NCBI GenBank assembly: GCA_029194535.1 | Contig: JARFXR010000001.1 | Span: forward strand, 1,744,721 to 1,808,720 | Length of the DNA stretch: 64,000 nucleotides | Source: Nitrospira sp. | Lineage (GTDB): Bacteria; Nitrospirota; Nitrospiria; Nitrospirales; Nitrospiraceae | Direction of reading: 5' to 3' | Shown: positions 1 to 64,000 of the stretch, one piece after another | Layout: each line of letters begins with the position of its first letter | Position numbering within the stretch: the first letter of the stretch is position 1 | The notes under the pieces: model-generated | What the model saw: only the letters and a program-made list of their open reading frames with translations | Databases searched by the model: none | Told to the model about the DNA's origin: nothing | Program-made: the position numbers and the translations under genes

Positions 1-1
1 G

Positions 2-535
2 CATAGTCATGTTGAGCGCGTATATCCCAACGATTTTGCTCAATGGGTCGCGATGGAGGTGCGGGATCTCGAGTTAGGGGAACGCCTGGCGGTAATGGAT
101 CCATTCGAATTCAGAGAGCTTGAAGCATTTCGCGGGGAACTCATTTCGATTATCGACGATCATCTGTCCAAGATGCCGATCGTGCCGCGAGTCATCTTCG
201 GCCAGCCGTTCCATTTCAATAGGTCTCGGATCCTGCAAGTACCCACCGGCATGGAGGTTCGGACGCTGCAGGAGTTTCGGAGCGCGTTGAGTGAGGTCGA
301 AGTGAGTGCAATCTATTTCCACGTCTTCGAAGCGCGCCATCATCTCAAGCAGGAAGAAAGCGATTTCGCAGCATGGATTGAGCAGAGTCTCGGCATGCCG
401 GAACTCGCGCAGCAGCTGCAGGCCATCAATCCATATCTCGGGAGCCTTGAACGGGTGCGGTCCGCGCTGCTGACGGTGTGCGACGACTTTCTGAAACGCC
501 GCGGCATTCGCGAGGAAGGAGGGACGCCGTATTGA
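2..535 (+). CDS. DUF5752-like protein, 5' end outside the window
   Basis: The frame is open to the left edge, so the start lies upstream; the first ATG in view (position 53) is probably internal. The visible 178 residues are soluble and acidic, with no signal peptide or membrane segment, and end in EEGGTPY. The stop codon overlaps the ATG of the trehalose synthase gene by one base (TGATG), so the two are probably translationally coupled. From memory, DUF5752 proteins sit beside trehalose and glycosyltransferase genes in several phyla. The function is unknown; an accessory role in sugar metabolism is only inferred from position. Confidence 0.6.
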
Positions 536-2208
536 TGACAAACCCACTGTGGTTCAAGGAGGCGGTGTTTTACGAGCTTCCCGTCAAAGCCTTTTGCGAT
601 GGAAATGATGACGGCATCGGAGATTTTCGAGGTCTGATCGACAAGCTGGATTACCTCGAATGGCTGGGAATCGACTGTCTCTGGCTGCTTCCGTTCTTTC
701 CGTCTCCCTTGCGCGATGACGGCTACGATGTCGCGGATTATCAGCGCATATCGTCCAACTACGGCTCGATGGAAGAGTTTCGCCGGTTTATGGACGAGTC
801 GCATCGCCGCGGGATGCGCGTAATTTCCGATCTTGTCCTCAATCACACCTCCGACCAACATCCGTGGTTCCAGGATGCGAGAAGCTCACCGCATGCATCG
901 AAGCGCGAGTACTATGTCTGGAGTCAGAGCGACAAGCGATACGACAAGGCCCGAGTCATCTTTATTGACACAGAAAAGTCGAATTGGACCTGGGATCCGA
1001 CCGCAAACGCCTATTACTGGCATCGGTTTTTCAGTCATCAGCCTGATCTCAACTATGACAATCCAGATCTGCAGAAGGCCATGCTGGACATCATGTCCTT
1101 CTGGCTGGAACAAGGACTTGATGGATTTCGCTGCGATGCGGTGCCGTATCTGTTTGAGCGAGAGGGCACCATTTGCGAGAACCTTCCTGAGACTCATGCC
1201 TATTTGAAGGAAGTACGAAAGCGGATCGACGAACGCTATCAAGGGCGTATCCTGCTGGCAGAAGCCAACCAATGGCCCGCCGACGTACGGCCCTACTTTG
1301 GCGAGGGAGATGAGTGCCACATGGCCTTTCATTTTCCACTCATGCCGAGGCTGTTCATGGGACTCCGTAGCGAGGATTGGCATCCCATCGTGGACATGTT
1401 CACGCACACGCCTCCAATCCCGGACAGCTGCCAATGGTGCCTCTTTCTCCGAAACCATGACGAATTGACCTTGGAAATGTGTGCCGGGGAAGAGCGTGAT
1501 TATATGTACTACGCCTATGCGCGAGATCCTCAGATGCGGCGCAATATCGGCATCGCTCGCCGACTGGCTCCTTTGTTGGATAACGATCGCCGAAAGATCG
1601 AGCTGCTCAACAGTCTTGTGTTCACCCTTCCAGGCAGTCCGATTATCTATTACGGCGATGAAATCGGCATGGGCGACAACGTCCATCTCGGGGATCGTAA
1701 CGGTGTTCGGACGCCGATGCAGTGGACGGCAGACCGGAACGGGGGATTTTCCAAAGCCGATCCGACGAAACTCTACCTGCCGGCCATCACCGATTCGGTG
1801 TACGGGTTTCAAGCCATCAACGTGGATTCTCAGCGGCAGTCGCCGCATTCACTGTTGCATTGGATGAAACGCATGATTGCAGGACGAAAAAGGCACCTTG
1901 CGTTCGGGCATGGCACCATCGTCTTCCTTCGTCCTCAAACAGACAAAGTCCTCGCGTATCTGCGTGAGTATCGCGGGGAAACCCTCCTGTTGGTACACAA
2001 CCTCGCCGGATCGGCTCAAGCGGTGGAGTTGGACCTCGCACGATTCGAAGGCGCGATCCCGATCGAGATATTCGGCGATTCGCGATTTCCGACGATCGGC
2101 AAGCGCTCCTATGCATTGAGTTTGGCTCCCTATGGGTTCTACTGGTTCAAGCTGCAGCGCGCATGGGGTGACGATGCGTCCTACGGATTCGAAGAGAGCG
2201 TCATATAA
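535..2208 (+). CDS. treS: Trehalose synthase / maltose alpha-D-glucosyltransferase (GH13)
   Basis: The 557-residue protein is a GH13 enzyme expected to interconvert maltose and trehalose in the cytoplasm. The (beta/alpha)8 motifs are all visible: the nucleophile Asp201 in [11 protein letters not shown], acid/base Glu243 in LLAEANQW, and transition-state Asp309 in [12 protein letters not shown]. The CENLPETH segment after the nucleophile is typical of TreS rather than amylosucrase or alpha-amylase. The start at 535 overlaps the previous stop and matches the usual family N-terminus ([13 protein letters not shown]); an in-frame ATG at 478 would add 19 residues inside the previous gene. There is no C-terminal maltokinase fusion; the length fits the shorter TreS forms. 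It heads the sugar part of the operon. Confidence 0.93.
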
Positions 2209-2238
2209 CGCAATGCCGAGAGACCAGGGAGACCGGAG

Positions 2239-3450
2239 ATGACTCCAGGATTGGACGAGTATCGAGATATCGCGCCGAAAGGCACAGTGGACTTTCTCCA
2301 CAGATTGAGCGACCAGGTTGCGGGGCGCAGTTTCCTGCACGTGAGCGCCGGTCGATACGGCGGTGGTATGGCCGAGGTGCTGCGCCGGCTGGTACCCATG
2401 ATGAACACCTTGGGCGTTGACGCTCGCTGGGAAGTTCTCGCGGGCGATCAGGAATTCTTCCAAGTCACGAAACGATTGACCAATGCCCTGCAAGGCCAGG
2501 ACGAACACCTTACCGAGCACATGCAAAGCGTCTATCTCAAGATCAATCAGCGCACCGCCAATACCCTGAAGCTGGACGCGGATCTCGTGATGGTACATGA
2601 TCCGCCGCCGGCTGCGTTGATCGAGCATCGCAAGGGAGGGACATGGTTTTGGCGCTGTTACCTCGACGTGGCCAAACCTCGCCAAGAGAGCTGGAGTTTT
2701 CTCCGTCGCTTCATCGTGGGATACGATGCGACGATTTTTTCACTTCCCGGTTTCGCCCATCGACTTCCAATTCCGCAGTTTCTTATTTCTCCGTCGATTG
2801 ATCCTTTGAGCACAAAAAACCGTGAATTGGCGCGCCTGGAAATCAACCAGGTCCTTCTTCGGCTCGAGATCCCGCGCGATAAGCCGATTCTGTTGCAGTT
2901 GGCGCGTTTTGAGTGGTCGAAAGATCCGATCGGCGTGATCAAAGCGTATCGCTTGGTCAAGAAGCACCACGATTGCCGACTAATCTTGGCCGGCTCCGGT
3001 GTGACGCACGATTCGGAAGGTGAAGCGGTGTTGGCGCAGGTACTGGAGACTGCCGGCAGTGATCCGGATATTCATGTCCTGCAGTTGCCCCCCGAGGCGG
3101 ACCTGGAAATCAATGCGCTTCAACGGGCGGCGACGATTGTTTTACAGAAGTCGATCAGGGAAGGGTTCAATGTCGCCGTGGCCGAAGCCATGTGGAAGGG
3201 AAAGCCCGTGATCGGAAGCACAGCGGGTGGAATAGCCGCCCAGATCGTGGACGGAGTGACGGGACATACCGTGCATTCCGTCGAAGGCATGGCCTTCAGA
3301 ACGCGACTGCTCCTCAACAATCCCAGCCTCATCCAACGCATGGGGGGTGCCGGTCGAGAGCACGTGAGGAGGAACTTTCTTGTCACGCGTCACTTGAGTG
3401 AGTTTTTGACCCTCATGAAGCTGTTCGAAAAGCGTACGAAGGACTCGTGA
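2239..3450 (+). CDS. treT: GT4 glycosyltransferase, trehalose glycosyltransferring synthase (TreT)-like
   Basis: The 403-residue protein has the GT-B fold of family GT4. Residues 30-50 carry FLHVSAGRYGGGMAEVL, followed by NALQG near residue 90 and the segment DADLVMVHDPPPAALI, all close to archaeal TreT as remembered. The C-terminal nucleotide-sugar half has LLQLARFEWSKDP and the E-x7-E type motif SIREGFNVAVAEAMWKGKPV. TreT makes trehalose from an NDP-glucose and glucose. An RBS-like GGGAGACCGGAG precedes the ATG. It lies 30 bp after treS, giving two different trehalose enzymes in one operon. Whether the product is trehalose or another glucoside cannot be settled from sequence alone. Confidence 0.85.
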   Translation: MTPGLDEYRDIAPKGTVDFLHRLSDQVAGRSFLHVSAGRYGGGMAEVLRRLVPMMNTLGVDARWEVLAGDQEFFQVTKRLTNALQGQDEHLTEHMQSVYLKINQRTANTLKLDADLVMVHDPPPAALIEHRKGGTWFWRCYLDVAKPRQESWSFLRRFIVGYDATIFSLPGFAHRLPIPQFLISPSIDPLSTKNRELARLEINQVLLRLEIPRDKPILLQLARFEWSKDPIGVIKAYRLVKKHHDCRLILAGSGVTHDSEGEAVLAQVLETAGSDPDIHVLQLPPEADLEINALQRAATIVLQKSIREGFNVAVAEAMWKGKPVIGSTAGGIAAQIVDGVTGHTVHSVEGMAFRTRLLLNNPSLIQRMGGAGREHVRRNFLVTRHLSEFLTLMKLFEKRTKDS

Positions 3451-4739
3451 AGAGATCCGCGATGCCGGACACGGGGTGGGAGCAAGTCCGTGAGCAATGT
3501 CCTCACCTGCACAAGGCCGATCTGCTCGTCGGTCTTCCCACGTTCAATCAGGCGCCGAATGTGGAGTCCGTAACGAAAGCGATCCTCGCAGGCCTGAAGG
3601 AGTCGCTTCCAAGTATCTCGCCCTTGATTGTGAACGTCGATGTCGGATCGCAGGATGGAACCTGCGACATCATCCAGCGCGTCGTAGGGAATGTTGTCCC
3701 TCTCGCGGTGGTCCAACATCTCACGGACGATATGCGTGTAAACCCTTTTGCCGTTAATCGAGCGTCATACTCCGGTATGCCCGGTCGGGAGGAGGCGTTT
3801 CGCTCCTTGTTCACGATTACCGAACGGCTCCAAGCGAGGGCTTGCGTCGTCGTCGACGCGAATCTTCGATCAGTGGCCCCGGAATGGATGCCCTTGTTGA
3901 GCCGAGTGGTGTTGGAGAGAGGCGCAGACTATGTGGCGCCGATGTTTCGGCGCCAACGATATGAGGGCAGTTTGACCAATAACCTGATTGCGCCATTGAC
4001 TCGGGCGCTCTATGGGAAGCGTGTGGCCTGTCAGACCGGCGGGGGCTACGGGTTTTCTGGAAGGCTGGCGAGCCTCTATTTGCAGAAAGATCTCTGGGAA
4101 GGAGACGGCGCTCGTTTCGGGATCGATAGCTGGCTGACGACCGTGGCAGTGGCCGAGGGTTACCAGATATGGCAAGCGTTCCTGGGGGCCAAGATTCAGG
4201 AGGGGAAAGCGACCGGAACCGATGTTGCCGGAGTGCTGGCGCAGGCAGTAGGAGCCGCGTTCCATTGCATGGAAGGTTACGCAGACATATGGGAAAGACA
4301 GTCCGGTTCGAGTATCGTGCCCCAGGTGGGTCAGCCGACGGAGGGTGAGCCGGAGGCCCATGCCGTCAACGTCGACCGGATGGTGAAGGGGTTTCGACAA
4401 GGCCTGAGAGACCTGCTTCCCATCTGGGAGATCATTCTCGCCCCCGACACGTTGGCCGGGATCCTTCCACTGGGCTTGAGCCAAGAGGATGAGTTCACTT
4501 TTCCGCTGCCGCTCTGGGTTCAGACCGTTTATGACTTTGCCATCGCGTATCACGAGAAACTCATCCATCGAGAGCATCTGCTCAGGTCGTTGACGCCGCT
4601 GTACCTCGGACGTACCGCATCATTGGTTCTTGAAACCAAAGATCGCGGCCAGGCCGAGGTGGAACAAACGATCGAACAGGGATGTCAAATCTTTGAGAGC
4701 ATGAAACCCTATCTGGTCGAGCGATGGAGGTTCCAATGA
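3447..4739 (+). CDS. GT2-type glycosyltransferase
   Basis: The 430-residue protein starts like a GT-A fold enzyme: DLLVGLPTFNQAPNVE, then NVDVGSQDGT, and a catalytic-region GIDSWLTTVAVAEGY like that of glucosyl-3-phosphoglycerate / mannosylglycerate synthases. The GTG at 3447 overlaps the previous stop by 4 bp (GTGA); an ATG at 3462 is the alternative start. No membrane segments are seen, so it is probably cytosolic. Its place after treS and treT suggests synthesis of another compatible solute or glycosyl acceptor. The acceptor is unknown. Confidence 0.75.
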   Translation: MKRSAMPDTGWEQVREQCPHLHKADLLVGLPTFNQAPNVESVTKAILAGLKESLPSISPLIVNVDVGSQDGTCDIIQRVVGNVVPLAVVQHLTDDMRVNPFAVNRASYSGMPGREEAFRSLFTITERLQARACVVVDANLRSVAPEWMPLLSRVVLERGADYVAPMFRRQRYEGSLTNNLIAPLTRALYGKRVACQTGGGYGFSGRLASLYLQKDLWEGDGARFGIDSWLTTVAVAEGYQIWQAFLGAKIQEGKATGTDVAGVLAQAVGAAFHCMEGYADIWERQSGSSIVPQVGQPTEGEPEAHAVNVDRMVKGFRQGLRDLLPIWEIILAPDTLAGILPLGLSQEDEFTFPLPLWVQTVYDFAIAYHEKLIHREHLLRSLTPLYLGRTASLVLETKDRGQAEVEQTIEQGCQIFESMKPYLVERWRFQ

Positions 4740-5434
4740 GTGAAATGTGGCAAGAAGCAATGGTTGAGGCATTTCGAGAAATGATGAAACGAACCGCGCT
4801 CTTCTTTCCAAAACTGATGGCGCTCGTCACGTTTCTGATGCTCGGTGCGGCTATAGGATGGCTCGTAAAGCTTCTGCTGATGCGCATTCTCAAGGCGGTG
4901 CGATTCGACGCCTTGTGCGAGCGAATGGGTGTGACTCCCACCTTGGGGAAGGCCGGCATGAAGCAGCCGGTCTCTCACTTGCTCGGTCGAGTCTCGTTTT
5001 GGGTCGCGTTTCTGTTTTTTGCGTTCATGGGCGTCGATGCCCTGGATCTTCCAGCCACCGCCAATCTTATGAGAGCCATACTGGGATTCCTGCCTCATGT
5101 GGTCGCCGCAATCCTCGTCGCGCTCGTGGGTATGCTACTGGGAAATTTCAGCAGCGAAGCGGTGTTGATTGCGGCAGTCAATGCGCAAATTCAAGGGGCC
5201 CGTCTGATTGCAAATATGGTGTGGTGGGGTGTGGTGATCTTTACCAGCGCAATGGTTTTGACCCAACTGGGAATCGCGAAAGAGATCGTCGTGGCTGCGT
5301 TTTCCATCATATTCGGCGGGATCGTATTGGCAATGGCCATCGCCTTGGGGTTGGGAGGTCGCAACATCGCCAAGGACGCGCTGGAGCGACGGTTACGTCC
5401 GGAGAAGCAGGACGACGAGTTCACGCACATCTAG
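4736..5434 (+). CDS. MscS-family-like membrane protein (conserved TM helix repeats)
   Basis: The 232-residue protein has four or five hydrophobic segments (about residues 24-45, 80-98, 110-135, 150-175, 185-205). It carries the Gly/Ala-rich helix GGIVLAMAIALGLGGRN that resembles the pore helix of small mechanosensitive channels. It lacks the cytoplasmic beta domain of full MscS and ends soon after the pore-like helix. The ATG at 4736 overlaps the GT2 stop (ATGA) and is preceded by GATGGAGG. Co-transcription with trehalose genes fits osmotic balance: solute synthesis together with a release channel. Channel activity itself is inferred. Confidence 0.7.
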   Translation: MSEMWQEAMVEAFREMMKRTALFFPKLMALVTFLMLGAAIGWLVKLLLMRILKAVRFDALCERMGVTPTLGKAGMKQPVSHLLGRVSFWVAFLFFAFMGVDALDLPATANLMRAILGFLPHVVAAILVALVGMLLGNFSSEAVLIAAVNAQIQGARLIANMVWWGVVIFTSAMVLTQLGIAKEIVVAAFSIIFGGIVLAMAIALGLGGRNIAKDALERRLRPEKQDDEFTHI

Positions 5435-5597
5435 ATTCGGGTCGAGGTCTATCGGTTGTCAGGATTTGCGAGGCCGAATACCCCTATTGTGTCCTATTTG
5501 TCCCCAGCCACTCCTTCAACAGCGCCGAACGAGAGTACCGACAGGGCCCTGGTGTGACTCGTGCCGGCGTGATGCGATCGTTTCCCCATTCGGCCCC

Positions 5598-5625
5598 TTG
5601 CACCTTTGCGCCAAATCGCTACAAT
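5598..5625 (+). promoter_or_regulatory. Predicted sigma70-type promoter
   Basis: TTGCAC (5598-5603) and TACAAT (5620-5625) are separated by 16 bp. They lie 78 bp upstream of the GTG chosen for the helicase gene, inside what would be its longer reading frame. This favours the shorter protein. Confidence 0.55.
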
Positions 5626-5702
5626 GCCCGGCTCGGTTTGCGGCGTCATGGCCGAACAGGAACTCGGTCCTGCCCGTCATCGTTCAGCAACGAGGATTAC
5701 GC

Positions 5703-7289
5703 GTGAAACAAAATACGTCGAGGCGGCCGAGAGCAAGCCCGCCCTTGTCTCCATGGACGGCGGCCATGCGAGACTGGCAGGCGCGCGCCGTTACAGCCGT
5801 GCAGGCACATCCGGATGCGGATTTTCTGGCCATGGCGACCCCCGCAGCGGGCAAGACTCGCTTTGCACTTCGCGTCGCGCACGACTATGTGCGAACGAGC
5901 AGGGCGCAACGACTGTTGGTCGTGTGCCCCACGAATCACCTGCGAATCCAGTGGGCCGACGCGGCTGGAACCGTGGGTCTGCATCTGGATCCTGCGCTGA
6001 CCAACGAGCAGTCACGGGAGGCGTCGGATTACCACGGGGCGGTCGTTACATATCAGCAGGTGGCTCTGGCGCCGAAGATGTTCCACCAAGGCTGCGTCGC
6101 ACGGACCACCCTCGTGATTCTGGACGAACTGCATCATGCCGCCGATGGCCGGCATTGGGGCAGGGCGTTGCGTGAGGCGTTCGATCGCGCGGTGTTTCGC
6201 CTCGTCTTGTCGGGCACGCCGTTCCGCTCCGACAATCATCCCATTCCCTTTGTTCGATACGAACAGGGCGAAAGCCGGGCGGACTTCGCCTACGGCTATA
6301 CCGACGCGATCAGAGACCGGGTGTGTCGTCCTATTCTCTTTCCCAGCTATGAAGGGGAGCTCAGCTGGCTTTCGGAAGGGCGCGAGCACCGGGCGACGTT
6401 TGAAGACGGTCTCACCTTCGAGCGCCAGCGCGAACGCTTGAAGACCGCGCTGCTTCAGGAGACCTGGCTGGGTCCCGTGGTGACCGACGCCCACCGGCAG
6501 CTGACGCTGCTTCGGAAGCAGGAGCAGCCGGACGCGGCGGGCCTCATCGTCGCCATGGATCAAGATCACGCGCGCTGGGTGGCGGCGCTCGTGGGCAAGT
6601 GGACCGGAGCAACGGCCTCCGTCGCGGTCTCGGATGATCCTGCGGCCAGCCGGACCATCAAGGCCTTTGCCGAGCAGCGGCAGCAGCAGTGGCTCGTGGC
6701 CGTGAACATGGTGAGCGAAGGCGTCGATATTCCGCGGTTACGGGTCGGGGTGTACGGAACCAACGTGCTCACCGAGATGTATTTCCGTCAGGTGGTCGGG
6801 CGATTTGTCCGCATGCAGCCTGACGTACCCACACCTCAGCGGGCCTGGCTCTATTTACCCAAGGATCCGGTGTTGGTCCGGTACGCGAGACAGATCAAAG
6901 CGGAGCGCGATCATGTCCTCGAAGACATCCTGCCTGCCGGTCAGCGGGATCTCTTCGGGCGTGTCACAGTGTCGGTCAACGAGTTTATCCCGCTACATGC
7001 CGTCGCCCGCGTCGATTCGCTCATCGGGGATGACGAGGCGAGGCCGGACGAGGTCGCCACCCCGGCCTCCGAGATTCCGTTGCACGACCGGAAACGGGAT
7101 CTGCGGGACCTTCATCGCCTGCTGGTGGGAAGCGTGGCGCGCAAGGTCGGCATCGACCACCGGCGCTTGAATGCCGAACTCATTTCCCGCACCGGCAGCC
7201 GCGTGGACCAGGCGACCGTAGAACAGCTCGAAAAGCGGATCCAACTATTGCAGCGGTGGCGCGACCGCGGGTACGACGGGAAGCGGTAG
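5703..7289 (+). CDS. DEAD/DEAH-box superfamily 2 helicase-like ATPase
   Basis: The 528-residue protein has the SF2 motifs in order: Walker A ATPAAGKT (residues ~50), DExH box LDELHHAADG, motif III LSGTPFRS, motif V NMVSEGVDIPRL and motif VI RQVVGRFVRM. It should use ATP to move along nucleic acid. The GTG at 5703 follows ACGAGGA and a good upstream promoter. The frame stays open to 5466, but that extension contains the promoter and reads as unrelated Cys-rich sequence. The C-terminal ~120 residues carry no recognised domain. The architecture resembles phage or defence-associated and repair helicases, but no partner gene is next to it, so no system is assigned. Confidence 0.85.
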   Translation: MKQNTSRRPRASPPLSPWTAAMRDWQARAVTAVQAHPDADFLAMATPAAGKTRFALRVAHDYVRTSRAQRLLVVCPTNHLRIQWADAAGTVGLHLDPALTNEQSREASDYHGAVVTYQQVALAPKMFHQGCVARTTLVILDELHHAADGRHWGRALREAFDRAVFRLVLSGTPFRSDNHPIPFVRYEQGESRADFAYGYTDAIRDRVCRPILFPSYEGELSWLSEGREHRATFEDGLTFERQRERLKTALLQETWLGPVVTDAHRQLTLLRKQEQPDAAGLIVAMDQDHARWVAALVGKWTGATASVAVSDDPAASRTIKAFAEQRQQQWLVAVNMVSEGVDIPRLRVGVYGTNVLTEMYFRQVVGRFVRMQPDVPTPQRAWLYLPKDPVLVRYARQIKAERDHVLEDILPAGQRDLFGRVTVSVNEFIPLHAVARVDSLIGDDEARPDEVATPASEIPLHDRKRDLRDLHRLLVGSVARKVGIDHRRLNAELISRTGSRVDQATVEQLEKRIQLLQRWRDRGYDGKR

Positions 7290-7444
7290 TTCCGGGCGTC
7301 ATGTTCGGCTCGGAGCAGCGCCTCTGCGGGTCTGTTGCATCGCAAACCGGCATCGGTGCATCATCCTGTTGGATAGTCTGGACCGCCCGGTTGGGGGCCG
7401 ACTCGCACGTCGGCCGAGCCGGATCATCCTATGAAAGGTGTGCC

Positions 7445-8221
7445 GTGTCGTCTTGGCCTCTCCCCAAGCATGATTATTGGTCGACTCCGTTCGCCGAATC
7501 CTTGCTCGCGCACCTCCAGCTCTTTCCGGGAGCCACGATTCTGGATGTGGCTTCCGGGCATGGGATTCCTGCCTTCTATCTTGCCGAGCAGGTAGGCCGG
7601 ACCGGACGGGTACTCGGGATCGATCTCAATGCGAATCAGGTGATGCGTGCGAGGATGATTCAAGGGCGACAGCTTCCTTGGTTACGATTCGAGTGTCTGG
7701 ATATGCGCGCGCTGCCGTCGGACCTGCCGAGTTTCGATCGCATCACCGGGAATCTGTCGGTCATGTTCTTTCGACCCGATCGGTTCGCGGCGCTTCAGGG
7801 TTTGTCGGCGCACCTGAAGCCGGGTGGACAGATTGTCCTGACGTTTCCCTCCCTAGGCACGTTCGATTCTCTGTGGCGGCGAGTGGATCAAGAAATGGCG
7901 GTCCGACATTTGCGGAAGGAACGACGTAGGCTCGATGCCTATGTCGCTGAACGACCGTCCGCGGAGGAGGGCCGTGGGTGGCTCCACCAGCTCGGTTTCG
8001 AACGTATCGTCGTGAGCGAGGAGCCCTTAGAAGTTGCCGCCGGACACGGGCCCGCGTTTCTGCAAGATCCGTTGCTGCGGGGCGGGTTCCTCGACGACGT
8101 CTACGAGTGTTTTGAGGACTCCCAACTCGCCGGCGAGGTCATGACGGCCGTGTCGCAGGACGTGCCGAGCTTCGCGCCGTTGATCGCTCAGCGGTGCATA
8201 CTCTCCGGATGGAAACCGTAG
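7445..8221 (+). CDS. Class I SAM-dependent methyltransferase
   Basis: The 258-residue protein has the Rossmann methyltransferase signature ILDVASGHGIPAFYLA (motif I) and VLGIDLNANQV (motif II, acidic residue at the end of strand 2). Motif IV is at FDRITGNLSVMFF. The start is GTG 7445 after GAAAGG; the open frame continues upstream to 7256 but overlaps the helicase gene and lacks family sequence. The gene stands alone between the helicase and a hairpin terminator. The substrate cannot be named. Confidence 0.8.
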   Translation: MSSWPLPKHDYWSTPFAESLLAHLQLFPGATILDVASGHGIPAFYLAEQVGRTGRVLGIDLNANQVMRARMIQGRQLPWLRFECLDMRALPSDLPSFDRITGNLSVMFFRPDRFAALQGLSAHLKPGGQIVLTFPSLGTFDSLWRRVDQEMAVRHLRKERRRLDAYVAERPSAEEGRGWLHQLGFERIVVSEEPLEVAAGHGPAFLQDPLLRGGFLDDVYECFEDSQLAGEVMTAVSQDVPSFAPLIAQRCILSGWKP

Positions 8222-8261
8222 GAAGCGGGGATGAACGCCCGGATTAAGGGAGAGGATGAGG

Positions 8262-8286
8262 AGGGGCGCCTTATGCAGGCGCCCCT
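8262..8286. terminator. Bidirectional hairpin between convergent genes
   Basis: AGGGGCGCC (8262-8270), a 7-nt loop and GGCGCCCCT (8278-8286) form a perfect 9-bp stem between the stops of the methyltransferase (+) and the RRM gene (-). There is no strong T-run on either side, so intrinsic termination is only moderately supported. Confidence 0.5.
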
Positions 8287-8304
8287 GTGTTCGGATCGTC
8301 GCAG

Positions 8305-8610
8305 CTAGAACCGATTGTTGCGACCGCCGCCGAAGCTATTCCCGCGCCCGCCGCCGCGGGGTTCTTGCGGCTTCGCTTCGTTCACGGTCAACGAGCGGCC
8401 GTCCATTTGCGAGCCGTTCAAGGCGGCGATGGCCGCCTGGGCTTCCTCCGGCGTGGACATTTCAACGAAGCCGAAGCCGCGCGACTGTCCCGTAAACTTG
8501 TCTGCGATCACGCGCGCCGATTCGACGGTGCCGTGGGCGGCAAACAGGGTGGTGAGTTGCGTCTCGGTTGCCGCATAGGGCAAGCCGCCGACATATAGTT
8601 TTGAACCCAT
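8305..8610 (-). CDS. Glycine-rich RRM RNA-binding protein
   Basis: The 101-residue protein is a single RNA recognition motif with RNP2 (KLYVGGLPY) at the N-terminus and RNP1 (RGFGFVEM) near residue 50. It ends in a Gly/Arg/Asn tail (GGGRGNSFGGGRNNRF). Bacterial proteins of this type are small cytoplasmic RNA binders, often cold- or stress-induced. The ATG at 8610 is preceded by AGAAGGAGGAACC; the frame is open further upstream, but without family sequence. It converges on the methyltransferase gene. Confidence 0.93.
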   Translation of the reverse strand: MGSKLYVGGLPYAATETQLTTLFAAHGTVESARVIADKFTGQSRGFGFVEMSTPEEAQAAIAALNGSQMDGRSLTVNEAKPQEPRGGGRGNSFGGGRNNRF

Positions 8611-8960
8611 GAGGGTTCCTCCTTCTGAAAGTGACATTGTCTGAAACGCGAGACATGTACGAGGGGAAGGAGAGGGCCGAAGACGCAATTACATGAGGCG
8701 GCTTAGGTCAGGCTTCCGATCAGATTCTCGGTGACAACAATATCGGTGATAGGCCGTATCAATCCAAGGTTTCATGCGAGGCCCGCCGCGATGAAACAGG
8801 GGCATCATAGCAGGTGACGAGCGGAATAGCTAGTGGCGTGCACGGGGCTTCCTATTTCTTGCGCTGCATCCGGAACGCCTTCTCGCGATCGCCTGTTTGC
8901 GAGCGTCGTCTTGCTTGCTCGTCCGATGGCGGCCTCCTTGGTGAACGAGACACTCTCATG

Positions 8961-9257
8961 TTATTCCGTCGCTCCCCGTTGTCTGGCACGGCTTCCCCAA
9001 ACAGATCGCTTCCGGCTGTGTTCTTTACCATGTCCTGCGGAGGGTGCGCCTTCCCTGGTCCTCTGACGTTTCTTCCAGTCGTCCGTCAACAGTCCCGAGA
9101 ATCCCCAGTCTCCTTCGGCGATTTCTTGAATCACGATGTGCGTGTGTTCCGGCTTCTTTCCCAGGATTCGGACGAGCGAACCGGTCACTTCTCTCACAAG
9201 TCGGGCTTTCTGCGCTCTCGTGGCTCCCTTTGTAATCTGGATATTGACGTATGGCAT
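8961..9257 (-). CDS. 4-oxalocrotonate tautomerase family protein with unusual C-terminal tail
   Basis: Residues 1-66 match the tautomerase fold: MPYVNIQITKGATRAQK, with the catalytic N-terminal Pro exposed after Met removal, then HTHIVIQEIAEGDWGFSG. The ATG at 9257 follows AAGGAGTGATC and gives Pro as residue 2. The family is normally 60-70 residues. Here about 30 basic, low-complexity residues follow DDWKKRQ (REGAPSAGHGKEHSRK...), as if the ancestral stop had been lost. The enzyme acts as an oligomer in the cytoplasm; the substrate is unknown. Confidence 0.85.
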   Translation of the reverse strand: MPYVNIQITKGATRAQKARLVREVTGSLVRILGKKPEHTHIVIQEIAEGDWGFSGLLTDDWKKRQRTREGAPSAGHGKEHSRKRSVWGSRARQRGATE

Positions 9258-9379
9258 GATCACTCCTTCGTGAGGGTCAAGATCTTACCCTTTTCTTGTT
9301 CCGACCTCTATGGTACGGGCCGATCAGGTGAGCGGACGTCACCCCGCACATGGTTCGTGGCAGAAGGGTGTGAACCGAG

Positions 9380-9730
9380 ATGCAGATGACAGAGCAAACA
9401 GGGGTAAGTCCTGCCCGACTGATGGTATGGACCCCCTTGGGAATCGCCCTCGTCCTCATTTTCTCGATGATGTCAGAGATCGAGGAGTGGTTGTACGTAG
9501 CGGTCGTCATTGGACTAGTCGCTTCGCTGGCGGTAGGACGGACATCGGGAAAGCCGGGGGAGGCCTCAGTACAAGCGCGTCTATTCAAATTCGGCAAAGG
9601 CTGGTCGCTCGTCGTTGCCCTTGCCGCCCTCAGCCTTCTCCACGGGACGTGGCAACCGATGGTCTTCTTCGCCATCTTCGGCGCCCTCTCAACAGCATGC
9701 TTCTGGCTCGGTTGCAAGTCGAGCAGGTGA
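9380..9730 (+). CDS. Small hydrophobic membrane protein
   Basis: The 116-residue protein has two hydrophobic hairpins: residues ~16-52 (GIALVLIFSMM, then VAVVIGLVASLAV) and ~75-112 (LVVALAALSLLHG, then MVFFAIFGALSTACFWLG). A charged linker lies between them. No conserved motif was recognised. An ATG at 9386 is an alternative start. The gene is transcribed away from the tautomerase gene across a 122-bp intergenic gap. Function unknown. Confidence 0.55.
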   Translation: MQMTEQTGVSPARLMVWTPLGIALVLIFSMMSEIEEWLYVAVVIGLVASLAVGRTSGKPGEASVQARLFKFGKGWSLVVALAALSLLHGTWQPMVFFAIFGALSTACFWLGCKSSR

Positions 9731-9893
9731 TACACCTGGGTAGGAGCGACTGTGTCCTTGTCTTGTCCGCACCTCCGAATTGTCGATTTTGACGTCTCTG
9801 AACGACTAAATAGCGAAAGCCGACGGGAGTCCTTGCCGATGGATCGGCTATGGGGACGACGTGAAAATTTGTCACAACTGAATGGAGGCCGCG

Positions 9894-10352
9894 ATGGTCG
9901 ACATCATGCACAGGGTTGGAATCAAGGCGCCGGTTGCGAAAGTGTACGCAGCGTTATCGACGGTCGATGGCGTCGCCGGTTGGTGGACAACACATACGTC
10001 CGGCTCATCCAAAATCGGAGGAACGATTGAAGCGCGCTTCCGTTCTACGGATGGAAAACAGATCGGTGGCATGGTCATGGAAGTTACAGCGCTCGATGCC
10101 GACAAGGCAGTGCGTTGGCGCGTGGTGTCAGGTCCAGAGGAATGGATGGGGACCGACGTGATTTTCAACCTGTCCCAGGAAGGCGATTGCACGATCGTGC
10201 TCTTCGCACACAAGAACTGGCGCGAGGCAGGCCCATTCACCGCCCATTGCAGCATGAAATGGGCCACGTTCCTATTGAGTCTGAGAGATCTGGTTGAGAC
10301 AGGGAAAGGGAAGCCCTCGCCATACGACATCAAGATCGACAATTGGAACTAA
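9894..10352 (+). CDS. SRPBCC (START/AHSA1-like) family protein
   Basis: The 152-residue protein begins VDIMHRVGIKAPVAKVYAAL, the usual first strand and helix of the Bet v1/SRPBCC fold. It continues WWTTHTSG and EWMGTDVIFNLS and ends with the long C-terminal helix CSMKWATFLLSLRDLVETGKG. Such proteins have a hydrophobic ligand cavity or act as AHSA1-like co-chaperones. The start at 9894 follows GGAGG at the right distance; an ATG at 9882 lies before the Shine-Dalgarno. The ligand is not predictable. Confidence 0.82.
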   Translation: MVDIMHRVGIKAPVAKVYAALSTVDGVAGWWTTHTSGSSKIGGTIEARFRSTDGKQIGGMVMEVTALDADKAVRWRVVSGPEEWMGTDVIFNLSQEGDCTIVLFAHKNWREAGPFTAHCSMKWATFLLSLRDLVETGKGKPSPYDIKIDNWN

Positions 10353-10825
10353 CGTCGGTGAGAGGTCGTAGGGCAGAGTAGAGGAGAGAGTCTCTGTGCT
10401 ATGCCGTGGGCTCAGCGTTTGGCGCGGCTGATTTGGCGTTGCTGCATTCGGTCCGCGAAGGGATCCCAGTAGCTTCGAGGAATAGAGGCACTGGACTGCC
10501 CGGCAATGTCAGTGGACGGCGAAGCATCCACTTGCCGTTCGGGCGCGCGGTATCGCTGGAGAACGAGATCAGTTCGACTGTCTCGACATTGATTAACATG
10601 GGGGTGGTGCATTTCTTCCATCGCCGGAAGCTTCTAAAGCGACGCCAAGACCATGATCGTACCATGTTGCTTCCCCCAGGCATGGGTGTTGAGGTCGTGA
10701 GGAATGTAATCGCTACACATCGCACCTCATGTCATCCGCAAAGCAGAAGCAACCTTCTTGCGTGTTGTGTCGCGACCTATTCTTCTCCTCCTGTGTTTGT
10801 CCGAATCCGGCTGGGTCGTCGGGCC
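10353..10825. other. Intergenic stretch without a supported gene
   Basis: Open frames exist on both strands (for example 10412-10621 minus, 69 residues; 10399-10725 minus) but have no recognisable motif and no good ribosome binding site. Nothing firm was seen here. Confidence 0.4.
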
Positions 10826-11638
10826 TTACATCGACACCGTCACACGCAAGAAGGTTGCAGGAATGGAGGTGACCTCCCGGCCCGGACTCGTGTTGTGGCT
10901 GTTGAACAGGGCGGTGAGCTCCTTCAATAGATCGCCGGCTCGGCCGTTCTTCTCCGCCGCTTCAAAGGCGTTCATGGTGGGCCCGTAGTATTGTCTGAAT
11001 GCCTCGACGAACTCCGAGGGCGTGCCGGGATAGTTGAAGGCATATGTGTCTCGGGCGAAGGAAATTTTCTCCGGAGCAATCCCTGCCTTGGCAAACCGCT
11101 CGATCACGTTGTTCTCGATCCCCCATGTCATCGGACTCACGAAGCCTTCGGGTGGTGGCGGCGAGTAGGCCGAGCTGATTTTCAGAATTTGTGCGACCAG
11201 CGTGGGATCGTTGGGGATCCAGTTCCCCATCACGATCCGACCGCCTGCCCTGGTCACGCGCACCATTTCTTTGGCCACGTCAAACGGCTTGGGGGCAAAC
11301 ATGGCTCCAAACATACTCACGACCAGATCAAACGACTGGTCTTTCAACTCGCGTAGCGCGGATGCGTCCCCTTCCTGGAACCGGCAGTTGGTGAGTCCCT
11401 CCCGCTGGGCACGCCTGTTTCCGGCCTCAACCAAATTGCGCGCAATATCGACGCCCAACACTTCCGCGCCGAGTTTTGCCGCGGGTAATGCCGTTGTACC
11501 GTCGCCGCAGCCCAGATCCAAGACCTTCACACCCTTCGTGACGCCGAGGCCCTTCACGAGCGCATCGCCGCTCTCGCGCATGCTTGCCGCGATCCGAGTA
11601 AAGTCGCCCTTTTCCCAGAGTGCTTGATTTGGATTCAT
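10826..11638 (-). CDS. UbiE-like class I SAM methyltransferase
   Basis: The 270-residue protein has motif I KVLDLGCGDGTTALPAAK at ~38, an acidic residue after strand 2 (VLGVDIARNLVEAG), motif IV SFDLVVSMFGAMFAPKPF and post-motif ARAGGRIVMGNWIPND-like sequence. This is the arrangement of the UbiE/COQ5-type family. The ATG at 11638 follows AAAGGGAAC. The gene is isolated. The substrate is unknown; small-molecule or arsenite-type methylation cannot be excluded. Confidence 0.85.
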   Translation of the reverse strand: MNPNQALWEKGDFTRIAASMRESGDALVKGLGVTKGVKVLDLGCGDGTTALPAAKLGAEVLGVDIARNLVEAGNRRAQREGLTNCRFQEGDASALRELKDQSFDLVVSMFGAMFAPKPFDVAKEMVRVTRAGGRIVMGNWIPNDPTLVAQILKISSAYSPPPPEGFVSPMTWGIENNVIERFAKAGIAPEKISFARDTYAFNYPGTPSEFVEAFRQYYGPTMNAFEAAEKNGRAGDLLKELTALFNSHNTSPGREVTSIPATFLRVTVSM

Positions 11639-11936
11639 GGGACTGTTCCCTTTCTTGAGTGAAGTGGACGCCGCATCTGGCCAGCAGCCTTGCTGACAGC
11701 CCGATCATCACAATGCTTCAGTGGACGGACACCGGAACCGACGGGACATATTGAGGATTGATGTTCTCCCAAATGCGATGTTTCCCGCTCGTCTCTCAGC
11801 CTCGCATGTACAGCAGCCTGCCAATACCAGAGACCCAGTCCATCGCTGAAGACGGTTGTAGGCGGTCATCATGGCAGGCCCTTGATTTCAGTCTGAAAGC
11901 AGCGCGGCACATTCTACTGAGTCCACGGCATGCCGT

Positions 11937-12402
11937 CTATGCTGAAGAAGGGGAGAAGAGGGGACGGGCCACCGGGCATTGCGCCGAAATGGTGGTTCGC
12001 CCATGGACACGAGAGGAAGGCTCTGACTGCGCAAACGGTCGCTTGAGTCCGCTCAGGTATCGGGCCTGCACCACTTGACTCACCCAGACCTCTTCAAAGG
12101 CATTGTGTACCAAGTCGTAGAGGTGTTTCCGGGTGATGGGCAGTTCCTTGCATTTGGCGAACACCCGAGCGAACTGTTTCGGCAGGTGGCCCATCTCCGA
12201 AAAATCCAGCCCGAAGCCGTTCAGACTGACTCCCTCGCGCGAGATGTGGATACGGATCAATGAACATTTCCTCATGCACCACCTTGTCCTGACGCGCCCG
12301 CGGCAGATATGCCCATGTGAGATCGTAGAAATCCTCCTCCTTCAGCAGAACCGACAGGCCGATGTCGTCAATATCCAGAAATTCCGGACGATTCCAGATG
12401 GC
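11937..12402 (-). pseudogene. Frameshifted hypothetical gene downstream of pyruvate kinase
   Basis: Directly after the pyruvate kinase stop, in the same frame, comes coding-like sequence: RPEFLDIDDIGLSVLLKEED, then DLTWAYLPRARQDKVVHEEM and FIDP. At about 12245-12250 the coding quality moves to another frame: RIHISREGVSLNGFGLDF, then SEMGHLPKQFARVFAKCKEL. The two halves read as one protein broken by a frameshift. No start codon is evident after the pyruvate kinase stop. The C-terminus degrades into low-complexity sequence after ~12050. The family was not recognised. It could be an intact gene with a sequencing error, so pseudogene status is inferred. Confidence 0.45.
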
Positions 12403-13863
12403 TTACCCGAGCGATGAGGAGACCGCACCTGCGGCGGGAGCTGTGTCGGACACAATGTCGTCGGAGGGGACGTCGCGAATCTGAATCGAGTCGACTCGTT
12501 GTTGAGCCAGAACATCCGAGATGATCACGACTTTGTCGCCGACTTGAAACTGTTCTCGGTCCTTCAGGATGCGGAACGCCGTCTGCAGTGTCTTTTCAGG
12601 GTCGGAACTGAAATCGATCTTGAAAGGGAAAACTCCACGATTGAGCATCATGGTCCGTCGCGGTTGGCTCATGTTCGTAAAGGCGTAGATATTGGTAGAG
12701 AAGGGACGGCAGTTTGCGACGAGATCCGCCATGAGTCCTCGTCTGGTGATCACGACGATTCCCTTGGCGTTGACTCCCTCGGCGAGCTGAACGGCCGCCG
12801 CCGCTAATTGTTGTTTATTGCCCGCATCGCGCAGTTGTTTTGCAAATCGCAATCCGGGGATCGTCTCGGATTTCAGCGCGATCTTGCGCAGGTATTCGAC
12901 ACACTTCTCCGGATACTTCCCGACCGTGGTTTCGCCGGACAGCATGACGGCGTCGACTTCTTCATAGATCGCGTTGGCGACGTCGGTGACCTCGGCACGC
13001 GTGGGGTGCGGATTGTGAATCATGGATTCGAGCAGGTGGGTTGCGACGATCACCCGCTTTCCGTGCTCGGCACAGAGTTGGACGATCCTGCGCTGGACAT
13101 TCGGGAGATCCTCGATGTTGATTTCCACTCCCAGATCCCCCCGCGCGACCATAATGCCGTCCGATTCCTTGATGATCTCTTCCAGATTTCGAACGCCTTC
13201 CTGGTCCTCGATCTTTGCGATAATCTTCACCCGCCCGACCTTTTCACCCATGAGTGCTTTGAGTTGCTGAATATCCGCGGCTTCACGGACGAAAGACAGC
13301 GCGATGAAGTCCACATCCCGTTCCAGGCCGAACAGGATATCCTTGGTGTCCTTTTGGGTGATCGCCGGAAGATTGACACGGATACCCGGAAGATTGACGT
13401 GCCGTTTGCTCTTCAAGAGCCCGCCGTCCAAGACGCGGCACCGCATCACGCGCTCGTGCTTCTCCAGCACCTCCAAATTGATCAGCCCGTTATCCACGGT
13501 GATCTTGTCCCCAACGTTGACCTGCTCAAGCAAGTCCTCATAGTCGATGTGGATGGAGCTCTCTTCAACGTCCAGCTGTCCGCGCGTGGTAACGGATACG
13601 ATGGCGTCCTGGCGCAGATCGAGTTCGTTGGAGAGGTTCCCGGTGCGGATGGCCGGGCCTTGTGTATCCAGTAGGATGGGGATGGGAAACTTGACCTTCT
13701 TGTTGAGGGTCTTGATGTGCTGAATGACCTTGGCGTGGGAGTCGTGGTCGCCATGGGACATGTTCAGTCGCGCAATAGTCATCCCGGCCTCGTACATCTT
13801 CTGCAACATCTCAAAGGATTCCGTAGCCGGGCCGATCGTGCAGATAATCCGAGTCTTTTGCAT
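12403..13863 (-). CDS. pyk: Pyruvate kinase
   Basis: The 486-residue glycolytic enzyme converts phosphoenolpyruvate and ADP to pyruvate and ATP. Seen in order: KTRIICTIGPATES (N-terminus), ARLNMSHGDHDSH (family usually NFSHG), LDTQGPAIRTG, KIEDQEGVRNLEEI containing the active-site Lys, MVARGDLGVEI, VATHLLESM (usually VATQMLESM) and PTRAEVTDVANA. Residues ~340-475 form the C-terminal allosteric-type domain. The ATG at 13863 follows ACGAGGAGCACGC; an upstream in-frame ATG at 13914 adds 17 unrelated residues. The small active-site variations are conservative. Confidence 0.95.
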   Translation of the reverse strand: MQKTRIICTIGPATESFEMLQKMYEAGMTIARLNMSHGDHDSHAKVIQHIKTLNKKVKFPIPILLDTQGPAIRTGNLSNELDLRQDAIVSVTTRGQLDVEESSIHIDYEDLLEQVNVGDKITVDNGLINLEVLEKHERVMRCRVLDGGLLKSKRHVNLPGIRVNLPAITQKDTKDILFGLERDVDFIALSFVREAADIQQLKALMGEKVGRVKIIAKIEDQEGVRNLEEIIKESDGIMVARGDLGVEINIEDLPNVQRRIVQLCAEHGKRVIVATHLLESMIHNPHPTRAEVTDVANAIYEEVDAVMLSGETTVGKYPEKCVEYLRKIALKSETIPGLRFAKQLRDAGNKQQLAAAAVQLAEGVNAKGIVVITRRGLMADLVANCRPFSTNIYAFTNMSQPRRTMMLNRGVFPFKIDFSSDPEKTLQTAFRILKDREQFQVGDKVVIISDVLAQQRVDSIQIRDVPSDDIVSDTAPAAGAVSSSLG

Positions 13864-14039
13864 GCGTGCTCCTCGTGGTACCGGTCTCTCCTCGCTCGTC
13901 GAGGCGGCACTCACAGACCGATGACGACTTCATGAAACTGAAAACGAAGAACCGAGGCCATTGTACTGTGTATCGCCGGCGTGGTCTATCGCGGGGCGCG
14001 GTGGAATGGATGGTTCGCCGGGCCCGCCACGCCCCGTGA

Positions 14040-14501
14040 TCATAACCACCGGCGAACCGAACGCTTGTATGCCGTAAATGCCTCCGGAAATTTGGCCGAC
14101 AAGGCTCTCTCCTCAGGTACGATTTGAAATCGATTCATGTACCAGACGAACAGGGGAAGGAGTGCGAAGGCCAGCAAATCGGAGAGATACACCGCCCATC
14201 CGGCAAGAACAAGGAGGAAGCCAAGATACATCGGATTACGGGTGAAGCGGTAAATCCCCGAGGTGACCATCGCCGTGGTCGCGTCCGGTGTAAGCGGATT
14301 GACGGTGGTCTTCGCCCGTCGAAACGCCAAGACGCCGGCAATTGCGATCGCGAGCCCCACGGTGAAAACAGTACGAGCGAACGCCGCACGCCACGGCAGT
14401 GAGAGGGTGAACGCAGAATAGGCAGAGACGAGCCGCATCACAGCGCCGAAGAGAAAGACGAGCGCCAACGGGGGTACTTTCAGTTCCAGCGCCTTGAACA
14501 T
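14040..14501 (-). CDS. Isoprenylcysteine carboxyl methyltransferase-family membrane protein
   Basis: The 153-residue integral membrane protein has four to five hydrophobic segments. It shows the ICMT/PEMT signature SGIYRFTRNPMYLGFLL (residues ~80-97) and the C-terminal PEERALSAKFPEAFTAYK, which form the SAM-binding site in this family. The start lies 6 bp after the stop of the DUF6010 gene, so the two form an operon. In bacteria these enzymes methylate lipid or small-molecule acceptors; the substrate here is unknown. Confidence 0.85.
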   Translation of the reverse strand: MFKALELKVPPLALVFLFGAVMRLVSAYSAFTLSLPWRAAFARTVFTVGLAIAIAGVLAFRRAKTTVNPLTPDATTAMVTSGIYRFTRNPMYLGFLLVLAGWAVYLSDLLAFALLPLFVWYMNRFQIVPEERALSAKFPEAFTAYKRSVRRWL

Positions 14502-14507
14502 GGGAGA

Positions 14508-14915
14508 TCACTGTAGTCGGAACATACCATTCGGTCGGGAACGGGTAAGGGCAATCACCCACAGCCCCAACAAGACATCAATGCTGCCGCAAAAGGTCGG
14601 CCACCATGTCGGGACGCCAGCGTTCTCAATGAGACTGTCATGCACAAGATCAAAGAGACCATGTGCAACAATCCCAGTCCCCACGAGCGTGGGATAAAAA
14701 AGTGCTCCAATGATCGCGACTGTTGAAAACGCGACGGCGATGACCAACTCCCAGACCAACGCGTGACTGGAACCGCCTAAAACAGCGAACAGCACATAAT
14801 ATGACGCGATAATGACGAGTACAGTGGAATAGAAGCTGCGTTCCTCATCGAAGCGTGTGAACTTGGCAAGGGCGGCGATGGCAATCGCGAGGAGAACGCC
14901 GACAACAAGGGGCAT
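14508..14915 (-). CDS. DUF6010-like membrane protein
   Basis: The 135-residue protein has four predicted membrane helices: MPLVVGVLLAIAIAALA, VLVIIASYYVLFAVLG, VIAVAFSTVAIIGALF and the C-terminal segment around IDVLLGLWVIAL. The DEERSFYSTV loop and HGLFDLVHDSLIENAGVPTW match my memory of DUF6010. The ATG at 14915 follows GAGGTG; a longer frame to 14990 lacks an RBS. It is the first gene of a two-gene operon with the ICMT-like enzyme. Function unknown. Confidence 0.7.
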   Translation of the reverse strand: MPLVVGVLLAIAIAALAKFTRFDEERSFYSTVLVIIASYYVLFAVLGGSSHALVWELVIAVAFSTVAIIGALFYPTLVGTGIVAHGLFDLVHDSLIENAGVPTWWPTFCGSIDVLLGLWVIALTRSRPNGMFRLQ

Positions 14916-15813
14916 CAGGTAACACCTCGCGGTGTCGAATGAGGAGTCCACCCATGTTACGTTGTTGATACAGGCATGTCCATTTATCAAAGTCTGGAGT
15001 AGTGGGTCAGTTTGCCCGGAGAGGCACTGAGGTTTGTCATTCCGGCCGCCGCGGCCTTGAACAAAAGTCCACAGCGAAAAGCCCTAACCCATGGCCATAG
15101 AAGAGGTAAGGTATTGGGTGAATCCAATTAGATTCCTCTGCGCATCTCTTCTATTCCGTTCGTCCCGCCCAGCAAATCAAGATCTCTGTGAGTCTCATTG
15201 CCTGTAGAAAGACAATTCTCCCTCGAATCAAACGCTTCAGAAGGTTTGGAGGATGCGAAGAGGTGGACCCAGCTATGGCATGAGTGATGCTTATGCACTG
15301 TGTAGGAAGTGAGAAGCCATTGAGGATCACACAGCAGCGTACGAAGGCGACCCGATGAAACTAGAAAAGACGCACAATCTCTTGCAGGTTCTTCTTGAGG
15401 CAGCACTGGCAATTGGCGCCGGGATGTCCTGGTGGATGGTTGGAAATCTCGTTCTTGGGGATGTCATCCAGCTTGCGGCAAATGTCATGAGAGGTGGCCG
15501 GCTACAGGGTTGACCTTAAACCCAACGCAGAACCAACGGATCGTGGGTCAGATTGCCATCAGCAGCACTGCAGTCTGTCACTCGCGCGGAAGCGGGAATC
15601 CGGTCCCGCCCTTCTCCTCAGCATGGAGTCTGAATCAAGGAGTGGACGCTCGCCTTCGCAGGCATGACGGAAGAGGAAACTGACCCGCTACCACCCAACG
15701 AGTGAGTCCCATCAGGCAGGGGTGGCTGGCGTCTGATCCACCGACTGATCGGCCCGACATGGAGCAGGCATTCCGACTGAATGGAGCTGACCGCCGGGTC
15801 TTAGGCGAGTCCG
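14916..15813. other. Long intergenic region, degenerate REP-type repeat inside
   Basis: No supported gene lies in these ~900 bases. Around 15576-15668 a worn palindromic repeat can be read (GCGGAAGCGGGAATCC ... CGCCTTCGCAGGCATGAC). It is related to the better preserved copy inside the element at 50092-50249. The small open frames (for example 15128-15412 minus) have no motifs. Confidence 0.45.
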
Positions 15814-16665
15814 CTAGGTGCTGCGGTTGGCCTGTCCGCCAAGGAAGCTCAGCAGTTCGGCAGTGACTTCCTCTGCATGGGTCCAGGTGATGCAGTGGGG
15901 GCCTCCTTTCACCACCACCAGCCGAGCCCCTTTGACGAGTTTGGCTGTTCGTCGTCCTGCGACCTCGATCGGGACTATGCGATCACTGTCACCGTGGATG
16001 ACAAGGGTCGGCACGTTCAGATGAGTAAGATCTTGTCGGAAGTCTTCGTGCCAGGTTGGAACGCATGCCAGACTCGCCGTCGCGGATGCGCCGGTAGCGA
16101 TCTGCCAACTGGCGCGCACGGCATCCTCGCTGATGCGCTTCCCGAGAAGCAGGTCGGTGTTGTAGAAGTTCTTGAAGAACTCGGTGAAAAAGGCGTAGCG
16201 GTCTGCGGCCACCGCTTTCTGTATGCCTTCGAAGACGCTCGCGTCCACGCCTTCGGGGTTGTCGTCCGTCTTCAGCAAGAACGGAGGAATGCCGCCGATG
16301 ATCACCGCCTGGCTCGCGCCGTTCGAGCGGTATTTCCCGAAGTAGCGGGCGATCTCACCGCCGCCCATCGAGAATCCCACCAGCGCGAAGCCTTGTAACT
16401 TGAGGTGCGTAATGAGCTTGTGAAGGTCTTCGGCGAACCTATCGTAGTTGTAGCCCTCGGTCGGCTGGCTGGACTTGCCGAAACCTCTCCGATCATACGT
16501 GATGACGCGGTATCCAGCCTTCAGCAGCGCCGGAACCTGCTTCTCCCACGATGCGCCGCTCAACGGATATCCATGGATCAACACCACCGGCTTGCCGGCG
16601 CCGTGGTCTTCGTAGTACAGCTCGATGTCTCCGGAGTTTTCTTTTCCGACATTCACGAATGGCAT
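15814..16665 (-). CDS. Alpha/beta hydrolase, non-heme haloperoxidase/esterase type
   Basis: The 283-residue protein has the alpha/beta hydrolase core: oxyanion region VVLIHGYPLSGASWEKQ, YDRRGFGKSSQPTEGYNYD, nucleophile elbow GFSMGGGE (Ser), acid HGDSDRIVP (Asp) and a C-terminal His in GGPHCITWTHAEE. The YDRRGFGKS and WEKQVPAL features are typical of cofactor-free haloperoxidase-like esterases. The ATG at 16665 follows GAAAGGAGAAGAGGC; the frame extends 8 codons upstream without support. A cytoplasmic hydrolase; the true substrate is unknown. Confidence 0.9.
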   Translation of the reverse strand: MPFVNVGKENSGDIELYYEDHGAGKPVVLIHGYPLSGASWEKQVPALLKAGYRVITYDRRGFGKSSQPTEGYNYDRFAEDLHKLITHLKLQGFALVGFSMGGGEIARYFGKYRSNGASQAVIIGGIPPFLLKTDDNPEGVDASVFEGIQKAVAADRYAFFTEFFKNFYNTDLLLGKRISEDAVRASWQIATGASATASLACVPTWHEDFRQDLTHLNVPTLVIHGDSDRIVPIEVAGRRTAKLVKGARLVVVKGGPHCITWTHAEEVTAELLSFLGGQANRST

Positions 16666-16678
16666 GCCTCTTCTCCTT

Positions 16679-16915
16679 TCAATTCTCAATCCCTTCTGTC
16701 AATGGATTGAATCCGTGCCTCTCCGTTCTGAGATGCATTCGGCGAGGCGCGTCACCAGCCGGTTCCCGAGTGGAGAGCAGGTGAATGAGAAGGCGACCTG
16801 CCGGTGCCGGCGTTGATAGCGGTTCCACGTCCGGCGGATGCACCTTGGTCCGTTGCACGACTTCGGCAAAGGCGAAATCTCCCATTCCGTAATCGGCGAC
16901 AATGTGGACCAACAT
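16679..16915 (-). pseudogene. Remnant of a SAM hydroxide adenosyltransferase (DUF62) gene
   Basis: After a good RBS (AGAGGGAGGCGCGT) the ATG at 16915 opens MLVHIVADYGMGDFAFAEVV, which matches the N-terminus of the SAM-dependent chlorinase/fluorinase-like hydrolases (DUF62, normally ~260 residues). After about residue 37 the similarity is lost. The frame runs on as Arg/Pro-rich sequence for another 40 codons and stops 13 bp before the hydrolase start. A large 3' deletion or frameshift is inferred. A short peptide could still be made. Confidence 0.6.
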
Positions 16916-17060
16916 ACGCGCCTCCCTCTGAGGTGGCTGCGCGGCACGTGGGGAATCAACTATGTGCGATTGTCGCACATTCGGATGCGTGGTTGTCGAG
17001 CACGAGGGGCGCCGGTCAGCGCCGCTCTCTATCCCGCTCTCGCTTGTAGTTCCCTCCACT

Positions 17061-17486
17061 TCATCTCCGATACTGTTGCACCGCCTCCATTTCACCGATC
17101 CAGCGGGCCCGATCGTCTAGGCTCATCAAGAGCGAATACATCCGAAAGACGACAATCGCCCCCTCACACAACACCCGCCAGATCAGATTCCCTACCAACA
17201 AGAGGAGAACCCCGCCCGCCCGAACCCACAGGTCTTCGACGGAGGCAGTGGCAAAGAGGTACGGAAAGGCGATGGCCACCGCCGCCACTGTCACGATGAT
17301 GGTGATTCCAAGAACATAGGAGATTTGGATCCAAAATGGCGTGACCATCTGCCTGAACCCAAAGTAATTCCCGACCGAGCCGGCACCGGGCGGCTTGGAC
17401 CTGGTGCGTGTCGCAAAATGCAGGTTGCAATACCTGCAGAATCTCGCTTCCTTCGCGTTATCCATCATACAGTCAGGACATTTCAT
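17061..17486 (-). CDS. Zinc-ribbon plus DUF4282 membrane protein
   Basis: The 141-residue protein starts with a zinc-ribbon, CPDC (Cys3, Cys6) and CRYC (Cys17, Cys20). A linker follows, then a DUF4282-like domain with two membrane helices (ISYVLGITIIVTVAAVAIAF and GGVLLLLVGNLIWRVLCEGA) and a short C-terminal amphipathic part. The ATG at 17486 follows CTCGGAGGTTTTT. The frame is open for another 156 codons upstream but without recognisable protein. Function unknown; topology suggests an inner-membrane protein with a cytosolic metal-binding head. Confidence 0.75.
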   Translation of the reverse strand: MKCPDCMMDNAKEARFCRYCNLHFATRTRSKPPGAGSVGNYFGFRQMVTPFWIQISYVLGITIIVTVAAVAIAFPYLFATASVEDLWVRAGGVLLLLVGNLIWRVLCEGAIVVFRMYSLLMSLDDRARWIGEMEAVQQYRR

Positions 17487-18091
17487 AAAAACCTCCGAGG
17501 CTGAAGGTGGCATGTTCATCCATTCGATACAATCAAGCTCGCACGTACTCCGTCCAGAGGCAGCGAGCCTTGGCCGTGTCCCAACGCGCGTCGAGAGTCG
17601 TGCTCTGTGGTGAAGAGACACAAAACAGCAAACCTCATGCCGTTCATCCGCCGGCGAATTGGTTCGCAAGTTCTTGAAACTTGAATGGACGGTGTTTCGG
17701 CGCCCTGTAGGGGTGTATTCAGAAAAATACGCGCCTCGGCTTGCGCACGACGTCCGCACACGACGCACGACCACATCGTACGAGTCGCTAAGAAGCTCGC
17801 TGAGCGGCACCAGGCCGACCAAAAGCGAATGGGCAACGAGTTGTGAGATTGGTCCCCGTGTCTGCTGAGTTGTATAGGTCAGGACCTCATCGGACAGACA
17901 GTGAGGGCTCACCAGGCTCAGGCCGCTAGCCTTTTCTCCTTCGCCAGATAACAACCATCAGTGATTCTGATGGCCAGCCGACCCACTTCCGTCCCTCCCG
18001 GAGCGTTGACTTACTTCCCCCCTCGGGAATAGGCTTAATGCCGTGCCATGTCCGGTCGAGCGCACATTGTTCGGACAGGAGGGGTGCCATA
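17487..18091. other. Divergent intergenic region
   Basis: This ~600-bp region separates the DUF4282 gene (-) from the universal stress gene (+). Open frames on both strands lack motifs. It presumably holds both promoters, but no consensus pair was clear enough to call. Confidence 0.35.
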
Positions 18092-18622
18092 TTGACTTCC
18101 ACAGGCGAACAGGTTTCCACAACCAGAGTGATTCCGAAGAAGATTCTTATCGTCGTGGAAGACTCGGATCAGGCTACTCAGGCCGCGACATACGTGGGAT
18201 CCTTGCTGCGCGACACCCACGACATCAGCGTGACTCTGTTTCATGTGTTGAAGCCCATGCCTCGTGAGTTGATGGAGCACGGCGGCTCCGAGGATCCGAA
18301 GATTGAGGACCGTCTCGAAGCGCAGTTGCGGAAAGACCAGGAGGAGTGGGTGCGGACCGAGTCAGCCATCGAATATCCCATCCTCCAGAAAGCGCTGGGG
18401 CCGCTCGGACAGGCGGGGTTTCCTCTTGATCGCGTGACGCTCAAGTTCGGCCATGAACGTGATATTGCAGACACCATTATCGATGAGGGCAAGTCCGGAG
18501 GGTATGGCACCATTGTGGTCACTCGTCATGGGACTGCAAGCACCAGGCGGTTCCTCGGTAACAGTATCGTCGATCGCTTGCTGCGGGAAATGACTGGAGT
18601 CGCTATCTGGGTGTTGGGATAA
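18092..18622 (+). CDS. Universal stress protein (UspA family)
   Basis: The 176-residue protein has an alpha/beta Usp fold: KKILIVVEDSDQATQAATYV at the first strand and helix, ISVTLFHVLKPMP at strand 2, then a nucleotide-loop-like segment GYGTIVVTRHGTASTRRFLG(N)S and IVDRLL..MTGVAIWVLG at the C-terminus. The TTG at 18092 is chosen because AGGAGGGG lies 6-7 bases upstream; the frame is open back to 18038. Usp proteins are cytosolic stress-survival factors. The ATP-type motif G-x2-G-x9-G(S/T) is only approximately kept. Confidence 0.85.
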   Translation: MTSTGEQVSTTRVIPKKILIVVEDSDQATQAATYVGSLLRDTHDISVTLFHVLKPMPRELMEHGGSEDPKIEDRLEAQLRKDQEEWVRTESAIEYPILQKALGPLGQAGFPLDRVTLKFGHERDIADTIIDEGKSGGYGTIVVTRHGTASTRRFLGNSIVDRLLREMTGVAIWVLG

Positions 18623-18781
18623 GTCGAACGACCTGCCAGGGAGTATCTTCCCCATGGACGTCACAAACTCTAGGGTGTTGATCCAAGGATTTTTTTAAGA
18701 GGCCCAGATCACACTCCTTCGGCAGCTCACCTTCTTTGTCTGAGCCACTCCCGGACATTCTTTTCCGCGGACAATCGGTAT

Positions 18782-18787
18782 TATAAT
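18782..18787 (+). promoter_or_regulatory. TATAAT -10 element upstream of the PAS-LuxR gene
   Basis: A perfect TATAAT lies 36 bp before the ATG at 18824. No good -35 hexamer stands at 16-18 bp, so activation by a regulator is possible. Confidence 0.45.
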
Positions 18788-18823
18788 GTGCCGGCAAGCG
18801 GGATAGGACACCAGTGAGGACGT

Positions 18824-19528
18824 ATGGACCGCACGGTCATGATGATGCTGTCCCGAACTGCTGATGGCGCCATGCTGGTGAATGAAGACGGCAAGGTGAT
18901 CTTCTGGAACAAGGCTGCCGAGCGCTTATTGGGATTTCGCGCTCAGGACGTGATCGGGCGTCCTTGCCGCGAGGTTCTGTGTGGCGACACATTGGGCGGC
19001 CAACCGCTGTGCTCGCCCTCCTGCGCGATCGGCAGCAAGCTGGCCGGCGGTGTTGGGGTGCGCAACCACGATATGCAAACTCACACGAAATCCGGCCGTG
19101 TCGTCTGGATCAATATCAGTTCGCTTCCCGTTCCTTCTCGGAAAAAGCACAGGTTTCTGGCTATGCATCTCTTTCGCGACATCACGAAACAGCTCAAGAT
19201 GGCGCGGCTGGCCGACGATCTCCACGCCCTGCTGTCGATCCCTGGAGGGAAACCGGTCTCTGAAACCACACGGAGACGGTCGACTCCAAAGGAGACCGGC
19301 GAGCTTCCAACCATTTCCAGCACCCTGCCCTTGAGTCTTCGAGAAAAAGAAGTGCTGCGCCTGCTGGCCGCAGGGAAGACTGCGAAAGACATCGCCGACA
19401 TGCTGTATATCAGCGCCGTAACGGTACGGAATCATATCCAGCATATTCTCGAAAAGCTCGGAGCGCATAGCCGCCTCCAGGCCCTCGCCCTCGCATTTCC
19501 TCCTGGTGGATTTTCTCCTCAGAAGTAG
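18824..19528 (+). CDS. PAS-sensor LuxR-type transcription regulator
   Basis: The 234-residue protein has a PAS domain (residues ~8-125: DGAMLVNEDGKVIFWNKAAE, VIGRPCREV, FLAMHLFRDITKQ). A C-terminal LuxR/GerE helix-turn-helix follows (residues ~168-225: LSLREKEVLRLLAAGKTAKD, VRNHIQHILEKLGAHSR). Four cysteines (48, 53, 63, 67) sit in one PAS loop, CREVLCGDTLGGQPLCSPSC, suggesting metal, Fe-S or redox sensing. There is no receiver domain and no adjacent kinase, so it is probably a one-component regulator. GAGGACGT precedes the ATG. Target genes are unknown; the stress gene just upstream is one candidate. Confidence 0.85.
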   Translation: MDRTVMMMLSRTADGAMLVNEDGKVIFWNKAAERLLGFRAQDVIGRPCREVLCGDTLGGQPLCSPSCAIGSKLAGGVGVRNHDMQTHTKSGRVVWINISSLPVPSRKKHRFLAMHLFRDITKQLKMARLADDLHALLSIPGGKPVSETTRRRSTPKETGELPTISSTLPLSLREKEVLRLLAAGKTAKDIADMLYISAVTVRNHIQHILEKLGAHSRLQALALAFPPGGFSPQK

Positions 19529-20114
19529 GCCCCGGATGGGGTGAGAGCCGTTCTCCGTCAGCGAGGTTCGGACCTCTCTCCATCAGCGATTCGACTATCT
19601 CGGCACGCCTCCCGCTCAGCTCGTTGTTTCAGCGGCGTTGAAGCGAATCCCACGGCTCGCCCTGGTGAGACTAACCCACCGCCAAAATGATGCATCCAAC
19701 TCATTGTTCGAGGGTGTCGGGGGGAGTAACGTTCAACTAGGGAAATGCAAGCAGGGAAATGGATGGCGCACTGGACATTGCTGAGGGTAACGCAGCAGAT
19801 GGCGTGATGAAAACGGTACGCGCAGGACTTGAGCGGAGGACTCGATGTGGGCCGTAGGCGACATGAGGCGGCGCTGGCCCAGCGTTTCGCGTGGCTTCGG
19901 GCAGGACCATGACGGGCCATTGCATACGAGTTCATACGAGGCGGGGGGAAGTCGCGCTCACGATGATGAGTCTGCTCATGCAGCATGTCATGTGGTGAGA
20001 CCTGCACCCAGCCGTAAAAGGGAAGTGCTTCATCACCGAGTGCCGAGGCGGGTAACCGGGCAGTTGACATCGAATCGATGATCGCGCCGTTCTGCCGAAT
20101 CCGGAAGGCCTAAC
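19529..20114. other. Intergenic region, nothing recognised
   Basis: Nearly 600 bases between the LuxR-type regulator and the cupredoxin genes. The only long frame (19558-20070 minus) has no motif and atypical composition, and is not called. Confidence 0.4.
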
Positions 20115-20570
20115 ATGATGAGCAGCAGGAAGCGGTCCCACCGTGTGAGTGCGCTGGCGACCGCAGCCTTGATCGGTGCGCTGATTTACTGGATTCCGGT
20201 CGGGGCTGCGGAGTTTCACTTTGTGGTGCAAGACCTCGGAGACAAGCGGGCCCTATGGGTGCCGCAGGAGGTGGTGATTCACCGCAGCACCGAAATGCAG
20301 GACGGGTTGGCGTTCATTCTGGAGAACCCGACGGATCGTACCCATGCGTTTGCGGCCTACGGACTGTTCGAGGAGGCGGTGAGTGCGGGCGGGGAAGTCG
20401 TCAGGAAGCCGTTACGGGTCAATGTGACGTCGGACGATACGGTCCGAGTAGAGATAGGCACGGCGCAATTTGAGCGACGCACGGATGAGGCAAGCGAAGA
20501 GTTTCCATTCTTCTGTCCCCTTCACAAGGGAGATGCCCACGCGGGGGGGATGATCCGCGTGGTGCCGTAG
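20115..20570 (+). CDS. Secreted cupredoxin-like protein 1
   Basis: The 151-residue protein has a signal peptide (residues 1-31, basic start, hydrophobic LATAALIGALIYWIPVG, cleavage near GAAEF). A small beta-sandwich follows. Possible copper ligands are His77 (DRTHAFAAYG), Cys134 and His137 (FFCPLHKGD), and Met146 (AHAGGMIRV); the C-x2-H order resembles the plastocyanin-type site, though Met is further away than usual. It would act in the periplasm as an electron carrier or copper binder. It is followed 28 bp later by a paralogue, so the two are co-transcribed. Confidence 0.7.
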   Translation: MMSSRKRSHRVSALATAALIGALIYWIPVGAAEFHFVVQDLGDKRALWVPQEVVIHRSTEMQDGLAFILENPTDRTHAFAAYGLFEEAVSAGGEVVRKPLRVNVTSDDTVRVEIGTAQFERRTDEASEEFPFFCPLHKGDAHAGGMIRVVP

Positions 20571-20598
20571 GTTCGATCAGTGTGAAGCCGGATGGACG

Positions 20599-21084
20599 AT
20601 GACACAAGAGATGAGCAGCATGATGAGAAGTCACTGCCGAATGTCGAAATCAGTAATCGGTCTGCTCCTGTTGATCGCGATGAGCGGTGCGACGCCTCCA
20701 ACGGGTCTCGGTGGAGAGTTCCACTTTGTCATCCAGGATCTGGAAAGCGATGCGGCAGCCTGGTCTCCGCGCGAGGTGGTCATTCACAAGCGCAGCGATC
20801 TCGATGGAGGATTGATCTTTGTCTTGGAGAATCCGACGTCGCGTACCCATGTGTTTGAAGCTCCAGGTCTGTTCGAGCAGATTATGGAGGGAGCCGAGGC
20901 TCCGACCGTGAAACCGCTACGGGTCTATGTCGCGCCAGAGGAAACCGTACGGGTTCACGTGAGCACAGAACAGCTGAGGGGCGAGCCGGAACCGGATGTG
21001 TCGGGCACTCAAACTTGCCCGTTCTTCTGTCCGTTGCACGGGGCTGAGCAGGCGTTGCGGAGCACAATTCGGGTGGTGCCCTGA
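20599..21084 (+). CDS. Secreted cupredoxin-like protein 2 (paralogue of 1)
   Basis: The 161-residue protein repeats the layout of its neighbour: hydrophobic signal (VIGLLLLIAMSGA), GEFHFVIQDL, then REVVIHKRSDLDGGLIFVLE, NPTSRTHVFEAPGLFEQI and PFFCPLHGAEQALRSTIRVV. The His and the C-x2-H motif are kept, but the candidate Met ligand is replaced, so the metal site may differ or be lost. Starts at 20611, 20620 or 20641 are also possible; the longest is given because no ribosome site is decisive. Tandem duplication is evident. Periplasmic function inferred. Confidence 0.68.
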   Translation: MTQEMSSMMRSHCRMSKSVIGLLLLIAMSGATPPTGLGGEFHFVIQDLESDAAAWSPREVVIHKRSDLDGGLIFVLENPTSRTHVFEAPGLFEQIMEGAEAPTVKPLRVYVAPEETVRVHVSTEQLRGEPEPDVSGTQTCPFFCPLHGAEQALRSTIRVVP

Positions 21085-21107
21085 CGTAGAGCGAACAGGG
21101 GGAAACC

Positions 21108-21614
21108 ATGAACCAGATTATTCGCTTCCGACAGGCGATCGTGCTGGTGCTGTGTGTACTGATCGTGGCGTCGATTCCATGCGCCGCCACCGCCAGGAAT
21201 GGTATCCCAGAGAATTGGGTGGATCGTCCTCACGATGTCACCTGGAGAGTCGCCACCTTGGTCGCCATGTACAGCGGCTCCGACGGCTGGGAGCAGCAAT
21301 TAACGGGATTCGTTATTGTGCAAGAAGGGCTCGCCTCGGCCAAAGGCGAGGCGGGCTCGTTCGATCCCTATGTCGGCCAGATCCTTCTTGTTCGGAGCCT
21401 CTACGATCGCGGCGATTGGAGAGGGACGTACGCGGCTATGAACCGTTTCATGGATCTACTGGAGGTCCGCGAGGGAGGCATCCCGGCCAAGGCCGCCGAT
21501 GCGACGTGGGAATTCTGCTATGAAGTCACCCCGCCCGCCTTACACGACGTGAAGCGGCATAAACAATGGTGGGACAAGACCGTAGATTGGGAAAAGTTCT
21601 TCTGGGAGGAATGA
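21108..21614 (+). CDS. Secreted protein of unknown function
   Basis: The 168-residue protein has a signal peptide (hydrophobic AIVLVLCVLIVASIPCA, cleavage near ATARNG). The mature protein is helical, with Trp-rich ends (NWVDRPHDVTWRVATLV and QWWDKTVDWEKFFWEE). RBS GGGGGAAACC precedes the ATG. It is 23 bp downstream of the second cupredoxin, so probably the third gene of the same operon and a periplasmic partner. Family not recognised. Confidence 0.6.
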   Translation: MNQIIRFRQAIVLVLCVLIVASIPCAATARNGIPENWVDRPHDVTWRVATLVAMYSGSDGWEQQLTGFVIVQEGLASAKGEAGSFDPYVGQILLVRSLYDRGDWRGTYAAMNRFMDLLEVREGGIPAKAADATWEFCYEVTPPALHDVKRHKQWWDKTVDWEKFFWEE

Positions 21615-21678
21615 ACGAACTGGATACCTCGTTCCCCCTCCCGCCCTCCCTTGCCCACACTGACGACAGATCCACGGA

Positions 21679-22599
21679 CTAACCCTTCCCTCCTCCGGGT
21701 GCCTTCTTTTCAAGCACATGTTGCCACATGAAACCGATTTGAAAGGCGTAGAGGGCCATGGTGAGGGACAACCCCCCTCCTCCTTGCTGCACGTACATCG
21801 GCCCCCAGAACGCTGAAAACGCGATCGGCGAGACGAGCAGCGGGCGGACGATCCTTCCCCTGGTCGGCTGCAACATTCCGTCGGTGTCGATTTGGTCCCA
21901 GACGGCTTTGGCCATCATTCCCATCAGCATGACCGCAAACAGCACCAAGGCGGAGATTGTCCCGACGGTCATTTGGAAGTTGAGGATCGGAAGCGCGACT
22001 AAATAGTCCATATCCACTACCGGAGGTTTGGGGAGGGCGACCTCGCTCTCATCGCGCGCTGTCGCGGGCGGGGGCAGGGTGTCTCCTTGGGCGTAGGCCG
22101 CTGACGCAAGCAGAGCGAGTGGATCGGTGACGGGCGGGGTGTCCGGGAAGTGCCGGCTGGTCGCATGCGGCGCCGTATCTCCACCGACATAGCTGCCCTC
22201 GTCCTTATTCTTCGTCCCTCCCCAGACCCAGCCGGTGCGAATCTGCCTCGCAGCGTCGAGGTACCGGACCCAAAACCAGATCTGAATGACCCCGATCTCT
22301 TCCCGTTTGAGAATATCCAAGCAGCTGTTCGGTGGCAGGATTCCCTGCGTTTCGCCCAGGACCCAATTTCCCTTGACGAAAGAGTATTCCGGCGCCTTCG
22401 CACGAACATACATGGACGTCAGGGTGTAGGCGCGTGGCGCGAAGCTGGCCGCTGCATTGTCCAGACTCTTGCAATCCGGCGCCGAAGCGACGGGAAGTAC
22501 AGGAGAGACCGAGCCGGCCCAGACGGTGGGAGCCACAGGCCGGACTCCCAACAGAACCAGCAGAGACACCCCGCACAGCGTACCAGCCGCTCGCATCAT
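21679..22599 (-). CDS. Exported SH3-like and membrane-spanning protein
   Basis: The 306-residue protein has an N-terminal hydrophobic segment (TLCGVSLLVLLGVRPVAP). An SH3b-like region follows (residues ~60-140: TSMYVRAKAPEYSFVKGNWV, ILPPNSCLDILKREE, RTGWVWGGTK), then a Pro-rich linker and three hydrophobic helices at the C-terminus (VGTISALVLFAVMLMGMMAK, PLLVSPIAFSAFWGP, LSLTMALYAFQIGFMWQHVL). It ends in GGGKG. ATG 22599 or 22596 both follow AAGGGAGG. It converges on the secreted-protein gene. Function unknown; a cell-envelope role is likely. Confidence 0.6.
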   Translation of the reverse strand: MMRAAGTLCGVSLLVLLGVRPVAPTVWAGSVSPVLPVASAPDCKSLDNAAASFAPRAYTLTSMYVRAKAPEYSFVKGNWVLGETQGILPPNSCLDILKREEIGVIQIWFWVRYLDAARQIRTGWVWGGTKNKDEGSYVGGDTAPHATSRHFPDTPPVTDPLALLASAAYAQGDTLPPPATARDESEVALPKPPVVDMDYLVALPILNFQMTVGTISALVLFAVMLMGMMAKAVWDQIDTDGMLQPTRGRIVRPLLVSPIAFSAFWGPMYVQQGGGGLSLTMALYAFQIGFMWQHVLEKKAPGGGKG

Positions 22600-22883
22600 G
22601 AGGTCCTCCCTTCGAGGCCGCGACACAGGACTTGCCATCGAGTCGCCCTCCGTACGCTACGCCGAGTGGCAGATCTCGTCAATGGCTCGCGGACATGCCG
22701 GGGTGTCATCCTTACGGCGAGTTTCTCGACGTCGCCTCGTTGGCGGTTTTGGCAAAGACCTTTGGCGGTGTTCCCCCTCCGGTGCCTGCCGCCTTGGATT
22801 TCGTTCGACTGGAGAGCGTCGTCGTGCAATTTGACAGCCTTTTTCATAGGTCTCCCGGTTTGTTCCTCGCCGCCACTCGCCAT
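22596..22883 (-). CDS. Possible small basic protein translationally coupled to the SH3-like gene
   Basis: A 95-codon frame starts with an ATG 10 bases after AGGAGG. Its TGA overlaps the downstream ATG (ATGA at 22599-22596). The protein is Arg-rich without motifs (begins ASGGEEQTGRPMKKAVKLHD). The overlap and RBS favour translation, the sequence itself does not; the 22600-22990 interval is otherwise empty. Confidence 0.25.
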   Translation of the reverse strand: MASGGEEQTGRPMKKAVKLHDDALQSNEIQGGRHRRGNTAKGLCQNRQRGDVEKLAVRMTPRHVREPLTRSATRRSVRRATRWQVLCRGLEGRTS

Positions 22884-23090
22884 TCTCGCTCATCCTCCTG
22901 ATAAGAGAGCCAGACGCGCGGATAAGACGCCGGCAGGTCTATTCCGTATAGTGAGGGCAGACAGGACGCGGTAGTCGGCATCATCAGGAGGAAGATCATG
23001 ACTAAACGTTCTCACACAACGTACCAGCAGACCGTGACAGTGAACGATTTGGCAAGTCTCAACAAAACCGCATCTCAAAGGGAGGAAACC

Positions 23091-24308
23091 ATGGCACTAG
23101 AAAATGAACGCGACAGAAATCAGGAACCGCTACGTGGCGCCGGCCTGTCTCGCCGGGATTTTCTGATCAAGGGAGGATCCGCTCTGGTCCTTCTGGCGAT
23201 GATGGATCCTGTGCGCTTCGCGCGAATGGCCGGTGCGGCTGAAGATGGGCAGGTCATCCCGTTCCTGGATCGGCCGCCCGCTCCGCCGGAAGCGGCGGTC
23301 AAAGCATACGGGGAGCTGAACCGGATGGATTGGCAGGACCTGAATAACTGGATCACGCCGAACGATCAGTTTTTCAGTGTGAGCCACTACAATCGTCCGG
23401 TGATCCGCCCCGAGGAGTACAGACTTGAGATCACCGGACTGGTCCGAAATCCGAAGGTCTACACTTTGGCCGACCTGAAGCGGCGGCCTCGTCAGGAAGT
23501 GGTGTTCACCATCGAATGTGCAGGGAACCACGGGTTCGACTGGTTTACGGGCGGCATCGGCACGGCGAAATGGGCCGGGACGCCGCTTGCCCCGCTGCTC
23601 CAGGAAGCCGGTCTCAGACCAGAGGGTATCGAAGCGGTCTTCTTTGGAGCCGATGCGGGAGAAGAGGAAGTTCGGAACATCAAGATGAGTCAGCAGTTCA
23701 GCCGCAGCCTGTCGGTGCCTGACGCCATGCGTCCCGAAGTGCTCCTCTGCTACGAAATGAACGGCGAACCGCTGCCGCAGGAGCACGGGTTTCCGATTCG
23801 GCTCATCGTACCGGGCTGGTACGGCGTGGCGAACGTCAAGTGGTTGTCACAAATAGACGTAACGGACAGGCGGTGGGCCGGCCGGTTCATGACGCGCGAC
23901 TATGTGACGATTCGTGAGGAGGCGCAACCCGACGGAAGGACGGTCTGGGCGCAAAAAGTCGTGGGACCGGCGCGCCTCAAGTCTTTGACGGCGCGGGTCG
24001 TCTCGCGAGGCGGCCGTTATCAGATCGAAGGCGCGGCCTGGGGAGGACCAATCGAACGAATCGAGGTCCGCGTGGATGACGGACCCTGGAGACCGGCGAC
24101 CATCACCCGCGGCAAGGAGCAGCGCTTTGCGTGGAAATTCTGGACCCTCGACTGGACGGATGCCACGCCGGGCGAGCATACGATCACGTCGCGCGCGGTC
24201 GCCACGGGAGGAGGGATACAGCCTGGGGCGGATGACCCGCTGTTGACGAAAAAGCACACCTACTGGGAAAGCAACGGGCAGATCACGAGACGGATCCGGA
24301 TCGCGTGA
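23091..24308 (+). CDS. Sulfite oxidase-family molybdopterin enzyme, Tat-exported
   Basis: The 405-residue protein begins with a twin-arginine signal (LSRRDFLIKGGSALVLLAMM, residues 19-38). An oxidoreductase molybdopterin-binding domain follows with the Mo-ligand Cys143 in VVFTIECAGNHGFDW, then FGADAGEEE and the PLPQEHGFPIRLIVPGWYG motif. The C-terminal ~110 residues form the Ig-like Mo-co dimerisation domain (IEGAAWGGPIERIEVRVDDG). It should oxidise sulfite, or a related substrate, in the periplasm. ATG 23091 (after GGGAGGAAACC) places the RR at residue 21; an ATG at 22998 with its own GGAGGAAG would add 31 residues. No cytochrome partner lies beside it. Confidence 0.88.
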   Translation: MALENERDRNQEPLRGAGLSRRDFLIKGGSALVLLAMMDPVRFARMAGAAEDGQVIPFLDRPPAPPEAAVKAYGELNRMDWQDLNNWITPNDQFFSVSHYNRPVIRPEEYRLEITGLVRNPKVYTLADLKRRPRQEVVFTIECAGNHGFDWFTGGIGTAKWAGTPLAPLLQEAGLRPEGIEAVFFGADAGEEEVRNIKMSQQFSRSLSVPDAMRPEVLLCYEMNGEPLPQEHGFPIRLIVPGWYGVANVKWLSQIDVTDRRWAGRFMTRDYVTIREEAQPDGRTVWAQKVVGPARLKSLTARVVSRGGRYQIEGAAWGGPIERIEVRVDDGPWRPATITRGKEQRFAWKFWTLDWTDATPGEHTITSRAVATGGGIQPGADDPLLTKKHTYWESNGQITRRIRIA

Positions 24309-24346
24309 AAGGCGGGGATGTCCGAGCCGAAAACGGGGAGGCGGGA

Positions 24347-24515
24347 TGAGCCGGGCCTGATTTCATGAACCCTTCAAAAAGGGGAACTGGTGCACAGGAG
24401 TTGTCCGATGGCGAAGCGACAGCACTTCACGAACGAGTTCAAAGTCGAGGCGGTGCGGCTGTGGAAACCCTCACGACGGCTCACGGCTGCGGTAGCGTCC
24501 GATCGAGTGAGATAG
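24347..24515 (+). mobile_element. Relic of an IS3-family element: right end plus start of orfA
   Basis: An inverted-repeat-like end (TGAGC ... TTTCATG ... TTCAAAAAGGGGAA) is followed at 24408 by MAKRQHFTNEFKVEAVRLWK. This is clearly related to the OrfA of the intact copies at 39.4 and 49.2 kb but diverged. The frame runs off into unrelated sequence and stops at 24515; the rest of the element is gone. It is an older relative, not a fragment of the same copies. Confidence 0.75.
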
Positions 24516-24646
24516 TTCCTAGTCCAGTGGTAGGGGCGTAGGGAATGCGTAAAACCCTACGCCCCAGAATTTCGAAGCACTGACTCAGGAGGAAACCGCT
24601 CTCGTACGCTCTTTTGTAAATTGCGTTCCTTCGTCCAACGTTGTAC

Positions 24647-24979
24647 TTAGTCCCGCTTAATGTCCCTGGCGGCGTCGCGTGCATCGTCCTTGGCATCTCG
24701 CTTTTCCCGCCGACATTCTGCATTACTCTTACCCTCTGCTTTCTTGCACTCTTCCTTTGCCTCCCTGGCTGCCTCACGGCCCTCTTGTCGCGTGTCCCGC
24801 GCATCTCTCCGGTCATCGTGTCGGTCATCCCGCTTATCTCTCCGCTCCTCACCGCGATCGGTGGCATAGGCCGGCGCCGACGTCCATTGCAGGCCATTCG
24901 CGATCACCAGAGCAGACAGGGCAAACGCTGTCGCTACCAAACCTAATCCCCGCACCCAATCGAAGTTCCGTTGGATCAT
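24647..24979 (-). CDS. Secreted, extremely charged low-complexity protein
   Basis: The 110-residue protein has a signal peptide (residues ~8-38: WVRGLGLVATAFALSALVIA ... APAYATD). The rest of the chain is almost only Arg, Asp, Glu, Lys and Ala, in DDR / DARD / EARE-type repeats, with two Cys (ECKKAEG, AECRREK). It is probably a long charged helix or disordered. The ATG at 24979 follows AAAGGAGTGATC. Function unknown; similar charged periplasmic proteins are often envelope stress or ion-binding proteins, but this is a guess. Confidence 0.65.
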   Translation of the reverse strand: MIQRNFDWVRGLGLVATAFALSALVIANGLQWTSAPAYATDRGEERRDKRDDRHDDRRDARDTRQEGREAAREAKEECKKAEGKSNAECRREKRDAKDDARDAARDIKRD

Positions 24980-25299
24980 GATCACTCCTTTCGTTATGCA
25001 AGTGTGTGGGGAGGGAAGCGTAAGCGCTTAATCTGTGTGAGTCAATAGAAGGAAACTGATGGTCGGCGGTGTCGTTTAGGAAAATTTCTGTCCGGCAAGC
25101 AGGGCGAAGGAGCTTGGAAACCGGCCTGTCCTGGGTTCTGGCTCGCGAGAGGAGTAGGGGATAGCGATTCAGCCACCGGCGAAGACAGGACGGAAGCCCG
25201 CGTTGGCCAAGATCCTCGCGACGGTGTCACGGTGATCACCTTGAATTTCGATCCGTCCTTCTTTCACGGTGCCTCCTGGGAATGGAAAGTGGGACAGGC

Positions 25300-25342
25300 T
25301 GAGCTAGCCCCACTTTCGTGGACACCTCAAAAAGGGGACAAT
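25300..25342 (-). mobile_element. Solo terminal fragment of the IS3-family element
   Basis: The 43 bases match the right end of the intact IS copies (TGAGCTAGCCCCACTTTCGT onward to AAAAAGGGGACAAT), then similarity fades (GTGGAGGTG). Directly before it stands GGGACAGGC, the same target-type sequence found beside the full copies. It marks an old insertion or a recombination scar. Confidence 0.75.
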
Positions 25343-25391
25343 CACCCGTGGAGGTGTTGTGGCATTCCTTGTCGTCCGTCATCACCGGCGT

Positions 25392-26051
25392 TCAGTCTTC
25401 CACGCCCACGCCGATCACGATGAGAACCGCATAATCCCGCTTCGTGCAGCCCTCGACCGGGGGCATCGTTCCCCCTGGCGCAACCGGAAACGCACTCTTC
25501 GGCGCGTTGGCCGGCGAGCATGAAGTATCAACGGCTGCCGGTGTATAGCGCCCGGAGCGGCAGGCCAGATGCGTCACGTCGTAGAGGGTCGCGCCCTTAT
25601 CGAGCTCCCAGCGCCTGTCGCCATTTTTGTCGGGGGGATGAATGGTCAGCGCAGCCGTCACCTTGCGGTTACCCGTGACCAGGTATGTGCCGGGAGGGAG
25701 CGGAAAGGTCGGCTGCTCCATGATCAAGCCGTGTTCCTCCAGCCACCAGTCCGCACCGTCGAATTTCCAGCGCGCCGGGGCGATTCCACCTGCATCCTTC
25801 AACCGTTGATAGTTCTTCAACTCGACGCCCCGGGGACCCGGGTCCAGAGGCCACAGCCCCCACGATTGCGCGCCTCTCCCGGAGGTCGCACCTGGATCGC
25901 CTAACGCCGCGATGAACTGCGTTGATTTGCGTTGGAACTTCGTCTGACCTCCGCCTGCGGCGTGGGCTTGGCTTCGCATCAGATTGAATGAGAGGAGTAC
26001 GAACGAACCGACCAGGCAGAGAACCAGGATGAGCGCTTTTCTTGTCATCAT
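25392..26051 (-). CDS. Exported protein of unknown function
   Basis: The 219-residue protein has a signal peptide (KALILVLCLVGSFVLLSFNL, cleavage near AHAAGG). The mature domain has many Gly/Trp motifs (SWGLWPLDPGPRGVEL, FDGADWWLEEHGLIM), PLPPGTYLVTGNRKVTAAL and three Cys, two of which (THLACRSGRYTP, DTSCSPANAP) could pair. Tandem ATGs at 26051/26048 follow GCAGGAGCA. Family not recognised; periplasmic location inferred. Confidence 0.6.
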   Translation of the reverse strand: MMTRKALILVLCLVGSFVLLSFNLMRSQAHAAGGGQTKFQRKSTQFIAALGDPGATSGRGAQSWGLWPLDPGPRGVELKNYQRLKDAGGIAPARWKFDGADWWLEEHGLIMEQPTFPLPPGTYLVTGNRKVTAALTIHPPDKNGDRRWELDKGATLYDVTHLACRSGRYTPAAVDTSCSPANAPKSAFPVAPGGTMPPVEGCTKRDYAVLIVIGVGVED

Positions 26052-26425
26052 TGCTCCTGCGTGTCGTCGCGGAGTGTACGCGTGGTCTCACATCAGGGCA
26101 TGAACGCTTTGCAGGGAGTCTAATTCTAGGCTCCATGGCGTCGGATTCGCAACAGGGAGGCGGCGCCCCCACGCGACTCAGGCATGGCCAGGCCGCCGCA
26201 GATTTCTCGGAGCGAGTGCGCGCTGCCCATCTGACAGAACAGCATGGCTACCGAGTGATCCCTGCAGCTGAACTCTTTGGCGACTTGCTCGGCGGCAGGC
26301 TACCGCGCGACGCGCGCGAAGTCCGCGCGATCAATCAGGACCAGGATTTGTGCAATGGAACCGGCAACGACTCCCATGAAATACGTCCGGTCTGTGGACG
26401 CGCACGACCTTGCCACTAATTTCTC
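26052..26425. other. Intergenic region, no supported gene
   Basis: A plus-strand frame at 26042-26419 overlaps the previous gene start and has no motif. This interval probably carries the promoter of the exported-protein gene and the end of the efflux operon transcript; no terminator was clear. Confidence 0.35.
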
Positions 26426-27622
26426 TCATTCGGGCACGAGGCGGTCGCGCTGTCCATGAGGCAGATTCTTCCGGATCACCTCTTGAGCCTGCGCCTCTGC
26501 CTCTTGCAGCTCGTCCTCAAAGAGATCTGTGTGATATTCCTCGGAAGCGGTCTCCGTGAGCGAGGTCCACATGGATTGTCCGATCTCGCGGATATCGATC
26601 CGAGTCACCGTCGAAAGGCCGGGCCGAATCGGTTGCGCCAGGAGTTCTTCTTTGGGAAGGGCGATCCGGACCGGGACCCGTTGCACGATATGGATGAAAT
26701 TCCCCGTGGCATTGTCGGGCGGCAGGGTCGCGAAGACGCTGCCGGCTCCTGGGACCAGCCCCTCCACGGTGCCATGATAAATGTACTGCCTTCCATACAT
26801 ATCGACTGAGATTAAGGCCTGCTGACCGGGGCGAACATGGGCCAGTTCCGTCTCCCGCAGGTTGGCCTCCACCCAGAGGTGCTCCAACGAAACCACCGTC
26901 ATTAAGGTGAAGCCCGGTGCAACACGATCCCCGACTTGGCCTTTTCGCTTGGCCACAGAGCCTGAGACCGGAGCACGGATTTGCTGCCGGCTGTAATAGA
27001 GGTGCGCCTCAATGAATTCATGCTTGGCCAACTCGACGGCCGGATGCTCCATGACCGTGGTGCTCCCGACCTGCACCTCAATTGTGTCGGCCTCGGCTTG
27101 CGATTCCCGCACCTCCGCTTCCAGCGCTCGCAACTCATCTTCCGCATTTTGAACGATTTGCTTGGCGACCCCGCCATGGGGCGACACGTGCCGGTAACGA
27201 TCCATATCGTGGCGAACGATGTCCAGACGGGCGCGGCGGGCCTCCAGTCTTTCCGTGAGCTGAAGCTTGGTGATAAAGAGGGCCGCAATGCGCCGCACCG
27301 TCTCCCCAAGATGGCCTCTCGCCTGCCCGAGTTTCGCAGCCGCTTCGTTGGCCTCCAATGTCATCACCAAATCGCCCTTGTTGACGAATTGCGTCTCTTC
27401 GGCGAGTACGTTGGTAATGATCCCGGAGACCTGAGCGGTGACCGGCACCAAATTGCCGGCGACAAACGCGTTGTGGGTTTCCACCCGGAACCGACCCACC
27501 ATCCACCAATGGACTCCGTAAGAAACCATCATCAGGGAAAAGACGAGTCCCCAGAGCAGGAGCCATCGATTGCGGCGCGCGCGGGTCGGATCGGACGGAA
27601 TCGTTTGTTCTTCACTGGTCAT
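26426..27622 (-). CDS. HlyD/EmrA-type membrane fusion protein
   Basis: The 398-residue periplasmic adaptor has one N-terminal membrane helix (WLLLWGLVFSLMMVSYGVHW). The biotinyl-lipoyl half-motifs flank a long coiled coil (VTAQVSGIITNVLAEETQFV and IRAPVSGSVAKRKGQVGDRV). The beta-barrel domain follows (LRETELAHVRPGQQALISVD). It links the inner-membrane pump with the outer-membrane channel. Its start overlaps the end of the channel gene by 11 bp, so it is the third gene of the operon. Confidence 0.92.
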   Translation of the reverse strand: MTSEEQTIPSDPTRARRNRWLLLWGLVFSLMMVSYGVHWWMVGRFRVETHNAFVAGNLVPVTAQVSGIITNVLAEETQFVNKGDLVMTLEANEAAAKLGQARGHLGETVRRIAALFITKLQLTERLEARRARLDIVRHDMDRYRHVSPHGGVAKQIVQNAEDELRALEAEVRESQAEADTIEVQVGSTTVMEHPAVELAKHEFIEAHLYYSRQQIRAPVSGSVAKRKGQVGDRVAPGFTLMTVVSLEHLWVEANLRETELAHVRPGQQALISVDMYGRQYIYHGTVEGLVPGAGSVFATLPPDNATGNFIHIVQRVPVRIALPKEELLAQPIRPGLSTVTRIDIREIGQSMWTSLTETASEEYHTDLFEDELQEAEAQAQEVIRKNLPHGQRDRLVPE

Positions 27623-29111
27623 AGGTCTTCCGGTCTACCTTGACATCGTGGTTCTGATAGCCGCCCCCCAAGGCCTCGATGAGGTCCACCATCGCGACCA
27701 GTTGGTCGCTTTCGAGAATCCTCAGAGCGTATTCCTGCTCGATCACGGGATGGTGGTGCTTCAACAGGTCGCGGTTGTCGTCCAGGCCGCCGACGAGACG
27801 AACCTTGGTCAAGCGCCAATCCCTACCGGCCGACGCCAGGAGTCGTTGATGGGCGGCCACGATATCCCGCGCTGCCTGCCAGGCGCTCAAACTGGCGGCC
27901 ACTTCGCGCATCGCGTCCAACAGTGTTTGGTTGTACAAGTCAACCGCCCCTTCATACTCGGCACGCCGCGCCGCCAACTCGCCGCGCAATCGTCCCCCTT
28001 CAAACCACGGTAGGCGGAGGCCCGGCGCGATGCCATAAGCGAAGCTCTGTCCTGAAAAGAGCAGATTAGCCAGTTGATTCGCACCTTTCGTGAACACCAC
28101 CGCATTGAAGCCGACGAAGCCGGTCAGGTCGATGCTGGGCAAGAACTGAGTCCTGGCCACTTTCTCCCGTTGTGCCGCCGCCTGCGCTCGATAGAGGCTC
28201 GCCGCGAGATCGGGCCGATGCGCCAGCAATCCGATCGGCAGATGCTCGGGCAACGGAATCCCGACTCGAATCGCCGTCGTTGGGATGATCAGCCGTCGGA
28301 CGGCATCCGGGCCGGCGCCGCTGAGTCGGCCCAACAGGTACCGGTGTACATCGAATTGATCACGAACGCCGGCCGCCCGCTTGTTGGCCGCCTCCAGGTC
28401 TACCTCCGCTTGCTGCACCGCCAGCTCATCGTCCAGGCCGAATCGGAATCGAATCTCGACCAGCCGCAGCAGGTCTTGACGGATGCGGACCATCTCTCCG
28501 GCCAGATCCAACTGCTGCTGGAAAGCCAGGGCGCGGAAATAGGCCCGGGCCACAGCGGCGGTCAGGCGGAGCCGCACCTCAGCTCGTTCAGCCTCCTCGG
28601 CGGCGGCTTGTCCCAGCGCCGCATGCAACAAGGCGCGGTTCTTTCCCCAAAAATCGAACTCGTATCGAAAGCTCAGGGGATTGATAATGCCCAACAGCAC
28701 GTTCGCGCCTGAGATCGTTCCATGGCTGAGTGCATCGAAGACCCCGTGTTGCGAGATCCGTTCATTCGTCAGCGACGCGTCGGCGTCTAAAAACGGCAGC
28801 AACCGCGCCCCCTCGACACGTACGATGCTTTGAGCCTCCCGCAACCGCGCAGTTGCAATGTGGAGGTTGGGATTGTCCCTAAGCGCCACCGTCATGATGT
28901 GATTCAGCTCCGGGCTGCCGAACTGTTCCCACCATTGTTCGTCCGGCCAATGGGCCAACCGATCCTTGACTTCCGCGAGCGTTTCCGCCATCCGTGGAGG
29001 TTCCAGAAATTCTGTCTGATGTTCCCGCGGCGGAATCCAGGCGCAACTACTCCAGAACAGCAAGCACACCGAAATGGAAACGAACGCTGTCCGGAGAATG
29101 TGGTGATTCAT
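27612..29111 (-). CDS. Outer-membrane efflux channel, NodT/TolC family lipoprotein
   Basis: The 499-residue protein has a lipoprotein-like signal (ISVCLLFWSSCAW, lipid-modified Cys likely). Two OEP repeats follow, with the usual helical hairpins (LNHIMTVALRDNPNLHIATA; VARAYFRALAFQQQLDLAGE; PIGLLAHRPDLAASLYRAQA). The RPDL motif is typical of NodT-type channels. The ATG at 29111 overlaps the stop of the MFS gene (ATGA); GGAAGAAGT precedes it. It is the outer-membrane part of the tripartite pump encoded here. Confidence 0.92.
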   Translation of the reverse strand: MNHHILRTAFVSISVCLLFWSSCAWIPPREHQTEFLEPPRMAETLAEVKDRLAHWPDEQWWEQFGSPELNHIMTVALRDNPNLHIATARLREAQSIVRVEGARLLPFLDADASLTNERISQHGVFDALSHGTISGANVLLGIINPLSFRYEFDFWGKNRALLHAALGQAAAEEAERAEVRLRLTAAVARAYFRALAFQQQLDLAGEMVRIRQDLLRLVEIRFRFGLDDELAVQQAEVDLEAANKRAAGVRDQFDVHRYLLGRLSGAGPDAVRRLIIPTTAIRVGIPLPEHLPIGLLAHRPDLAASLYRAQAAAQREKVARTQFLPSIDLTGFVGFNAVVFTKGANQLANLLFSGQSFAYGIAPGLRLPWFEGGRLRGELAARRAEYEGAVDLYNQTLLDAMREVAASLSAWQAARDIVAAHQRLLASAGRDWRLTKVRLVGGLDDNRDLLKHHHPVIEQEYALRILESDQLVAMVDLIEALGGGYQNHDVKVDRKTYDQ

Positions 29112-30721
29112 ACTTCTTCCATGAGCTCTTCTGCCTGGCGCCCGCGCCAGTCGTCGCGACCAGTTGTGCCGCCCAAGCGCGTCGGAGCCGCGCACCAAAC
29201 CAGGGCCGTCAACGTCAGAAAAACATATGCGGAGAACAGGAACGCATCGTTCATGGACAAGATGGCGGATTGTTGCTTGATCAATCCGACGAGCTTCGCT
29301 GGAAGCGTCGTCTGATCAAATCCCGTCTCTCGCAGAGCCGCCGCGGCCTCGTGGAGGGGGTCAAAGGACGCCGACACGCGTCCGCCGAAATGATCCGCTA
29401 AATGAAGCTGGTGAAACGGCGTACGACGAAACACGACGACCCCTTGCCCGCTGATGCCCAATCCCCCTGCCGCAATACGGAATAGAGTCGCGGTTTCCGC
29501 CCCTTGGAGAACCTGCTCTTCCGGTACACCATGAAGCGTAAGCATATTCAACGGGATGAAGAACGAACCAAGAAATAGTCCTTCCACCACCATCGGCCAG
29601 AACAACTGATCGAAGGAATGGGACTCGTCGAACAGACCCAGCCAATAGAACGTCCCGGCAAAGCCGAGACAGGTCACGGAGGCGAATATTCGCGCGTCGA
29701 ATCCATGCGAGACGGAGTAGATGTGCGTCAGGACCAGCATCGGTATCCCGAGGAGCATCATCGAGAAGAACTCCTTGCCGGCGAGCCAGGCCGAATAGTC
29801 CAGCAAGATTTGCAATTGGACGACGAACATCGAGAGCAGGCCCTGAAAGCAAAAGAAGCCCGCACAGAGGACCAACGTCCCGATCGCAAAGTTTCGTCGC
29901 CGGAACAGATGGAGATCGACCGCTGGGAACGGCGTTCCGAGCTCCCAGATGATGAAGACCGGAATTGCCGCGACCACGATCGCCAAGACGGTCGCCAGGA
30001 AGGGAGAATCGAACCAATCGAAATCATTCCCCTGGTTGAGAATCGTTTGAATCCCGACGAGCACGACGCCCAACAGGAGGAATCCCACGACATCAAACGG
30101 TGTTTCGCGAGCCTCGTACAAGCGCCCGTACAGCAGGGCGCCCACGATCGCCGCGACGACCAGCCCCGCAACGGCGTCGAGCTGAAACAAGGACCGCCAT
30201 CCGAGCTCGTCCGCAATCCAACCGCCCAATCCAAGGCCGATAGTGAACGGCAGCAGGGCAAAGAATCCCCAGACTCCCAAGCCGACCGATTTGAGTCGGT
30301 CGGGATATTCTTCCAGGAACAGCGACTGCCCGAGCGGCAGAGTGAGGCCGCCCGCGAATCCCAAGACCATCCGGCCTGGCAAAAAGAGCCGGAGGCTCTC
30401 GCTCAGGGCGCAGGCCAGGGACGCGTCCGCGAACACGATGAAAGCGACGACATAGGCCCGGAGGTCCCCGTACCGTTGCGCGAGCCATCGCGCGGGCGGG
30501 AATCCCAACGCTAGCGCGATCATGAAATCCGTGGTGGCCCAGGACGCGAAGCTGGTCGAAACACCTTCAAGATCCCCCGCCGTATGGGGCGACAAGGCGG
30601 TGTAGGCTCCGGCATTGAACAGCACCACCATATGCCCCGACCCCAGCATCATGTTGAAGACAGTGAACCGCCACCCTCGTAAGCGCTCGCGTCCTTGAAG
30701 AGTCATGGATTCCTCTTCCAT
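29108..30721 (-). CDS. DHA2/EmrB-type MFS multidrug transporter
   Basis: The ~537-residue protein has about 14 membrane helices. The family arrangement is clear: SFASWATTDFMIALALGFPP, WLAQRYGDLRAYV (motif A-like), LFLPGRMVLGFAGGLTLPLG (motif C region) and LDLHLFRRRNF-type loop (VDLHLFRRRNFAIG). It is a proton-driven exporter. Starts at 30796, 30721 and 30706 are all in frame; 30721 is taken as a compromise, and 30706 (MTLQGRER) is equally possible. It heads the operon and lacks a MarR/TetR repressor beside it. Substrate unknown. Confidence 0.9.
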   Translation of the reverse strand: MEEESMTLQGRERLRGWRFTVFNMMLGSGHMVVLFNAGAYTALSPHTAGDLEGVSTSFASWATTDFMIALALGFPPARWLAQRYGDLRAYVVAFIVFADASLACALSESLRLFLPGRMVLGFAGGLTLPLGQSLFLEEYPDRLKSVGLGVWGFFALLPFTIGLGLGGWIADELGWRSLFQLDAVAGLVVAAIVGALLYGRLYEARETPFDVVGFLLLGVVLVGIQTILNQGNDFDWFDSPFLATVLAIVVAAIPVFIIWELGTPFPAVDLHLFRRRNFAIGTLVLCAGFFCFQGLLSMFVVQLQILLDYSAWLAGKEFFSMMLLGIPMLVLTHIYSVSHGFDARIFASVTCLGFAGTFYWLGLFDESHSFDQLFWPMVVEGLFLGSFFIPLNMLTLHGVPEEQVLQGAETATLFRIAAGGLGISGQGVVVFRRTPFHQLHLADHFGGRVSASFDPLHEAAAALRETGFDQTTLPAKLVGLIKQQSAILSMNDAFLFSAYVFLTLTALVWCAAPTRLGGTTGRDDWRGRQAEELMEEV

Positions 30722-30826
30722 CGGTCTATCTTCATCCGATATGGCGATGCTGCGGACGCCGCGGCGCCGAGGATGGTGGAGAAGCCTTTCCTCCATCTTG
30801 CCCCGCCGTCATCTACGCATGACATC

Positions 30827-31987
30827 TCAAGATGCAGGATCATGAGCAAGCTCATGCTTCATGACTTCCTCCATGAGGAGATGAAGATGCTCGTTCATGA
30901 GATTCACATCGGCCTCCAGGAGATCCAACATGGAGGCGCGGGCGCGCAGGTCTTCGATCTCATAAGTTCCTCCCGAGCCGAACAGGAGCGCAATCCGTTG
31001 CTGCTCCTCATCCGACCCCGGCGTGCCGAGCCGGCCGTCCTCGTACCATCGCGAGATCAGCGTCTCCCGAAACGATCGACCTTCGGGATCGTCGGCGAAC
31101 GGCCGGTTCAGAAACCGCCAGACCGAAGCGGGCATCAACGCGGACTGATCGGGACCTTCCCAGACCTCCTTCAACAGATTACGGGAATGCCGGAATTCAT
31201 GTTCCCCTCCGGTGAAGGCCGCCGCCACACCGAACACGGTGGCAATCGTGCCGCCGAAAATGTCGCTCGCGGCGACCGCGGTTTCCTGTAATGCGAGCCC
31301 GAAGGCGCCGGCCAAGATGCCCACCGCTGCATCTCCGACGATCGCGATCAACGTCCGATATCGGATCTTTTGGTCACGGACTTCCTGCAGACGATCCGCC
31401 AACTGGTCGGCCCGTTCCTCTTCGCAGTCGACTTCCGCCGCCGTGCGGGCGACTTCGAGAATGGCCATGACGATGCGATCGGACAGTTGCTGGCGCACCC
31501 GAAGGAGCCGGACCGCGGCCCCTTCCGCATTCCGGGCGTCCTCCTCCGTCAGCCTCGGAAGCTGCGCCACGAGATTTCTGGCTCCGATGGTCTCGGCGAT
31601 GTCCAAGGCCTGAGGAGAAAATCCGCTTGGCTCAAGCAACGTGGCCTCGTTGAGGATCTTAGACATGGTGCGGTCCACCGCATCGCGGACGATGGCTCGG
31701 CCCGTCGTCGCTTGAGACACCTGAGGCGGATCGCAGCGACGTTCGCTGGCGGCCAGTTTCATGAGGGTGTCCGGGGATTGATCTCGATGAGCCGCACATC
31801 CGGCCAAAAAGCACAGAATACCCACGAAGGCGAACATTCCCTTCGCAAGTCTTTCATGCCACCCTTCAAGCACATCGTTGGTTTGGGCATCGTCGGATGA
31901 ATCGACCAGGAATTGACTCGTTCCGACCCGGTCCCGTCGCATAAATCTCCCGCACTTCTTAATCAGTTCTTCGTGTCTACGATTCAT
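30827..31987 (-). CDS. Large helical lipoprotein-like membrane protein
   Basis: From the ATG at 31987 the protein has 386 residues. An internal lipobox-type signal (MFAFVGILCFLAGCAAHRDQ) begins at an ATG at 31837, which may be the real start (336 residues, lipid-modified Cys). The centre is alpha-helical and charged; a pair of hydrophobic segments (TLIAIVGDAAVGILAGAFGL; ASDIFGGTIATVFGVAAAF) lies near the middle. It ends with a His/Glu-rich tail. It sits 106 bp upstream of the efflux operon on the same strand. Family not recognised. Confidence 0.6.
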   Translation of the reverse strand: MNRRHEELIKKCGRFMRRDRVGTSQFLVDSSDDAQTNDVLEGWHERLAKGMFAFVGILCFLAGCAAHRDQSPDTLMKLAASERRCDPPQVSQATTGRAIVRDAVDRTMSKILNEATLLEPSGFSPQALDIAETIGARNLVAQLPRLTEEDARNAEGAAVRLLRVRQQLSDRIVMAILEVARTAAEVDCEEERADQLADRLQEVRDQKIRYRTLIAIVGDAAVGILAGAFGLALQETAVAASDIFGGTIATVFGVAAAFTGGEHEFRHSRNLLKEVWEGPDQSALMPASVWRFLNRPFADDPEGRSFRETLISRWYEDGRLGTPGSDEEQQRIALLFGSGGTYEIEDLRARASMLDLLEADVNLMNEHLHLLMEEVMKHELAHDPAS

Positions 31988-32512
31988 GAGATATCCTATA
32001 GTTTGGTCGCGGCGGCTGGATGAAGAGGAGCAGAACGACGGCGAGCATCTGTGCACCAAGGGAAAATGCCACGAGCATCGGTACCGACAGATCGTACAGC
32101 CATCCCATGGTCGCGCTCCCCAAGAACCAGAAGATACCGAATCCGGTATTGAACACACCGTAGGCGGAACCGCGTCGGTCCGCCGACACCATGCCGGCTA
32201 TCGCGGCCCTCATGATCGAGTCCTGAGCGCCCATGCCGATCCCCCACAGCACCATGCCCGTCGAAGACCATACCCGATCAGTTCGCCGAATCCTGCAACC
32301 GTTCCCACAATGGTGCCGCTCGCTCCGAGGAGCGCCAGATAGGGACCGGTAATGCTTCGGGCCGCTTCGTAGGTCATGTCTGCAAACAGGCTGACGATCC
32401 CGATGAGGACGACAAACTTCAAACCGGCGGCCGGAGACGTGGCCGTCAGAAGATTGATGCGCAGCGCACGCTCCCTTGCGCCATCCATGATTCCTTTCTC
32501 GAGAAAGGCCAT
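31977..32512 (-). pseudogene. MFS transporter with large internal deletion and frame change
   Basis: The ATG at 32512 opens an N-terminal MFS segment (GLKFVVLIGIVSLFADMTYE; TVAGFGELIGYGL). At about 32265 similarity jumps, in another frame, to the last helices (TGMVLWGIGMGAQDSIMRAA; RRGSAYGVFNTGFGIFWFLG). The family is ~400 residues, so about 200 central residues are missing. The stop at 31977 overlaps the start of the next gene. It cannot make a functional transporter. The ORF parts are well preserved, so the deletion is recent. Confidence 0.8.
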
Positions 32513-32569
32513 GTTCGGGCTCCTTTCCCCGCGAACCGAGTCGCAGCACGCGCATTCAACTGCCGGCGA

Positions 32570-33850
32570 TTAATAGCGTGCCAGCGGATTTTCAAAGCAG
32601 GCGGTCTCTCCCATTTCGGCTTCGATCTCCAGCAAGCGGTTATACTTCGCGATGCGCTCGGAACGACAAGCCGATCCCGCCTTGATTTGTCCGCTGCCCA
32701 TTGCCACGGCGAAGTCGGCCAGGAACGAATCCTCGGTCTCGCCTGATCGATGTGAGACGACGACATTCCACCCGGCCTTTCGACAAAGCGCCACCGCTTC
32801 CACGGCCTCCGTCACCGTCCCGATTTGATTGAGCTTGATCAGCGCTGCAGTGGTGGTTCGTTCCTGAATACCCCGCGCAAGAAAGCGCGTGTTGGTCACA
32901 TAGATGTCATCGCCGACGATCTGGAGACGATTCCCGAGCGCCGCAGTCTGGACGCGGAAGCCGTCCCAGTCGGTCTCTGCGAGCCCATCTTCGATGGAGA
33001 CGATGGGATACCGTGCGATCCATTGTTCGTAAAGCGCCGTCATCTCGGCGCTCGTCCTCGCCCCGCTTCCGGACTTCGACAGAACATAGTGTGATCCATC
33101 GAAAAAGGAGCTCGCGGCCGGGTCCAATGCGATCGCGACGTCCCGTCCTGGCCTGTAGCCGGCGGACTCGATCGACTCGACGATTAGCTCGCAGGCTTCG
33201 TCATGACCCCCGAGCGCCGGCGCAAAGCCACCCTCGTCGCCGACGGCAGTTGAATATCCCTTCGTCTTCAACGTTCGCTTGAGAGCGTGGAAGGTCTCCG
33301 TACCGTATCGCAGGGCCTCAGCAAAGGTAGGCGCTCCGACCGGCATGACCATGAACTCCTGGAAATCGAGGGTATTATCGGCATGCCGCCCTCCGTTGAG
33401 TATGTTCATCATCGGAACCGGCAGCGGTCCTGGTTTCTGGCCGGATAGATACAGGTACAGCGGCAGACCCGTAGCCTCCGAACCGGCCCTGGCGACCGCC
33501 ATCGATACCCCGAGCGTCGCATTAGCCCCGAGGTTGGATTTCGCCTGCGTACCGTCCAATTCTTGAAGTAAATGGTCGATATCGGCTTGACTGGTCGGGT
33601 CGCGGCCGATGAGGTGTGGGGCAATCCGCTCATTGACATGCGCAACCGCCCTGAGCACGCCCTTACCTCCGTACCGCGCCATATCTCCGTCTCTGAGTTC
33701 GACCGCTTCGTGCAGTCCTGTGGATGCCCCTGAAGGGACCGAGGCGGTCAGGACTCTACCGCTGTTCAGCCCGATGATGACCCGAAGGGTCGGAGTCCCG
33801 CGGGAGTCGAGTATCTCCAGCGCGTGGACACTCTTGATGCGATTTCTCAT
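32570..33850 (-). CDS. eno: Enolase
   Basis: The 426-residue glycolytic enzyme converts 2-phosphoglycerate to phosphoenolpyruvate in the cytoplasm. Seen: ALEILDSRGTPTL, PSGASTGLHEA, NILNGGRHADNTLDFQEFM, AVGDEGGFAP, DPAASSFFDG, SIEDGLAETDWDGF, VGDDIYVTN, the catalytic Lys in LIKLNQIGTVTE and SHRSGETEDSFLAD. The C-terminal GSACRSERIAKYNRLLEIE replaces the usual GS(L/P)(S/C)R(T/S)(D/E)R. The ATG at 33850 follows AAGGAGCGGTC; it overlaps the stop of an antiporter remnant. Slight departures at usually invariant places (TPTL, ACRSER) suggest a second or divergent enolase. Confidence 0.93.
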   Translation of the reverse strand: MRNRIKSVHALEILDSRGTPTLRVIIGLNSGRVLTASVPSGASTGLHEAVELRDGDMARYGGKGVLRAVAHVNERIAPHLIGRDPTSQADIDHLLQELDGTQAKSNLGANATLGVSMAVARAGSEATGLPLYLYLSGQKPGPLPVPMMNILNGGRHADNTLDFQEFMVMPVGAPTFAEALRYGTETFHALKRTLKTKGYSTAVGDEGGFAPALGGHDEACELIVESIESAGYRPGRDVAIALDPAASSFFDGSHYVLSKSGSGARTSAEMTALYEQWIARYPIVSIEDGLAETDWDGFRVQTAALGNRLQIVGDDIYVTNTRFLARGIQERTTTAALIKLNQIGTVTEAVEAVALCRKAGWNVVVSHRSGETEDSFLADFAVAMGSGQIKAGSACRSERIAKYNRLLEIEAEMGETACFENPLARY

Positions 33851-34080
33851 GACCGCTCCTTCCTTCGCGACAGGCACCCACCCGCCAGCAAGTCGATCCA
33901 TGTGGTGGCGTGCGGATCCATCAGATTGCCCAGATTGCCGGCGGCGATCCCGACGCAAATCTCAAACAGCGCCACCGGCCCGCCGAGCCGGACCGACAGA
34001 AGCGAAACTACCAGGGCCATGCCGATCCATAGTAGTGCTGCGGCCTGCGAGGTTAGTTCCGTCTTCCGTCTCCAATTCGA
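33847..34080 (-). pseudogene. N-terminal fragment of a CPA2/Kef-type cation-proton antiporter
   Basis: In the frame ending TGA at 33849-33847 the sequence reads TSQAAALLWIGMALVVSLLS, VRLGGPVALFEICVGIAAGN and TTWIDLLAGG, the first two helices of a Kef/NapA-type antiporter. It then breaks into CLSRRKERS and the stop, which overlaps the enolase ATG. Nothing of the remaining ~350 residues is present. Its own start is not visible: it begins where the PepSY-like frame loses similarity (~34060). Probably a deletion scar. Confidence 0.65.
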
Positions 34081-34249
34081 TCTCGCTGATGCGGGCGTTC
34101 GGGAACTGGGTCAGCACGATACGAACGGCTTCCTGCATGCCTACGACGGGGGTTCGCTCTTCTCCGAAACCGACCCCAAACATGCCGATGCCAAAGAGAA
34201 TCAATATCGCCGCTAAAGTAACGGCCAGTATGACGGTTCTGAGATCCAT
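33962..34249 (-). pseudogene. Truncated PepSY-like membrane-anchored protein
   Basis: After a strong RBS (AAAGGAGGACATG) the protein has a membrane anchor (TVILAVTLAAILILFGIGMF) and one half of a PepSY unit (MQEAVRIVLTQFPNARISEI, ELETEDG). From about 34060 the frame enters the antisense-free remainder of the antiporter fragment and continues as unrelated NLAGRSTTMDRHG... . The second half of PepSY (strands after the acidic turn) is missing. Two gene fragments are thus joined head to tail. Confidence 0.55.
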
Positions 34250-34416
34250 CATGTCCTCCTTTCTGATCCGTCAAACTCGCATCGGTGCGCTAGAACTACA
34301 TGGCAGCACCTGGAACTGTGCCCGACGTTATGACATGCGCGAACAGAGGCCTCGCCAGTGGTAACGCGAACTCAGGTGTTAAGGTAGGAGGGGCGGCGAG
34401 TAGCGCTGCAGGCCCA

Positions 34417-34453
34417 ATAAAAAACTCCTACCAGATTGTTTCCAGTAGGAGTT
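34417..34453 (-). terminator. Intrinsic terminator (minus strand)
   Basis: AACTCCTAC (34423-34431) and GTAGGAGTT (34445-34453) pair perfectly. On the minus strand the hairpin is followed by TTTTTATT, a proper U-tract. It would end transcription from the small gene at 34620-34790. Confidence 0.7.
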
Positions 34454-34619
34454 ATCAGTCCTGCGATGTCGAAGGAGGACGGTTCGCGGTGAACTCCATC
34501 ACCCTGCTCTATCTTTTCGAAGAATCTTGCTTGATCAGGTCGTCAGGAAAGATGCCTCCCGATTGTGGATCTCCATCCTCGCATAGTGAGTTTGCAGGCA
34601 ATCCTCGTACCATGTCACT

Positions 34620-34790
34620 TTACTTGTAAAGCGTCTGGTTACGCACATCCGGGACGAGAACTGTGTCAACTTGCACAGTGCCGGCCGTGCGGAGCCGCTC
34701 GATTTTCTTGGAATGCCCTGGCTCGACTTCTTCGCCATACGTATGGTTCGAATTAAGGACGAAATGCTCGCATATCAACAGTGCTGTCAT
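34620..34790 (-). CDS. Small hypothetical protein
   Basis: The 56-residue frame starts with an ATG 7-10 bases after AAAGGAGAGAAG and ends 170 bp before a clear terminator on the same strand. The protein begins TALLICEHFVLNSNHTYGEE and has no motif, membrane segment or signal. Position, RBS and terminator support expression; a role is unknown. Confidence 0.45.
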   Translation of the reverse strand: MTALLICEHFVLNSNHTYGEEVEPGHSKKIERLRTAGTVQVDTVLVPDVRNQTLYK

Positions 34791-34967
34791 TCGTCTTCTC
34801 TCCTTTCTGCGCGATCGGGCGACGGATGCCGGGTAGGAGCACGCACCGAAAATGCGACACAATCAGTAAGGGGGAAAGGTCTATACCCCGACGACTGCAT
34901 GGGTTTCCGTTGGGGACTACAGCTATCACATCATCAATTGAGGTAATGGTCTGGCTCAAGTGTTTCA

Positions 34968-35156
34968 TGGCGATGCAACTACCAGGCGTTCATCGCGCTA
35001 CTGGATGACGCATCCCAAAGGACGCCGATGCGTGTGCCGGGATATTGTCTGATCCCAAATCATTTCCATCCCGCCCTGTGGCTCTACCGCGATGGAGATC
35101 TGAGTCTCTGGATGCCGTGGCTATTGACGACGCATTTGCGCCGCTATCACCGGTGA
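34968..35156 (+). pseudogene. Relic of a REP-associated tyrosine transposase (Y1/IS200-like)
   Basis: One frame reads QAFIALLDDASQRTP, then MRVPGYCLIPNHFHPALWLY, RDGDLSLWMPWLLTTHLRRY and HR before a stop. This is the core of RAYT transposases with the HUH motif (here HFH in NHFHPA). The N-terminus and the Tyr-containing C-terminus are lost. Such enzymes mobilise short palindromic repeats, several of which are found at 43-55 kb in this window. Confidence 0.75.
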
Positions 35157-35233
35157 TATGACTTCAGTGGCCAGATGGACGGGTTATTAGCAAAAGGCTG
35201 GGATGGGTAGAGATTTCTCTTGCCTGGTGAGAC

Positions 35234-35338
35234 GTGAACAAAGAAGAAGGCATTGAACAGCAAATCGAGAACCTTTCTCCCGATGATCTCGACGCCCGGC
35301 GAAGCATCGAATGGACAATGTCCGTTCTCCGACCATAA
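35234..35338 (+). pseudogene. Remnant of an antitoxin gene (related to the one at 49615)
   Basis: GTG 35234 opens NKEEGIEQQIENLSPDDLDA, matching the first 25 residues of the antitoxin at 49615 (SIEQQIEKLSPDELAA). It then drifts and stops after 34 residues. No toxin of the matching type follows. Confidence 0.6.
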
Positions 35339-35380
35339 CTCAAGTGAAGCGCGAAGATCGTATCCGACAGCGTGAAGCTG

Positions 35381-35524
35381 ATGGCTGTATATTGGTTTCG
35401 CCACAGCGGGAGGCACGATTTGTATCACGACCCCATCACGAAAGTTTCCCAGTCCGTCTCTTGCCATACCGAGACCAACGAACATCTCGCCAAACGGATC
35501 ATCAAGATGTTGAAAAAGTCCTAA
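35381..35524 (+). pseudogene. Truncated HicA-type mRNA interferase
   Basis: The 47-codon frame carries the C-terminal half of HicA: HSGRHDLYHDPITKVSQSVS, CHTETNEHLAKRIIKMLKKS, where intact family members have a His-containing GRHDLYxHP core and end in the KKII helix. The N-terminal strand is in another frame upstream. No HicB gene is adjacent; it is dead or a small peptide. Confidence 0.6.
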
Positions 35525-35754
35525 ACTAGGTCGACCCATCACGCGCCGCGAGATGGTTCCGGGTGACGGTTGATCTTCCATCGCCTGAATCCTTTTAGCC
35601 CTCCCCCTAGTACCTCATAAGATTCAAGGGCAGCATCGTGTTCGGCATTCTTAATCAATACCTGCTTGATATTGTGGTCTTTCCCGGACGAGCACCCTGG
35701 GTATGCCACTTGCTCACTATCTAGCTGTACCGTTGCAAGATGTGAGGAAGCTCT

Positions 35755-36579
35755 GTGTCACCGATGAGCTTCAGTCTCCTCGTAACCGTGCTGGCGTCAT
35801 GCTTATCAATGATTGGCTGTGAAGCCAGCACCAGCCGACTCCCAGTGTACGCCCGAACCTCTTCGCACGGCCTCAGCTCGGCTAGTGATCCACCTGAGAG
35901 CAATGCGCAGATCAAACAAAAATGGCCAGGCTGGCTCGTTCTCTCGAAGGAAATGAATCGCCACATGGATCGAGTAAGCCTTGAGTTAGAGTTTGGCTTA
36001 CATGATCAGCATGGCTTGACGGTTCAGAAATCCCCCTCGCTCTACTTCTATCACGACGGGTTAGGCGCCTGGTCCCAGTTCATCTCTGTTCGGTTTATCT
36101 TGACAGATGGACGTTCAGGGCAGCCACTGGCTGAACTTCCTTTGCAGCTCTCGGGGTACCCGGGCCTCCAGCGGATTAACCTGGCAGACTATGGCATCGA
36201 GCTCAAGTCAGAAACACGCTATCAATGGTCAATATCAGGAATTGTGAACTGGGAATTGGCCTTGTCCAAAGAGATAACAGGACCGATGCTAGGAGCAATG
36301 CTAAGGGTCGCAATGGTCGCAGGAGGAGACATTGTACGTATTTCTCCGAAGTACCTGGATGACTATGGTGGGCCGTGTACGCATGACCACGTTCGAGTGC
36401 TTAGGAAAGCCGGATTGTGGTACGACGCGTTTGACTGTGCGAATGAACTCATCGAGGCCAGTCCAGATGGCATGGATCTTCGCGACATGAGGGACGAACT
36501 TCTTGGGAGGTGTCGTGCCCCCTATGACCGAATGCCACTATTGGGTTGTTGGAACCGTGAATGGAATTGGCTTGAATGA
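35755..36579 (+). CDS. DUF928-domain lipoprotein
   Basis: The 274-residue protein starts with a lipoprotein signal (SLLVTVLASCLSMIGCEAS, lipobox SMIGC). A DUF928-type domain follows: SVRFILTDGRSGQPLAELPL, GLQRINLADYGIELKSETRY, QWSISGIVNWE, and the GLWYDAFDCANELIEASPDG helix typical of the C-terminus. GTG 35755 follows GAGGAAG; an ATG at 35764 is close. DUF928 proteins are outer-membrane or periplasmic proteins of unknown role, often near CHAT/caspase-like genes; none was seen here. Confidence 0.7.
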   Translation: MSPMSFSLLVTVLASCLSMIGCEASTSRLPVYARTSSHGLSSASDPPESNAQIKQKWPGWLVLSKEMNRHMDRVSLELEFGLHDQHGLTVQKSPSLYFYHDGLGAWSQFISVRFILTDGRSGQPLAELPLQLSGYPGLQRINLADYGIELKSETRYQWSISGIVNWELALSKEITGPMLGAMLRVAMVAGGDIVRISPKYLDDYGGPCTHDHVRVLRKAGLWYDAFDCANELIEASPDGMDLRDMRDELLGRCRAPYDRMPLLGCWNREWNWLE

Positions 36580-37048
36580 GTTGAGGGAGCTGGAGGAATG
36601 GCGGAAAACCTATCCTAAACTGCGGCTCATTTTAGGAGACGTCAGTCGGACACCCTTTGACAGGATCCCGTCGGTAAGCTCGGCACAGACAGGCTCGGCG
36701 AGCCGGGAATGTGGATTTGCATGGCTTCACCCCAGCTGACTTTCCGACCCAGCTGTCTCTCCTACATCACGAAGAGAGATCCGTTTCTGACACTGGAGCC
36801 GGTGTTGCACGTTCTCCCGGATGGTGAGCATGAGTACGAACGGCCGCGCGCCGCGAACGGGTTCCTGACATCCCTTGTGCCCGATTGTTTAATCCCTCTG
36901 TGAATCATTTTGCTCCGCGTTAGAACCCCTTCGGATTCACCTTAAGACGCCCGTCTGTGTTTCGGTTTCGGAGCGCCATTAAAATCATGAGCTTTTTCAA
37001 TGAATGGGAAGGCATGACGTTTGCGCATACAGAGGGGAGGGGCGTTGA
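36580..37048. other. Intergenic region, possible eroded coding sequence
   Basis: Around 36680-36760 a short stretch reads LGTDRLGEPGMWICMAS and then continues sensibly only after changing frame. This hints at an old gene, but no family could be named and no full frame exists. Confidence 0.3.
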
Positions 37049-37258
37049 ATGATCGATCCGCCGGCCACAATAGTCTCGAAGCCGGAAGACGTGACTGCCG
37101 TGGCAATATCCCTCAAGGTCGAAGAGGAGCTGTCATTGTTTGCTCTGCTTGCAACTGATGGGTCTACTAATCGACTCGGTTTCAGGCCCACAAGGTGGGT
37201 GCGATGCTGTTATTCGCGGAGCCCATGGATTATCCTGGCATTGCGAGCCTCTATTTGA
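37049..37258 (+). CDS. Small protein, probably truncated
   Basis: A strong RBS (GGGGAGGGG) precedes the ATG. The first 46 residues look like real protein (MIDPPATIVSKPEDVTAVAI; VEEELSLFALLATDGSTNRL); the last ~23 are Arg/Trp-rich and overlap the phosphatase-like gene in another frame. The LLATDGSTNRLG motif resembles small proteins I recall without name. A lost 3' half is inferred. Confidence 0.45.
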   Translation: MIDPPATIVSKPEDVTAVAISLKVEEELSLFALLATDGSTNRLGFRPTRWVRCCYSRSPWIILALRASI

Positions 37259-37566
37259 AGTTTGAGGATGGTTGTCCACTTGGCGGCGACCTCTTAACGC
37301 GTGGCCTTGAGTTCGTTTCACGGCAAAAACAGGCTGGACGCTCGGTTCTGATTGCATGTGGTGCCGGGCAGAGTCGGTCAGTCGTGTTCGCCATCGCGGC
37401 CCTAAAACAGGAAGAGGGTTTGAGCATCATTGATGCCTTTCGGACCATTAGTGATCAACATCCAGAAGCGCAACCCCATATGGTGCTATGGGAATCCTTG
37501 TGCAAGCATTACGGAGAGGACGTATCGTACTTCACTATGCTGAAGGCACTCGAGTCGAAGGGCTAG
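37195..37566 (+). CDS. Dual-specificity phosphatase-like protein
   Basis: The 123-residue protein has a P-loop of protein tyrosine phosphatases, C-x5-R, in VLIACGAGQSRSVVFAIAAL (the usual preceding His is Ala). The following helix and the C-terminal part are present. The N-terminal part with the general-acid Asp is short (residues 20-32: LYLKFEDGCPLGG, Asp26 possible). Start GTG 37195 or ATG 37204. It overlaps the previous small gene. Intact DSPs are ~150-170 residues, so this may be N-terminally truncated; activity is uncertain. Confidence 0.6.
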   Translation: MGAMLLFAEPMDYPGIASLYLKFEDGCPLGGDLLTRGLEFVSRQKQAGRSVLIACGAGQSRSVVFAIAALKQEEGLSIIDAFRTISDQHPEAQPHMVLWESLCKHYGEDVSYFTMLKALESKG

Positions 37567-37667
37567 CCACCCGCAATTGTGCCTGAACGGAAATGCCCGC
37601 CCGGCGCCGGGAAATTTCGAACGTCCCCGTTTTTTCCCCGAGGCCACCTCAATCTGACCCTATCCCT

Positions 37668-38175
37668 TTATTTGGCCGAGGGATAGTCCTTGAATGCCTT
37701 GGCGACTCCCTTGTCGACCGATTCAAAGTTCTTCTCCAGGCTCTCTCCCACGGTTTCGGTGATTACGGCCTGCCACACCCGCTTCTTTTTTTGACGATTC
37801 AGCCAGATTCACCACCAAGGTGGCTTCCTGATACTTATCGGCATCCATCATGCCGAATTGCAAGTGTACTAACAGGTCCGGGCGGTCTTCCAAGCCGACT
37901 TGCCGAAGCTCTTTGGCGACAAGTTGCTTGTTGACGATTTCCTTGACCCTTGTCCTCAAGGGCGATTTGTCGTCAGTGGCCGCGATCTGTCGCCCTCTAT
38001 CCGTCATCCCCGAATGGGCAAAGGTATGAAACGAAGAGAAGTCAACGGACTCGTCGAAATTCGTGCGCACCTTGATCTCGTACCGTTTATCCTCGTACAT
38101 CGCCTTCAGCTTCGAGCAGCCTCCAGCCGCGAGTAGCCCTAGCGCCAATAACAGGATCAGCAATCTGATGTTCAC
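37668..38175 (-). pseudogene. DUF4136 lipoprotein gene with frameshift at a 7-A run
   Basis: GTG 38175 (after GGAAGGAGACTTACG) opens a lipoprotein signal (LLILLLALGLLAAGGCSKLK). A DUF4136 domain follows (NFDESVDFSSFHTFAHSG; VGLEDRPDLLVHLQFG). At an A7 run (complement of T7 at 37786-37792) the frame shifts. The other frame completes the family: KKRVWQAVITETVGESLEKN, FESVDKGVAKAFKDYPSAK and stop at 37668-37670. The unshifted frame stops at 37723. Either a recent mutation, a homopolymer sequencing error, or slippage that still yields full protein. Confidence 0.75.
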
Positions 38176-38246
38176 CGTAAGTCTCCTTCCCACTCTGAAG
38201 TCTTTTGCAGAAACCACAGGCGCCGAACATATACCAAGTCACTTGT

Positions 38247-38276
38247 GGGTTAAAAGGGTTAAAAGGGTTAAAAGGG
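38247..38276. repeat. Short tandem repeat GGGTTAAAA
   Basis: Three units of GGGTTAAAA run directly into GGGGACAGCC, the left flank of IS copy 1. It may reflect slippage in the A/G-rich edge of the palindromic target site. Confidence 0.7.
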
Positions 38277-38313
38277 GACAGCCTGAGGTGACCCCGATTT
38301 CATGGACACCGAG

Positions 38314-39174
38314 TTAAGGTAGACGCCTCGCCTCAAACTGCATGGGACTGACATAGCCCAGCGTCTGATGGAGGCGCCGTCGGTTGTAGAACACCTCGAT
38401 GAATTCAAACACGGCCGCTTGCGCGTCTTCACGGGTATGAAACCGCTGCTCATGCACCAGTTCATTCTTGAGCGTGCTGAAGAAGCTTTCGACCACTGCG
38501 TTATCGAAACAGTTGCCCTTGCGACTCATGCTGGCGATCACGCCACGCTGAGCCAACAGGCGTTGGTAGGCCACACTGGTATAGAGCGCCCCCTGATCGG
38601 AGTGATGAATGAGCCCGGGTGGCGGACACCGCTGTGCCAGCGCCATGTGCATCGCCTGGAGCGCGACGTGCTGATCGGGCTTGGCACTCATCGCCCAACC
38701 GATCACTCGCCGAGAATACAGATCTAAGATCACGGCGAGATATAGCCAGCCGGCGCGGGTCGCGATCGCGGTGAGATCGCCCGCCCAAATGCGATTGCTG
38801 GCCGGGGCCACAAAGACCTGCCGGAGTCGGTTCGGCGCGGGCGGGGCAAACTCATGCCGTTCGATCGTCATGCGAAAGCGCCGAATGCGTTGCGCCAGAA
38901 GACCGTGTTGCCGCCGCAAGCGCGCCACGCGATGTCGGCCACACCGCACGCCGGCCAGCCGCAACGCCCGCCATACCTTCACAGCACCGTAGCGCGCCTT
39001 CGTCTGTCGATGGAGTTCTTGGATCTGCTCGAGCAAACGCGCGTTGGCCGTCGCCCGCGCACTGGCGGGGCGCTGGCGCCAGGCATAGTAGCCGCTTCGG
39101 CTGACGCCCAGCGTGCGACACAACCCGGTGAGCCGGTATTCCGTGCGATGCGCCTGAATGAAGCGATATCTCAT
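38314..39174 (-). CDS. IS3-family transposase OrfB (copy 1)
   Basis: The 286-residue catalytic subunit has an HTH_21-type start (TGLCRTLGVSRSGYYAWRQR) and an rve integrase core. The DDE triad is visible in WAGDLTAIATRAGWLYL (Asp), IHHSDQGALYTSVAYQ (Asp) and DNAVVESFFSTLKNEL (Glu). The ATG at 39174 overlaps the orfA stop by 4 bp. It is expected to be made mainly as an OrfAB fusion by -1 frameshifting. Intact. Confidence 0.95.
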   Translation of the reverse strand: MRYRFIQAHRTEYRLTGLCRTLGVSRSGYYAWRQRPASARATANARLLEQIQELHRQTKARYGAVKVWRALRLAGVRCGRHRVARLRRQHGLLAQRIRRFRMTIERHEFAPPAPNRLRQVFVAPASNRIWAGDLTAIATRAGWLYLAVILDLYSRRVIGWAMSAKPDQHVALQAMHMALAQRCPPPGLIHHSDQGALYTSVAYQRLLAQRGVIASMSRKGNCFDNAVVESFFSTLKNELVHEQRFHTREDAQAAVFEFIEVFYNRRRLHQTLGYVSPMQFEARRLP

Positions 39175-39464
39175 GGCGACTCCCGCGCAAAGAACATCGC
39201 GGCTTTTTTTAAAATGTCGCGCTCCTCACGCAGCCGGGCATTCTCGCGTCGCAAGCGCGTGAGTTCATCGGCGCTGTGCGCGCGGCCGCCTTTGCCAGGG
39301 AACGCCGCCTCCCCAAAGTTCTCAATCTCGTGCTGCCATTTATAGAGGTGATTGCGTCGCAGGTCCAATTCTCGCGCGACGGCTGCTGCCGGTCGTCCCG
39401 ATGACTTCCACAGTCGGACGGCCTCCAGCTTGAACTCTTTCGTGTATTGCTGTCGCTTCCCCAT
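39171..39464 (-). CDS. IS3-family transposase OrfA (copy 1)
   Basis: The 97-residue protein has an HTH_Tnp_1 domain (MGKRQQYTKEFKLEAVRLWK; AAVARELDLRRNHLYKWQHE) and a C-terminal leucine-zipper-like coiled coil (LTRLRRENARLREERDILKK). It binds the element ends and regulates transposition. GGGAGGTGTCCG precedes the ATG. Confidence 0.95.
   Translation of the reverse strand: MGKRQQYTKEFKLEAVRLWKSSGRPAAAVARELDLRRNHLYKWQHEIENFGEAAFPGKGGRAHSADELTRLRRENARLREERDILKKAAMFFARESP
39202..39211 (-). promoter_or_regulatory. Programmed -1 frameshift site of IS copy 1
   Basis: On the minus strand TTTTAAAAAAAGC (A7 then G) lies near the end of orfA. Slipping one base back there reads K-SRDVLCAGVA-MRYRF and joins orfA to orfB without a stop. 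The same site is in copy 2 at 49026-49035. Confidence 0.85.
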
Positions 39465-39718
39465 CGGACACCTCCCGGAACCTATTGTCCCCTTTTTGAG
39501 GTGTCCACGAAAGTGGGGCTAGCTCAGCCCCTTTTCTTGGCTCCCTTCAAAATGTTCCCCTTCATTGGTGCGCGATATGGCATAGTGTCGTGCGTGACGG
39601 TCGTCGGAGCGAGCGATCTATCTATGATGTCGACATCACTGGGCCGTGCTGGTTGTTCATGACTCGGTTACGCGTTCAACGATCGTCTCTAGCCGAGAAC
39701 CGACTTGCTTCATTGAGC

Positions 39719-40159
39719 ATGCAGCAGTCACGTTTTCTCTCCTCTTTCCGAGCCTTCTACATGCTGATCATGGGAGTGGGTCTCCTCGCAGCCGTCATGG
39801 GATGCGTCTCAACAGAAGATCGTGAGCGCATGGCGTTGTCCAAGGAGTTTGACAAATGGCTTGGGCAATATAAAGACCATCGGATCATAGAGAAAGGTCC
39901 GCCGGATCGCTGCGTGGGGAAAGGTGGAGGGACCGAAATCTGCGAGTGGCGAGTTGATGGAAGTTCGCTGCGGTATCTGTACGACGCGAACGGTATTGCG
40001 CGGAGTTGGAGATATGCGGATCGCCGATTGGGAGAGATGAAGGGAGTACAGGATCCAGCAGCCGCCGCAGAGCAGACTGATGAATATCACGAGACCTTAT
40101 GGAAAGACGTCAAGGAGACCATTGACGACATACACTTCGCTCCCGCTTCTGGTCGATGA
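39719..40159 (+). CDS. Lipoprotein of unknown function
   Basis: From ATG 39719 the protein has 146 residues with a lipoprotein signal (FYMLIMGVGLLAAVMGCVST, lipobox AVMGC). The small mature domain contains two Cys (PDRCVGKGGGTEICEWRVDG) and a repeated Tyr/Trp strand pattern (LRYLYDANGIARSWRYADRR), resembling small outer-membrane-assembly-type (SmpA/BamE-like) folds. That resemblance is weak. An ATG at 39761 is nearer the signal; the frame is open back to 39590. It follows IS copy 1 directly. Confidence 0.6.
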   Translation: MQQSRFLSSFRAFYMLIMGVGLLAAVMGCVSTEDRERMALSKEFDKWLGQYKDHRIIEKGPPDRCVGKGGGTEICEWRVDGSSLRYLYDANGIARSWRYADRRLGEMKGVQDPAAAAEQTDEYHETLWKDVKETIDDIHFAPASGR

Positions 40160-40280
40160 CAGGCAACTCGGGCGCCGAACACAACGGGGACCGGCTACTT
40201 TTCTGGCGACTCCTAGCCGTGAGGCGCCAGGGACAAGTAGCCTCTCCCTTTTTCTGTTTCAGAGAGATGTCCTGCTCAGG

Positions 40281-40598
40281 TAGCAGTGTGTTGACAAACT
40301 GTGTGATGACCTCGGAAATGAAGTCGTGTCTGGGTCACGGACGCCATCCGCATGCCCTGCTGGCTGTTCAGAAAGGCCGTCCAGCAAGGCCGCAGCGAGG
40401 TCCGCGACGCGAAGCATCATGAGCGTCACGTCTGCGGACGGGCGCGAGTTGGTGAGCGCCCAGTGTCTTAAAGGCGAAGCGCATACCATTCTCACCCGCC
40501 CGCCCACCGCCCGTCGGAACAGGCGTGTTCCCGGGCCGTACGTTGAGCCTCTGAGCGATGCGAGAACGCCGCTGGCGGACTTTGTCAACAGCCTGCTA
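40281..40598 (-). repeat. Inverted copy of the 206-bp repeat, enlarged by ~112 bp
   Basis: The ends are TAGCAGTGTGTTGACA and TGTCAACAGCCTGCTA. Both outer parts match, in inverse orientation, the repeat at 41751-41956. The middle is interrupted or diverged (about 40405-40530). It contains one arm set of the ~125-bp palindrome family (GGCTGTTCAGAAAGGCC ... GACTTTGTCAACAGCC). Confidence 0.8.
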
Positions 40599-40615
40599 GA
40601 GAGGAGAAGACCAGA

Positions 40616-41134
40616 ATGAGATTGGGAAGGGCATGGCCTAAGCTGATTCGATGGTTTGCTTGCCTGTGCGCGTTTTCGCTTCTGGGGTCAGCGTGCAAAT
40701 CAGCGGACCCCCGGAATGCTGATACGACGCCGCCTGCGATCCAATGGGGAGTAGCGAATAGCCGGGTTACGCAAAGTGGTCAGACCGTGCCAGTCCAGGA
40801 AGGGCAGAATGTTGTACTGACATTGACCGCCGAGGATCATGACAGCGGCATTTCCTATACGAGCGTGGGAGGTTCAGGACAATACACATGTTTGTCGGGC
40901 GGTCTAACAACAAACGTTTCACTCGATAAAGTCGCAGAAGAGCAAAACTGGCTGCCCGATCAGAAGGGCAGGCTCAAGACGACCGCTGTTCAGTCAACGG
41001 AAGTGACACTTGGGACACAGAAATGCCCCTCCGGTGCGATCTTTTCAGGGGGAACAATGACATACGCAGGAAAATCAAGGAACGGACAGAGAATGCAAAA
41101 CGACTCAACGATCATCTTTCGACGGGATCGGTAA
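40616..41134 (+). CDS. Lipoprotein with Ig-like domain
   Basis: The 172-residue protein has a lipoprotein signal (WFACLCAFSLLGSACKSADP). A beta-rich domain follows (QSGQTVPVQEGQNVVLTLTA, EDHDSGISYTSVGGSGQYTC), the pattern of Ig-like/cadherin-like folds, with two Cys likely paired. GAGGAGAAGACCAGA lies before the ATG. It is enclosed with the Slp-like gene between two inverted repeats. Function unknown. Confidence 0.6.
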   Translation: MRLGRAWPKLIRWFACLCAFSLLGSACKSADPRNADTTPPAIQWGVANSRVTQSGQTVPVQEGQNVVLTLTAEDHDSGISYTSVGGSGQYTCLSGGLTTNVSLDKVAEEQNWLPDQKGRLKTTAVQSTEVTLGTQKCPSGAIFSGGTMTYAGKSRNGQRMQNDSTIIFRRDR

Positions 41135-41234
41135 TAGGACACACCAGCTTCTATCTGGTGATGCGGATACACGCACGTCGAAGCCGGTCTCACTTTTGTC
41201 CCGTATCTCATAGCTCAAGGAGAAGCGTATTACG

Positions 41235-41753
41235 ATGACAGCCCGCCGCGGTTTCTGCCGATGGACTTCGTCTCTCGTCGTAATAGCCAGCGTCGTGGTT
41301 GCGATCGGGTGTACCGCTGTGCCACGGCGATATATCTGGATGGCGGATACGAGTGTCACGCTGACCACACTGAACTCCGATCTGCCGTCCCACGTGGGAA
41401 AGGTCGTGCTCATGGGTGGGACCATTACCGAAGAAGAGCGGACTGACCAGTACGTCTTCTTACACCTCAAGAATCGCCCGCTCGATCAGGATTACAAGCC
41501 TCACCGCCCGCCGAGTCTTGATGGGCCGGAAGCCGGAGAATATTGGATCGCGATGCCGCTGAAGCAGCTTCCCCCTAATTATGGAAGCTGGGGACGCGTC
41601 ACGGTGGCCGGACGAGTGACGGGTGAGCGATTCCTCGCCGATCCGGTGCTGTTCCTACTGTACATGCGAGGCTGGGACGCAAGCGGAAAGCACAATGTCT
41701 GGGAGAATATCGACCCTCAGTATGTTCCGTCTGTTCCGCTGTCGGTCCACTAG
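41235..41753 (+). CDS. Slp-family outer-membrane lipoprotein
   Basis: The 172-residue protein has a lipoprotein signal (SLVVIASVVVAIGCTAVPRR). A domain with the Slp pattern follows: LPSHVGKVVLMGGTITEEER, HLKNRPLDQDYKPHRPP, GRVTVAGRVTGERF. Slp proteins are starvation- or stress-induced outer-membrane lipoproteins in other bacteria. AGGAGAAGCG precedes the ATG. Its stop (41751-41753) lies in the first bases of the downstream repeat. Confidence 0.65.
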   Translation: MTARRGFCRWTSSLVVIASVVVAIGCTAVPRRYIWMADTSVTLTTLNSDLPSHVGKVVLMGGTITEEERTDQYVFLHLKNRPLDQDYKPHRPPSLDGPEAGEYWIAMPLKQLPPNYGSWGRVTVAGRVTGERFLADPVLFLLYMRGWDASGKHNVWENIDPQYVPSVPLSVH

Positions 41754-41956
41754 CAGGCTGTTGACAAAGTCCGCCAGCGGCGTTCTCGCATCGTTCAGAG
41801 GCTCAACGTACAGAACGGAGTACGATTCGCCTCTTCGCTCGCTGCGGCCTTGCTGGACGGCCTTTCTGAACAGCCTGCAGGGCATACGGACGGCGTCCGT
41901 GACCTCAGACACGACTCCATTTCCGAAGTCATCACACAGCTGTCAACACACTGCTA
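41751..41956 (+). repeat. 206-bp repeat with internal 126-bp palindrome
   Basis: The outer ends TAGCAGGCTGTTGACA and TGTCAACACACTGCTA are inverted. The inner palindrome (41753-41878) begins GCAGGCTGTT and ends AACAGCCTGC, with the family centre CTCAACGTAC ... GTACG. An inverted, longer copy is at 40281-40598. Confidence 0.85.
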
Positions 41957-42115
41957 AACAGTCCTGGGAACAGGAAAGTGGGACGAGCTCAGACTATCTA
42001 TTTCTAGTGGCTCAGTGTACGATATCGCTGAAAAAATCTGTCCCGTTTTCTTGTTCTCCGGTTCAATCTTTTGCCTGGCTTGTTCGCGCCGTGCCAGCTG
42101 TGGAGCGCAGGCCTC

Positions 42116-43708
42116 ATGAAGCCGCGTAGCAGAACCCTAGGCACGGTACTTCTTGCCGCGCTAATGACGGCGCAGCCCGCGATCGCCGCCACACCCGTCC
42201 CGAGCGACAATCCCTGTCAAAGCTGCGCCTTTGGGCCCGTTGAGCTTGCCATCAACAAATTTACTCCGCGCTCGTTCCACTACCAATTCAAGGCCGACCC
42301 GCAGGATGAGTATACATTGGTGATCGAACAGCTGGGCCGGACCGCGCTCCAGGCGCTCGTCCTGCTGAACGGCGAGATTGTGAGCAGCTTTCGACAGCCC
42401 ATCTCCCACGGCGAGCCGCATGTGTCTCCGGTCACATTGAGAGCATTCAATAACTTTCATGTGGTCCTCAAGGGGCTCGAAACCGGCCGGGTCCGCATCG
42501 CAATCGTGAGGACATCGAGTCTGCCACTGAGTCGGCGTGCCTGCGGCGAGCGCACGAAGTTCTTCACGCACTATCCGGTCGATCCGGACCTCTTGCGCGG
42601 TGCCGTGCCGCTCGGCAATCTCGATCCGCCTGCCCACACGCTTCCCACCCACCACATCTATCTGAGCCCAACGCTGAGTTTGCCGAGTGATCCAACGAGT
42701 CTGCCGAGCGTGGTGGACGTGCACGCTCCGGGGCGCGTGGAGGTCGTTGCGGTAACCCGCAATGGCCCCGATGACTTTGATGTGCATATGCAGCCCTGCC
42801 GCGAAGTACGGAGCTACTTCTTCCACCTGCGATCGCTCGACAGCGCCGTTGCAGCTGCCTTGCGGCCGGACCGCTGGGTGTGCTTTGCAGGATCGATCGA
42901 TGAGGGGACCTGCGCGCAACGCATCAGCGTCACGATCGACGGTGGTCAGCGTATCGGCAATGCTCCTGCTCCCCGTGCCGTCAACTTCGACTGGGGGTTG
43001 ATCGACCGCCGCCGGTCTCCGCTGCCGTTTGCGAACCCGGCGCGATATGACTTTTCGCTGATCGATACGTCCGGATTCCCCCCGGACGTGGTGGCGATCG
43101 CTCCGTACATCGCCCCGGAACGGTTGCAGCAATTTTGCCCCGCCGAGTACCTGACCGCTCCGTTGGTTCCAGGGTTTTCATCGCTGTTTGGGAGCGCTGA
43201 TGGGAGGGTGCGACGGACCGCTCCGCCTGTATGCGGTGAACACGAACAGGACCAGCCCGGCACCGCGCGCGGGAATTGGTTCACCTCGGCAAGTGCGAGC
43301 GCTTTCGACGAGGGCCGTACGACGCTGGCGCTGGTGCATGACAACGTGAACCCCGTGGCGCCGGTCTTCTCAGTGTCAGGCGTGTTTTGTACCCCACTAC
43401 CGACCGGCGGCGAAATCTGTCAGTGGTCGCCAGGCGTACGCGGCTTCCCGCGGGCCACGACAGGGCTCATCAACCGGGACTTCGCCGACATTGCCATCGG
43501 CCCTGTGTACTGCTTTGAAAATCTTAGATCTCACCCAGGTGACGAACCCGATCTGGAGATCGGCCGAGTTTTGGTGGAGGTGTTCGCTTCGACACCCGGT
43601 GGATCCGCCGATCGGTTGCGTATCGAACCGATTCCGGCAACAGTCGCGACCGGCTGCGGACCAGGCCCCTGGTCATTCGGCAGCGGCATGCGGGAATTTC
43701 AGCGCTGA
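42116..43708 (+). CDS. Large secreted protein, possible M23-like region
   Basis: The 530-residue protein has a signal peptide (TLGTVLLAALMTAQPAIAAT). The mature part starts with a Cys pair (DNPCQSCAFGPVEL) and a beta-rich domain. Residues ~185-270 (HHIYLSPTLSLPSD, VVDVHAPGRVEVVAV, FDVHMQPCREVRSYFFHLRS) recall the order of M23-type metallopeptidase folds, but the metal triad cannot be confirmed. At least eight further Cys suggest a disulfide-rich extracellular protein. The ATG at 42116 has only a weak RBS. Family not recognised. Confidence 0.6.
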   Translation: MKPRSRTLGTVLLAALMTAQPAIAATPVPSDNPCQSCAFGPVELAINKFTPRSFHYQFKADPQDEYTLVIEQLGRTALQALVLLNGEIVSSFRQPISHGEPHVSPVTLRAFNNFHVVLKGLETGRVRIAIVRTSSLPLSRRACGERTKFFTHYPVDPDLLRGAVPLGNLDPPAHTLPTHHIYLSPTLSLPSDPTSLPSVVDVHAPGRVEVVAVTRNGPDDFDVHMQPCREVRSYFFHLRSLDSAVAAALRPDRWVCFAGSIDEGTCAQRISVTIDGGQRIGNAPAPRAVNFDWGLIDRRRSPLPFANPARYDFSLIDTSGFPPDVVAIAPYIAPERLQQFCPAEYLTAPLVPGFSSLFGSADGRVRRTAPPVCGEHEQDQPGTARGNWFTSASASAFDEGRTTLALVHDNVNPVAPVFSVSGVFCTPLPTGGEICQWSPGVRGFPRATTGLINRDFADIAIGPVYCFENLRSHPGDEPDLEIGRVLVEVFASTPGGSADRLRIEPIPATVATGCGPGPWSFGSGMREFQR

Positions 43709-43739
43709 TTGGGCGACCTCCTCTTTATGACAGAGAATA

Positions 43740-43802
43740 GGGGACAGGCTGGTTTTTCACAGCTTTGAGATTCTGAAAGCGCTAGAAAAGTAGCCTGTCC
43801 CC
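43740..43802. repeat. Intact 63-bp palindromic repeat (GGGGACAGGCT / AGCCTGTCCCC)
   Basis: The perfect 11-bp ends enclose TTTCACAGCTTTGAGATTCT and GAAAGCGCTAGAAAAGT. Nearly the same unit, split by IS copy 2, is at 48052-48107 plus 49354-49360, and a shorter relative is at 54862-54896. Confidence 0.9.
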
Positions 43803-43815
43803 ATTTGCTTGGCTT

Positions 43816-44073
43816 TTAGCGATAGATCTCTTTGCGATCGCCGATCTTAAGAACCAGAATGAGGAGTGCCTTGTCTTGAACGGTATAGATGATGCGATAG
43901 TCTCCTTCGCGGATGCGATAGAGGTCGTCTTCACCTGAAAGCTTCTTCACCCCTGGCGGCCTAGGATCGTTCTGGAGAGCCTTCATTCGCTTGACGAGAC
44001 GTTTTTGAATGGCGGAAGCAAGAGAACGGAATTGTCGCTCGGCAGGCGGGGCGAGGAGGATCGAGTAAGCCAT
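43816..44073 (-). CDS. RelE/ParE-family toxin
   Basis: The 85-residue protein has the RelE fold: YSILLAPPAERQFRSLASAI at the first strand and helix, KRMKALQNDPRPPGVKKLSG, then YRIREGDYRIIYTVQDKALL and a C-terminal strand with RKEIYR. RelE-type mRNA interferase residues (Lys/Arg, C-terminal Tyr) are present. It lies 6 bp after the antitoxin gene; the pair is a type II TA module. Confidence 0.92.
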   Translation of the reverse strand: MAYSILLAPPAERQFRSLASAIQKRLVKRMKALQNDPRPPGVKKLSGEDDLYRIREGDYRIIYTVQDKALLILVLKIGDRKEIYR

Positions 44074-44079
44074 AGTCGG

Positions 44080-44334
44080 CTAGAGGCCGAGGTCTTTTAA
44101 AATCGCGTCGAGCGGTTTCGCTCCTTTCCTTTTGGTTTCAGCCAGTGCTGCACGAGCGTCGACTAGATCGATCCGGTCTTCCAGTCCTTCGAGCAAGCGC
44201 AAGTCATCGATCGGCACGACCGCGGCCACCTCCTTCCCCCGACGACGCACGATCACTCGCTCTTTTCCGTAGGCTGCCCTATTAATGGTATCTGCAAAGC
44301 CCTGTCTGGCTTTGCTGGCAGGAAGGTGCGCCAT
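44080..44334 (-). CDS. Phd/YefM-family antitoxin
   Basis: The 84-residue protein (start at the second ATG, 4-5 bases after AAGGAGGA) has the Phd N-terminal DNA-binding part (LPASKARQGFADTINRAAYG, KERVIVRRRGKEVAAVVPID). A C-terminal helix binds the toxin. It should repress its own operon through the repeats just upstream. Confidence 0.9.
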   Translation of the reverse strand: MAHLPASKARQGFADTINRAAYGKERVIVRRRGKEVAAVVPIDDLRLLEGLEDRIDLVDARAALAETKRKGAKPLDAILKDLGL

Positions 44335-44358
44335 CATTCCTCCTTGCAGGCGTTCAGA

Positions 44359-44389
44359 TGTACTAATAGTACGAATTGTACGAATGCTA
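44359..44389 (-). promoter_or_regulatory. Operator-like repeats upstream of the antitoxin gene
   Basis: TGTACTAATAGTACGAATTG and TGTACGAATGCTA contain the half-site GTACGAAT twice and an inverted GTAC...GTAC pair, 25-55 bp before the antitoxin start. Autoregulation by the Phd protein or TA complex is inferred. Confidence 0.5.
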
Positions 44390-44624
44390 CTCTAGGCATG
44401 GCCGCAGGTCAAGAGATAGGTACCCGAGTCCTGATTCAACGACAAAGGAGTAGGCGGGAAGGGACAGACGATGGGCTGGCTAGTACCGGCCAAGAAAGGG
44501 GAGAAGCGGCGGGGACGACCGTTAGTCGTGGGAAAACCAGCCTGTCCCCTTTGATCGCCGGAAACAAGCATTAGCTAGTCAGGAAGCAAGCACTACGGTC
44601 AAGAAAGGACTCCCGACCCCTTTT

Positions 44625-46034
44625 CTAACGCGTATGCTTCCGCTGATTCAAAAACGAGCCACGATTACGTCCGGCGTAGTACACCGCCGTGCCAGTAACG
44701 AGCGTTAGGACGGCCACTGCAGAAATTGCTGGCCGAAGCATGAAACCGTAATAGATCATCCAGGCGCCGATCAGGAGATATGATGCAGGCACAAGAGGAA
44801 AGGCCAGGCTGACAGCGGGTAGGCGCTGCCAGTCTTGGCGACGTCGAAACACGAACAGCGATGACACGGTGAGGACTGTGAAGAACGTCAAGCTAAACCC
44901 GATATACGTGACAAGCTGTGGAAAGGACGTGAATGTCATGAGGATCGCGCAGATGCCCTGAACGATAACCGCGGCGATTGGTACTCGCGATCGTGGGTTC
45001 AACCGGGCAGCTACGTTGAGGAAAGCGCCGTCTTTCGCCATCGCATAGTAGACGCGCGGACCGATCGTCGTCATTGCGTTCACCGTCGACACAATGGCCA
45101 AGGCCATCAGCGCGCCAAAGAGCCCTGCCACTTGCGGACCGAAGAGCCTCGACGCGGCCAAGGCCCCCACAGCCACCACCCCCTTCATCGTTTCGAGGGG
45201 CGTTGCAAAGATGAACACGACGTTCAACGCGAGATACATCAGCGCACCCGCCAGAGTGCCAACGATGAGTGCTCGAGGCAGTGTTCGATGCGGCTCTCGG
45301 AGTTCTTCTGCGACGTAGGTGGCTGCGTTCCACCCGCTATAGCCAAACATCACCCAGAACAGGCTGACGGCAAACTGCTGCAGCAGCGGAGATGTCGATG
45401 TTCGCTCGGCTACGTGACTAAAGTTGTCCCAACTGCCTTGGCCTACGAAGCATCCCAGCAGCACAAAGGCCGCAATCACGATGACCTTGATCGTCGTGAG
45501 CACGTTCTGCACCCGAGCGACGAGGAGGATACGGCCACAGTTGAGGAGTGTTAGCACCAGAATGAGTCCGGCTGCGAGCGCCTGCGGCACACCGATTTGC
45601 CAGGTGATGCCGCCGACCTCCCCTCTGAGCGTCGCCGACTCCTGACCGAGCGACGGGAAGATGAAGGCAAGGTATCCGGCGAACGCCAATGCGGCAGCGG
45701 CGATCGGCGCAGAGAATCCAGCGAAGAACGACACCCACCCGCTCAGAAATCCCCATACAGACCCATAGGCTTGTCTGAGATAGACGTACTCTCCGCCTGA
45801 TGTCGGAAAATTGACGCCGAGTTCGGAGTAGCAGAGCGCGCCCGCGAGTGCGAAAAGAGCTCCCACGACCCAGATGCCGAGCACAAGCCATGGCTCACCC
45901 AAATCGCTGGCGAGGAATCCGGTCGTTGTGAAAATTCCGGTTCCGATCATGTTTGATACGACCAACGCGGTGGCGCTCCACATTCCGAGTTGTCGTTGCA
46001 GCGTCGGAGTGGAGTTCTGAACTATCCCAGACAT
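44625..46034 (-). CDS. APC-superfamily amino acid permease
   Basis: The 469-residue inner-membrane transporter has ~12 helices. The first unwound helix carries MIGTGIFTTTGFLASDLGEP, the substrate-binding G-x-G of the APC fold. ALCYSELGVNFPTSGGEYVY and the later PHRTLPRALIVGT are typical of the LAT/CAT-type branch. It likely exchanges or imports amino acids. A weak GGGACACCACC precedes the ATG at 46034. It stands alone between the TA module and a MITE-like element. Confidence 0.92.
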   Translation of the reverse strand: MSGIVQNSTPTLQRQLGMWSATALVVSNMIGTGIFTTTGFLASDLGEPWLVLGIWVVGALFALAGALCYSELGVNFPTSGGEYVYLRQAYGSVWGFLSGWVSFFAGFSAPIAAAALAFAGYLAFIFPSLGQESATLRGEVGGITWQIGVPQALAAGLILVLTLLNCGRILLVARVQNVLTTIKVIVIAAFVLLGCFVGQGSWDNFSHVAERTSTSPLLQQFAVSLFWVMFGYSGWNAATYVAEELREPHRTLPRALIVGTLAGALMYLALNVVFIFATPLETMKGVVAVGALAASRLFGPQVAGLFGALMALAIVSTVNAMTTIGPRVYYAMAKDGAFLNVAARLNPRSRVPIAAVIVQGICAILMTFTSFPQLVTYIGFSLTFFTVLTVSSLFVFRRRQDWQRLPAVSLAFPLVPASYLLIGAWMIYYGFMLRPAISAVAVLTLVTGTAVYYAGRNRGSFLNQRKHTR

Positions 46035-46111
46035 GGTGGTGTCCCTCTTTGTGGCATGGCAGGTCGGGGCAATCCCATCTTAAATACAAGATGCTGTTGC
46101 TGAGAATTGAG

Positions 46112-46527
46112 TTCTAGCCCACATTATTCATGACGGTTCGTAGTGAAATCGCCTGTCTGCATGTCCGCACAGGCAGGCCGAGACGCCAGGCGAGACGGGC
46201 GCGCGGAGCCCGGTGACTGACACCCTTCACCGCGTCTGCCGGCCCACAGCCCTGCAGGTGGGCGCGTGATGTCTGTCCCCGAACACTATGTCGAGGTGGC
46301 GAGCGGCGAGTCCGCCACACCAAGATTCCGCTTGAGCCGCCGCGTTCGATCAACTCGCGGCGGAGAGGTTTTTGGCCTTCGACTGCGCATGCTGGCGCGT
46401 CGCCCCCGCGCTTGCGAAATCGAGCGCCATTGGATTGTTCTTGGCACGAGAGTGAAACCTCGAAAGATGACCTCGGCTGTTTGCCAGCGGTTGCAGTAGA
46501 AGCGTTCATGAATAATGTGGGCTAGAA
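46112..46527. mobile_element. MITE-like element, 416 bp, 22-bp perfect inverted repeats
   Basis: TTCTAGCCCACATTATTCAT(GA) at 46112-46133 is exactly inverted at 46506-46527. Inside there is no transposase, only short frames without motif. It is a non-autonomous element or the two ends of a collapsed IS. It lies upstream of the permease gene and may carry its promoter region. Confidence 0.75.
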
Positions 46528-46856
46528 GCTACGTGATGAGTGACAACCGCGGCGGGTGGGAGATTAGCGAGGCGGAACGGAAATGCTCGAGAGAAATGGC
46601 CATCCCAACTGAAATCCGCCCTCTCTGTAAGACACTCACTTGTCCAGGCCCAGTTGAGAATAAAACCGCTTCCCTCGTTGATTATTATAGTGTAAAGGAG
46701 AGGTGGTGAATGTGTATAAGAATTATATATTATGTCGCCAAGACGATCAACTTACCCGTTTCAGGAACCTAATTCGACTATGCTCATCTGGACAGCAATC
46801 TGTCCGACGATTGTCGCAAGCAGTCTTAGGCAAAATGAACACAACAAGGAGTAATA

Positions 46857-47882
46857 ATGAGCTCTGTCATGACAACAGGACCGCTCGCGAGCCAGCAGCG
46901 GAGAGGTTACTGGAAACTCGGACTTGTGCTGCTGAGTATAGCCGTCATGGCGGTCGTGGCTGGGATCATCGTTGTGCGATCTTGGTTCCCGGCCGCTTGG
47001 TTTCCGGTCCATTTCTTGGTGATGAAAGTAGAGGGGCGTGTCGACTCGCGATGTTCGCTAGACTTGGCGCTTGAGAGTCGCCGTCATCGTGACGAGACGT
47101 CAAGCGCCGAACAGAAGGGGCGCGCGTATGCCAAGGTCGTCGACCGAGACGCCGGTCTAACGCGCTGGCAGACGCCATATGGACCTGTCTGGACGTCACC
47201 CCGCGATGAGGACGGCGCGCGAACTGCCGGCTTATTTTATGAGTCCAGCACGATCCGTTGGGCACGCATCGACGGCTCGCACGATTCCCCCATCCGTCAG
47301 GGCGATGTCGTCGTGGATGCTGGGGCGCATTCGGGTGAATCGACATGGGCGGCGCTACAGCTAGGGGCCAAACTGGTCATAACGATCGAACCTGACCCCG
47401 ACAACCTCGCCGTGCTGCGCCGAAATCTCGCCCGGGAGATCGCTGATGGCCGCGTGATACTGATCGATAAAGGAGTCTCTGATCGGGAAGGAACACTCAG
47501 GTTTTTCCGAGCGAATTCGCGGGCTGGCAGGTTCGAGAATGGGCCTGATCATCATCACGAAGGGGAGTCGATGACCGACGAGGTGGCCTTGCCCGTCACC
47601 ACTATCGACCAACTGGTCCGCGATCACAAGCTCACAAAGGTCGATTTCATCAAGATGGACATCGAGGGAGCCGAGGTGCCTGCACTGCACGGCGCGCGGG
47701 ACACAATTCAACGGTACAAACCCCGCATGGCCATTGGTACATATCATCGACCGGACGATTTGGTGGGCATCGAAAACGTCATCAGGGCGTACCGCTCGGA
47801 TTATCAGGTGATGCCTTCACGCTGTTTGGAAGGGTACCTTGATGGGCAACACCTTTTTCCACTGCTGCTGTACTTTTCCTAA
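46857..47882 (+). CDS. FkbM-family methyltransferase with N-terminal membrane anchor
   Basis: The 341-residue protein has a membrane helix (residues ~18-42: LGLVLLSIAVMAVVAGIIVV) and a FkbM-type SAM domain. VVVDAGAHSGESTWAALQLG is motif I, VITIEPDPDNLAVLRRNLAR follows, and VDFIKMDIEGAEVPALHGAR is the family hallmark. AAGGAG stands 5 bases before the ATG. FkbM enzymes methylate hydroxyls of glycans or small molecules. The base composition just upstream is AT-richer than the surroundings, in keeping with import. Confidence 0.88.
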   Translation: MSSVMTTGPLASQQRRGYWKLGLVLLSIAVMAVVAGIIVVRSWFPAAWFPVHFLVMKVEGRVDSRCSLDLALESRRHRDETSSAEQKGRAYAKVVDRDAGLTRWQTPYGPVWTSPRDEDGARTAGLFYESSTIRWARIDGSHDSPIRQGDVVVDAGAHSGESTWAALQLGAKLVITIEPDPDNLAVLRRNLAREIADGRVILIDKGVSDREGTLRFFRANSRAGRFENGPDHHHEGESMTDEVALPVTTIDQLVRDHKLTKVDFIKMDIEGAEVPALHGARDTIQRYKPRMAIGTYHRPDDLVGIENVIRAYRSDYQVMPSRCLEGYLDGQHLFPLLLYFS

Positions 47883-48051
47883 TCCGCGTAGTCTCCTCTG
47901 CGCCAGATCCATGTATCGAGCAGGACTTCCGCATAGCCACTCCTGCACCGTGTGGTCACACGCCAATCTAGGGAAGGTCTGATTAATTCACGTTTTCACT
48001 CGGAGGCGTGTTCCTGGGCCGGTCACAAGGGGCAATCCGGGAGCGAGAAAA

Positions 48052-48107
48052 GGGGACAGGCTGGTATTTCACAGCTTTGAGATTCTGAAAGCGTTAGAAA
48101 AGTAGCC
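48052..48107. repeat. Left part of palindromic repeat, split by IS copy 2
   Basis: From GGGGACAGGCTGGTATTTCA to GAAAAGTAGCC it follows the intact repeat at 43740-43802 with two differences. The missing TGTCCCC is on the other side of the IS (49354-49360) after the duplicated GCC. Confidence 0.9.
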
Positions 48108-48137
48108 TGAGCTGACCCCGATTTCATGGACACCGAG

Positions 48138-48998
48138 TTAAGGTAGACGCCTCGCCTCAAACTGCATGGGACTGACATAGCCCAGCGTCTGATGGAGGCG
48201 CCGTCGGTTGTAGAACACCTCGATGAATTCAAACACGGCCGCTTGCGCGTCTTCACGGGTATGAAACCGCTGCTCATGCACCAGTTCATTCTTGAGCGTG
48301 CTGAAGAAGCTTTCGACCACTGCGTTATCGAAACAGTTGCCCTTGCGACTCATGCTGGCGATCACGCCACGCTGAGCCAACAGGCGTTGGTAGGCCACAC
48401 TGGTATAGAGCGCCCCCTGATCGGAGTGATGAATGAGCCCGGGTGGCGGACACCGCTGTGCCAGCGCCATGTGCATCGCCTGGAGCGCGACGTGCTGATC
48501 GGGCTTGGCACTCATCGCCCAACCGATCACTCGCCGAGAATACAGATCTAAGATCACGGCGAGATATAGCCAGCCGGCGCGGGTCGCGATCGCGGTGAGA
48601 TCGCCCGCCCAAATGCGATTGCTGGCCGGGGCCACAAAGACCTGCCGGAGTCGGTTCGGCGCGGGCGGGGCAAACTCATGCCGTTCGATCGTCATGCGAA
48701 AGCGCCGAATGCGTTGCGCCAGAAGACCGTGTTGCCGCCGCAAGCGCGCCACGCGATGTCGGCCACACCGCACGCCGGCCAGCCGCAACGCCCGCCATAC
48801 CTTCACAGCACCGTAGCGCGCCTTCGTCTGTCGATGGAGTTCTTGGATCTGCTCGAGCAAACGCGCGTTGGCCGTCGCCCGCGCACTGGCGGGGCGCTGG
48901 CGCCAGGCATAGTAGCCGCTTCGGCTGACGCCCAGCGTGCGACACAACCCGGTGAGCCGGTATTCCGTGCGATGCGCCTGAATGAAGCGATATCTCAT
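48138..48998 (-). CDS. IS3-family transposase OrfB (copy 2)
   Basis: The 286-residue protein is identical in sequence to OrfB of copy 1, with the intact DDE core (WAGDLTAIATRAGW; HHSDQGALYTS; VVESFFSTLKNEL). The ATG at 48998 overlaps the orfA stop. Identity of the two copies points to recent transposition, or to conversion between them. Confidence 0.95.
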   Translation of the reverse strand: MRYRFIQAHRTEYRLTGLCRTLGVSRSGYYAWRQRPASARATANARLLEQIQELHRQTKARYGAVKVWRALRLAGVRCGRHRVARLRRQHGLLAQRIRRFRMTIERHEFAPPAPNRLRQVFVAPASNRIWAGDLTAIATRAGWLYLAVILDLYSRRVIGWAMSAKPDQHVALQAMHMALAQRCPPPGLIHHSDQGALYTSVAYQRLLAQRGVIASMSRKGNCFDNAVVESFFSTLKNELVHEQRFHTREDAQAAVFEFIEVFYNRRRLHQTLGYVSPMQFEARRLP

Positions 48999-49288
48999 GG
49001 CGACTCCCGCGCAAAGAACATCGCGGCTTTTTTTAAAATGTCGCGCTCCTCACGCAGCCGGGCATTCTCGCGTCGCAAGCGCGTGAGTTCATCGGCGCTG
49101 TGCGCGCGGCCGCCTTTGCCAGGGAACGCCGCCTCCCCAAAGTTCTCAATCTCGTGCTGCCATTTATAGAGGTGATTGCGTCGCAGGTCCAATTCTCGCG
49201 CGACGGCTGCTGCCGGTCGTCCCGATGACTTCCACAGTCGGACGGCCTCCAGCTTGAACTCTTTCGTGTATTGCTGTCGCTTCCCCAT
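48995..49288 (-). CDS. IS3-family transposase OrfA (copy 2)
   Basis: The 97-residue HTH protein is identical to OrfA of copy 1, with the coiled coil LTRLRRENARLREERDILKK at its end. The A7G frameshift site lies at 49026-49035. Confidence 0.95.
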   Translation of the reverse strand: MGKRQQYTKEFKLEAVRLWKSSGRPAAAVARELDLRRNHLYKWQHEIENFGEAAFPGKGGRAHSADELTRLRRENARLREERDILKKAAMFFARESP

Positions 49289-49394
49289 CGGACACCTCCC
49301 GGAACCTATTGTCCCCTTTTTGAGGTGTCCACGAAAGTGGGGCTAGCTCAGCCTGTCCCCTTTTCAAGGTGTCAGGCAAGTTTCAGTTGCCTCT

Positions 49395-49422
49395 TTGCAA
49401 GCTTTTCGGCCGAGGCTATAAT
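49395..49422 (+). promoter_or_regulatory. Strong promoter, probably giving a leaderless mRNA
   Basis: TTGCAA (49395-49400), 16 bp, TATAAT (49417-49422). The ATG of the HicB-like gene starts at 49430, only 7 bases after the -10, which is where transcription itself should start. No Shine-Dalgarno is present. Confidence 0.7.
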
Positions 49423-49429
49423 ACCGCCC

Positions 49430-49618
49430 ATGGACTCGACCAAATTTAGCTATTGGCAGGACCAAGGCCAGTGGCTCGGCTACTTGCAAGACTATCCTGA
49501 TTACTGGACGCAAGGGGAGTCGCTCAAAGACCTGCAATCCCATCTTGGCGATCTGTACCGCGATGTCTCAAGCAGCGAAATCCCATCCGTCTTGTCGATA
49601 GCTAAGGTGGTATTATGA
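49430..49618 (+). CDS. HicB-like small antitoxin-type protein
   Basis: The 62-residue protein has the HicB N-terminal half: FSYWQDQGQWLGYLQDYPDY, WTQGESLKDLQSHLGDLYRD. It lacks the DNA-binding C-terminal domain. No HicA follows; instead its stop overlaps by 4 bp (ATGA) an antitoxin gene of another family. It begins at or next to the predicted transcription start. It may be an orphan antitoxin or regulator recruited into the operon. Confidence 0.75.
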   Translation: MDSTKFSYWQDQGQWLGYLQDYPDYWTQGESLKDLQSHLGDLYRDVSSSEIPSVLSIAKVVL

Positions 49619-49815
49619 GCAATGTGGAATCCATTGAGCAGCAGATTGAAAAACTCTCTCCCGACGAGCTTGCTGCTTTTCGCCGATGGTATGCAGTGTT
49701 CGACGCCGAGGTTTGGGACCGCCAATTCGAGGCCGATATGAAGGCCGGCAAGCTCGATGCGCTGGCTGAGAAGGCTCTTCGCGCCCATATCTCAGGCCAG
49801 TCGAAGCCGCTTTGA
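49615..49815 (+). CDS. Antitoxin of a RelE-like module
   Basis: The 66-residue acidic protein (ESIEQQIEKLSPDELAAFRR, FDAEVWDRQFEADMKAGKLD) belongs to a small family that I recall directly upstream of RelE-like toxins. It has no DNA-binding motif of its own. It overlaps both neighbours by 4 bp. A remnant of a relative is at 35234. Confidence 0.75.
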   Translation: MSNVESIEQQIEKLSPDELAAFRRWYAVFDAEVWDRQFEADMKAGKLDALAEKALRAHISGQSKPL

Positions 49816-50066
49816 TCCATCACGCCTCTCCTGATTTCTGGACCTGCTACAACGCATTGCCCGCTCCCATCCGTGAACAAGCGGATCGCGCCTTTGAACT
49901 CCTGAAAGCCAATCCCAAACACCCGTCATTGCATTTTAAACAAGTGGGCCGTTTCTGGTCTACCAGAGTCGGGCTCCAATATCGGGCAGTTGTGGTCGAA
50001 GCGCCGGACGGAATCGTCTGGTTTTGGATCGGGACCCACGCGGAGTACGACAGGGTGATTCGATAG
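49812..50066 (+). CDS. RelE-like toxin
   Basis: The 84-residue protein has the ParE/RelE fold: DFWTCYNALPAPIREQADRA, KHPSLHFKQVGRFWSTRVGL, QYRAVVVE and the terminal VWFWIGTHAEYDRVI. Its TTG start overlaps the antitoxin stop (TTGA). Together with the two genes before it this is a three-gene operon with two 4-bp overlaps. Confidence 0.8.
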   Translation: MIHHASPDFWTCYNALPAPIREQADRAFELLKANPKHPSLHFKQVGRFWSTRVGLQYRAVVVEAPDGIVWFWIGTHAEYDRVIR

Positions 50067-50091
50067 TCTGATATTGTCCCTGTCTCAACTC

Positions 50092-50249
50092 ACTAGAACC
50101 TATCTCAAAATTCTTTCATGATGGGATGGGGGGCTGTGTCGTCATTCCCGCGCAGGCGGGAATCCAGTATGTTCGGGGCATTCTGGATGCCCGCTTTCGC
50201 GGGCATGACCAGTTCTTACTAGAACAGCCATTTTGAGATAGGTTCTAGT
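50092..50249. mobile_element. 158-bp MITE-like element with internal REP palindrome
   Basis: Perfect 20-bp inverted ends ACTAGAACCTATCTCAAAAT (50092-50111) and its complement (50230-50249). Inside is the common palindromic pattern CATTCCCGCGCAGGCGGGAA ... GCCCGCTTTCGCGGGCATGA. No ORF. Confidence 0.8.
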
Positions 50250-50252
50250 AGG

Positions 50253-50440
50253 TGTCTGGCTGTTTGAGCGGGCATCCGGCCTTGTGTTTCTGCCGTTCAG
50301 GGCGAGGTCGCGTCCTGGCTCCGACAAGCGGCGAGGACTGTTTCCAGTTCCATCCTGCGTAGCATCGGATGGAACAAGTTTCGCAGTCGAGCAGTCGCGA
50401 CGCCGACGGCGGTTAACAAGAGACAGGCTTAGCGCAAGTA
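50253..50440 (+). repeat. Intergenic repeat unit between TA loci (copy R1)
   Basis: It shares long stretches with 51421-51600 and 52348-52650: GGTGTCTGGCTG.TTGAGCGG, CTTGTGTTTCTGC, a hairpin GTTCCATC ... GGATGGAAC and the tail GACGCCGACGGCGG..AACAAG. It lies between the three-gene TA operon and the next TA pair. Confidence 0.7.
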
Positions 50441-50478
50441 GCCCCGACTACTCTCCAGTAGTCGCTCCCTCTCTCTCC

Positions 50479-50772
50479 TTACCGATTAACGGCGACAGCC
50501 AGCCGGAATCCCAACGCGTGGAGAAGGGCTTCTAAGCTTCTAAATTCTGGATTGCCACGTTCAGAGAGCATCTTGTAAAGGCTTTCCCGGTTGAGCTTCG
50601 TTTTCTCGGCGAGCTGTGCGACGCCCCCTTGCGCCTCGGCGACGTTTCGTAACGCCAGCAGGAACAGCTCTGGATCGTCCTCCTCCAGCGCAGCATTCAA
50701 GTATTCTTCAGCTTCTCGCGCATTCCGCAGGTTCTCGATCAGGTCTGATTGATAGACTTTGCTCTTTCTCAT
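50479..50772 (-). CDS. HigA-type antidote protein (addiction module)
   Basis: The 97-residue protein has a short N-terminal helix (SDLIENLRNAREAEEYLNAA). An HTH of the Xre type follows (AQGGVAQLAEKTKLNRESLY, KMLSERGNPEFRSLEALLHA), the layout of the 'putative addiction module antidote' family. The ATG at 50772 overlaps the toxin stop. Toxin-first gene order, as in higBA. Confidence 0.88.
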   Translation of the reverse strand: MRKSKVYQSDLIENLRNAREAEEYLNAALEEDDPELFLLALRNVAEAQGGVAQLAEKTKLNRESLYKMLSERGNPEFRSLEALLHALGFRLAVAVNR

Positions 50773-51101
50773 GGCCGACTCCTGTAATCGCTCCAATAAC
50801 GTTTCGCTGTTTCGATATCCTTGGACTGCGCGTCCTTATCGCCTCCGCAGAGAAGTAGCAGGATCGTCTTCCCCTCTTGTCCGAAATACACTCGATAGCC
50901 AGGACCATAATCAATGCGGAGCTCTTGCACGCCGTCGCCTACAGTATGGCAATCCCCGAAGTTACCCAAGCTGACTCGATCCAACCGCACCCGAATCTTT
51001 GCACGTGTCCTCTGGTCTTGTAATGAATTCAGCCAATTGCTAAATGGCTCTCGGCCCTCTGCAGTGACATAGATCCGAAGCTCCTTGGGAGTAGCCTCCA
51101 C
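50769..51101 (-). CDS. HigB/RelE-type toxin (addiction module killer)
   Basis: The 110-residue protein shows ELRIYVTAEGREPFSNWLNS, RTRAKIRVRLDRVSLGNFGD, VQELRIDYGPGYRVYFGQEG, KTILLLLCGGDKDAQSKDIE and a terminal AKRYWSDY, all typical of this killer family. GTG 51101 lies directly after an inverted-repeat operator. It is the first gene of the TA operon. Confidence 0.9.
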   Translation of the reverse strand: MEATPKELRIYVTAEGREPFSNWLNSLQDQRTRAKIRVRLDRVSLGNFGDCHTVGDGVQELRIDYGPGYRVYFGQEGKTILLLLCGGDKDAQSKDIETAKRYWSDYRSRP

Positions 51102-51105
51102 AGAG

Positions 51106-51131
51106 ATAATGTAGTTTATAAGCTACATTAT
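51106..51131 (-). promoter_or_regulatory. 9-bp inverted repeat operator before the toxin gene
   Basis: ATAATGTAG and CTACATTAT flank an 8-bp AT-rich spacer. On the minus strand TTGCAA, 17 bp and TACATT could be the promoter, with the -10 inside one arm. Binding of the HigA-like protein here would block transcription. Confidence 0.65.
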
Positions 51132-51224
51132 TGCAAGAGTCATTATGAAAGACTGAGTCTCCGCTACGTTCGCGGTCATTTGAGGCTTGTGTTTCACCTC
51201 TTGCCTTACTTCCCCTGATGTTGG

Positions 51225-51600
51225 TAGAGGGCCCACTGCTTTCGGGGCCGTTGCGGTTTGTGTTTCCGCCGTCAGTCCTCTCCACCCCTGAAACATTCAC
51301 GGCACTTAGAGCGGGAGTGGGGGCCTTCAGGTGCTAGGCGAGCATGACCGGAGGAGCGAGGTATCCGCCGAGGGTTGGCTGGGAAGGAAAACTGGAACTG
51401 ACACCATCATGTCTATCAAGAGGTGCCTGACAGCTTGAGCGGGCATAGGGCCTTGTGTTTCTGCTATTGTCGCGCTAACGCGGCATGCTCGGCAGGTGGC
51501 ATCACTGTCCGCAGTTCCATTCAAGCCTGCCTTGGAATGGAACAAGTTTCGATGCCAAGCGCCAGCGAAACTAACGGCAGCCAACAAGGCCCCGCCAGAG
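51225..51600 (+). repeat. Intergenic repeat unit between TA loci (copy R2)
   Basis: Positions ~51240-51420 match 52185-52345 at high identity (GTTTGTGTTTCCGCCGTCAG; CTAGGCGAGCATGACCGGAG; GGAGCGAGGTATCCGCCGAG). Positions 51421-51600 match R1 and R3. No protein is supported in it. Confidence 0.75.
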
Positions 51601-51635
51601 TGAAAACAGTCAGACGCCTTGCTCGCAACGCACAG

Positions 51636-51899
51636 CTATCGTGCAACGATATTAACCTGAGCGGAATAGCCGAGCTGAGAGAGGAGTTGCTCGCAATCTT
51701 CCCATGCGAGTCCGAACGTGCGCACATCAGCAGCACCGATTCTGGCAATGGCATTGCGAATAGTCATGAAGTGGGCTGGGTCAAAGTCATTATCCATCAG
51801 TGTCGACTCCGCCCAATCGACAAGGGCGGCCAACGACAGATCGTGACGGAGATAGGCTCCGAGCTTTTCTGCGAGAGATTCGCGGGTCACGAGTGACAT
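51636..51899 (-). CDS. TA-like small protein, second gene of a pair
   Basis: The 87-residue protein is acidic: LVTRESLAEKLGAYLRHDLS, LAALVDWAESTLMDNDFD, TFGLAWEDCEQLLSQLGYSA. It begins 5 bp after the stop of its partner. I recall this family next to the partner type below, in accessory regions; toxin or antitoxin assignment is not known. Confidence 0.6.
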   Translation of the reverse strand: MSLVTRESLAEKLGAYLRHDLSLAALVDWAESTLMDNDFDPAHFMTIRNAIARIGAADVRTFGLAWEDCEQLLSQLGYSAQVNIVAR

Positions 51900-51904
51900 A
51901 ACGG

Positions 51905-52141
51905 TTATACCTTCCGATGGCCTAAGTCTACCGGATACTTGTGATGGACCTCAACCAATTGTCCGATTTCGTCGTACACTTCCTGGTAAAAGCGGGTTGT
52001 CACTTCCTTCGTGTCCACCTCTTTGAGATACCGGAGTTTCCAGCCTGATCGGCTTGAGACATCGAGCCAATATCGTCTTTGTCCATCAGGTAAGTCCTCC
52101 CAATGTTGAAACTTCCGTTCATTCTGTTCTCTTGTGCTCAC
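51905..52141 (-). CDS. TA-like small protein, first gene of a pair
   Basis: The 78-residue protein (STREQNERKFQHWEDLPDGQ, RRYWLDVSSRSGWKLRYLKE, YDEIGQLVEVHHKYPVDLGH) starts with GTG 52141 after AAGAGGA; a TTG at 52150 is possible. It has a compact beta-rich pattern. The pairing, size and context among TA modules suggest a TA-type couple; this is inference. Confidence 0.6.
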   Translation of the reverse strand: MSTREQNERKFQHWEDLPDGQRRYWLDVSSRSGWKLRYLKEVDTKEVTTRFYQEVYDEIGQLVEVHHKYPVDLGHRKV

Positions 52142-52184
52142 AGTGAGCAATCCTCTTGAATTTGTTTTCGGCTGTCAAGCTTGC

Positions 52185-52680
52185 GGTTTGTGTTTCCGCC
52201 GTCAGTCCTCTCCACCCCTGAAACATTCACGGCACTTAGAGCGGGAGTGGGGGCCTTGGGGTGCTAGGCGAGCATGACCGGAGGAGCGAGGTATCCGCCG
52301 AGGGCTGGCCGCGAAGGAAAGCTGGAACTGATCATTATGTCTATCAAGGGGTGTCTGGCTGCTTGAGCGGCATTGGGCCTTTGTTTCTGCTGTCGTCGCG
52401 CTGGCGCGTCCTGCTCGGGCAGCATCGATGTCCACAGTTCTCCTCTCTCCCCCCTAATGTTGGTAGGGGATGCCCGCTGCGTTCGCGGCCGTTGCGGCTT
52501 GTGTTTCCGCCGTTCAAGGCGCGATCGCGTTCTGGATCCGACAGGCGGCGAGGACTGTTTGCAGTTCCATCCTGCGTAGCATCGGATGGAACAAGTTCCG
52601 CAGCCGAGCGGTCGCGGCGCCGACGGCGGCCAACAAGGCGCAGGCTTAGCGAAAGCAGGGGCTTCCCATCTCCCTCCCGC
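52185..52680 (+). repeat. Intergenic repeat unit between TA loci (copy R3)
   Basis: It contains the 51240-51420 sequence again, then the R1/R2 unit, with an extra copy of the GTTTCCGCCGTTCAAGGCGC part. The hairpin GTTCCATCCTGCGTAGCATC / GGATGGAAC and the tail CGACGGCGGCCAACAAGGCG are well kept. It is the last unit before the radical SAM cluster. Confidence 0.75.
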
Positions 52681-52775
52681 TTGCATATTTTTCCCCCATC
52701 CCCGTACAATGTTTTCGCTTAACCCATCGTCATTCTTATTGGTTTCATCCGGTTTGCGAGAGGGATCGGGCCGGA

Positions 52776-52958
52776 ATGCGCATCGAATTCTCGAAGGGTG
52801 ACCGCGCCTCCCCCAGAATGCTGAAAACGACCTCCCGCGTCGTTCTCGGTTCGCCAACATCCTCAACGTACCCCAGAGGGTACGCCTCCGGTCTTGGCTC
52901 GCCTGTGGCCTTGCGGGATGCTGTTTTGAGCATTCTGGGAAGGGCCAGCTTTCGATGA
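52776..52958 (+). CDS. 60-codon frame containing a palindromic repeat, coupled to radical SAM gene
   Basis: The ATG opens MRIEFSKGDRASP; the following ~43 residues are translation of the palindromic element 52812-52939. The TGA overlaps the next ATG (ATGA). The first 12 residues nearly repeat those of the next gene (MKIEYSKGDRAS). Five of the seven differing codons encode the same amino acid. GAGAGGGATC lies upstream. Expression is uncertain. Confidence 0.35.
   Translation: MRIEFSKGDRASPRMLKTTSRVVLGSPTSSTYPRGYASGLGSPVALRDAVLSILGRASFR
52812..52939. repeat. ~125-bp palindromic repeat, copy C
   Basis: CCCAGAATGCTGAAAAC is inverted as GTTTTGAGCATTCTGGG. The centre CTCAACGTAC ... GTACGCCTC and CGTTCTCGGTTCGCC / GGCCTTGCGGG are shared with the copies at 41753, 60548 and 63048. 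Confidence 0.85.
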
Positions 52959-54859
52959 AGATCGAGTACTCGAAAGGCGACAGGGCTTCCAAAGAGCTGA
53001 TCCAGCTCCGCCGCAACACCTCCCTCGAAGCCAGCGGCCGGAAGATGAAGGTCATGCTCATCTTCCCGCCCGATTGGTACCCCTCCGAACCCTATCTCAG
53101 CCTCCCTTCCCTCACCGCCGTCCTCCGGAAGGCCGGCCACACCGTCGTTCAGAAAGACGTTAATTTGGAAATGTGGGACTGGTACTTCAGCGAGGATTTC
53201 CTCAAAAAGGTTCTTCGCCGGGTCCCCCAGCAGCTGGACCGTCTCCGCAAGCTTTCCAAGAAGCGAGATCTGGCCGACTATGAGATGGATGTTCAGATGG
53301 CGCTGTGTGACGTTACGCGCCAAAAGATCGACGACCTGATTAAGAAGGCTGGGCAGGCGAAGCGGATCGTGCGAGGAGAGGACAATTTCTATGATATCGA
53401 TAGGTTGGAATGGGCGATTCAAGTCTTCCGTGAGGTCACATCAACCATTTCGCTCGTCTATGCGCCGGCCCGCATCTGCATGCCGCCGATGGAGACGGAT
53501 CTCTCATACAAGGTCTACGCATCGAACGAAGTCATCGATGCGGTGAATGATCAACAAGTCAATGTTTACCGCGACGTGTTCGACCATCTCGTGAAACCGG
53601 CGATCGAGGCGGAGCAGCCGGACGTGATCGGGATCTCGATCGTCCTCCAGCAGCAGATCTTCTCCACCATGACCTTCTGCGCCTTGATCAAGCAGCACTT
53701 CCCCAATATCCACATCACGCTCGGCGGCAACACCGTCACCCGCCTGCGCGACGTGCTGCCCGAGTCGCCGCTGTTCCAGTACTTCGACAGCGCGGTGGTC
53801 TACGAAGGTGAAACGGCCTTCGTGCAGCTGGTTGAGGCGGTGGGGGCCAAGTGGGACCTTTCGCAAGTTCCCAACACCATCTATAAGGACGACAAGGGCG
53901 GCGTTTATGTTTCTGCCCTCAGCTATGCCGAGGACATGGCGGAACTCCCGCCGCCGGATTTCGACGGCTTGCCGCTGGAGAAGTATTTTGTGCCGACGAG
54001 GACGCTCCCGTACTTGGCGACGCGCGGCTGCTACTGGGGTCGTTGCGAATTCTGCGACCACGGCGAGGGCTACACGGCCGGCTACCGCTCGAAGAAGATT
54101 CAAGATGTGCTGGCGGAGATCAAGCACCTGCGCGACAAGTACGGCGCCCGGCATTTTCATTTCACCGACGAATCCTATCCGCCGGCCCTCTTCCGCAAGC
54201 TGGCTCGCGGGCTGGTCGACTCCAAGATGGACATCTACTGGACGACGCACATGCGCTTCGAGAAGAGCCTCTTGGAGGACGCCGTCTGGCAGGATGCGAA
54301 GGACTCGGGCTGCCGCTATCTGCACTTCGGCTACGAGTCGGGGGTCGAGCGGGTACTCCAGCTGATGGACAAGGCCACGACGACCGAGATCATGACCAAG
54401 CATCTGAAGTATACGGCGGAGGCCGGGATCTGGAACCATTGCATGGGCTTCTTCGGCTTTCCCGGCGAAACGAGTGAGGAAGCTTGGCAGTCGGTGCAGT
54501 TCCTCGAGCAGAACAAGAACTTCGTCCATTCGCTCGGCTTCGGCACCTTCGATCTGGGGCGGCACAATCCGGTGGCGAAGCATCCGGAGAAATGGGGCGT
54601 GACGGCCTACAAGAACCCGGAGTGGGACCTGGCGCTGGACTACTATTTCACTGTGAAGAACGGGATGAGCATCGAAGAGGCCGAACGGGTCTTCCAGGAA
54701 TTCGAGCGCAATCACTATGCAGGCTGGGATCTGCGCTTGTATATCAGGGAGTACATTTTCCTATATATCTGCAAATTCGGGTTGTCAAAGCTGCCGGATC
54801 TGCAGTATCGGGCTATGAAGACGGCGGGAGTCACGCCGACGCTGGCAGGAAAGATGTAG
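52955..54859 (+). CDS. B12-binding-type radical SAM protein 1
   Basis: The 634-residue protein has an N-terminal cobalamin-binding-like Rossmann domain (MKVMLIFPPDWYPSEPYLSL; GISIVLQQQIFSTMTFCALI; HITLGGNTVTRL). The radical SAM barrel has Cys359, Cys364 and Cys367 in RGCYWGRCEFCDHGEG (C-x4-C-x2-C). A C-terminal helical domain follows. Such enzymes do methylations or rearrangements on unreactive carbons. The start at 52955 gives an N-terminal extension that also exists in the paralogue; 53045 is possible. Substrate unknown. Confidence 0.88.
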   Translation: MKIEYSKGDRASKELIQLRRNTSLEASGRKMKVMLIFPPDWYPSEPYLSLPSLTAVLRKAGHTVVQKDVNLEMWDWYFSEDFLKKVLRRVPQQLDRLRKLSKKRDLADYEMDVQMALCDVTRQKIDDLIKKAGQAKRIVRGEDNFYDIDRLEWAIQVFREVTSTISLVYAPARICMPPMETDLSYKVYASNEVIDAVNDQQVNVYRDVFDHLVKPAIEAEQPDVIGISIVLQQQIFSTMTFCALIKQHFPNIHITLGGNTVTRLRDVLPESPLFQYFDSAVVYEGETAFVQLVEAVGAKWDLSQVPNTIYKDDKGGVYVSALSYAEDMAELPPPDFDGLPLEKYFVPTRTLPYLATRGCYWGRCEFCDHGEGYTAGYRSKKIQDVLAEIKHLRDKYGARHFHFTDESYPPALFRKLARGLVDSKMDIYWTTHMRFEKSLLEDAVWQDAKDSGCRYLHFGYESGVERVLQLMDKATTTEIMTKHLKYTAEAGIWNHCMGFFGFPGETSEEAWQSVQFLEQNKNFVHSLGFGTFDLGRHNPVAKHPEKWGVTAYKNPEWDLALDYYFTVKNGMSIEEAERVFQEFERNHYAGWDLRLYIREYIFLYICKFGLSKLPDLQYRAMKTAGVTPTLAGKM

Positions 54860-54861
54860 TA

Positions 54862-54896
54862 GGGGACAGGCTCCGCGCTTCGCGGTGCCTGTCCCC
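54862..54896. repeat. Short REP hairpin (GGGGACAGGC / GCCTGTCCCC)
   Basis: GGGGACAGGC, then CCGCG CTT CGCGG, then GCCTGTCCCC form a nearly perfect 16-bp stem 3 bases after the radical SAM stop. No T-run follows; it could stabilise the transcript end or attenuate the downstream paralogue. Confidence 0.85.
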
Positions 54897-54968
54897 GTTA
54901 AGAAAGTGGGATCTGGAAACAGGACAGTCCCCGATCGGAAGGGCGACAGTCCCCGAGTGGGAAAGGTT

Positions 54969-56930
54969 ATGAGCGCTAACGGACTCGTACAGATTGAAGG
55001 CCTGACCCCAATCAAGAGGGAAGATCGGAAGTCTTCGAAGGTCATGCTGCTCTTTCCGCCCGAGTGGGTGCCGACGGCGCCCTATTTGGCGCTGCCGTCG
55101 CTGACGGCGGTGTTGCGCGGAGCGGGACATACCGTCATCCAGCGCGACATCAACATCGAGATGTACGACCACTTCTTCACGACCGAGTTCCTGATCTGGG
55201 TGCGCGCGCGGCAGTCGATGCAGCTCAAGGCGATCCAGATGAAAGAGAAGCGGGGAGAGCTGACGGATCACGAGGCCGGGCAGCTGGCCCTGCTGGAGCA
55301 GGCCATGACGCTCGACGTGTTCGATCTGGCAGCCAGGGCGGAAGACGCCAAGGCGGTGGTCCGGGGCGAACGGTTCTACCAGGCGGACAAGCTGGAGTGG
55401 GCGCTCAATACCTTCCGCGAGGCGATGCAGTTCATCTCCGCCGCCTACTATCCGGCCTCGCTGGTCTTCTATCCGATGGAAAGCAACCTCGGCTACCGGC
55501 CCGGCGTCTCCAAGGAACTCCTGGCCTGTCTCGACGACGAACAGGTGAACGTCTATCGCGACATCTGCAATCAGCTGGTGTTGCCGTCGGTCAGCAAGGA
55601 GAAGCCATCCGTCGTCGGCATTTCGATCGGGACGCAGATGCAGCTCATCGCAGGTATGACCTTCTGCAAGATGATCAAGGAGACGTTCCCGCACGTGCAC
55701 GTGGTGGTCGGCGGCAACGTGATTACGAGATTGCAGGAAGAGCTGCCGCATCACGAGAGGTTATTCTCTGAAGTCTTTGATTCTGCTATTCTTTATGAAG
55801 GAGAACATGCGCTGCTCTGGCTGGTGGAGGCCTTGAACGGGCAACGGGACATGGCCTCGGTGCCCAACTTGATGTACCGCAATGCCACCGGCGTGCAGCA
55901 GAACAAGGAAGTCTATACGGAGAAGACGACGGCACTGCCGATTCCCGACTTCGACGGCTTCCCGCTAGACCACTACTTTGTCCCGGAGCGGATCATTCCC
56001 TACCTCGCGACACGCGGCTGCTATTGGGGACGCTGCACCTTCTGCGATCACGGGCAGGGGTATTTCGACCAGTACCGGGGCATGACGGCGCAGTTGGTCG
56101 TCGAGCAGGTGAAGGCCTTGCGCGATAAATACCAGTGCCGGCACTTCCTCTTTTCGGACGAGTCTTATCCGCCGGCGCTGTTCAAGAAGGTCTCGCAGAT
56201 GCTGGTTGATCAGAACGTCGGCATCAAATGGACCACGCTGATCCGGTTCGAGGAGACGTTACAGGACCAGGCCGTGTGGGATCTCGCCGCAAAGGCCGGC
56301 TGCTGCACCCTCTATTATGGTATGGAGTCGGCGAACGAGCGCGTGCTCAATCTGATGGACAAACACGCCAAGAAGAGCGTGATTCAGAACAACCTGCACC
56401 AGGCAGCGAAGGCGGGTATCTGGAACCATGTGATGGCCTTCTATGGCTTCCCCGGTGAAACCCGTGACGAGGCGCTGGAGACCAGGCAGTTTGTTATCGA
56501 CAACCAGCCGGTGATCCATTCGGTCGAGCTGTTCTACTTCGTGGCCTACCGGCACACGCCGATGGTGCGCAATCCGGAGAAGTTCGGCATCACGATCCAT
56601 AAGCAGGAGGAATACGACCTTCCGCTGGACTATTACTACACGTTGAATGAGCCGACGGGTATCTCTTGCATGGACGCGATGCAGCTCTGCGAGGAGTTCT
56701 ACAAGAACGACTTCCAGCCCTGGGCCGTCCGCGTAAACGCCCGCGAGCACGTGTTCCTCTATATCTCCAAGTTCGGGACGAACAAGCTGCCGCAGATCTA
56801 TGCGCAGCGCCAAACGGTCGGCGCATCGGACAGTGTTTCAGGTCTGGTGACGTGGCCCGTTTCTATGGGTGAGGGAGAGGACGGTAAGGAGGGGATGAGC
56901 CGGGTGATGAGTCACGGGGTCGGTGGCTAG
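54969..56930 (+). CDS. B12-binding-type radical SAM protein 2
   Basis: The 653-residue paralogue has the same order: KVMLLFPPEWVPTAPYLALP, GISIGTQMQLIAGMTFCKMI, VHVVVGGNVITRL, then Cys351, Cys356 and Cys359 in RGCYWGRCTFCDHGQG, and VMAFYGFPGETRDEAL. Both proteins keep the unusual C-x4-C spacing. The start at 54969 follows GGGAAAGG; the frame is open to 54885. The last ~35 residues are Gly/Met-rich and beyond the paralogue's end. It probably works on the same pathway as protein 1. Confidence 0.88.
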   Translation: MSANGLVQIEGLTPIKREDRKSSKVMLLFPPEWVPTAPYLALPSLTAVLRGAGHTVIQRDINIEMYDHFFTTEFLIWVRARQSMQLKAIQMKEKRGELTDHEAGQLALLEQAMTLDVFDLAARAEDAKAVVRGERFYQADKLEWALNTFREAMQFISAAYYPASLVFYPMESNLGYRPGVSKELLACLDDEQVNVYRDICNQLVLPSVSKEKPSVVGISIGTQMQLIAGMTFCKMIKETFPHVHVVVGGNVITRLQEELPHHERLFSEVFDSAILYEGEHALLWLVEALNGQRDMASVPNLMYRNATGVQQNKEVYTEKTTALPIPDFDGFPLDHYFVPERIIPYLATRGCYWGRCTFCDHGQGYFDQYRGMTAQLVVEQVKALRDKYQCRHFLFSDESYPPALFKKVSQMLVDQNVGIKWTTLIRFEETLQDQAVWDLAAKAGCCTLYYGMESANERVLNLMDKHAKKSVIQNNLHQAAKAGIWNHVMAFYGFPGETRDEALETRQFVIDNQPVIHSVELFYFVAYRHTPMVRNPEKFGITIHKQEEYDLPLDYYYTLNEPTGISCMDAMQLCEEFYKNDFQPWAVRVNAREHVFLYISKFGTNKLPQIYAQRQTVGASDSVSGLVTWPVSMGEGEDGKEGMSRVMSHGVGG

Positions 56931-57187
56931 GATGATTCCTCGTCGGGGACGAGAACGGCCGAGAGCAGGCTGTACGCCGCTTCGATTCTCTTGGTCATCT
57001 CTTCGGCTCGCTGGTAGTTCTTCATGTACTGTTTAGGATTGTTCGTCAGGTTGGCATACCGCGCCGGGTTCCATGTGGAGAGTTGTAATTGGCGGGCTCG
57101 TTCGAGATCTTCCTTAGTCGTCGGAAGGGTGAGGCCCAGGATCTCCAGCGCGTGGGCCACTTCCTTACGGATCGCCTCCTCGTCCAT
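56927..57187 (-). CDS. Small J-domain-like protein lacking HPD
   Basis: The 86-residue protein has helices like a J domain (EEAIRKEVAHALEILGLTLP; DLERARQLQLSTWNPARYAN; RAEEMTKRIEAAYSLLSAVL), but the HPD tripeptide that activates DnaK is replaced by NPA. Its stop overlaps that of radical SAM protein 2 by 4 bp on the other strand. The start ATG has no clear RBS; a TTG at 57223 is possible. A scaffold or peptide-binding role is only a guess. Confidence 0.6.
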   Translation of the reverse strand: MDEEAIRKEVAHALEILGLTLPTTKEDLERARQLQLSTWNPARYANLTNNPKQYMKNYQRAEEMTKRIEAAYSLLSAVLVPDEESS

Positions 57188-57230
57188 GGTCGAAGTGTGA
57201 CAAGTTTCTGATCGGGGTGTCAATCAACCT

Positions 57231-58469
57231 ATGACAACGCAGCTCCCCATCCTCAAGGCGCCGCCCATCTTCAAGAACAAGGACTACCGAGAGGTGCTGA
57301 TCCGCGAGCTTGAGGGAGGCAAGATCCCCATCAGTCTCGGCAAAACCTGCCCGGTGAAGTGCGAGTTCTGCTACGAGATCGACCACTCCTATCGCGAGAC
57401 GCTCGATCCGCCCAAGACGACCGATGAGGACTGGAAGTTCATTCTCGACTACATCAACAAGAAGCCGACGGATCCGATGCAGTTCTGGTGTCTCGGCGGC
57501 AACGAATACATGGAATGGACGGATCTGTTCCTGCATCCCAAGGCGATGGAATGGGTCGAGGACTTCCTCATGTCCACGGACAAGAACATCACGTTCTTCA
57601 CGGTCGGCTACGTGCAGGTGCCCAAGATCCATCAGTTGGCCGCCAAGTATCCGGGCCGGATCAATTTCGAGCTCTCGGCGATCACGCTGGGCGACTACCG
57701 CCAACGGCTCATGCCCCATGCGCCATCGGTCAAGCATCTTATGAAGGTCTTGGACGGGCCGGCCGTCTCGTCGGCGAACTTCTATTCGTTCGACGCCTAT
57801 ACGATGTCGAAGGACGCGCAGACGATCTCGGCCGTGAATCAGAAGTGCGTGCTGTGGATGGGTTGCCTCACGCCGGTGAAGGGCATCACAGAGCCGACGG
57901 CGGATCTCATGCGCCAGGGCAGGAAGTATCTGCCGGACGAGGCGCGCCGCCTCTACGACCTGGGTTTGCCGAACGTCCAGACGATCCAGACCGAGGCGCC
58001 GATCACCGCCTTCATGAATCGCAAGCGGATCGTGAGCGCCTTCGATTCACTCGAATTGGAGAAGAAGGACACGGTCGTGATGGCCAAGAGCGTCTACAAG
58101 GTCCTGAATATGTATCGGAAGAACCGCGCGCGGTTCCTGATGGTGCCGAACGCGACCTTGGGAGGTGATTCGGACTGTTCCGTCCTGCTGACGTTTGACG
58201 ACATCGCCAGGCGCGTGACGACGCAGAAGCGCATTCACGTGCCGAAATGCATGATGCAATCGGGCCGCGGCCTCTATACGGACATCGGCGGCGTCAGCCC
58301 CGAGCAGTTTACGAAGAAGACCGGCGTCAAGGTGACGGTGCTGCACAAGATCGACACCAGATTCGCCAATCGGCTGTTGTGGCGGAACTGCTTGCTGAAG
58401 AACTATGTGGAAGACTACGTCGCCAACCCGCTTGTTCAGTCGTACGAGTCTCTCCCTTTGCCTGCATGA
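57231..58469 (+). CDS. Radical SAM protein 3 (no B12 domain)
   Basis: The 412-residue protein has the classical CxxxCxxC motif (Cys40, Cys44, Cys47 in KTCPVKCEFCYEIDH). The glycine-rich LGGNEYMEW and later HVPKCMMQSGRGLYTD, with one more Cys, follow. It has no cobalamin domain. It starts 44 bp upstream of, and divergently from, the J-like gene. Together with the two B12-type enzymes it forms a three-enzyme radical SAM cluster. Reaction unknown. Confidence 0.85.
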   Translation: MTTQLPILKAPPIFKNKDYREVLIRELEGGKIPISLGKTCPVKCEFCYEIDHSYRETLDPPKTTDEDWKFILDYINKKPTDPMQFWCLGGNEYMEWTDLFLHPKAMEWVEDFLMSTDKNITFFTVGYVQVPKIHQLAAKYPGRINFELSAITLGDYRQRLMPHAPSVKHLMKVLDGPAVSSANFYSFDAYTMSKDAQTISAVNQKCVLWMGCLTPVKGITEPTADLMRQGRKYLPDEARRLYDLGLPNVQTIQTEAPITAFMNRKRIVSAFDSLELEKKDTVVMAKSVYKVLNMYRKNRARFLMVPNATLGGDSDCSVLLTFDDIARRVTTQKRIHVPKCMMQSGRGLYTDIGGVSPEQFTKKTGVKVTVLHKIDTRFANRLLWRNCLLKNYVEDYVANPLVQSYESLPLPA

Positions 58470-58763
58470 CGGATGGTGGAAATCCGCCGGATGACGCTCG
58501 CGGAGCCAACCGGGTGCTGTCACGGCGACAGCCCCATCGTGCTCGCTCCGCACATTCTCCAGTGGGTCCCTTCGGCTATCGTGCCTGGTGAAGCACCGCG
58601 GCCGAGCGCGGCAAGGGTGGGCGGGTGAGAAAGTCGGCCCGATGGCTGGGCACCCGCTCGTGTATTCACTCGTGCCGGATTCCGCAGATGATGGATTTGG
58701 GTCTGTGGTCTGAGAAGAGCGATGAGGGCTCCTGCAGAACTTCCTACGGTGTGAGGGGCAGGC

Positions 58764-59438
58764 TTATTTGCTGATGATCGGGTCGAGGTTGAAGGCGATG
58801 CTGATGCGGGGTTTGCTGCCTTTGTAGGGGGCAACGGCATGGTGCTGCCAGCCTGGAAACATGACGCACTGTCCGGCTGAAGGAGTGAATGAGATGGTGT
58901 TGCCGGCGTCGTGCAGCTCCTCCATCGAGTAGCGCAGGTAAGGCGCCAACATGCGCGGCAGGCATCCGCGGGGATCGTAGAGCTGTAATTCTCCTCCTGT
59001 GTCCTGTCCCTCGGTAATATCGCCCACATCCACATAGTACACGCCGGACCAGAAGGATCCAGGGTGGGCATGGTAGCCGTTCGTTCCTCCGTTGCGCTGC
59101 ACGTTCGACCAGGTTTCCACGACCTGCCAGTGGGGATGTTGCGCGTTCTTCCCCGTTCGAGCCGAGAATTCCGTGGCCAGTTCGGCGACCTGCGTGACGG
59201 CCTCGAAGAGCTGCTTGAGCGGTTCGCCGGCCCATTGCATCATCGACATGTCATGAGGCGATGACCATCCGATGACTTCACGGTCGCGATAGGCGAGTTG
59301 AGAAGATTCGTGCTCGAGGACCGCTTGCTTGAGTTGATCGTTGATGCAGGCACAGTCGGGGACTGAGAACACCAGCAGTGGTGTCGAGAAGATAGGCCGA
59401 ACGCTCAATTCGAGTTGGCGGGCCATGCGCGCCCCCAT
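58764..59438 (-). CDS. 2OG-Fe(II) oxygenase (TIGR02466-like)
   Basis: The 224-residue protein has the double-stranded beta-helix ligands of a 2-oxoglutarate dioxygenase: a first His in NGYHAHPGSFWSGVYYVD, TGGELQLYDPRG, then the second His and the 2OG-binding Arg in FPGWQHHAVAPYKGSKPRIS. The TIGR02466 type is inferred from this order. The start can be 59438 or 59426. It faces the radical SAM cluster across 290 bp. Candidate hydroxylase of a small molecule or protein. Confidence 0.85.
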   Translation of the reverse strand: MGARMARQLELSVRPIFSTPLLVFSVPDCACINDQLKQAVLEHESSQLAYRDREVIGWSSPHDMSMMQWAGEPLKQLFEAVTQVAELATEFSARTGKNAQHPHWQVVETWSNVQRNGGTNGYHAHPGSFWSGVYYVDVGDITEGQDTGGELQLYDPRGCLPRMLAPYLRYSMEELHDAGNTISFTPSAGQCVMFPGWQHHAVAPYKGSKPRISIAFNLDPIISK

Positions 59439-59614
59439 CCGGGTGTCGCGGGTATAAGCTGAAAAGAATAGATACGCGGAATGCTCAAGTCAATCACGGA
59501 AAATGACGTAGGTACAAAGTCGTGGCGTACCGGCAGTCATGGTTGGGCGCAATCCTCATGTCAGGTGCAGACGTTTGACAGGCCCATCGGCTCTGACCTA
59601 CAGTGCCGCCTATC

Positions 59615-60547
59615 ATGGAGTCCGAACGTCGCTCGCTGAAGTTCTACCAGGCCGATGTGTTCACGACGCAACCCTTCGGCGGCAATCCGGTCGCGGTCTT
59701 TCCCGACGCGAAGGGACTGTCTGACGACGAGCTGCAGCAGATCGCCCGGGAGATGAACCTGTCCGAAACCGTGTTCGTCTTTCCGCCTTTCGATCCCGCC
59801 GCGGTCGTGAGGCTCCGCATCTTCACGCCGACGCAGGAAATTCCCTTCGCAGGCCATCCGGTCGTGGGCACGATGTTCGTCCTGACGACGCTGGGACTGA
59901 TTGCCGCCACCGAGCCGGTTACCCGCGTCGTGCAGGAGTGCAACATCGGACTCTTCCCTGTCGACCTACATGTGCGCGCCGGCCGCGTGCTCCGCGTCGT
60001 CATGACGCAGCCGGCTCCTCAGTTTCTTGAGACTGTGGACGACACCGAAGACCTCTATAAAGTCTCCAATGCGCTCGGCATCGCCAAGCATGCGATCACC
60101 GATGCGAAATGGCCGTTGGAAGTCGTCTCGACCGGGCTGCCGGTGCTGATCGTGCCGGTTCGGACTCTGACGGCGGTTCGCTCGATCGAGCCGGATTCGT
60201 CGGCCATCATCGAGCTGTGCCGGCAGTTCGGCGCCAACGGCCTGATGGTGTTCACGACGATCACGGTCGAATCGTTCGCCACGGTCCATGCGCGGATGTT
60301 TGCGCCGTCCATCGGCATCATCGAGGATCCGGCGACGGGGAGTGCCGCCGGGGCTCTGGGCTCGTACCTGGTGCACCATGGCGTGGTCGACGTCGGCCCG
60401 ATGACCGAGATCACGATCGAGCAGGGTTATGAGATCGAACGGCCTTCACGGATTCTGGTGCAGGTGGAATCGGACGACGATGTGATTCAGGCGGTGAAGG
60501 TGGGGGGGCAGTGTGTAATGGTGGTGGAAGGGACGTTGAATTTTTAG
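59615..60547 (+). CDS. PhzF-family isomerase/epimerase-like protein
   Basis: The 310-residue protein has the PhzF (DapF-like) fold: LKFYQADVFTTQPFGGNPVA, catalytic Glu in MNLSETVFVFPP, RIFTPTQEIPFAGHPVVGT and the C-terminal IEDPATGSAAGALGSYL. PhzF proteins isomerise small acids. ATG 59615 is chosen over GTG 59603. Its TAG is directly followed by palindromic repeat D. Confidence 0.92.
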   Translation: MESERRSLKFYQADVFTTQPFGGNPVAVFPDAKGLSDDELQQIAREMNLSETVFVFPPFDPAAVVRLRIFTPTQEIPFAGHPVVGTMFVLTTLGLIAATEPVTRVVQECNIGLFPVDLHVRAGRVLRVVMTQPAPQFLETVDDTEDLYKVSNALGIAKHAITDAKWPLEVVSTGLPVLIVPVRTLTAVRSIEPDSSAIIELCRQFGANGLMVFTTITVESFATVHARMFAPSIGIIEDPATGSAAGALGSYLVHHGVVDVGPMTEITIEQGYEIERPSRILVQVESDDDVIQAVKVGGQCVMVVEGTLNF

Positions 60548-60670
60548 CAGGATGATGAAAACGCCATCTAACTTCGTTCTCGGTCGCTACAACCCCTCGA
60601 CGTACAGCAATGAGTACGCCTCGGGGTTTCGTTCCCTGCGGCCTTGTTACATGGCGTTTTGATCATCCTG
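60548..60670. repeat. ~125-bp palindromic repeat, copy D
   Basis: CAGGATGATGAAAACGCCAT is inverted as ATGGCGTTTTGATCATCCTG. The centre CCTCGACGTACAGCAATGAG / TACGCCTCGGGG belongs to the family. It begins one base after the PhzF stop and may act as its terminator. Confidence 0.88.
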
Positions 60671-60882
60671 GCGGAACGCGCGCATGGGGAAGAGCCGCGT
60701 CTCGGCGCGGGTCAGGGCTTGGGTGGGTGAGAATGACGCCCGCTCGCCGCCACCCGGTTCAGAAACTCTTTGGGGGAGGAGAGGCGGCTGAACCTCGGCA
60801 CAGGTCGTGTGTTGAGTCCTGAGCTAGGAAATCAGCACCGCCTGCCTCACTCAGCACTCACCACTCTGCGCAGAGGACTGTT

Positions 60883-61926
60883 ATGAAGGCTGTTGTCTTT
60901 AGAGAGCATGGTGGGCCAGAGAAGTTGAGCTACGAGGAGATGCCCGAGCCACAGATCGGGCCTGACGATGTCTTGATCCGGGTTCGCGCCTGTGCTCTCA
61001 ACCATCTGGACATTTGGATTAGGCAGGGGAGCCCGGCCTATCCGATGCCGCTTCCTCATATCTCGGGTTCGGACATCGCCGGCGAGGTGGAAGCGGTCGG
61101 CGGCCATGTGGACGGGGTGCGGGCTGACAGCATCAAGGTTGGCGAACGGGTGTTCCTCTCGCCGGGGATCAGCTGCTGGCGGTGCAACGAATGTCTGGCC
61201 GGCCGTGACAACTTCTGCCGATCCTACACGCTGATCGGCGCGATGGCGCACGGCGGCTATGCAGAATATGTGAAGGTGCCGATTCGCAATGTGCTGCCGA
61301 TCCCCGGCAACCTCAGCTTTGAACAGGCGGCGGCTTTTCCGCTTGTCTCAGTCACGGCATCCCACATGCTGTTTTCCCTGGCGCAGCTTCAGCTTGGCGA
61401 GACGGTCCTGGTAATGGGAGCGGGAAGCGGGGTTGGAAGCATGGCCGTGCAGATGGCCCACCTGGCCGGGGCCCGGGTCATTACAACGGTCGGATCGGAA
61501 GACAAGATTCAGAAGGCCGCCTTGCTCGGGGCCCATGCGGTGATCGACCATCGCCGCGAGAAGGTGGCGGAGCGGGTGAAACTGCTCACGGAGGGCCGGG
61601 GGGTCGACGTGGTCATCGAGCATATCGGGCCGGAGGTGTGGGAGCAGTGCTTGGCCTCGTTGGCCAGGGGAGGTCGCTTGATCACCTGCGGCGCCACGAC
61701 CGGGGCGGAGGTTAAACTGGATCTGCGGTATGTCTACAGCCGACAGTTCACGATCAAGGGCTCTTATATGGGTACCAGGGCCGAGCTGGTCAAGGCGGCC
61801 GAACTCGTGGGTCAGGGGAAGCTCAAGCCGGTCATCGACCGGACCTATCCCCTCAAGGAGGCGAGGGCTGCGCAGGAACAGCTTTTATCTCGAAAATTTT
61901 TCGGTAAGGTCGTGCTTAGCTGTTGA
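60883..61926 (+). CDS. Zinc-binding MDR alcohol dehydrogenase / quinone oxidoreductase
   Basis: The 347-residue medium-chain reductase has MKAVVFREHGGPEKLSYEEM, HISGSDIAGEVEAVGGHVDG, the structural zinc loop GISCWRCNECLAGRDNFCRS (four Cys) and the NAD(P)-binding VLVMGAGSGVGSMAVQMAH. AVIDHRREKVAERVK marks the cofactor fold. It starts 212 bp after repeat D. Substrate unknown; its place after PhzF suggests no strict operon. Confidence 0.92.
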   Translation: MKAVVFREHGGPEKLSYEEMPEPQIGPDDVLIRVRACALNHLDIWIRQGSPAYPMPLPHISGSDIAGEVEAVGGHVDGVRADSIKVGERVFLSPGISCWRCNECLAGRDNFCRSYTLIGAMAHGGYAEYVKVPIRNVLPIPGNLSFEQAAAFPLVSVTASHMLFSLAQLQLGETVLVMGAGSGVGSMAVQMAHLAGARVITTVGSEDKIQKAALLGAHAVIDHRREKVAERVKLLTEGRGVDVVIEHIGPEVWEQCLASLARGGRLITCGATTGAEVKLDLRYVYSRQFTIKGSYMGTRAELVKAAELVGQGKLKPVIDRTYPLKEARAAQEQLLSRKFFGKVVLSC

Positions 61927-62009
61927 ACGGAGTTTGGAGGATCGGACCGGTTAGAGATAGAATAGGGGAAGGGACAGGTTCGAGATTGAGTGAAACGAAA
62001 GGAGCGGGC

Positions 62010-62444
62010 ATGTCGACAGTGGCGCAGATCATGGCGAAGAAACTTAAGACGGTCGGTCCGGCGACCACAGTCTCCAGCGCAGCGAGGACGATGAAGGCGG
62101 CCCGTATCGGGGCCCTTTTGGTAAAAAAGGGCAAGCAACTCGTCGGCATCGTAACGGATACCGACATTGTTCGCCGGGGCGTGGCCGCCAACAAGAGTTT
62201 GGGCAAGGTGAAGGTGGAAAAGATCATGACGTCGCCCATCTGCACAATCGAAGGGCACCGACCGGTCGATGACGCGCAGGACATGATGGGTGACCTCGCC
62301 GTGCGCCATCTCGGCGTGACGCAGAACGGCACCATCGTCGGCATCGTCTCGGTGCGCGATCTGTTGCTGCACTACAAGCGGTATGCGCAGTCGAAGATTC
62401 CGCAGATGCAAGACTATTCCGAACCGAAGATCGGACAAGACTAG
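62010..62444 (+). CDS. Two-CBS-domain protein
   Basis: The 144-residue protein consists of a CBS pair: TVAQIMAKKLKTVGPATTVS, GIVTDTDIVRRGVAANKSLG in the first and VEKIMTSPICTIEGHRPVDD, GIVSVRDLLLHYKRYAQ in the second. Such pairs bind adenine nucleotides and act as energy sensors. GAAAGGAGCGGGC precedes the ATG; the longer frame begins inside the dehydrogenase gene. No fused effector. Confidence 0.92.
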   Translation: MSTVAQIMAKKLKTVGPATTVSSAARTMKAARIGALLVKKGKQLVGIVTDTDIVRRGVAANKSLGKVKVEKIMTSPICTIEGHRPVDDAQDMMGDLAVRHLGVTQNGTIVGIVSVRDLLLHYKRYAQSKIPQMQDYSEPKIGQD

Positions 62445-62452
62445 ATCAGGCG

Positions 62453-62528
62453 AAGTGCTCAGTCCTGAGTGCCCGGTGTTGAGATCTCCGAGCCCATCTC
62501 AGCCCCCCTAGCTCAGGACTCAGCACTT
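62453..62528. terminator. Convergent hairpin between CBS and moaB genes
   Basis: AAGTGCTCAGTCCTGAG (62453-62469) pairs with CTCAGGACTCAGCACTT (62512-62528), 16 of 17 positions. The stem reaches into the moaB stop codon. TTTATTTG follows on the plus strand, so it can end the CBS transcript. Confidence 0.6.
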
Positions 62529-63040
62529 TATTTGTGGAGTTCTTTGACGAGATGTCCCAGCTCGGGCAGGATCAACTTTTCCATCGCCAGGCGGACGGCG
62601 TTTTCGGACCCAGGGGTGGAGAAGAGCACGCGTCCTTTGATGATTCCGGCGGTGGCTCGGCTCATGATGGCCGGTGAGCCGATGTCCTGGTAGGTGAGAT
62701 AGCGGAACACTTCCCCGAACCCGTCCAGTCGTTTTTCCAGCATTCCATCCACGGCCTCGAAGGTGGAATCCCGTCGCGAAATGCCGGTTCCCCCGTTGAT
62801 GATGATGGCCTGGATCCGCTTGTTCGCGACGCCGGCTTTGATCTTGGCTTTGATCTTGGCCGGCTCGTCCTTGACGATACAGTAGTCGACGACGCTATGG
62901 CCGGCGTCCTTGAGCATGTGCATGATGCGATGCCCGCTGGCATCCGTTTCCCTGGTGCGTGTGTCGCTGCAGGTAATCACCATACAGCCGATCGACCGAG
63001 GGGCATCGTGTTTGTGTTCGTGAGCGGTGTGGCTGCCCAT
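62528..63040 (-). CDS. moaB: MoaB/MogA-family molybdopterin biosynthesis protein
   Basis: The 170-residue protein has the MoCF fold: GCMVITCSDTRTRETDASGH, DYCIVKDEPAKIKAKIKAGV, IIINGGTGISRRDSTFEAVD, and the active-site helix SPAIMSRATAGIIKGRVLFS. It adenylylates molybdopterin before metal insertion, which would serve the sulfite-oxidase-type enzyme at 23 kb. The N-terminal His-rich stretch (SHTAHEHKHDA) is unusual and may bind metal. The start lies just 8 bp before palindromic repeat E. Confidence 0.92.
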   Translation of the reverse strand: MGSHTAHEHKHDAPRSIGCMVITCSDTRTRETDASGHRIMHMLKDAGHSVVDYCIVKDEPAKIKAKIKAGVANKRIQAIIINGGTGISRRDSTFEAVDGMLEKRLDGFGEVFRYLTYQDIGSPAIMSRATAGIIKGRVLFSTPGSENAVRLAMEKLILPELGHLVKELHK

Positions 63041-63047
63041 ATCGTCC

Positions 63048-63169
63048 AGGATGCTGAAAATGGCTTGTTGCTTTGTTCTCGCATCGCTCAGCCCCTCAAC
63101 GTACCGAAAAACGTACGACTCGGGGCTTCGCTTGCTGCGGCCTCGCTACAGGACCATTTTGAGCATCCT
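63048..63169. repeat. ~125-bp palindromic repeat, copy E
   Basis: AGGATGCTGAAAATGG is inverted as CCATTTTGAGCATCCT. The centre CCTCAACGTAC ... GTACGACTCGGGGC is shared. It separates moaB from the upstream ferredoxin gene on the same strand. Confidence 0.88.
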
Positions 63170-63201
63170 CAGCAGAAGGACTGATGCAGTTACGTCTTCA
63201 A

Positions 63202-63528
63202 TTATTTCCAGACGGCGTCCGGATTGAGTTTCGCCGCCGGCTTCCCGCCCTTGATGTGTTCGTCGAGGATGACGGCGACGTCCGCTTCCGTGACCTTGGA
63301 ATACCAGGTTCCCTCCGGATACACGACGACGGTCGGGCCCTGCTCGCAGGGACCGAGGCAGGAAGAACCGGTCACGAGCACCTCGCCCGGCATCACGCCT
63401 CGCTGCATCAGGCCCATGTTGAAGGTCATGAGTAATTGCGCGGAGCCCTGGCTGCCGCACGAGGGCTTTGGATGGCCTGGGGGCCTGGCGTTGGTGCAGA
63501 CGACGATATGATACTTCGGCTTCGGCAT
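63202..63528 (-). CDS. Thioredoxin-fold [2Fe-2S] ferredoxin
   Basis: The 108-residue protein has the cluster Cys pattern of thioredoxin-like ferredoxins: Cys11 (HIVVCTNARPPG), Cys24 (KPSCGSQGS), Cys57 and Cys61 (GSSCLGPCEQGPT). The fold is that of the small subunit of NADH or hydrogenase modules, here free-standing. GAAGAAGGAGCACTC precedes the ATG. It probably transfers electrons to an unknown partner and may be co-transcribed with moaB. Confidence 0.9.
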   Translation of the reverse strand: MPKPKYHIVVCTNARPPGHPKPSCGSQGSAQLLMTFNMGLMQRGVMPGEVLVTGSSCLGPCEQGPTVVVYPEGTWYSKVTEADVAVILDEHIKGGKPAAKLNPDAVWK

Positions 63529-63654
63529 GAGTGCTCCTTCTTCGGGGAACGAATGGCCTATGGCTTAGGGCACGTAAGCTAAGCGGAGGCATTCCTCAAA
63601 AAACCTGCTCCGTCCTACCACCTGCTCTATGCAATACGCCATCTGCTCCCTGGT

Positions 63655-63999
63655 TTACTGCGGCCTATACAACTGCCACTGCTCGATGCATTCCTCTGGG
63701 AACTTCCAGTGTTTGAGACCTTTGATCACCCAATCGAGGTAATGGTCCTTGGGCTTGAACTTGCCGATGGATTCGGCGGCGTAAGTGGTCACAAGCATTT
63801 TTTCGCCCGCTTCGTCGTGCACGGTGACCTGTACGTGGCGATAGGCGCCCTGCGGCACGTCGTCCTCGAACTGGTCCAGCAGCTTGACGTCTTCCTCCGT
63901 CACTTCGAAGACCGCGCCCCACACTTTTTCCCCCGGTGAAGGAACGACGTTGGCCAGGCCGCAACGCCACTGCGACGACCAGCGGCCGAACTGAATCGT
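63655..63999 (-). CDS. Gamma-glutamylcyclotransferase-like protein, 5' end outside the window
   Basis: The visible 114 residues begin IQFGRWSSQWRCGLANVVPS and continue with GEKVWGAVFEVTEEDVKLLD, GAYRHVQVTV, AESIGKFKPKDHYLDWVIKG. This is the GGCT/AIG2-type barrel (the VWGAVFEVxxxDxxxLDxxE part with a catalytic Glu/Asp, here FEDD). The frame is open to the right edge, so the start and the first strands are missing. Substrate unknown. Confidence 0.8.
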   Translation of the reverse strand, partial: TIQFGRWSSQWRCGLANVVPSPGEKVWGAVFEVTEEDVKLLDQFEDDVPQGAYRHVQVTVHDEAGEKMLVTTYAAESIGKFKPKDHYLDWVIKGLKHWKFPEECIEQWQLYRPQ

Positions 64000-64000
64000 A

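Follow-up and report, generated by a model that had tools for sequence, protein, structure and literature searches.

A doubled gene start in front of a radical SAM gene of Nitrospira is probably a product of recombination

The stretch of Nitrospira sp. DNA analysed here (64,000 nucleotides, referred to as the window) contains a gene for a radical SAM protein that appears to begin twice, with a palindromic repeat separating two homologous starts. How did this gene come to have a second start, and which of the two now makes the enzyme? The sequence statements of the initial annotation all hold: the reading frames begin with MRIEFSKGDRAS at the ATG of 52776 and with MKIEYSKGDRAS at that of 52955, the two 36-bp starts have 26 of 36 bases in common (72% DNA identity, with 10 differences) and agree in 10 of 12 residues, and the frame opened by the first ATG stays open through the repeat, running for 60 codons until a TGA (52956–52958) which overlaps the second ATG. 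The duplication is also old, as had been proposed. Its origin can be read differently, and we consider it likely that the front end of this gene is a chimaera made by recombination. The front copy would most likely be a displaced start that supplies the promoter and, probably, a short upstream open reading frame (ORF), with the enzyme being made from the downstream start. The features of the locus, in order, are:

52681–52710, plus strand: promoter-like pair TTGCAT, 18 nt, TACAAT, recognised by the consensus of 100 orthologous leaders.
52711–52775, plus strand: leader of the displaced start, with a conserved TAACCC motif and GAGAGGGA as a possible ribosome site.
52776–52811, plus strand: displaced copy of the 5' start, codons 1–12 (MRIEFSKGDRAS), with codon 5 changed from Tyr to Phe, identified by sequence and profile match.
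52776–52958, plus strand: upstream ORF of 60 codons, made of codons 1–12 and the repeat, with a stop that overlaps the real start (ATGA).
52812–52939, no strand assigned: REP/MITE-like palindromic repeat, of a dispersed family of about 125 bp, identified by sequence, folding and copies.
52937–52954, plus strand: short junction GGGAAGGGCCAGCTTTCG, which contains the probable ribosome site of the real gene.
52955–54859, plus strand: working gene for a B12-binding-domain radical SAM protein of 634 aa (MKIEYSKGDRAS...), identified by orthologues in near genomes.
54885–56930, plus strand: paralogous B12-binding-domain radical SAM gene, next in the row, given for context only.

Genomes assembled independently, among them G075 (one contig of 4.1 Mb), have the same layout, and this recurrence rules out an assembly artefact as its source. 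NCBIfam models match the radical SAM protein far below their cut-offs and the reaction of the enzyme was therefore left unassigned. Two pairs of long direct repeats lie 5' of the gene, one at 50259–50441 and 52476–52658 (183 nt, 84%) and the other at 51251–51401 and 52181–52331 (151 nt, 96%); sequence resembling the 183-nt repeat is visible just 5' of the promoter in several relatives. The region 5' of the radical SAM genes also holds an IS3-like transposase pair, named from translation only (48138–49288), and toxin-antitoxin (TA) genes (49615–50063 and 50479–51101) of the types that lie between gene-start copies in relatives.

We gathered orthologues of the gene from Nitrospiraceae and compared 110 loci with upstream DNA, seeking extra starts with a profile of leader plus start. 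G056, G093 and G177 were excluded from the count of extra starts, as they match the leader only or do not translate. The usual state, seen in most of the loci, is one start behind a conserved promoter, and G001 and G003, both of the same genus as the window, have a single start and no repeat. A second, truncated start is present upstream in 23 of the 110 loci, the front copy being absent from the other 87 while the enzyme is kept. The real start is intact and its Tyr5 invariant throughout (110/110). This comparison with relatives, which the initial annotation had proposed, largely returned the outcome named there as speaking against its own readings, namely one-copy relatives and decay of the other copy.

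Two kinds of end are seen in the truncated copies, one at codon 12 and usually at a REP, the other around codon 31 or beyond. Among the codon-12 remnants, those of G000 (the genome of the window), G021, G075, G082, G092, G141 and G149 share one layout, consisting of promoter, 12 codons, REP, 16–22 nt and real start; the others are those of G076, G143, G179 and G180, and of G048, G062a, G074 and G113. Remnants which end from about codon 31 onwards occur in G004, G072, G146, G165 (two), G168 and G174. The start copies are usually separated by REP repeats and/or TA genes, and several spacers carry the latter (ParE-like toxins recognised by Pfam, antitoxins by position). Three successive starts are seen at L265 (G165), with truncated copies at about -2350 and about -850 followed by the real one, and TA and DUF5674 genes between them. 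At L210 (G160), at about -2264, a displaced start that has lost its ATG continues in frame into the C-terminal part of an antitoxin gene.

The initial annotation had suggested, as one possibility, that insertion of the repeat made the duplication. In a simple account of this kind, a REP would have landed in codon 12 and its insertion would have doubled about 36 bp of the start, both copies then being inherited vertically and drifting apart. Mobility of REP families is known from other bacteria, the position of the repeat is always codon 12 and its orientation always the same, and starts that are only 72% identical are as expected of old copies. However, truncated extra starts occur without this repeat (G146, G165 and G174), and in G048 and G113 codons 12–31 of the remnant resume after the repeat, which shows that it sits within an older truncated copy. 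The sequences 5' of the two starts are unrelated (GGCCGG versus GGGCCAGCTTTCG), unlike a short target duplication, the layout is scattered over the gene tree, and the front copy of G092 continues a local leader resembling that of G091 while its second start is foreign. We therefore rejected target-site duplication by REP insertion, on the strength of the repeat-free extra starts, the G092 mosaic and the scatter over the tree, and hold this account of the locus to be improbable.

The repeat itself has both features of a REP/MITE-like dispersed palindromic element, namely many copies and a single hairpin. Its arms (52812–52838 and 52913–52939) are 27 nt each and 85% complementary, and the RNA of this stretch folds into one long hairpin of -65.7 kcal/mol (z -4.6). 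A search of its own genome returned 33 matches at E<=10, about 20 of them below E=0.01, and first-look candidates number dozens to hundreds of copies in relatives; many copies start just after a stop codon or TA dinucleotide. Further copies in the window lie at 60547–60671, 63047–63169 and 41754–41878, the first of which starts directly at a TAG stop. We found no match for the repeat in Rfam up to E=1. Plasmid and phage collections also gave no match. The four Y1_Tnp loci of the genome have no convincing copy beside them (best repeat match E 0.07), and the element is for this reason named REP/MITE-like rather than a RAYT-mobilised REP. Like the REP, REPIN and MITE families described in other work (PMC3116915, PMC6006769), it is short, dispersed, strongly palindromic and often placed right after stop codons; it differs from them in its length, about 125 bp being longer than a classical REP, and in the lack of an adjoining Y1 transposase gene with a convincing copy. 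In the window the repeat lies at a gene junction and probably takes part in recombination. The window REP shares 91% identity with REPs of the same locus in other genera, as opposed to 72–80% with the matches listed from its own genome, and same-locus REPs of types B and C match each other best, a kinship that is only indicative since the unlinked copies compared were picked by similarity.

The order of events is suggested by genomes with longer arrangements. In G076 and G180 a remnant, a REP, a second promoter and the real start follow each other within about 450 nt. The seven window-type genomes lack the second promoter and leader, with 16–22 nt separating the end of the REP from the real ATG, and therefore the window type would most simply be a deletion or exchange product of the longer type. 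The junction before the real start is common to the other six genomes of this layout (GGAAGGGCTAGCTCTCG).

The seven genomes need seven changes on a tree of the gene body (nt 121–1260), each lying among genomes without the layout. A single old origin followed by many losses through recombination would fit this tree count almost as well as repeated gain. Over nt 1–120 of the gene, six of the seven (the window excepted) mostly have another group member as their nearest sequence, whereas their leaders and gene bodies usually lie closest to non-members. G092 (Nitrospira sp. RSF1, locus L109) is the plainest example, with a leader 96% identical to that of the repeat-free G091. The two sequences are the same over the 57 nt before the front start and through codon 4, after which G092 has the codon 5 of the group; in the gene they are only 70–77% identical over nt 1–60 and 93–100% identical over nt 60–180. 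The exchanged piece can thus be bounded at codon 5 of the front copy on one side and near codon 20 of the gene on the other. In L109/L269 (G092) the radical SAM match exceeds the usual length by 75 nt, and residue 189 is where the best open match begins, which suggests that this gene carries an insertion or internal frame break. In G090 (L224) the right half of a REP, the junction and the start directly follow the stop of a cysD-like gene (named from translation); this hybrid REP is as expected from exchange and may be a sign of REP–REP recombination moving the gene or its front end. As for the window, its leader is about 73% like all others and its first 60 gene bases score 0.73 to members versus 0.72 to non-members; breakpoints are no longer visible and its history is therefore drawn from the other genomes.

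Codon 5 may provide a further trace of this exchange. It encodes Tyr in all 110 real starts, as it does in 7 of 7 remnants extending past codon 12, whereas 15 of the 16 codon-12 remnants joined to a REP or an antitoxin have Phe, Leu or Ser there (52788–52790 in the window). Fisher values of 3e-5 and 2e-18 were obtained for these contrasts, from counts that are not independent because of shared ancestry. This change may mark one ancestral remnant which recombined with native leaders just left of codon 5, a reading that is not fully explained since codon 5 itself varies among the remnants (TTC, TTA, TTG, TCA and TCG). A more active version would have the unit of start codons 5–12, REP, junction and new start act as a homing-like cassette that invades intact alleles of this gene across Nitrospira, using the start copy as its left homology arm and leaving the host's own start as an upstream ORF that tunes the enzyme; we regard this as distinctly unlikely.

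If the front end is a recombinant, as we favour, the question becomes what the front copy does. A model of leader plus start matches the window at 52669–52811 (nhmmer; model positions 12–163; E 9e-20), and the consensus leader of the orthologues comprises TTGCAT-18-TACAAT and the TAACCC motif. A listing of promoters by the general consensus gave none, and the pair is weak by that measure. The pair now lies 5' of the front start, with no second copy between repeat and real gene, and in all seven genomes of this layout the motif is found about 280 nt 5' of the real start, with none within 140 nt. Because no other promoter motif precedes the gene, the promoter and leader of the front copy are very probably functional.

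A role for the front copy in regulation was also considered. Front copy and REP could form an upstream ORF which controls the enzyme by translational coupling, with ribosomes melting the hairpin and restarting at the ATGA, and this would be why the layout persists. The frame is open in 7/7 window-type genomes (44–62 codons), the hairpin described above adjoins the ribosome site, and the only recognised promoter is 5' of the front start. However, the stop lies anywhere from -47 to +4 relative to the real ATG across the seven; it overlaps that ATG, in ATGA fashion, only in G000 and G021 (2/7), and falls 46–47 nt before it in three genomes and 17 nt before it in two, so that the conserved stop/start overlap of a translationally coupled leader is lacking. 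Nor is coding bias significant in the repeat-encoded codons (third positions account for 7 of 14 changes, p=0.25, in an uncontrolled test), although the pooled N/S of this part is 0.45 in the reading frame and above 2 in the others, and most relatives do without the layout altogether. Such a function is possible for the window and G021, where stop and start overlap; as a general explanation of the layout, regulation by coupling seems to us doubtful.

The initial annotation had also raised the possibility that both peptides were kept and, as an alternative, that a small peptide gene stands before the enzyme, with a substrate for the radical SAM enzymes as a speculative reading. The product of such a gene might be a substrate or a partner of the radical SAM proteins. 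In favour of this, the first 12 codons keep their start codon and most residues in the seven genomes, and the closest NCBIfam models, far below cut-off as noted, include B12 radical SAM enzymes that modify RiPPs. The N/S of these codons is 0.41 in the front copy versus 0.07 in the real start of the same genomes, and this degree of conservation is accounted for if the front copy once served as the start of the gene in each lineage. Beyond these codons the peptide consists of repeat sequence, and its ends vary. In other genomes the ATG of the front copy is gone (G160), or the copy has been joined to a piece of an antitoxin. The variable stops, the lost ATG, the change of an invariant Tyr and the repeat-encoded part without significant constraint all speak against retention of two peptides. 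A RiPP-like precursor would be conserved with its enzyme, and the absence of the front copy from 87 of 110 enzyme loci, two of them in the same genus, leaves a peptide substrate unsupported; we consider this reading extremely improbable.

Displaced gene ends are known from other systems. The dusA-targeting islands insert at the 5' end of a housekeeping gene, where a remnant stays behind and the gene is made whole by a new promoter and a new 5' coding end (PMC4482086). A site-specific element of this integrase type, inserting at the 5' end of the radical SAM gene and bringing a replacement 5' end, would account for the old end kept as a remnant with a new end in place, and for the recurrent ends at codon 12 and about codon 31. 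The islands, however, have an integrase and one fixed site, and neither was found here: no recombinase was recognised between start copies among the selected spacer ORFs (TA, DUF5674 and REP only), remnant lengths are several (codon 12, about codon 31 and longer), and the spacers are TA genes or, in the window type, the 125-bp REP alone. Membership in the dusA-type islands was accordingly rejected, and an element of this kind is in our view very unlikely.

Another known case is that of the T6SS effector and Rhs loci, in which gene ends are displaced by homology-facilitated illegitimate recombination: an incoming module anchors by homology on one side, displaces the old sequence and leaves orphan ends, with arrays building up as such events recur (PMC5361080). 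In those toxin loci the displaced parts are 3' ends and immunity genes, whereas here a metabolic gene has its promoter and 5' end displaced, and REPs have inserted in the remnants. A homologous junction is present, G092 and G091 being 93–100% identical from about nt 60, and the junctions between codon ~31 and the TA cassette look non-homologous. Membership in this class cannot be proved, as proof would need both donor and empty site, and these were not found for any one event.

Taken together, these comparisons allow a sequence of steps to be proposed. An ancestor would have gained a truncated extra copy of promoter, leader and the first ~31 codons, with a TA cassette between the copies, probably through a homologous junction of incoming DNA within the gene and an illegitimate one on the opposite side. 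A REP would then have come to lie in the truncated copy after codon 12, as shown in G048 and G113. One lineage may next have lost the second promoter and leader, by deletion or exchange, fusing promoter, 12 codons and REP 16–22 nt before the real start. This fused piece would have passed between lineages by homologous recombination, with the copied start as one arm and the 5' part of the gene as the other; such passage is shown in G092, strongly suggested in five others and inferred for the window. At present, the old promoter would drive one mRNA on which the first start codon opens a short ORF into the REP hairpin, while the enzyme would be translated from the second start (GGGAAGGG, ATG 52955). 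As the stop of this ORF overlaps the real ATG in the window, re-initiation by coupling could occur but is unproven.

In a conserved metabolic gene, the front end, comprising promoter, leader and initial codons, thus appears to have been displaced repeatedly, and 23 of the 110 loci keep old starts like fossils. The tails of toxin genes and integrase islands are known to follow the same logic; here it operates without a recognised integrase. Such displacement creates upstream ORFs and altered leaders, which annotation pipelines can mistake for small genes or a wrong start. Few genetic tools exist for Nitrospira, which are major nitrifiers, and natural allele exchange that can be read from genomes is therefore useful in these bacteria.
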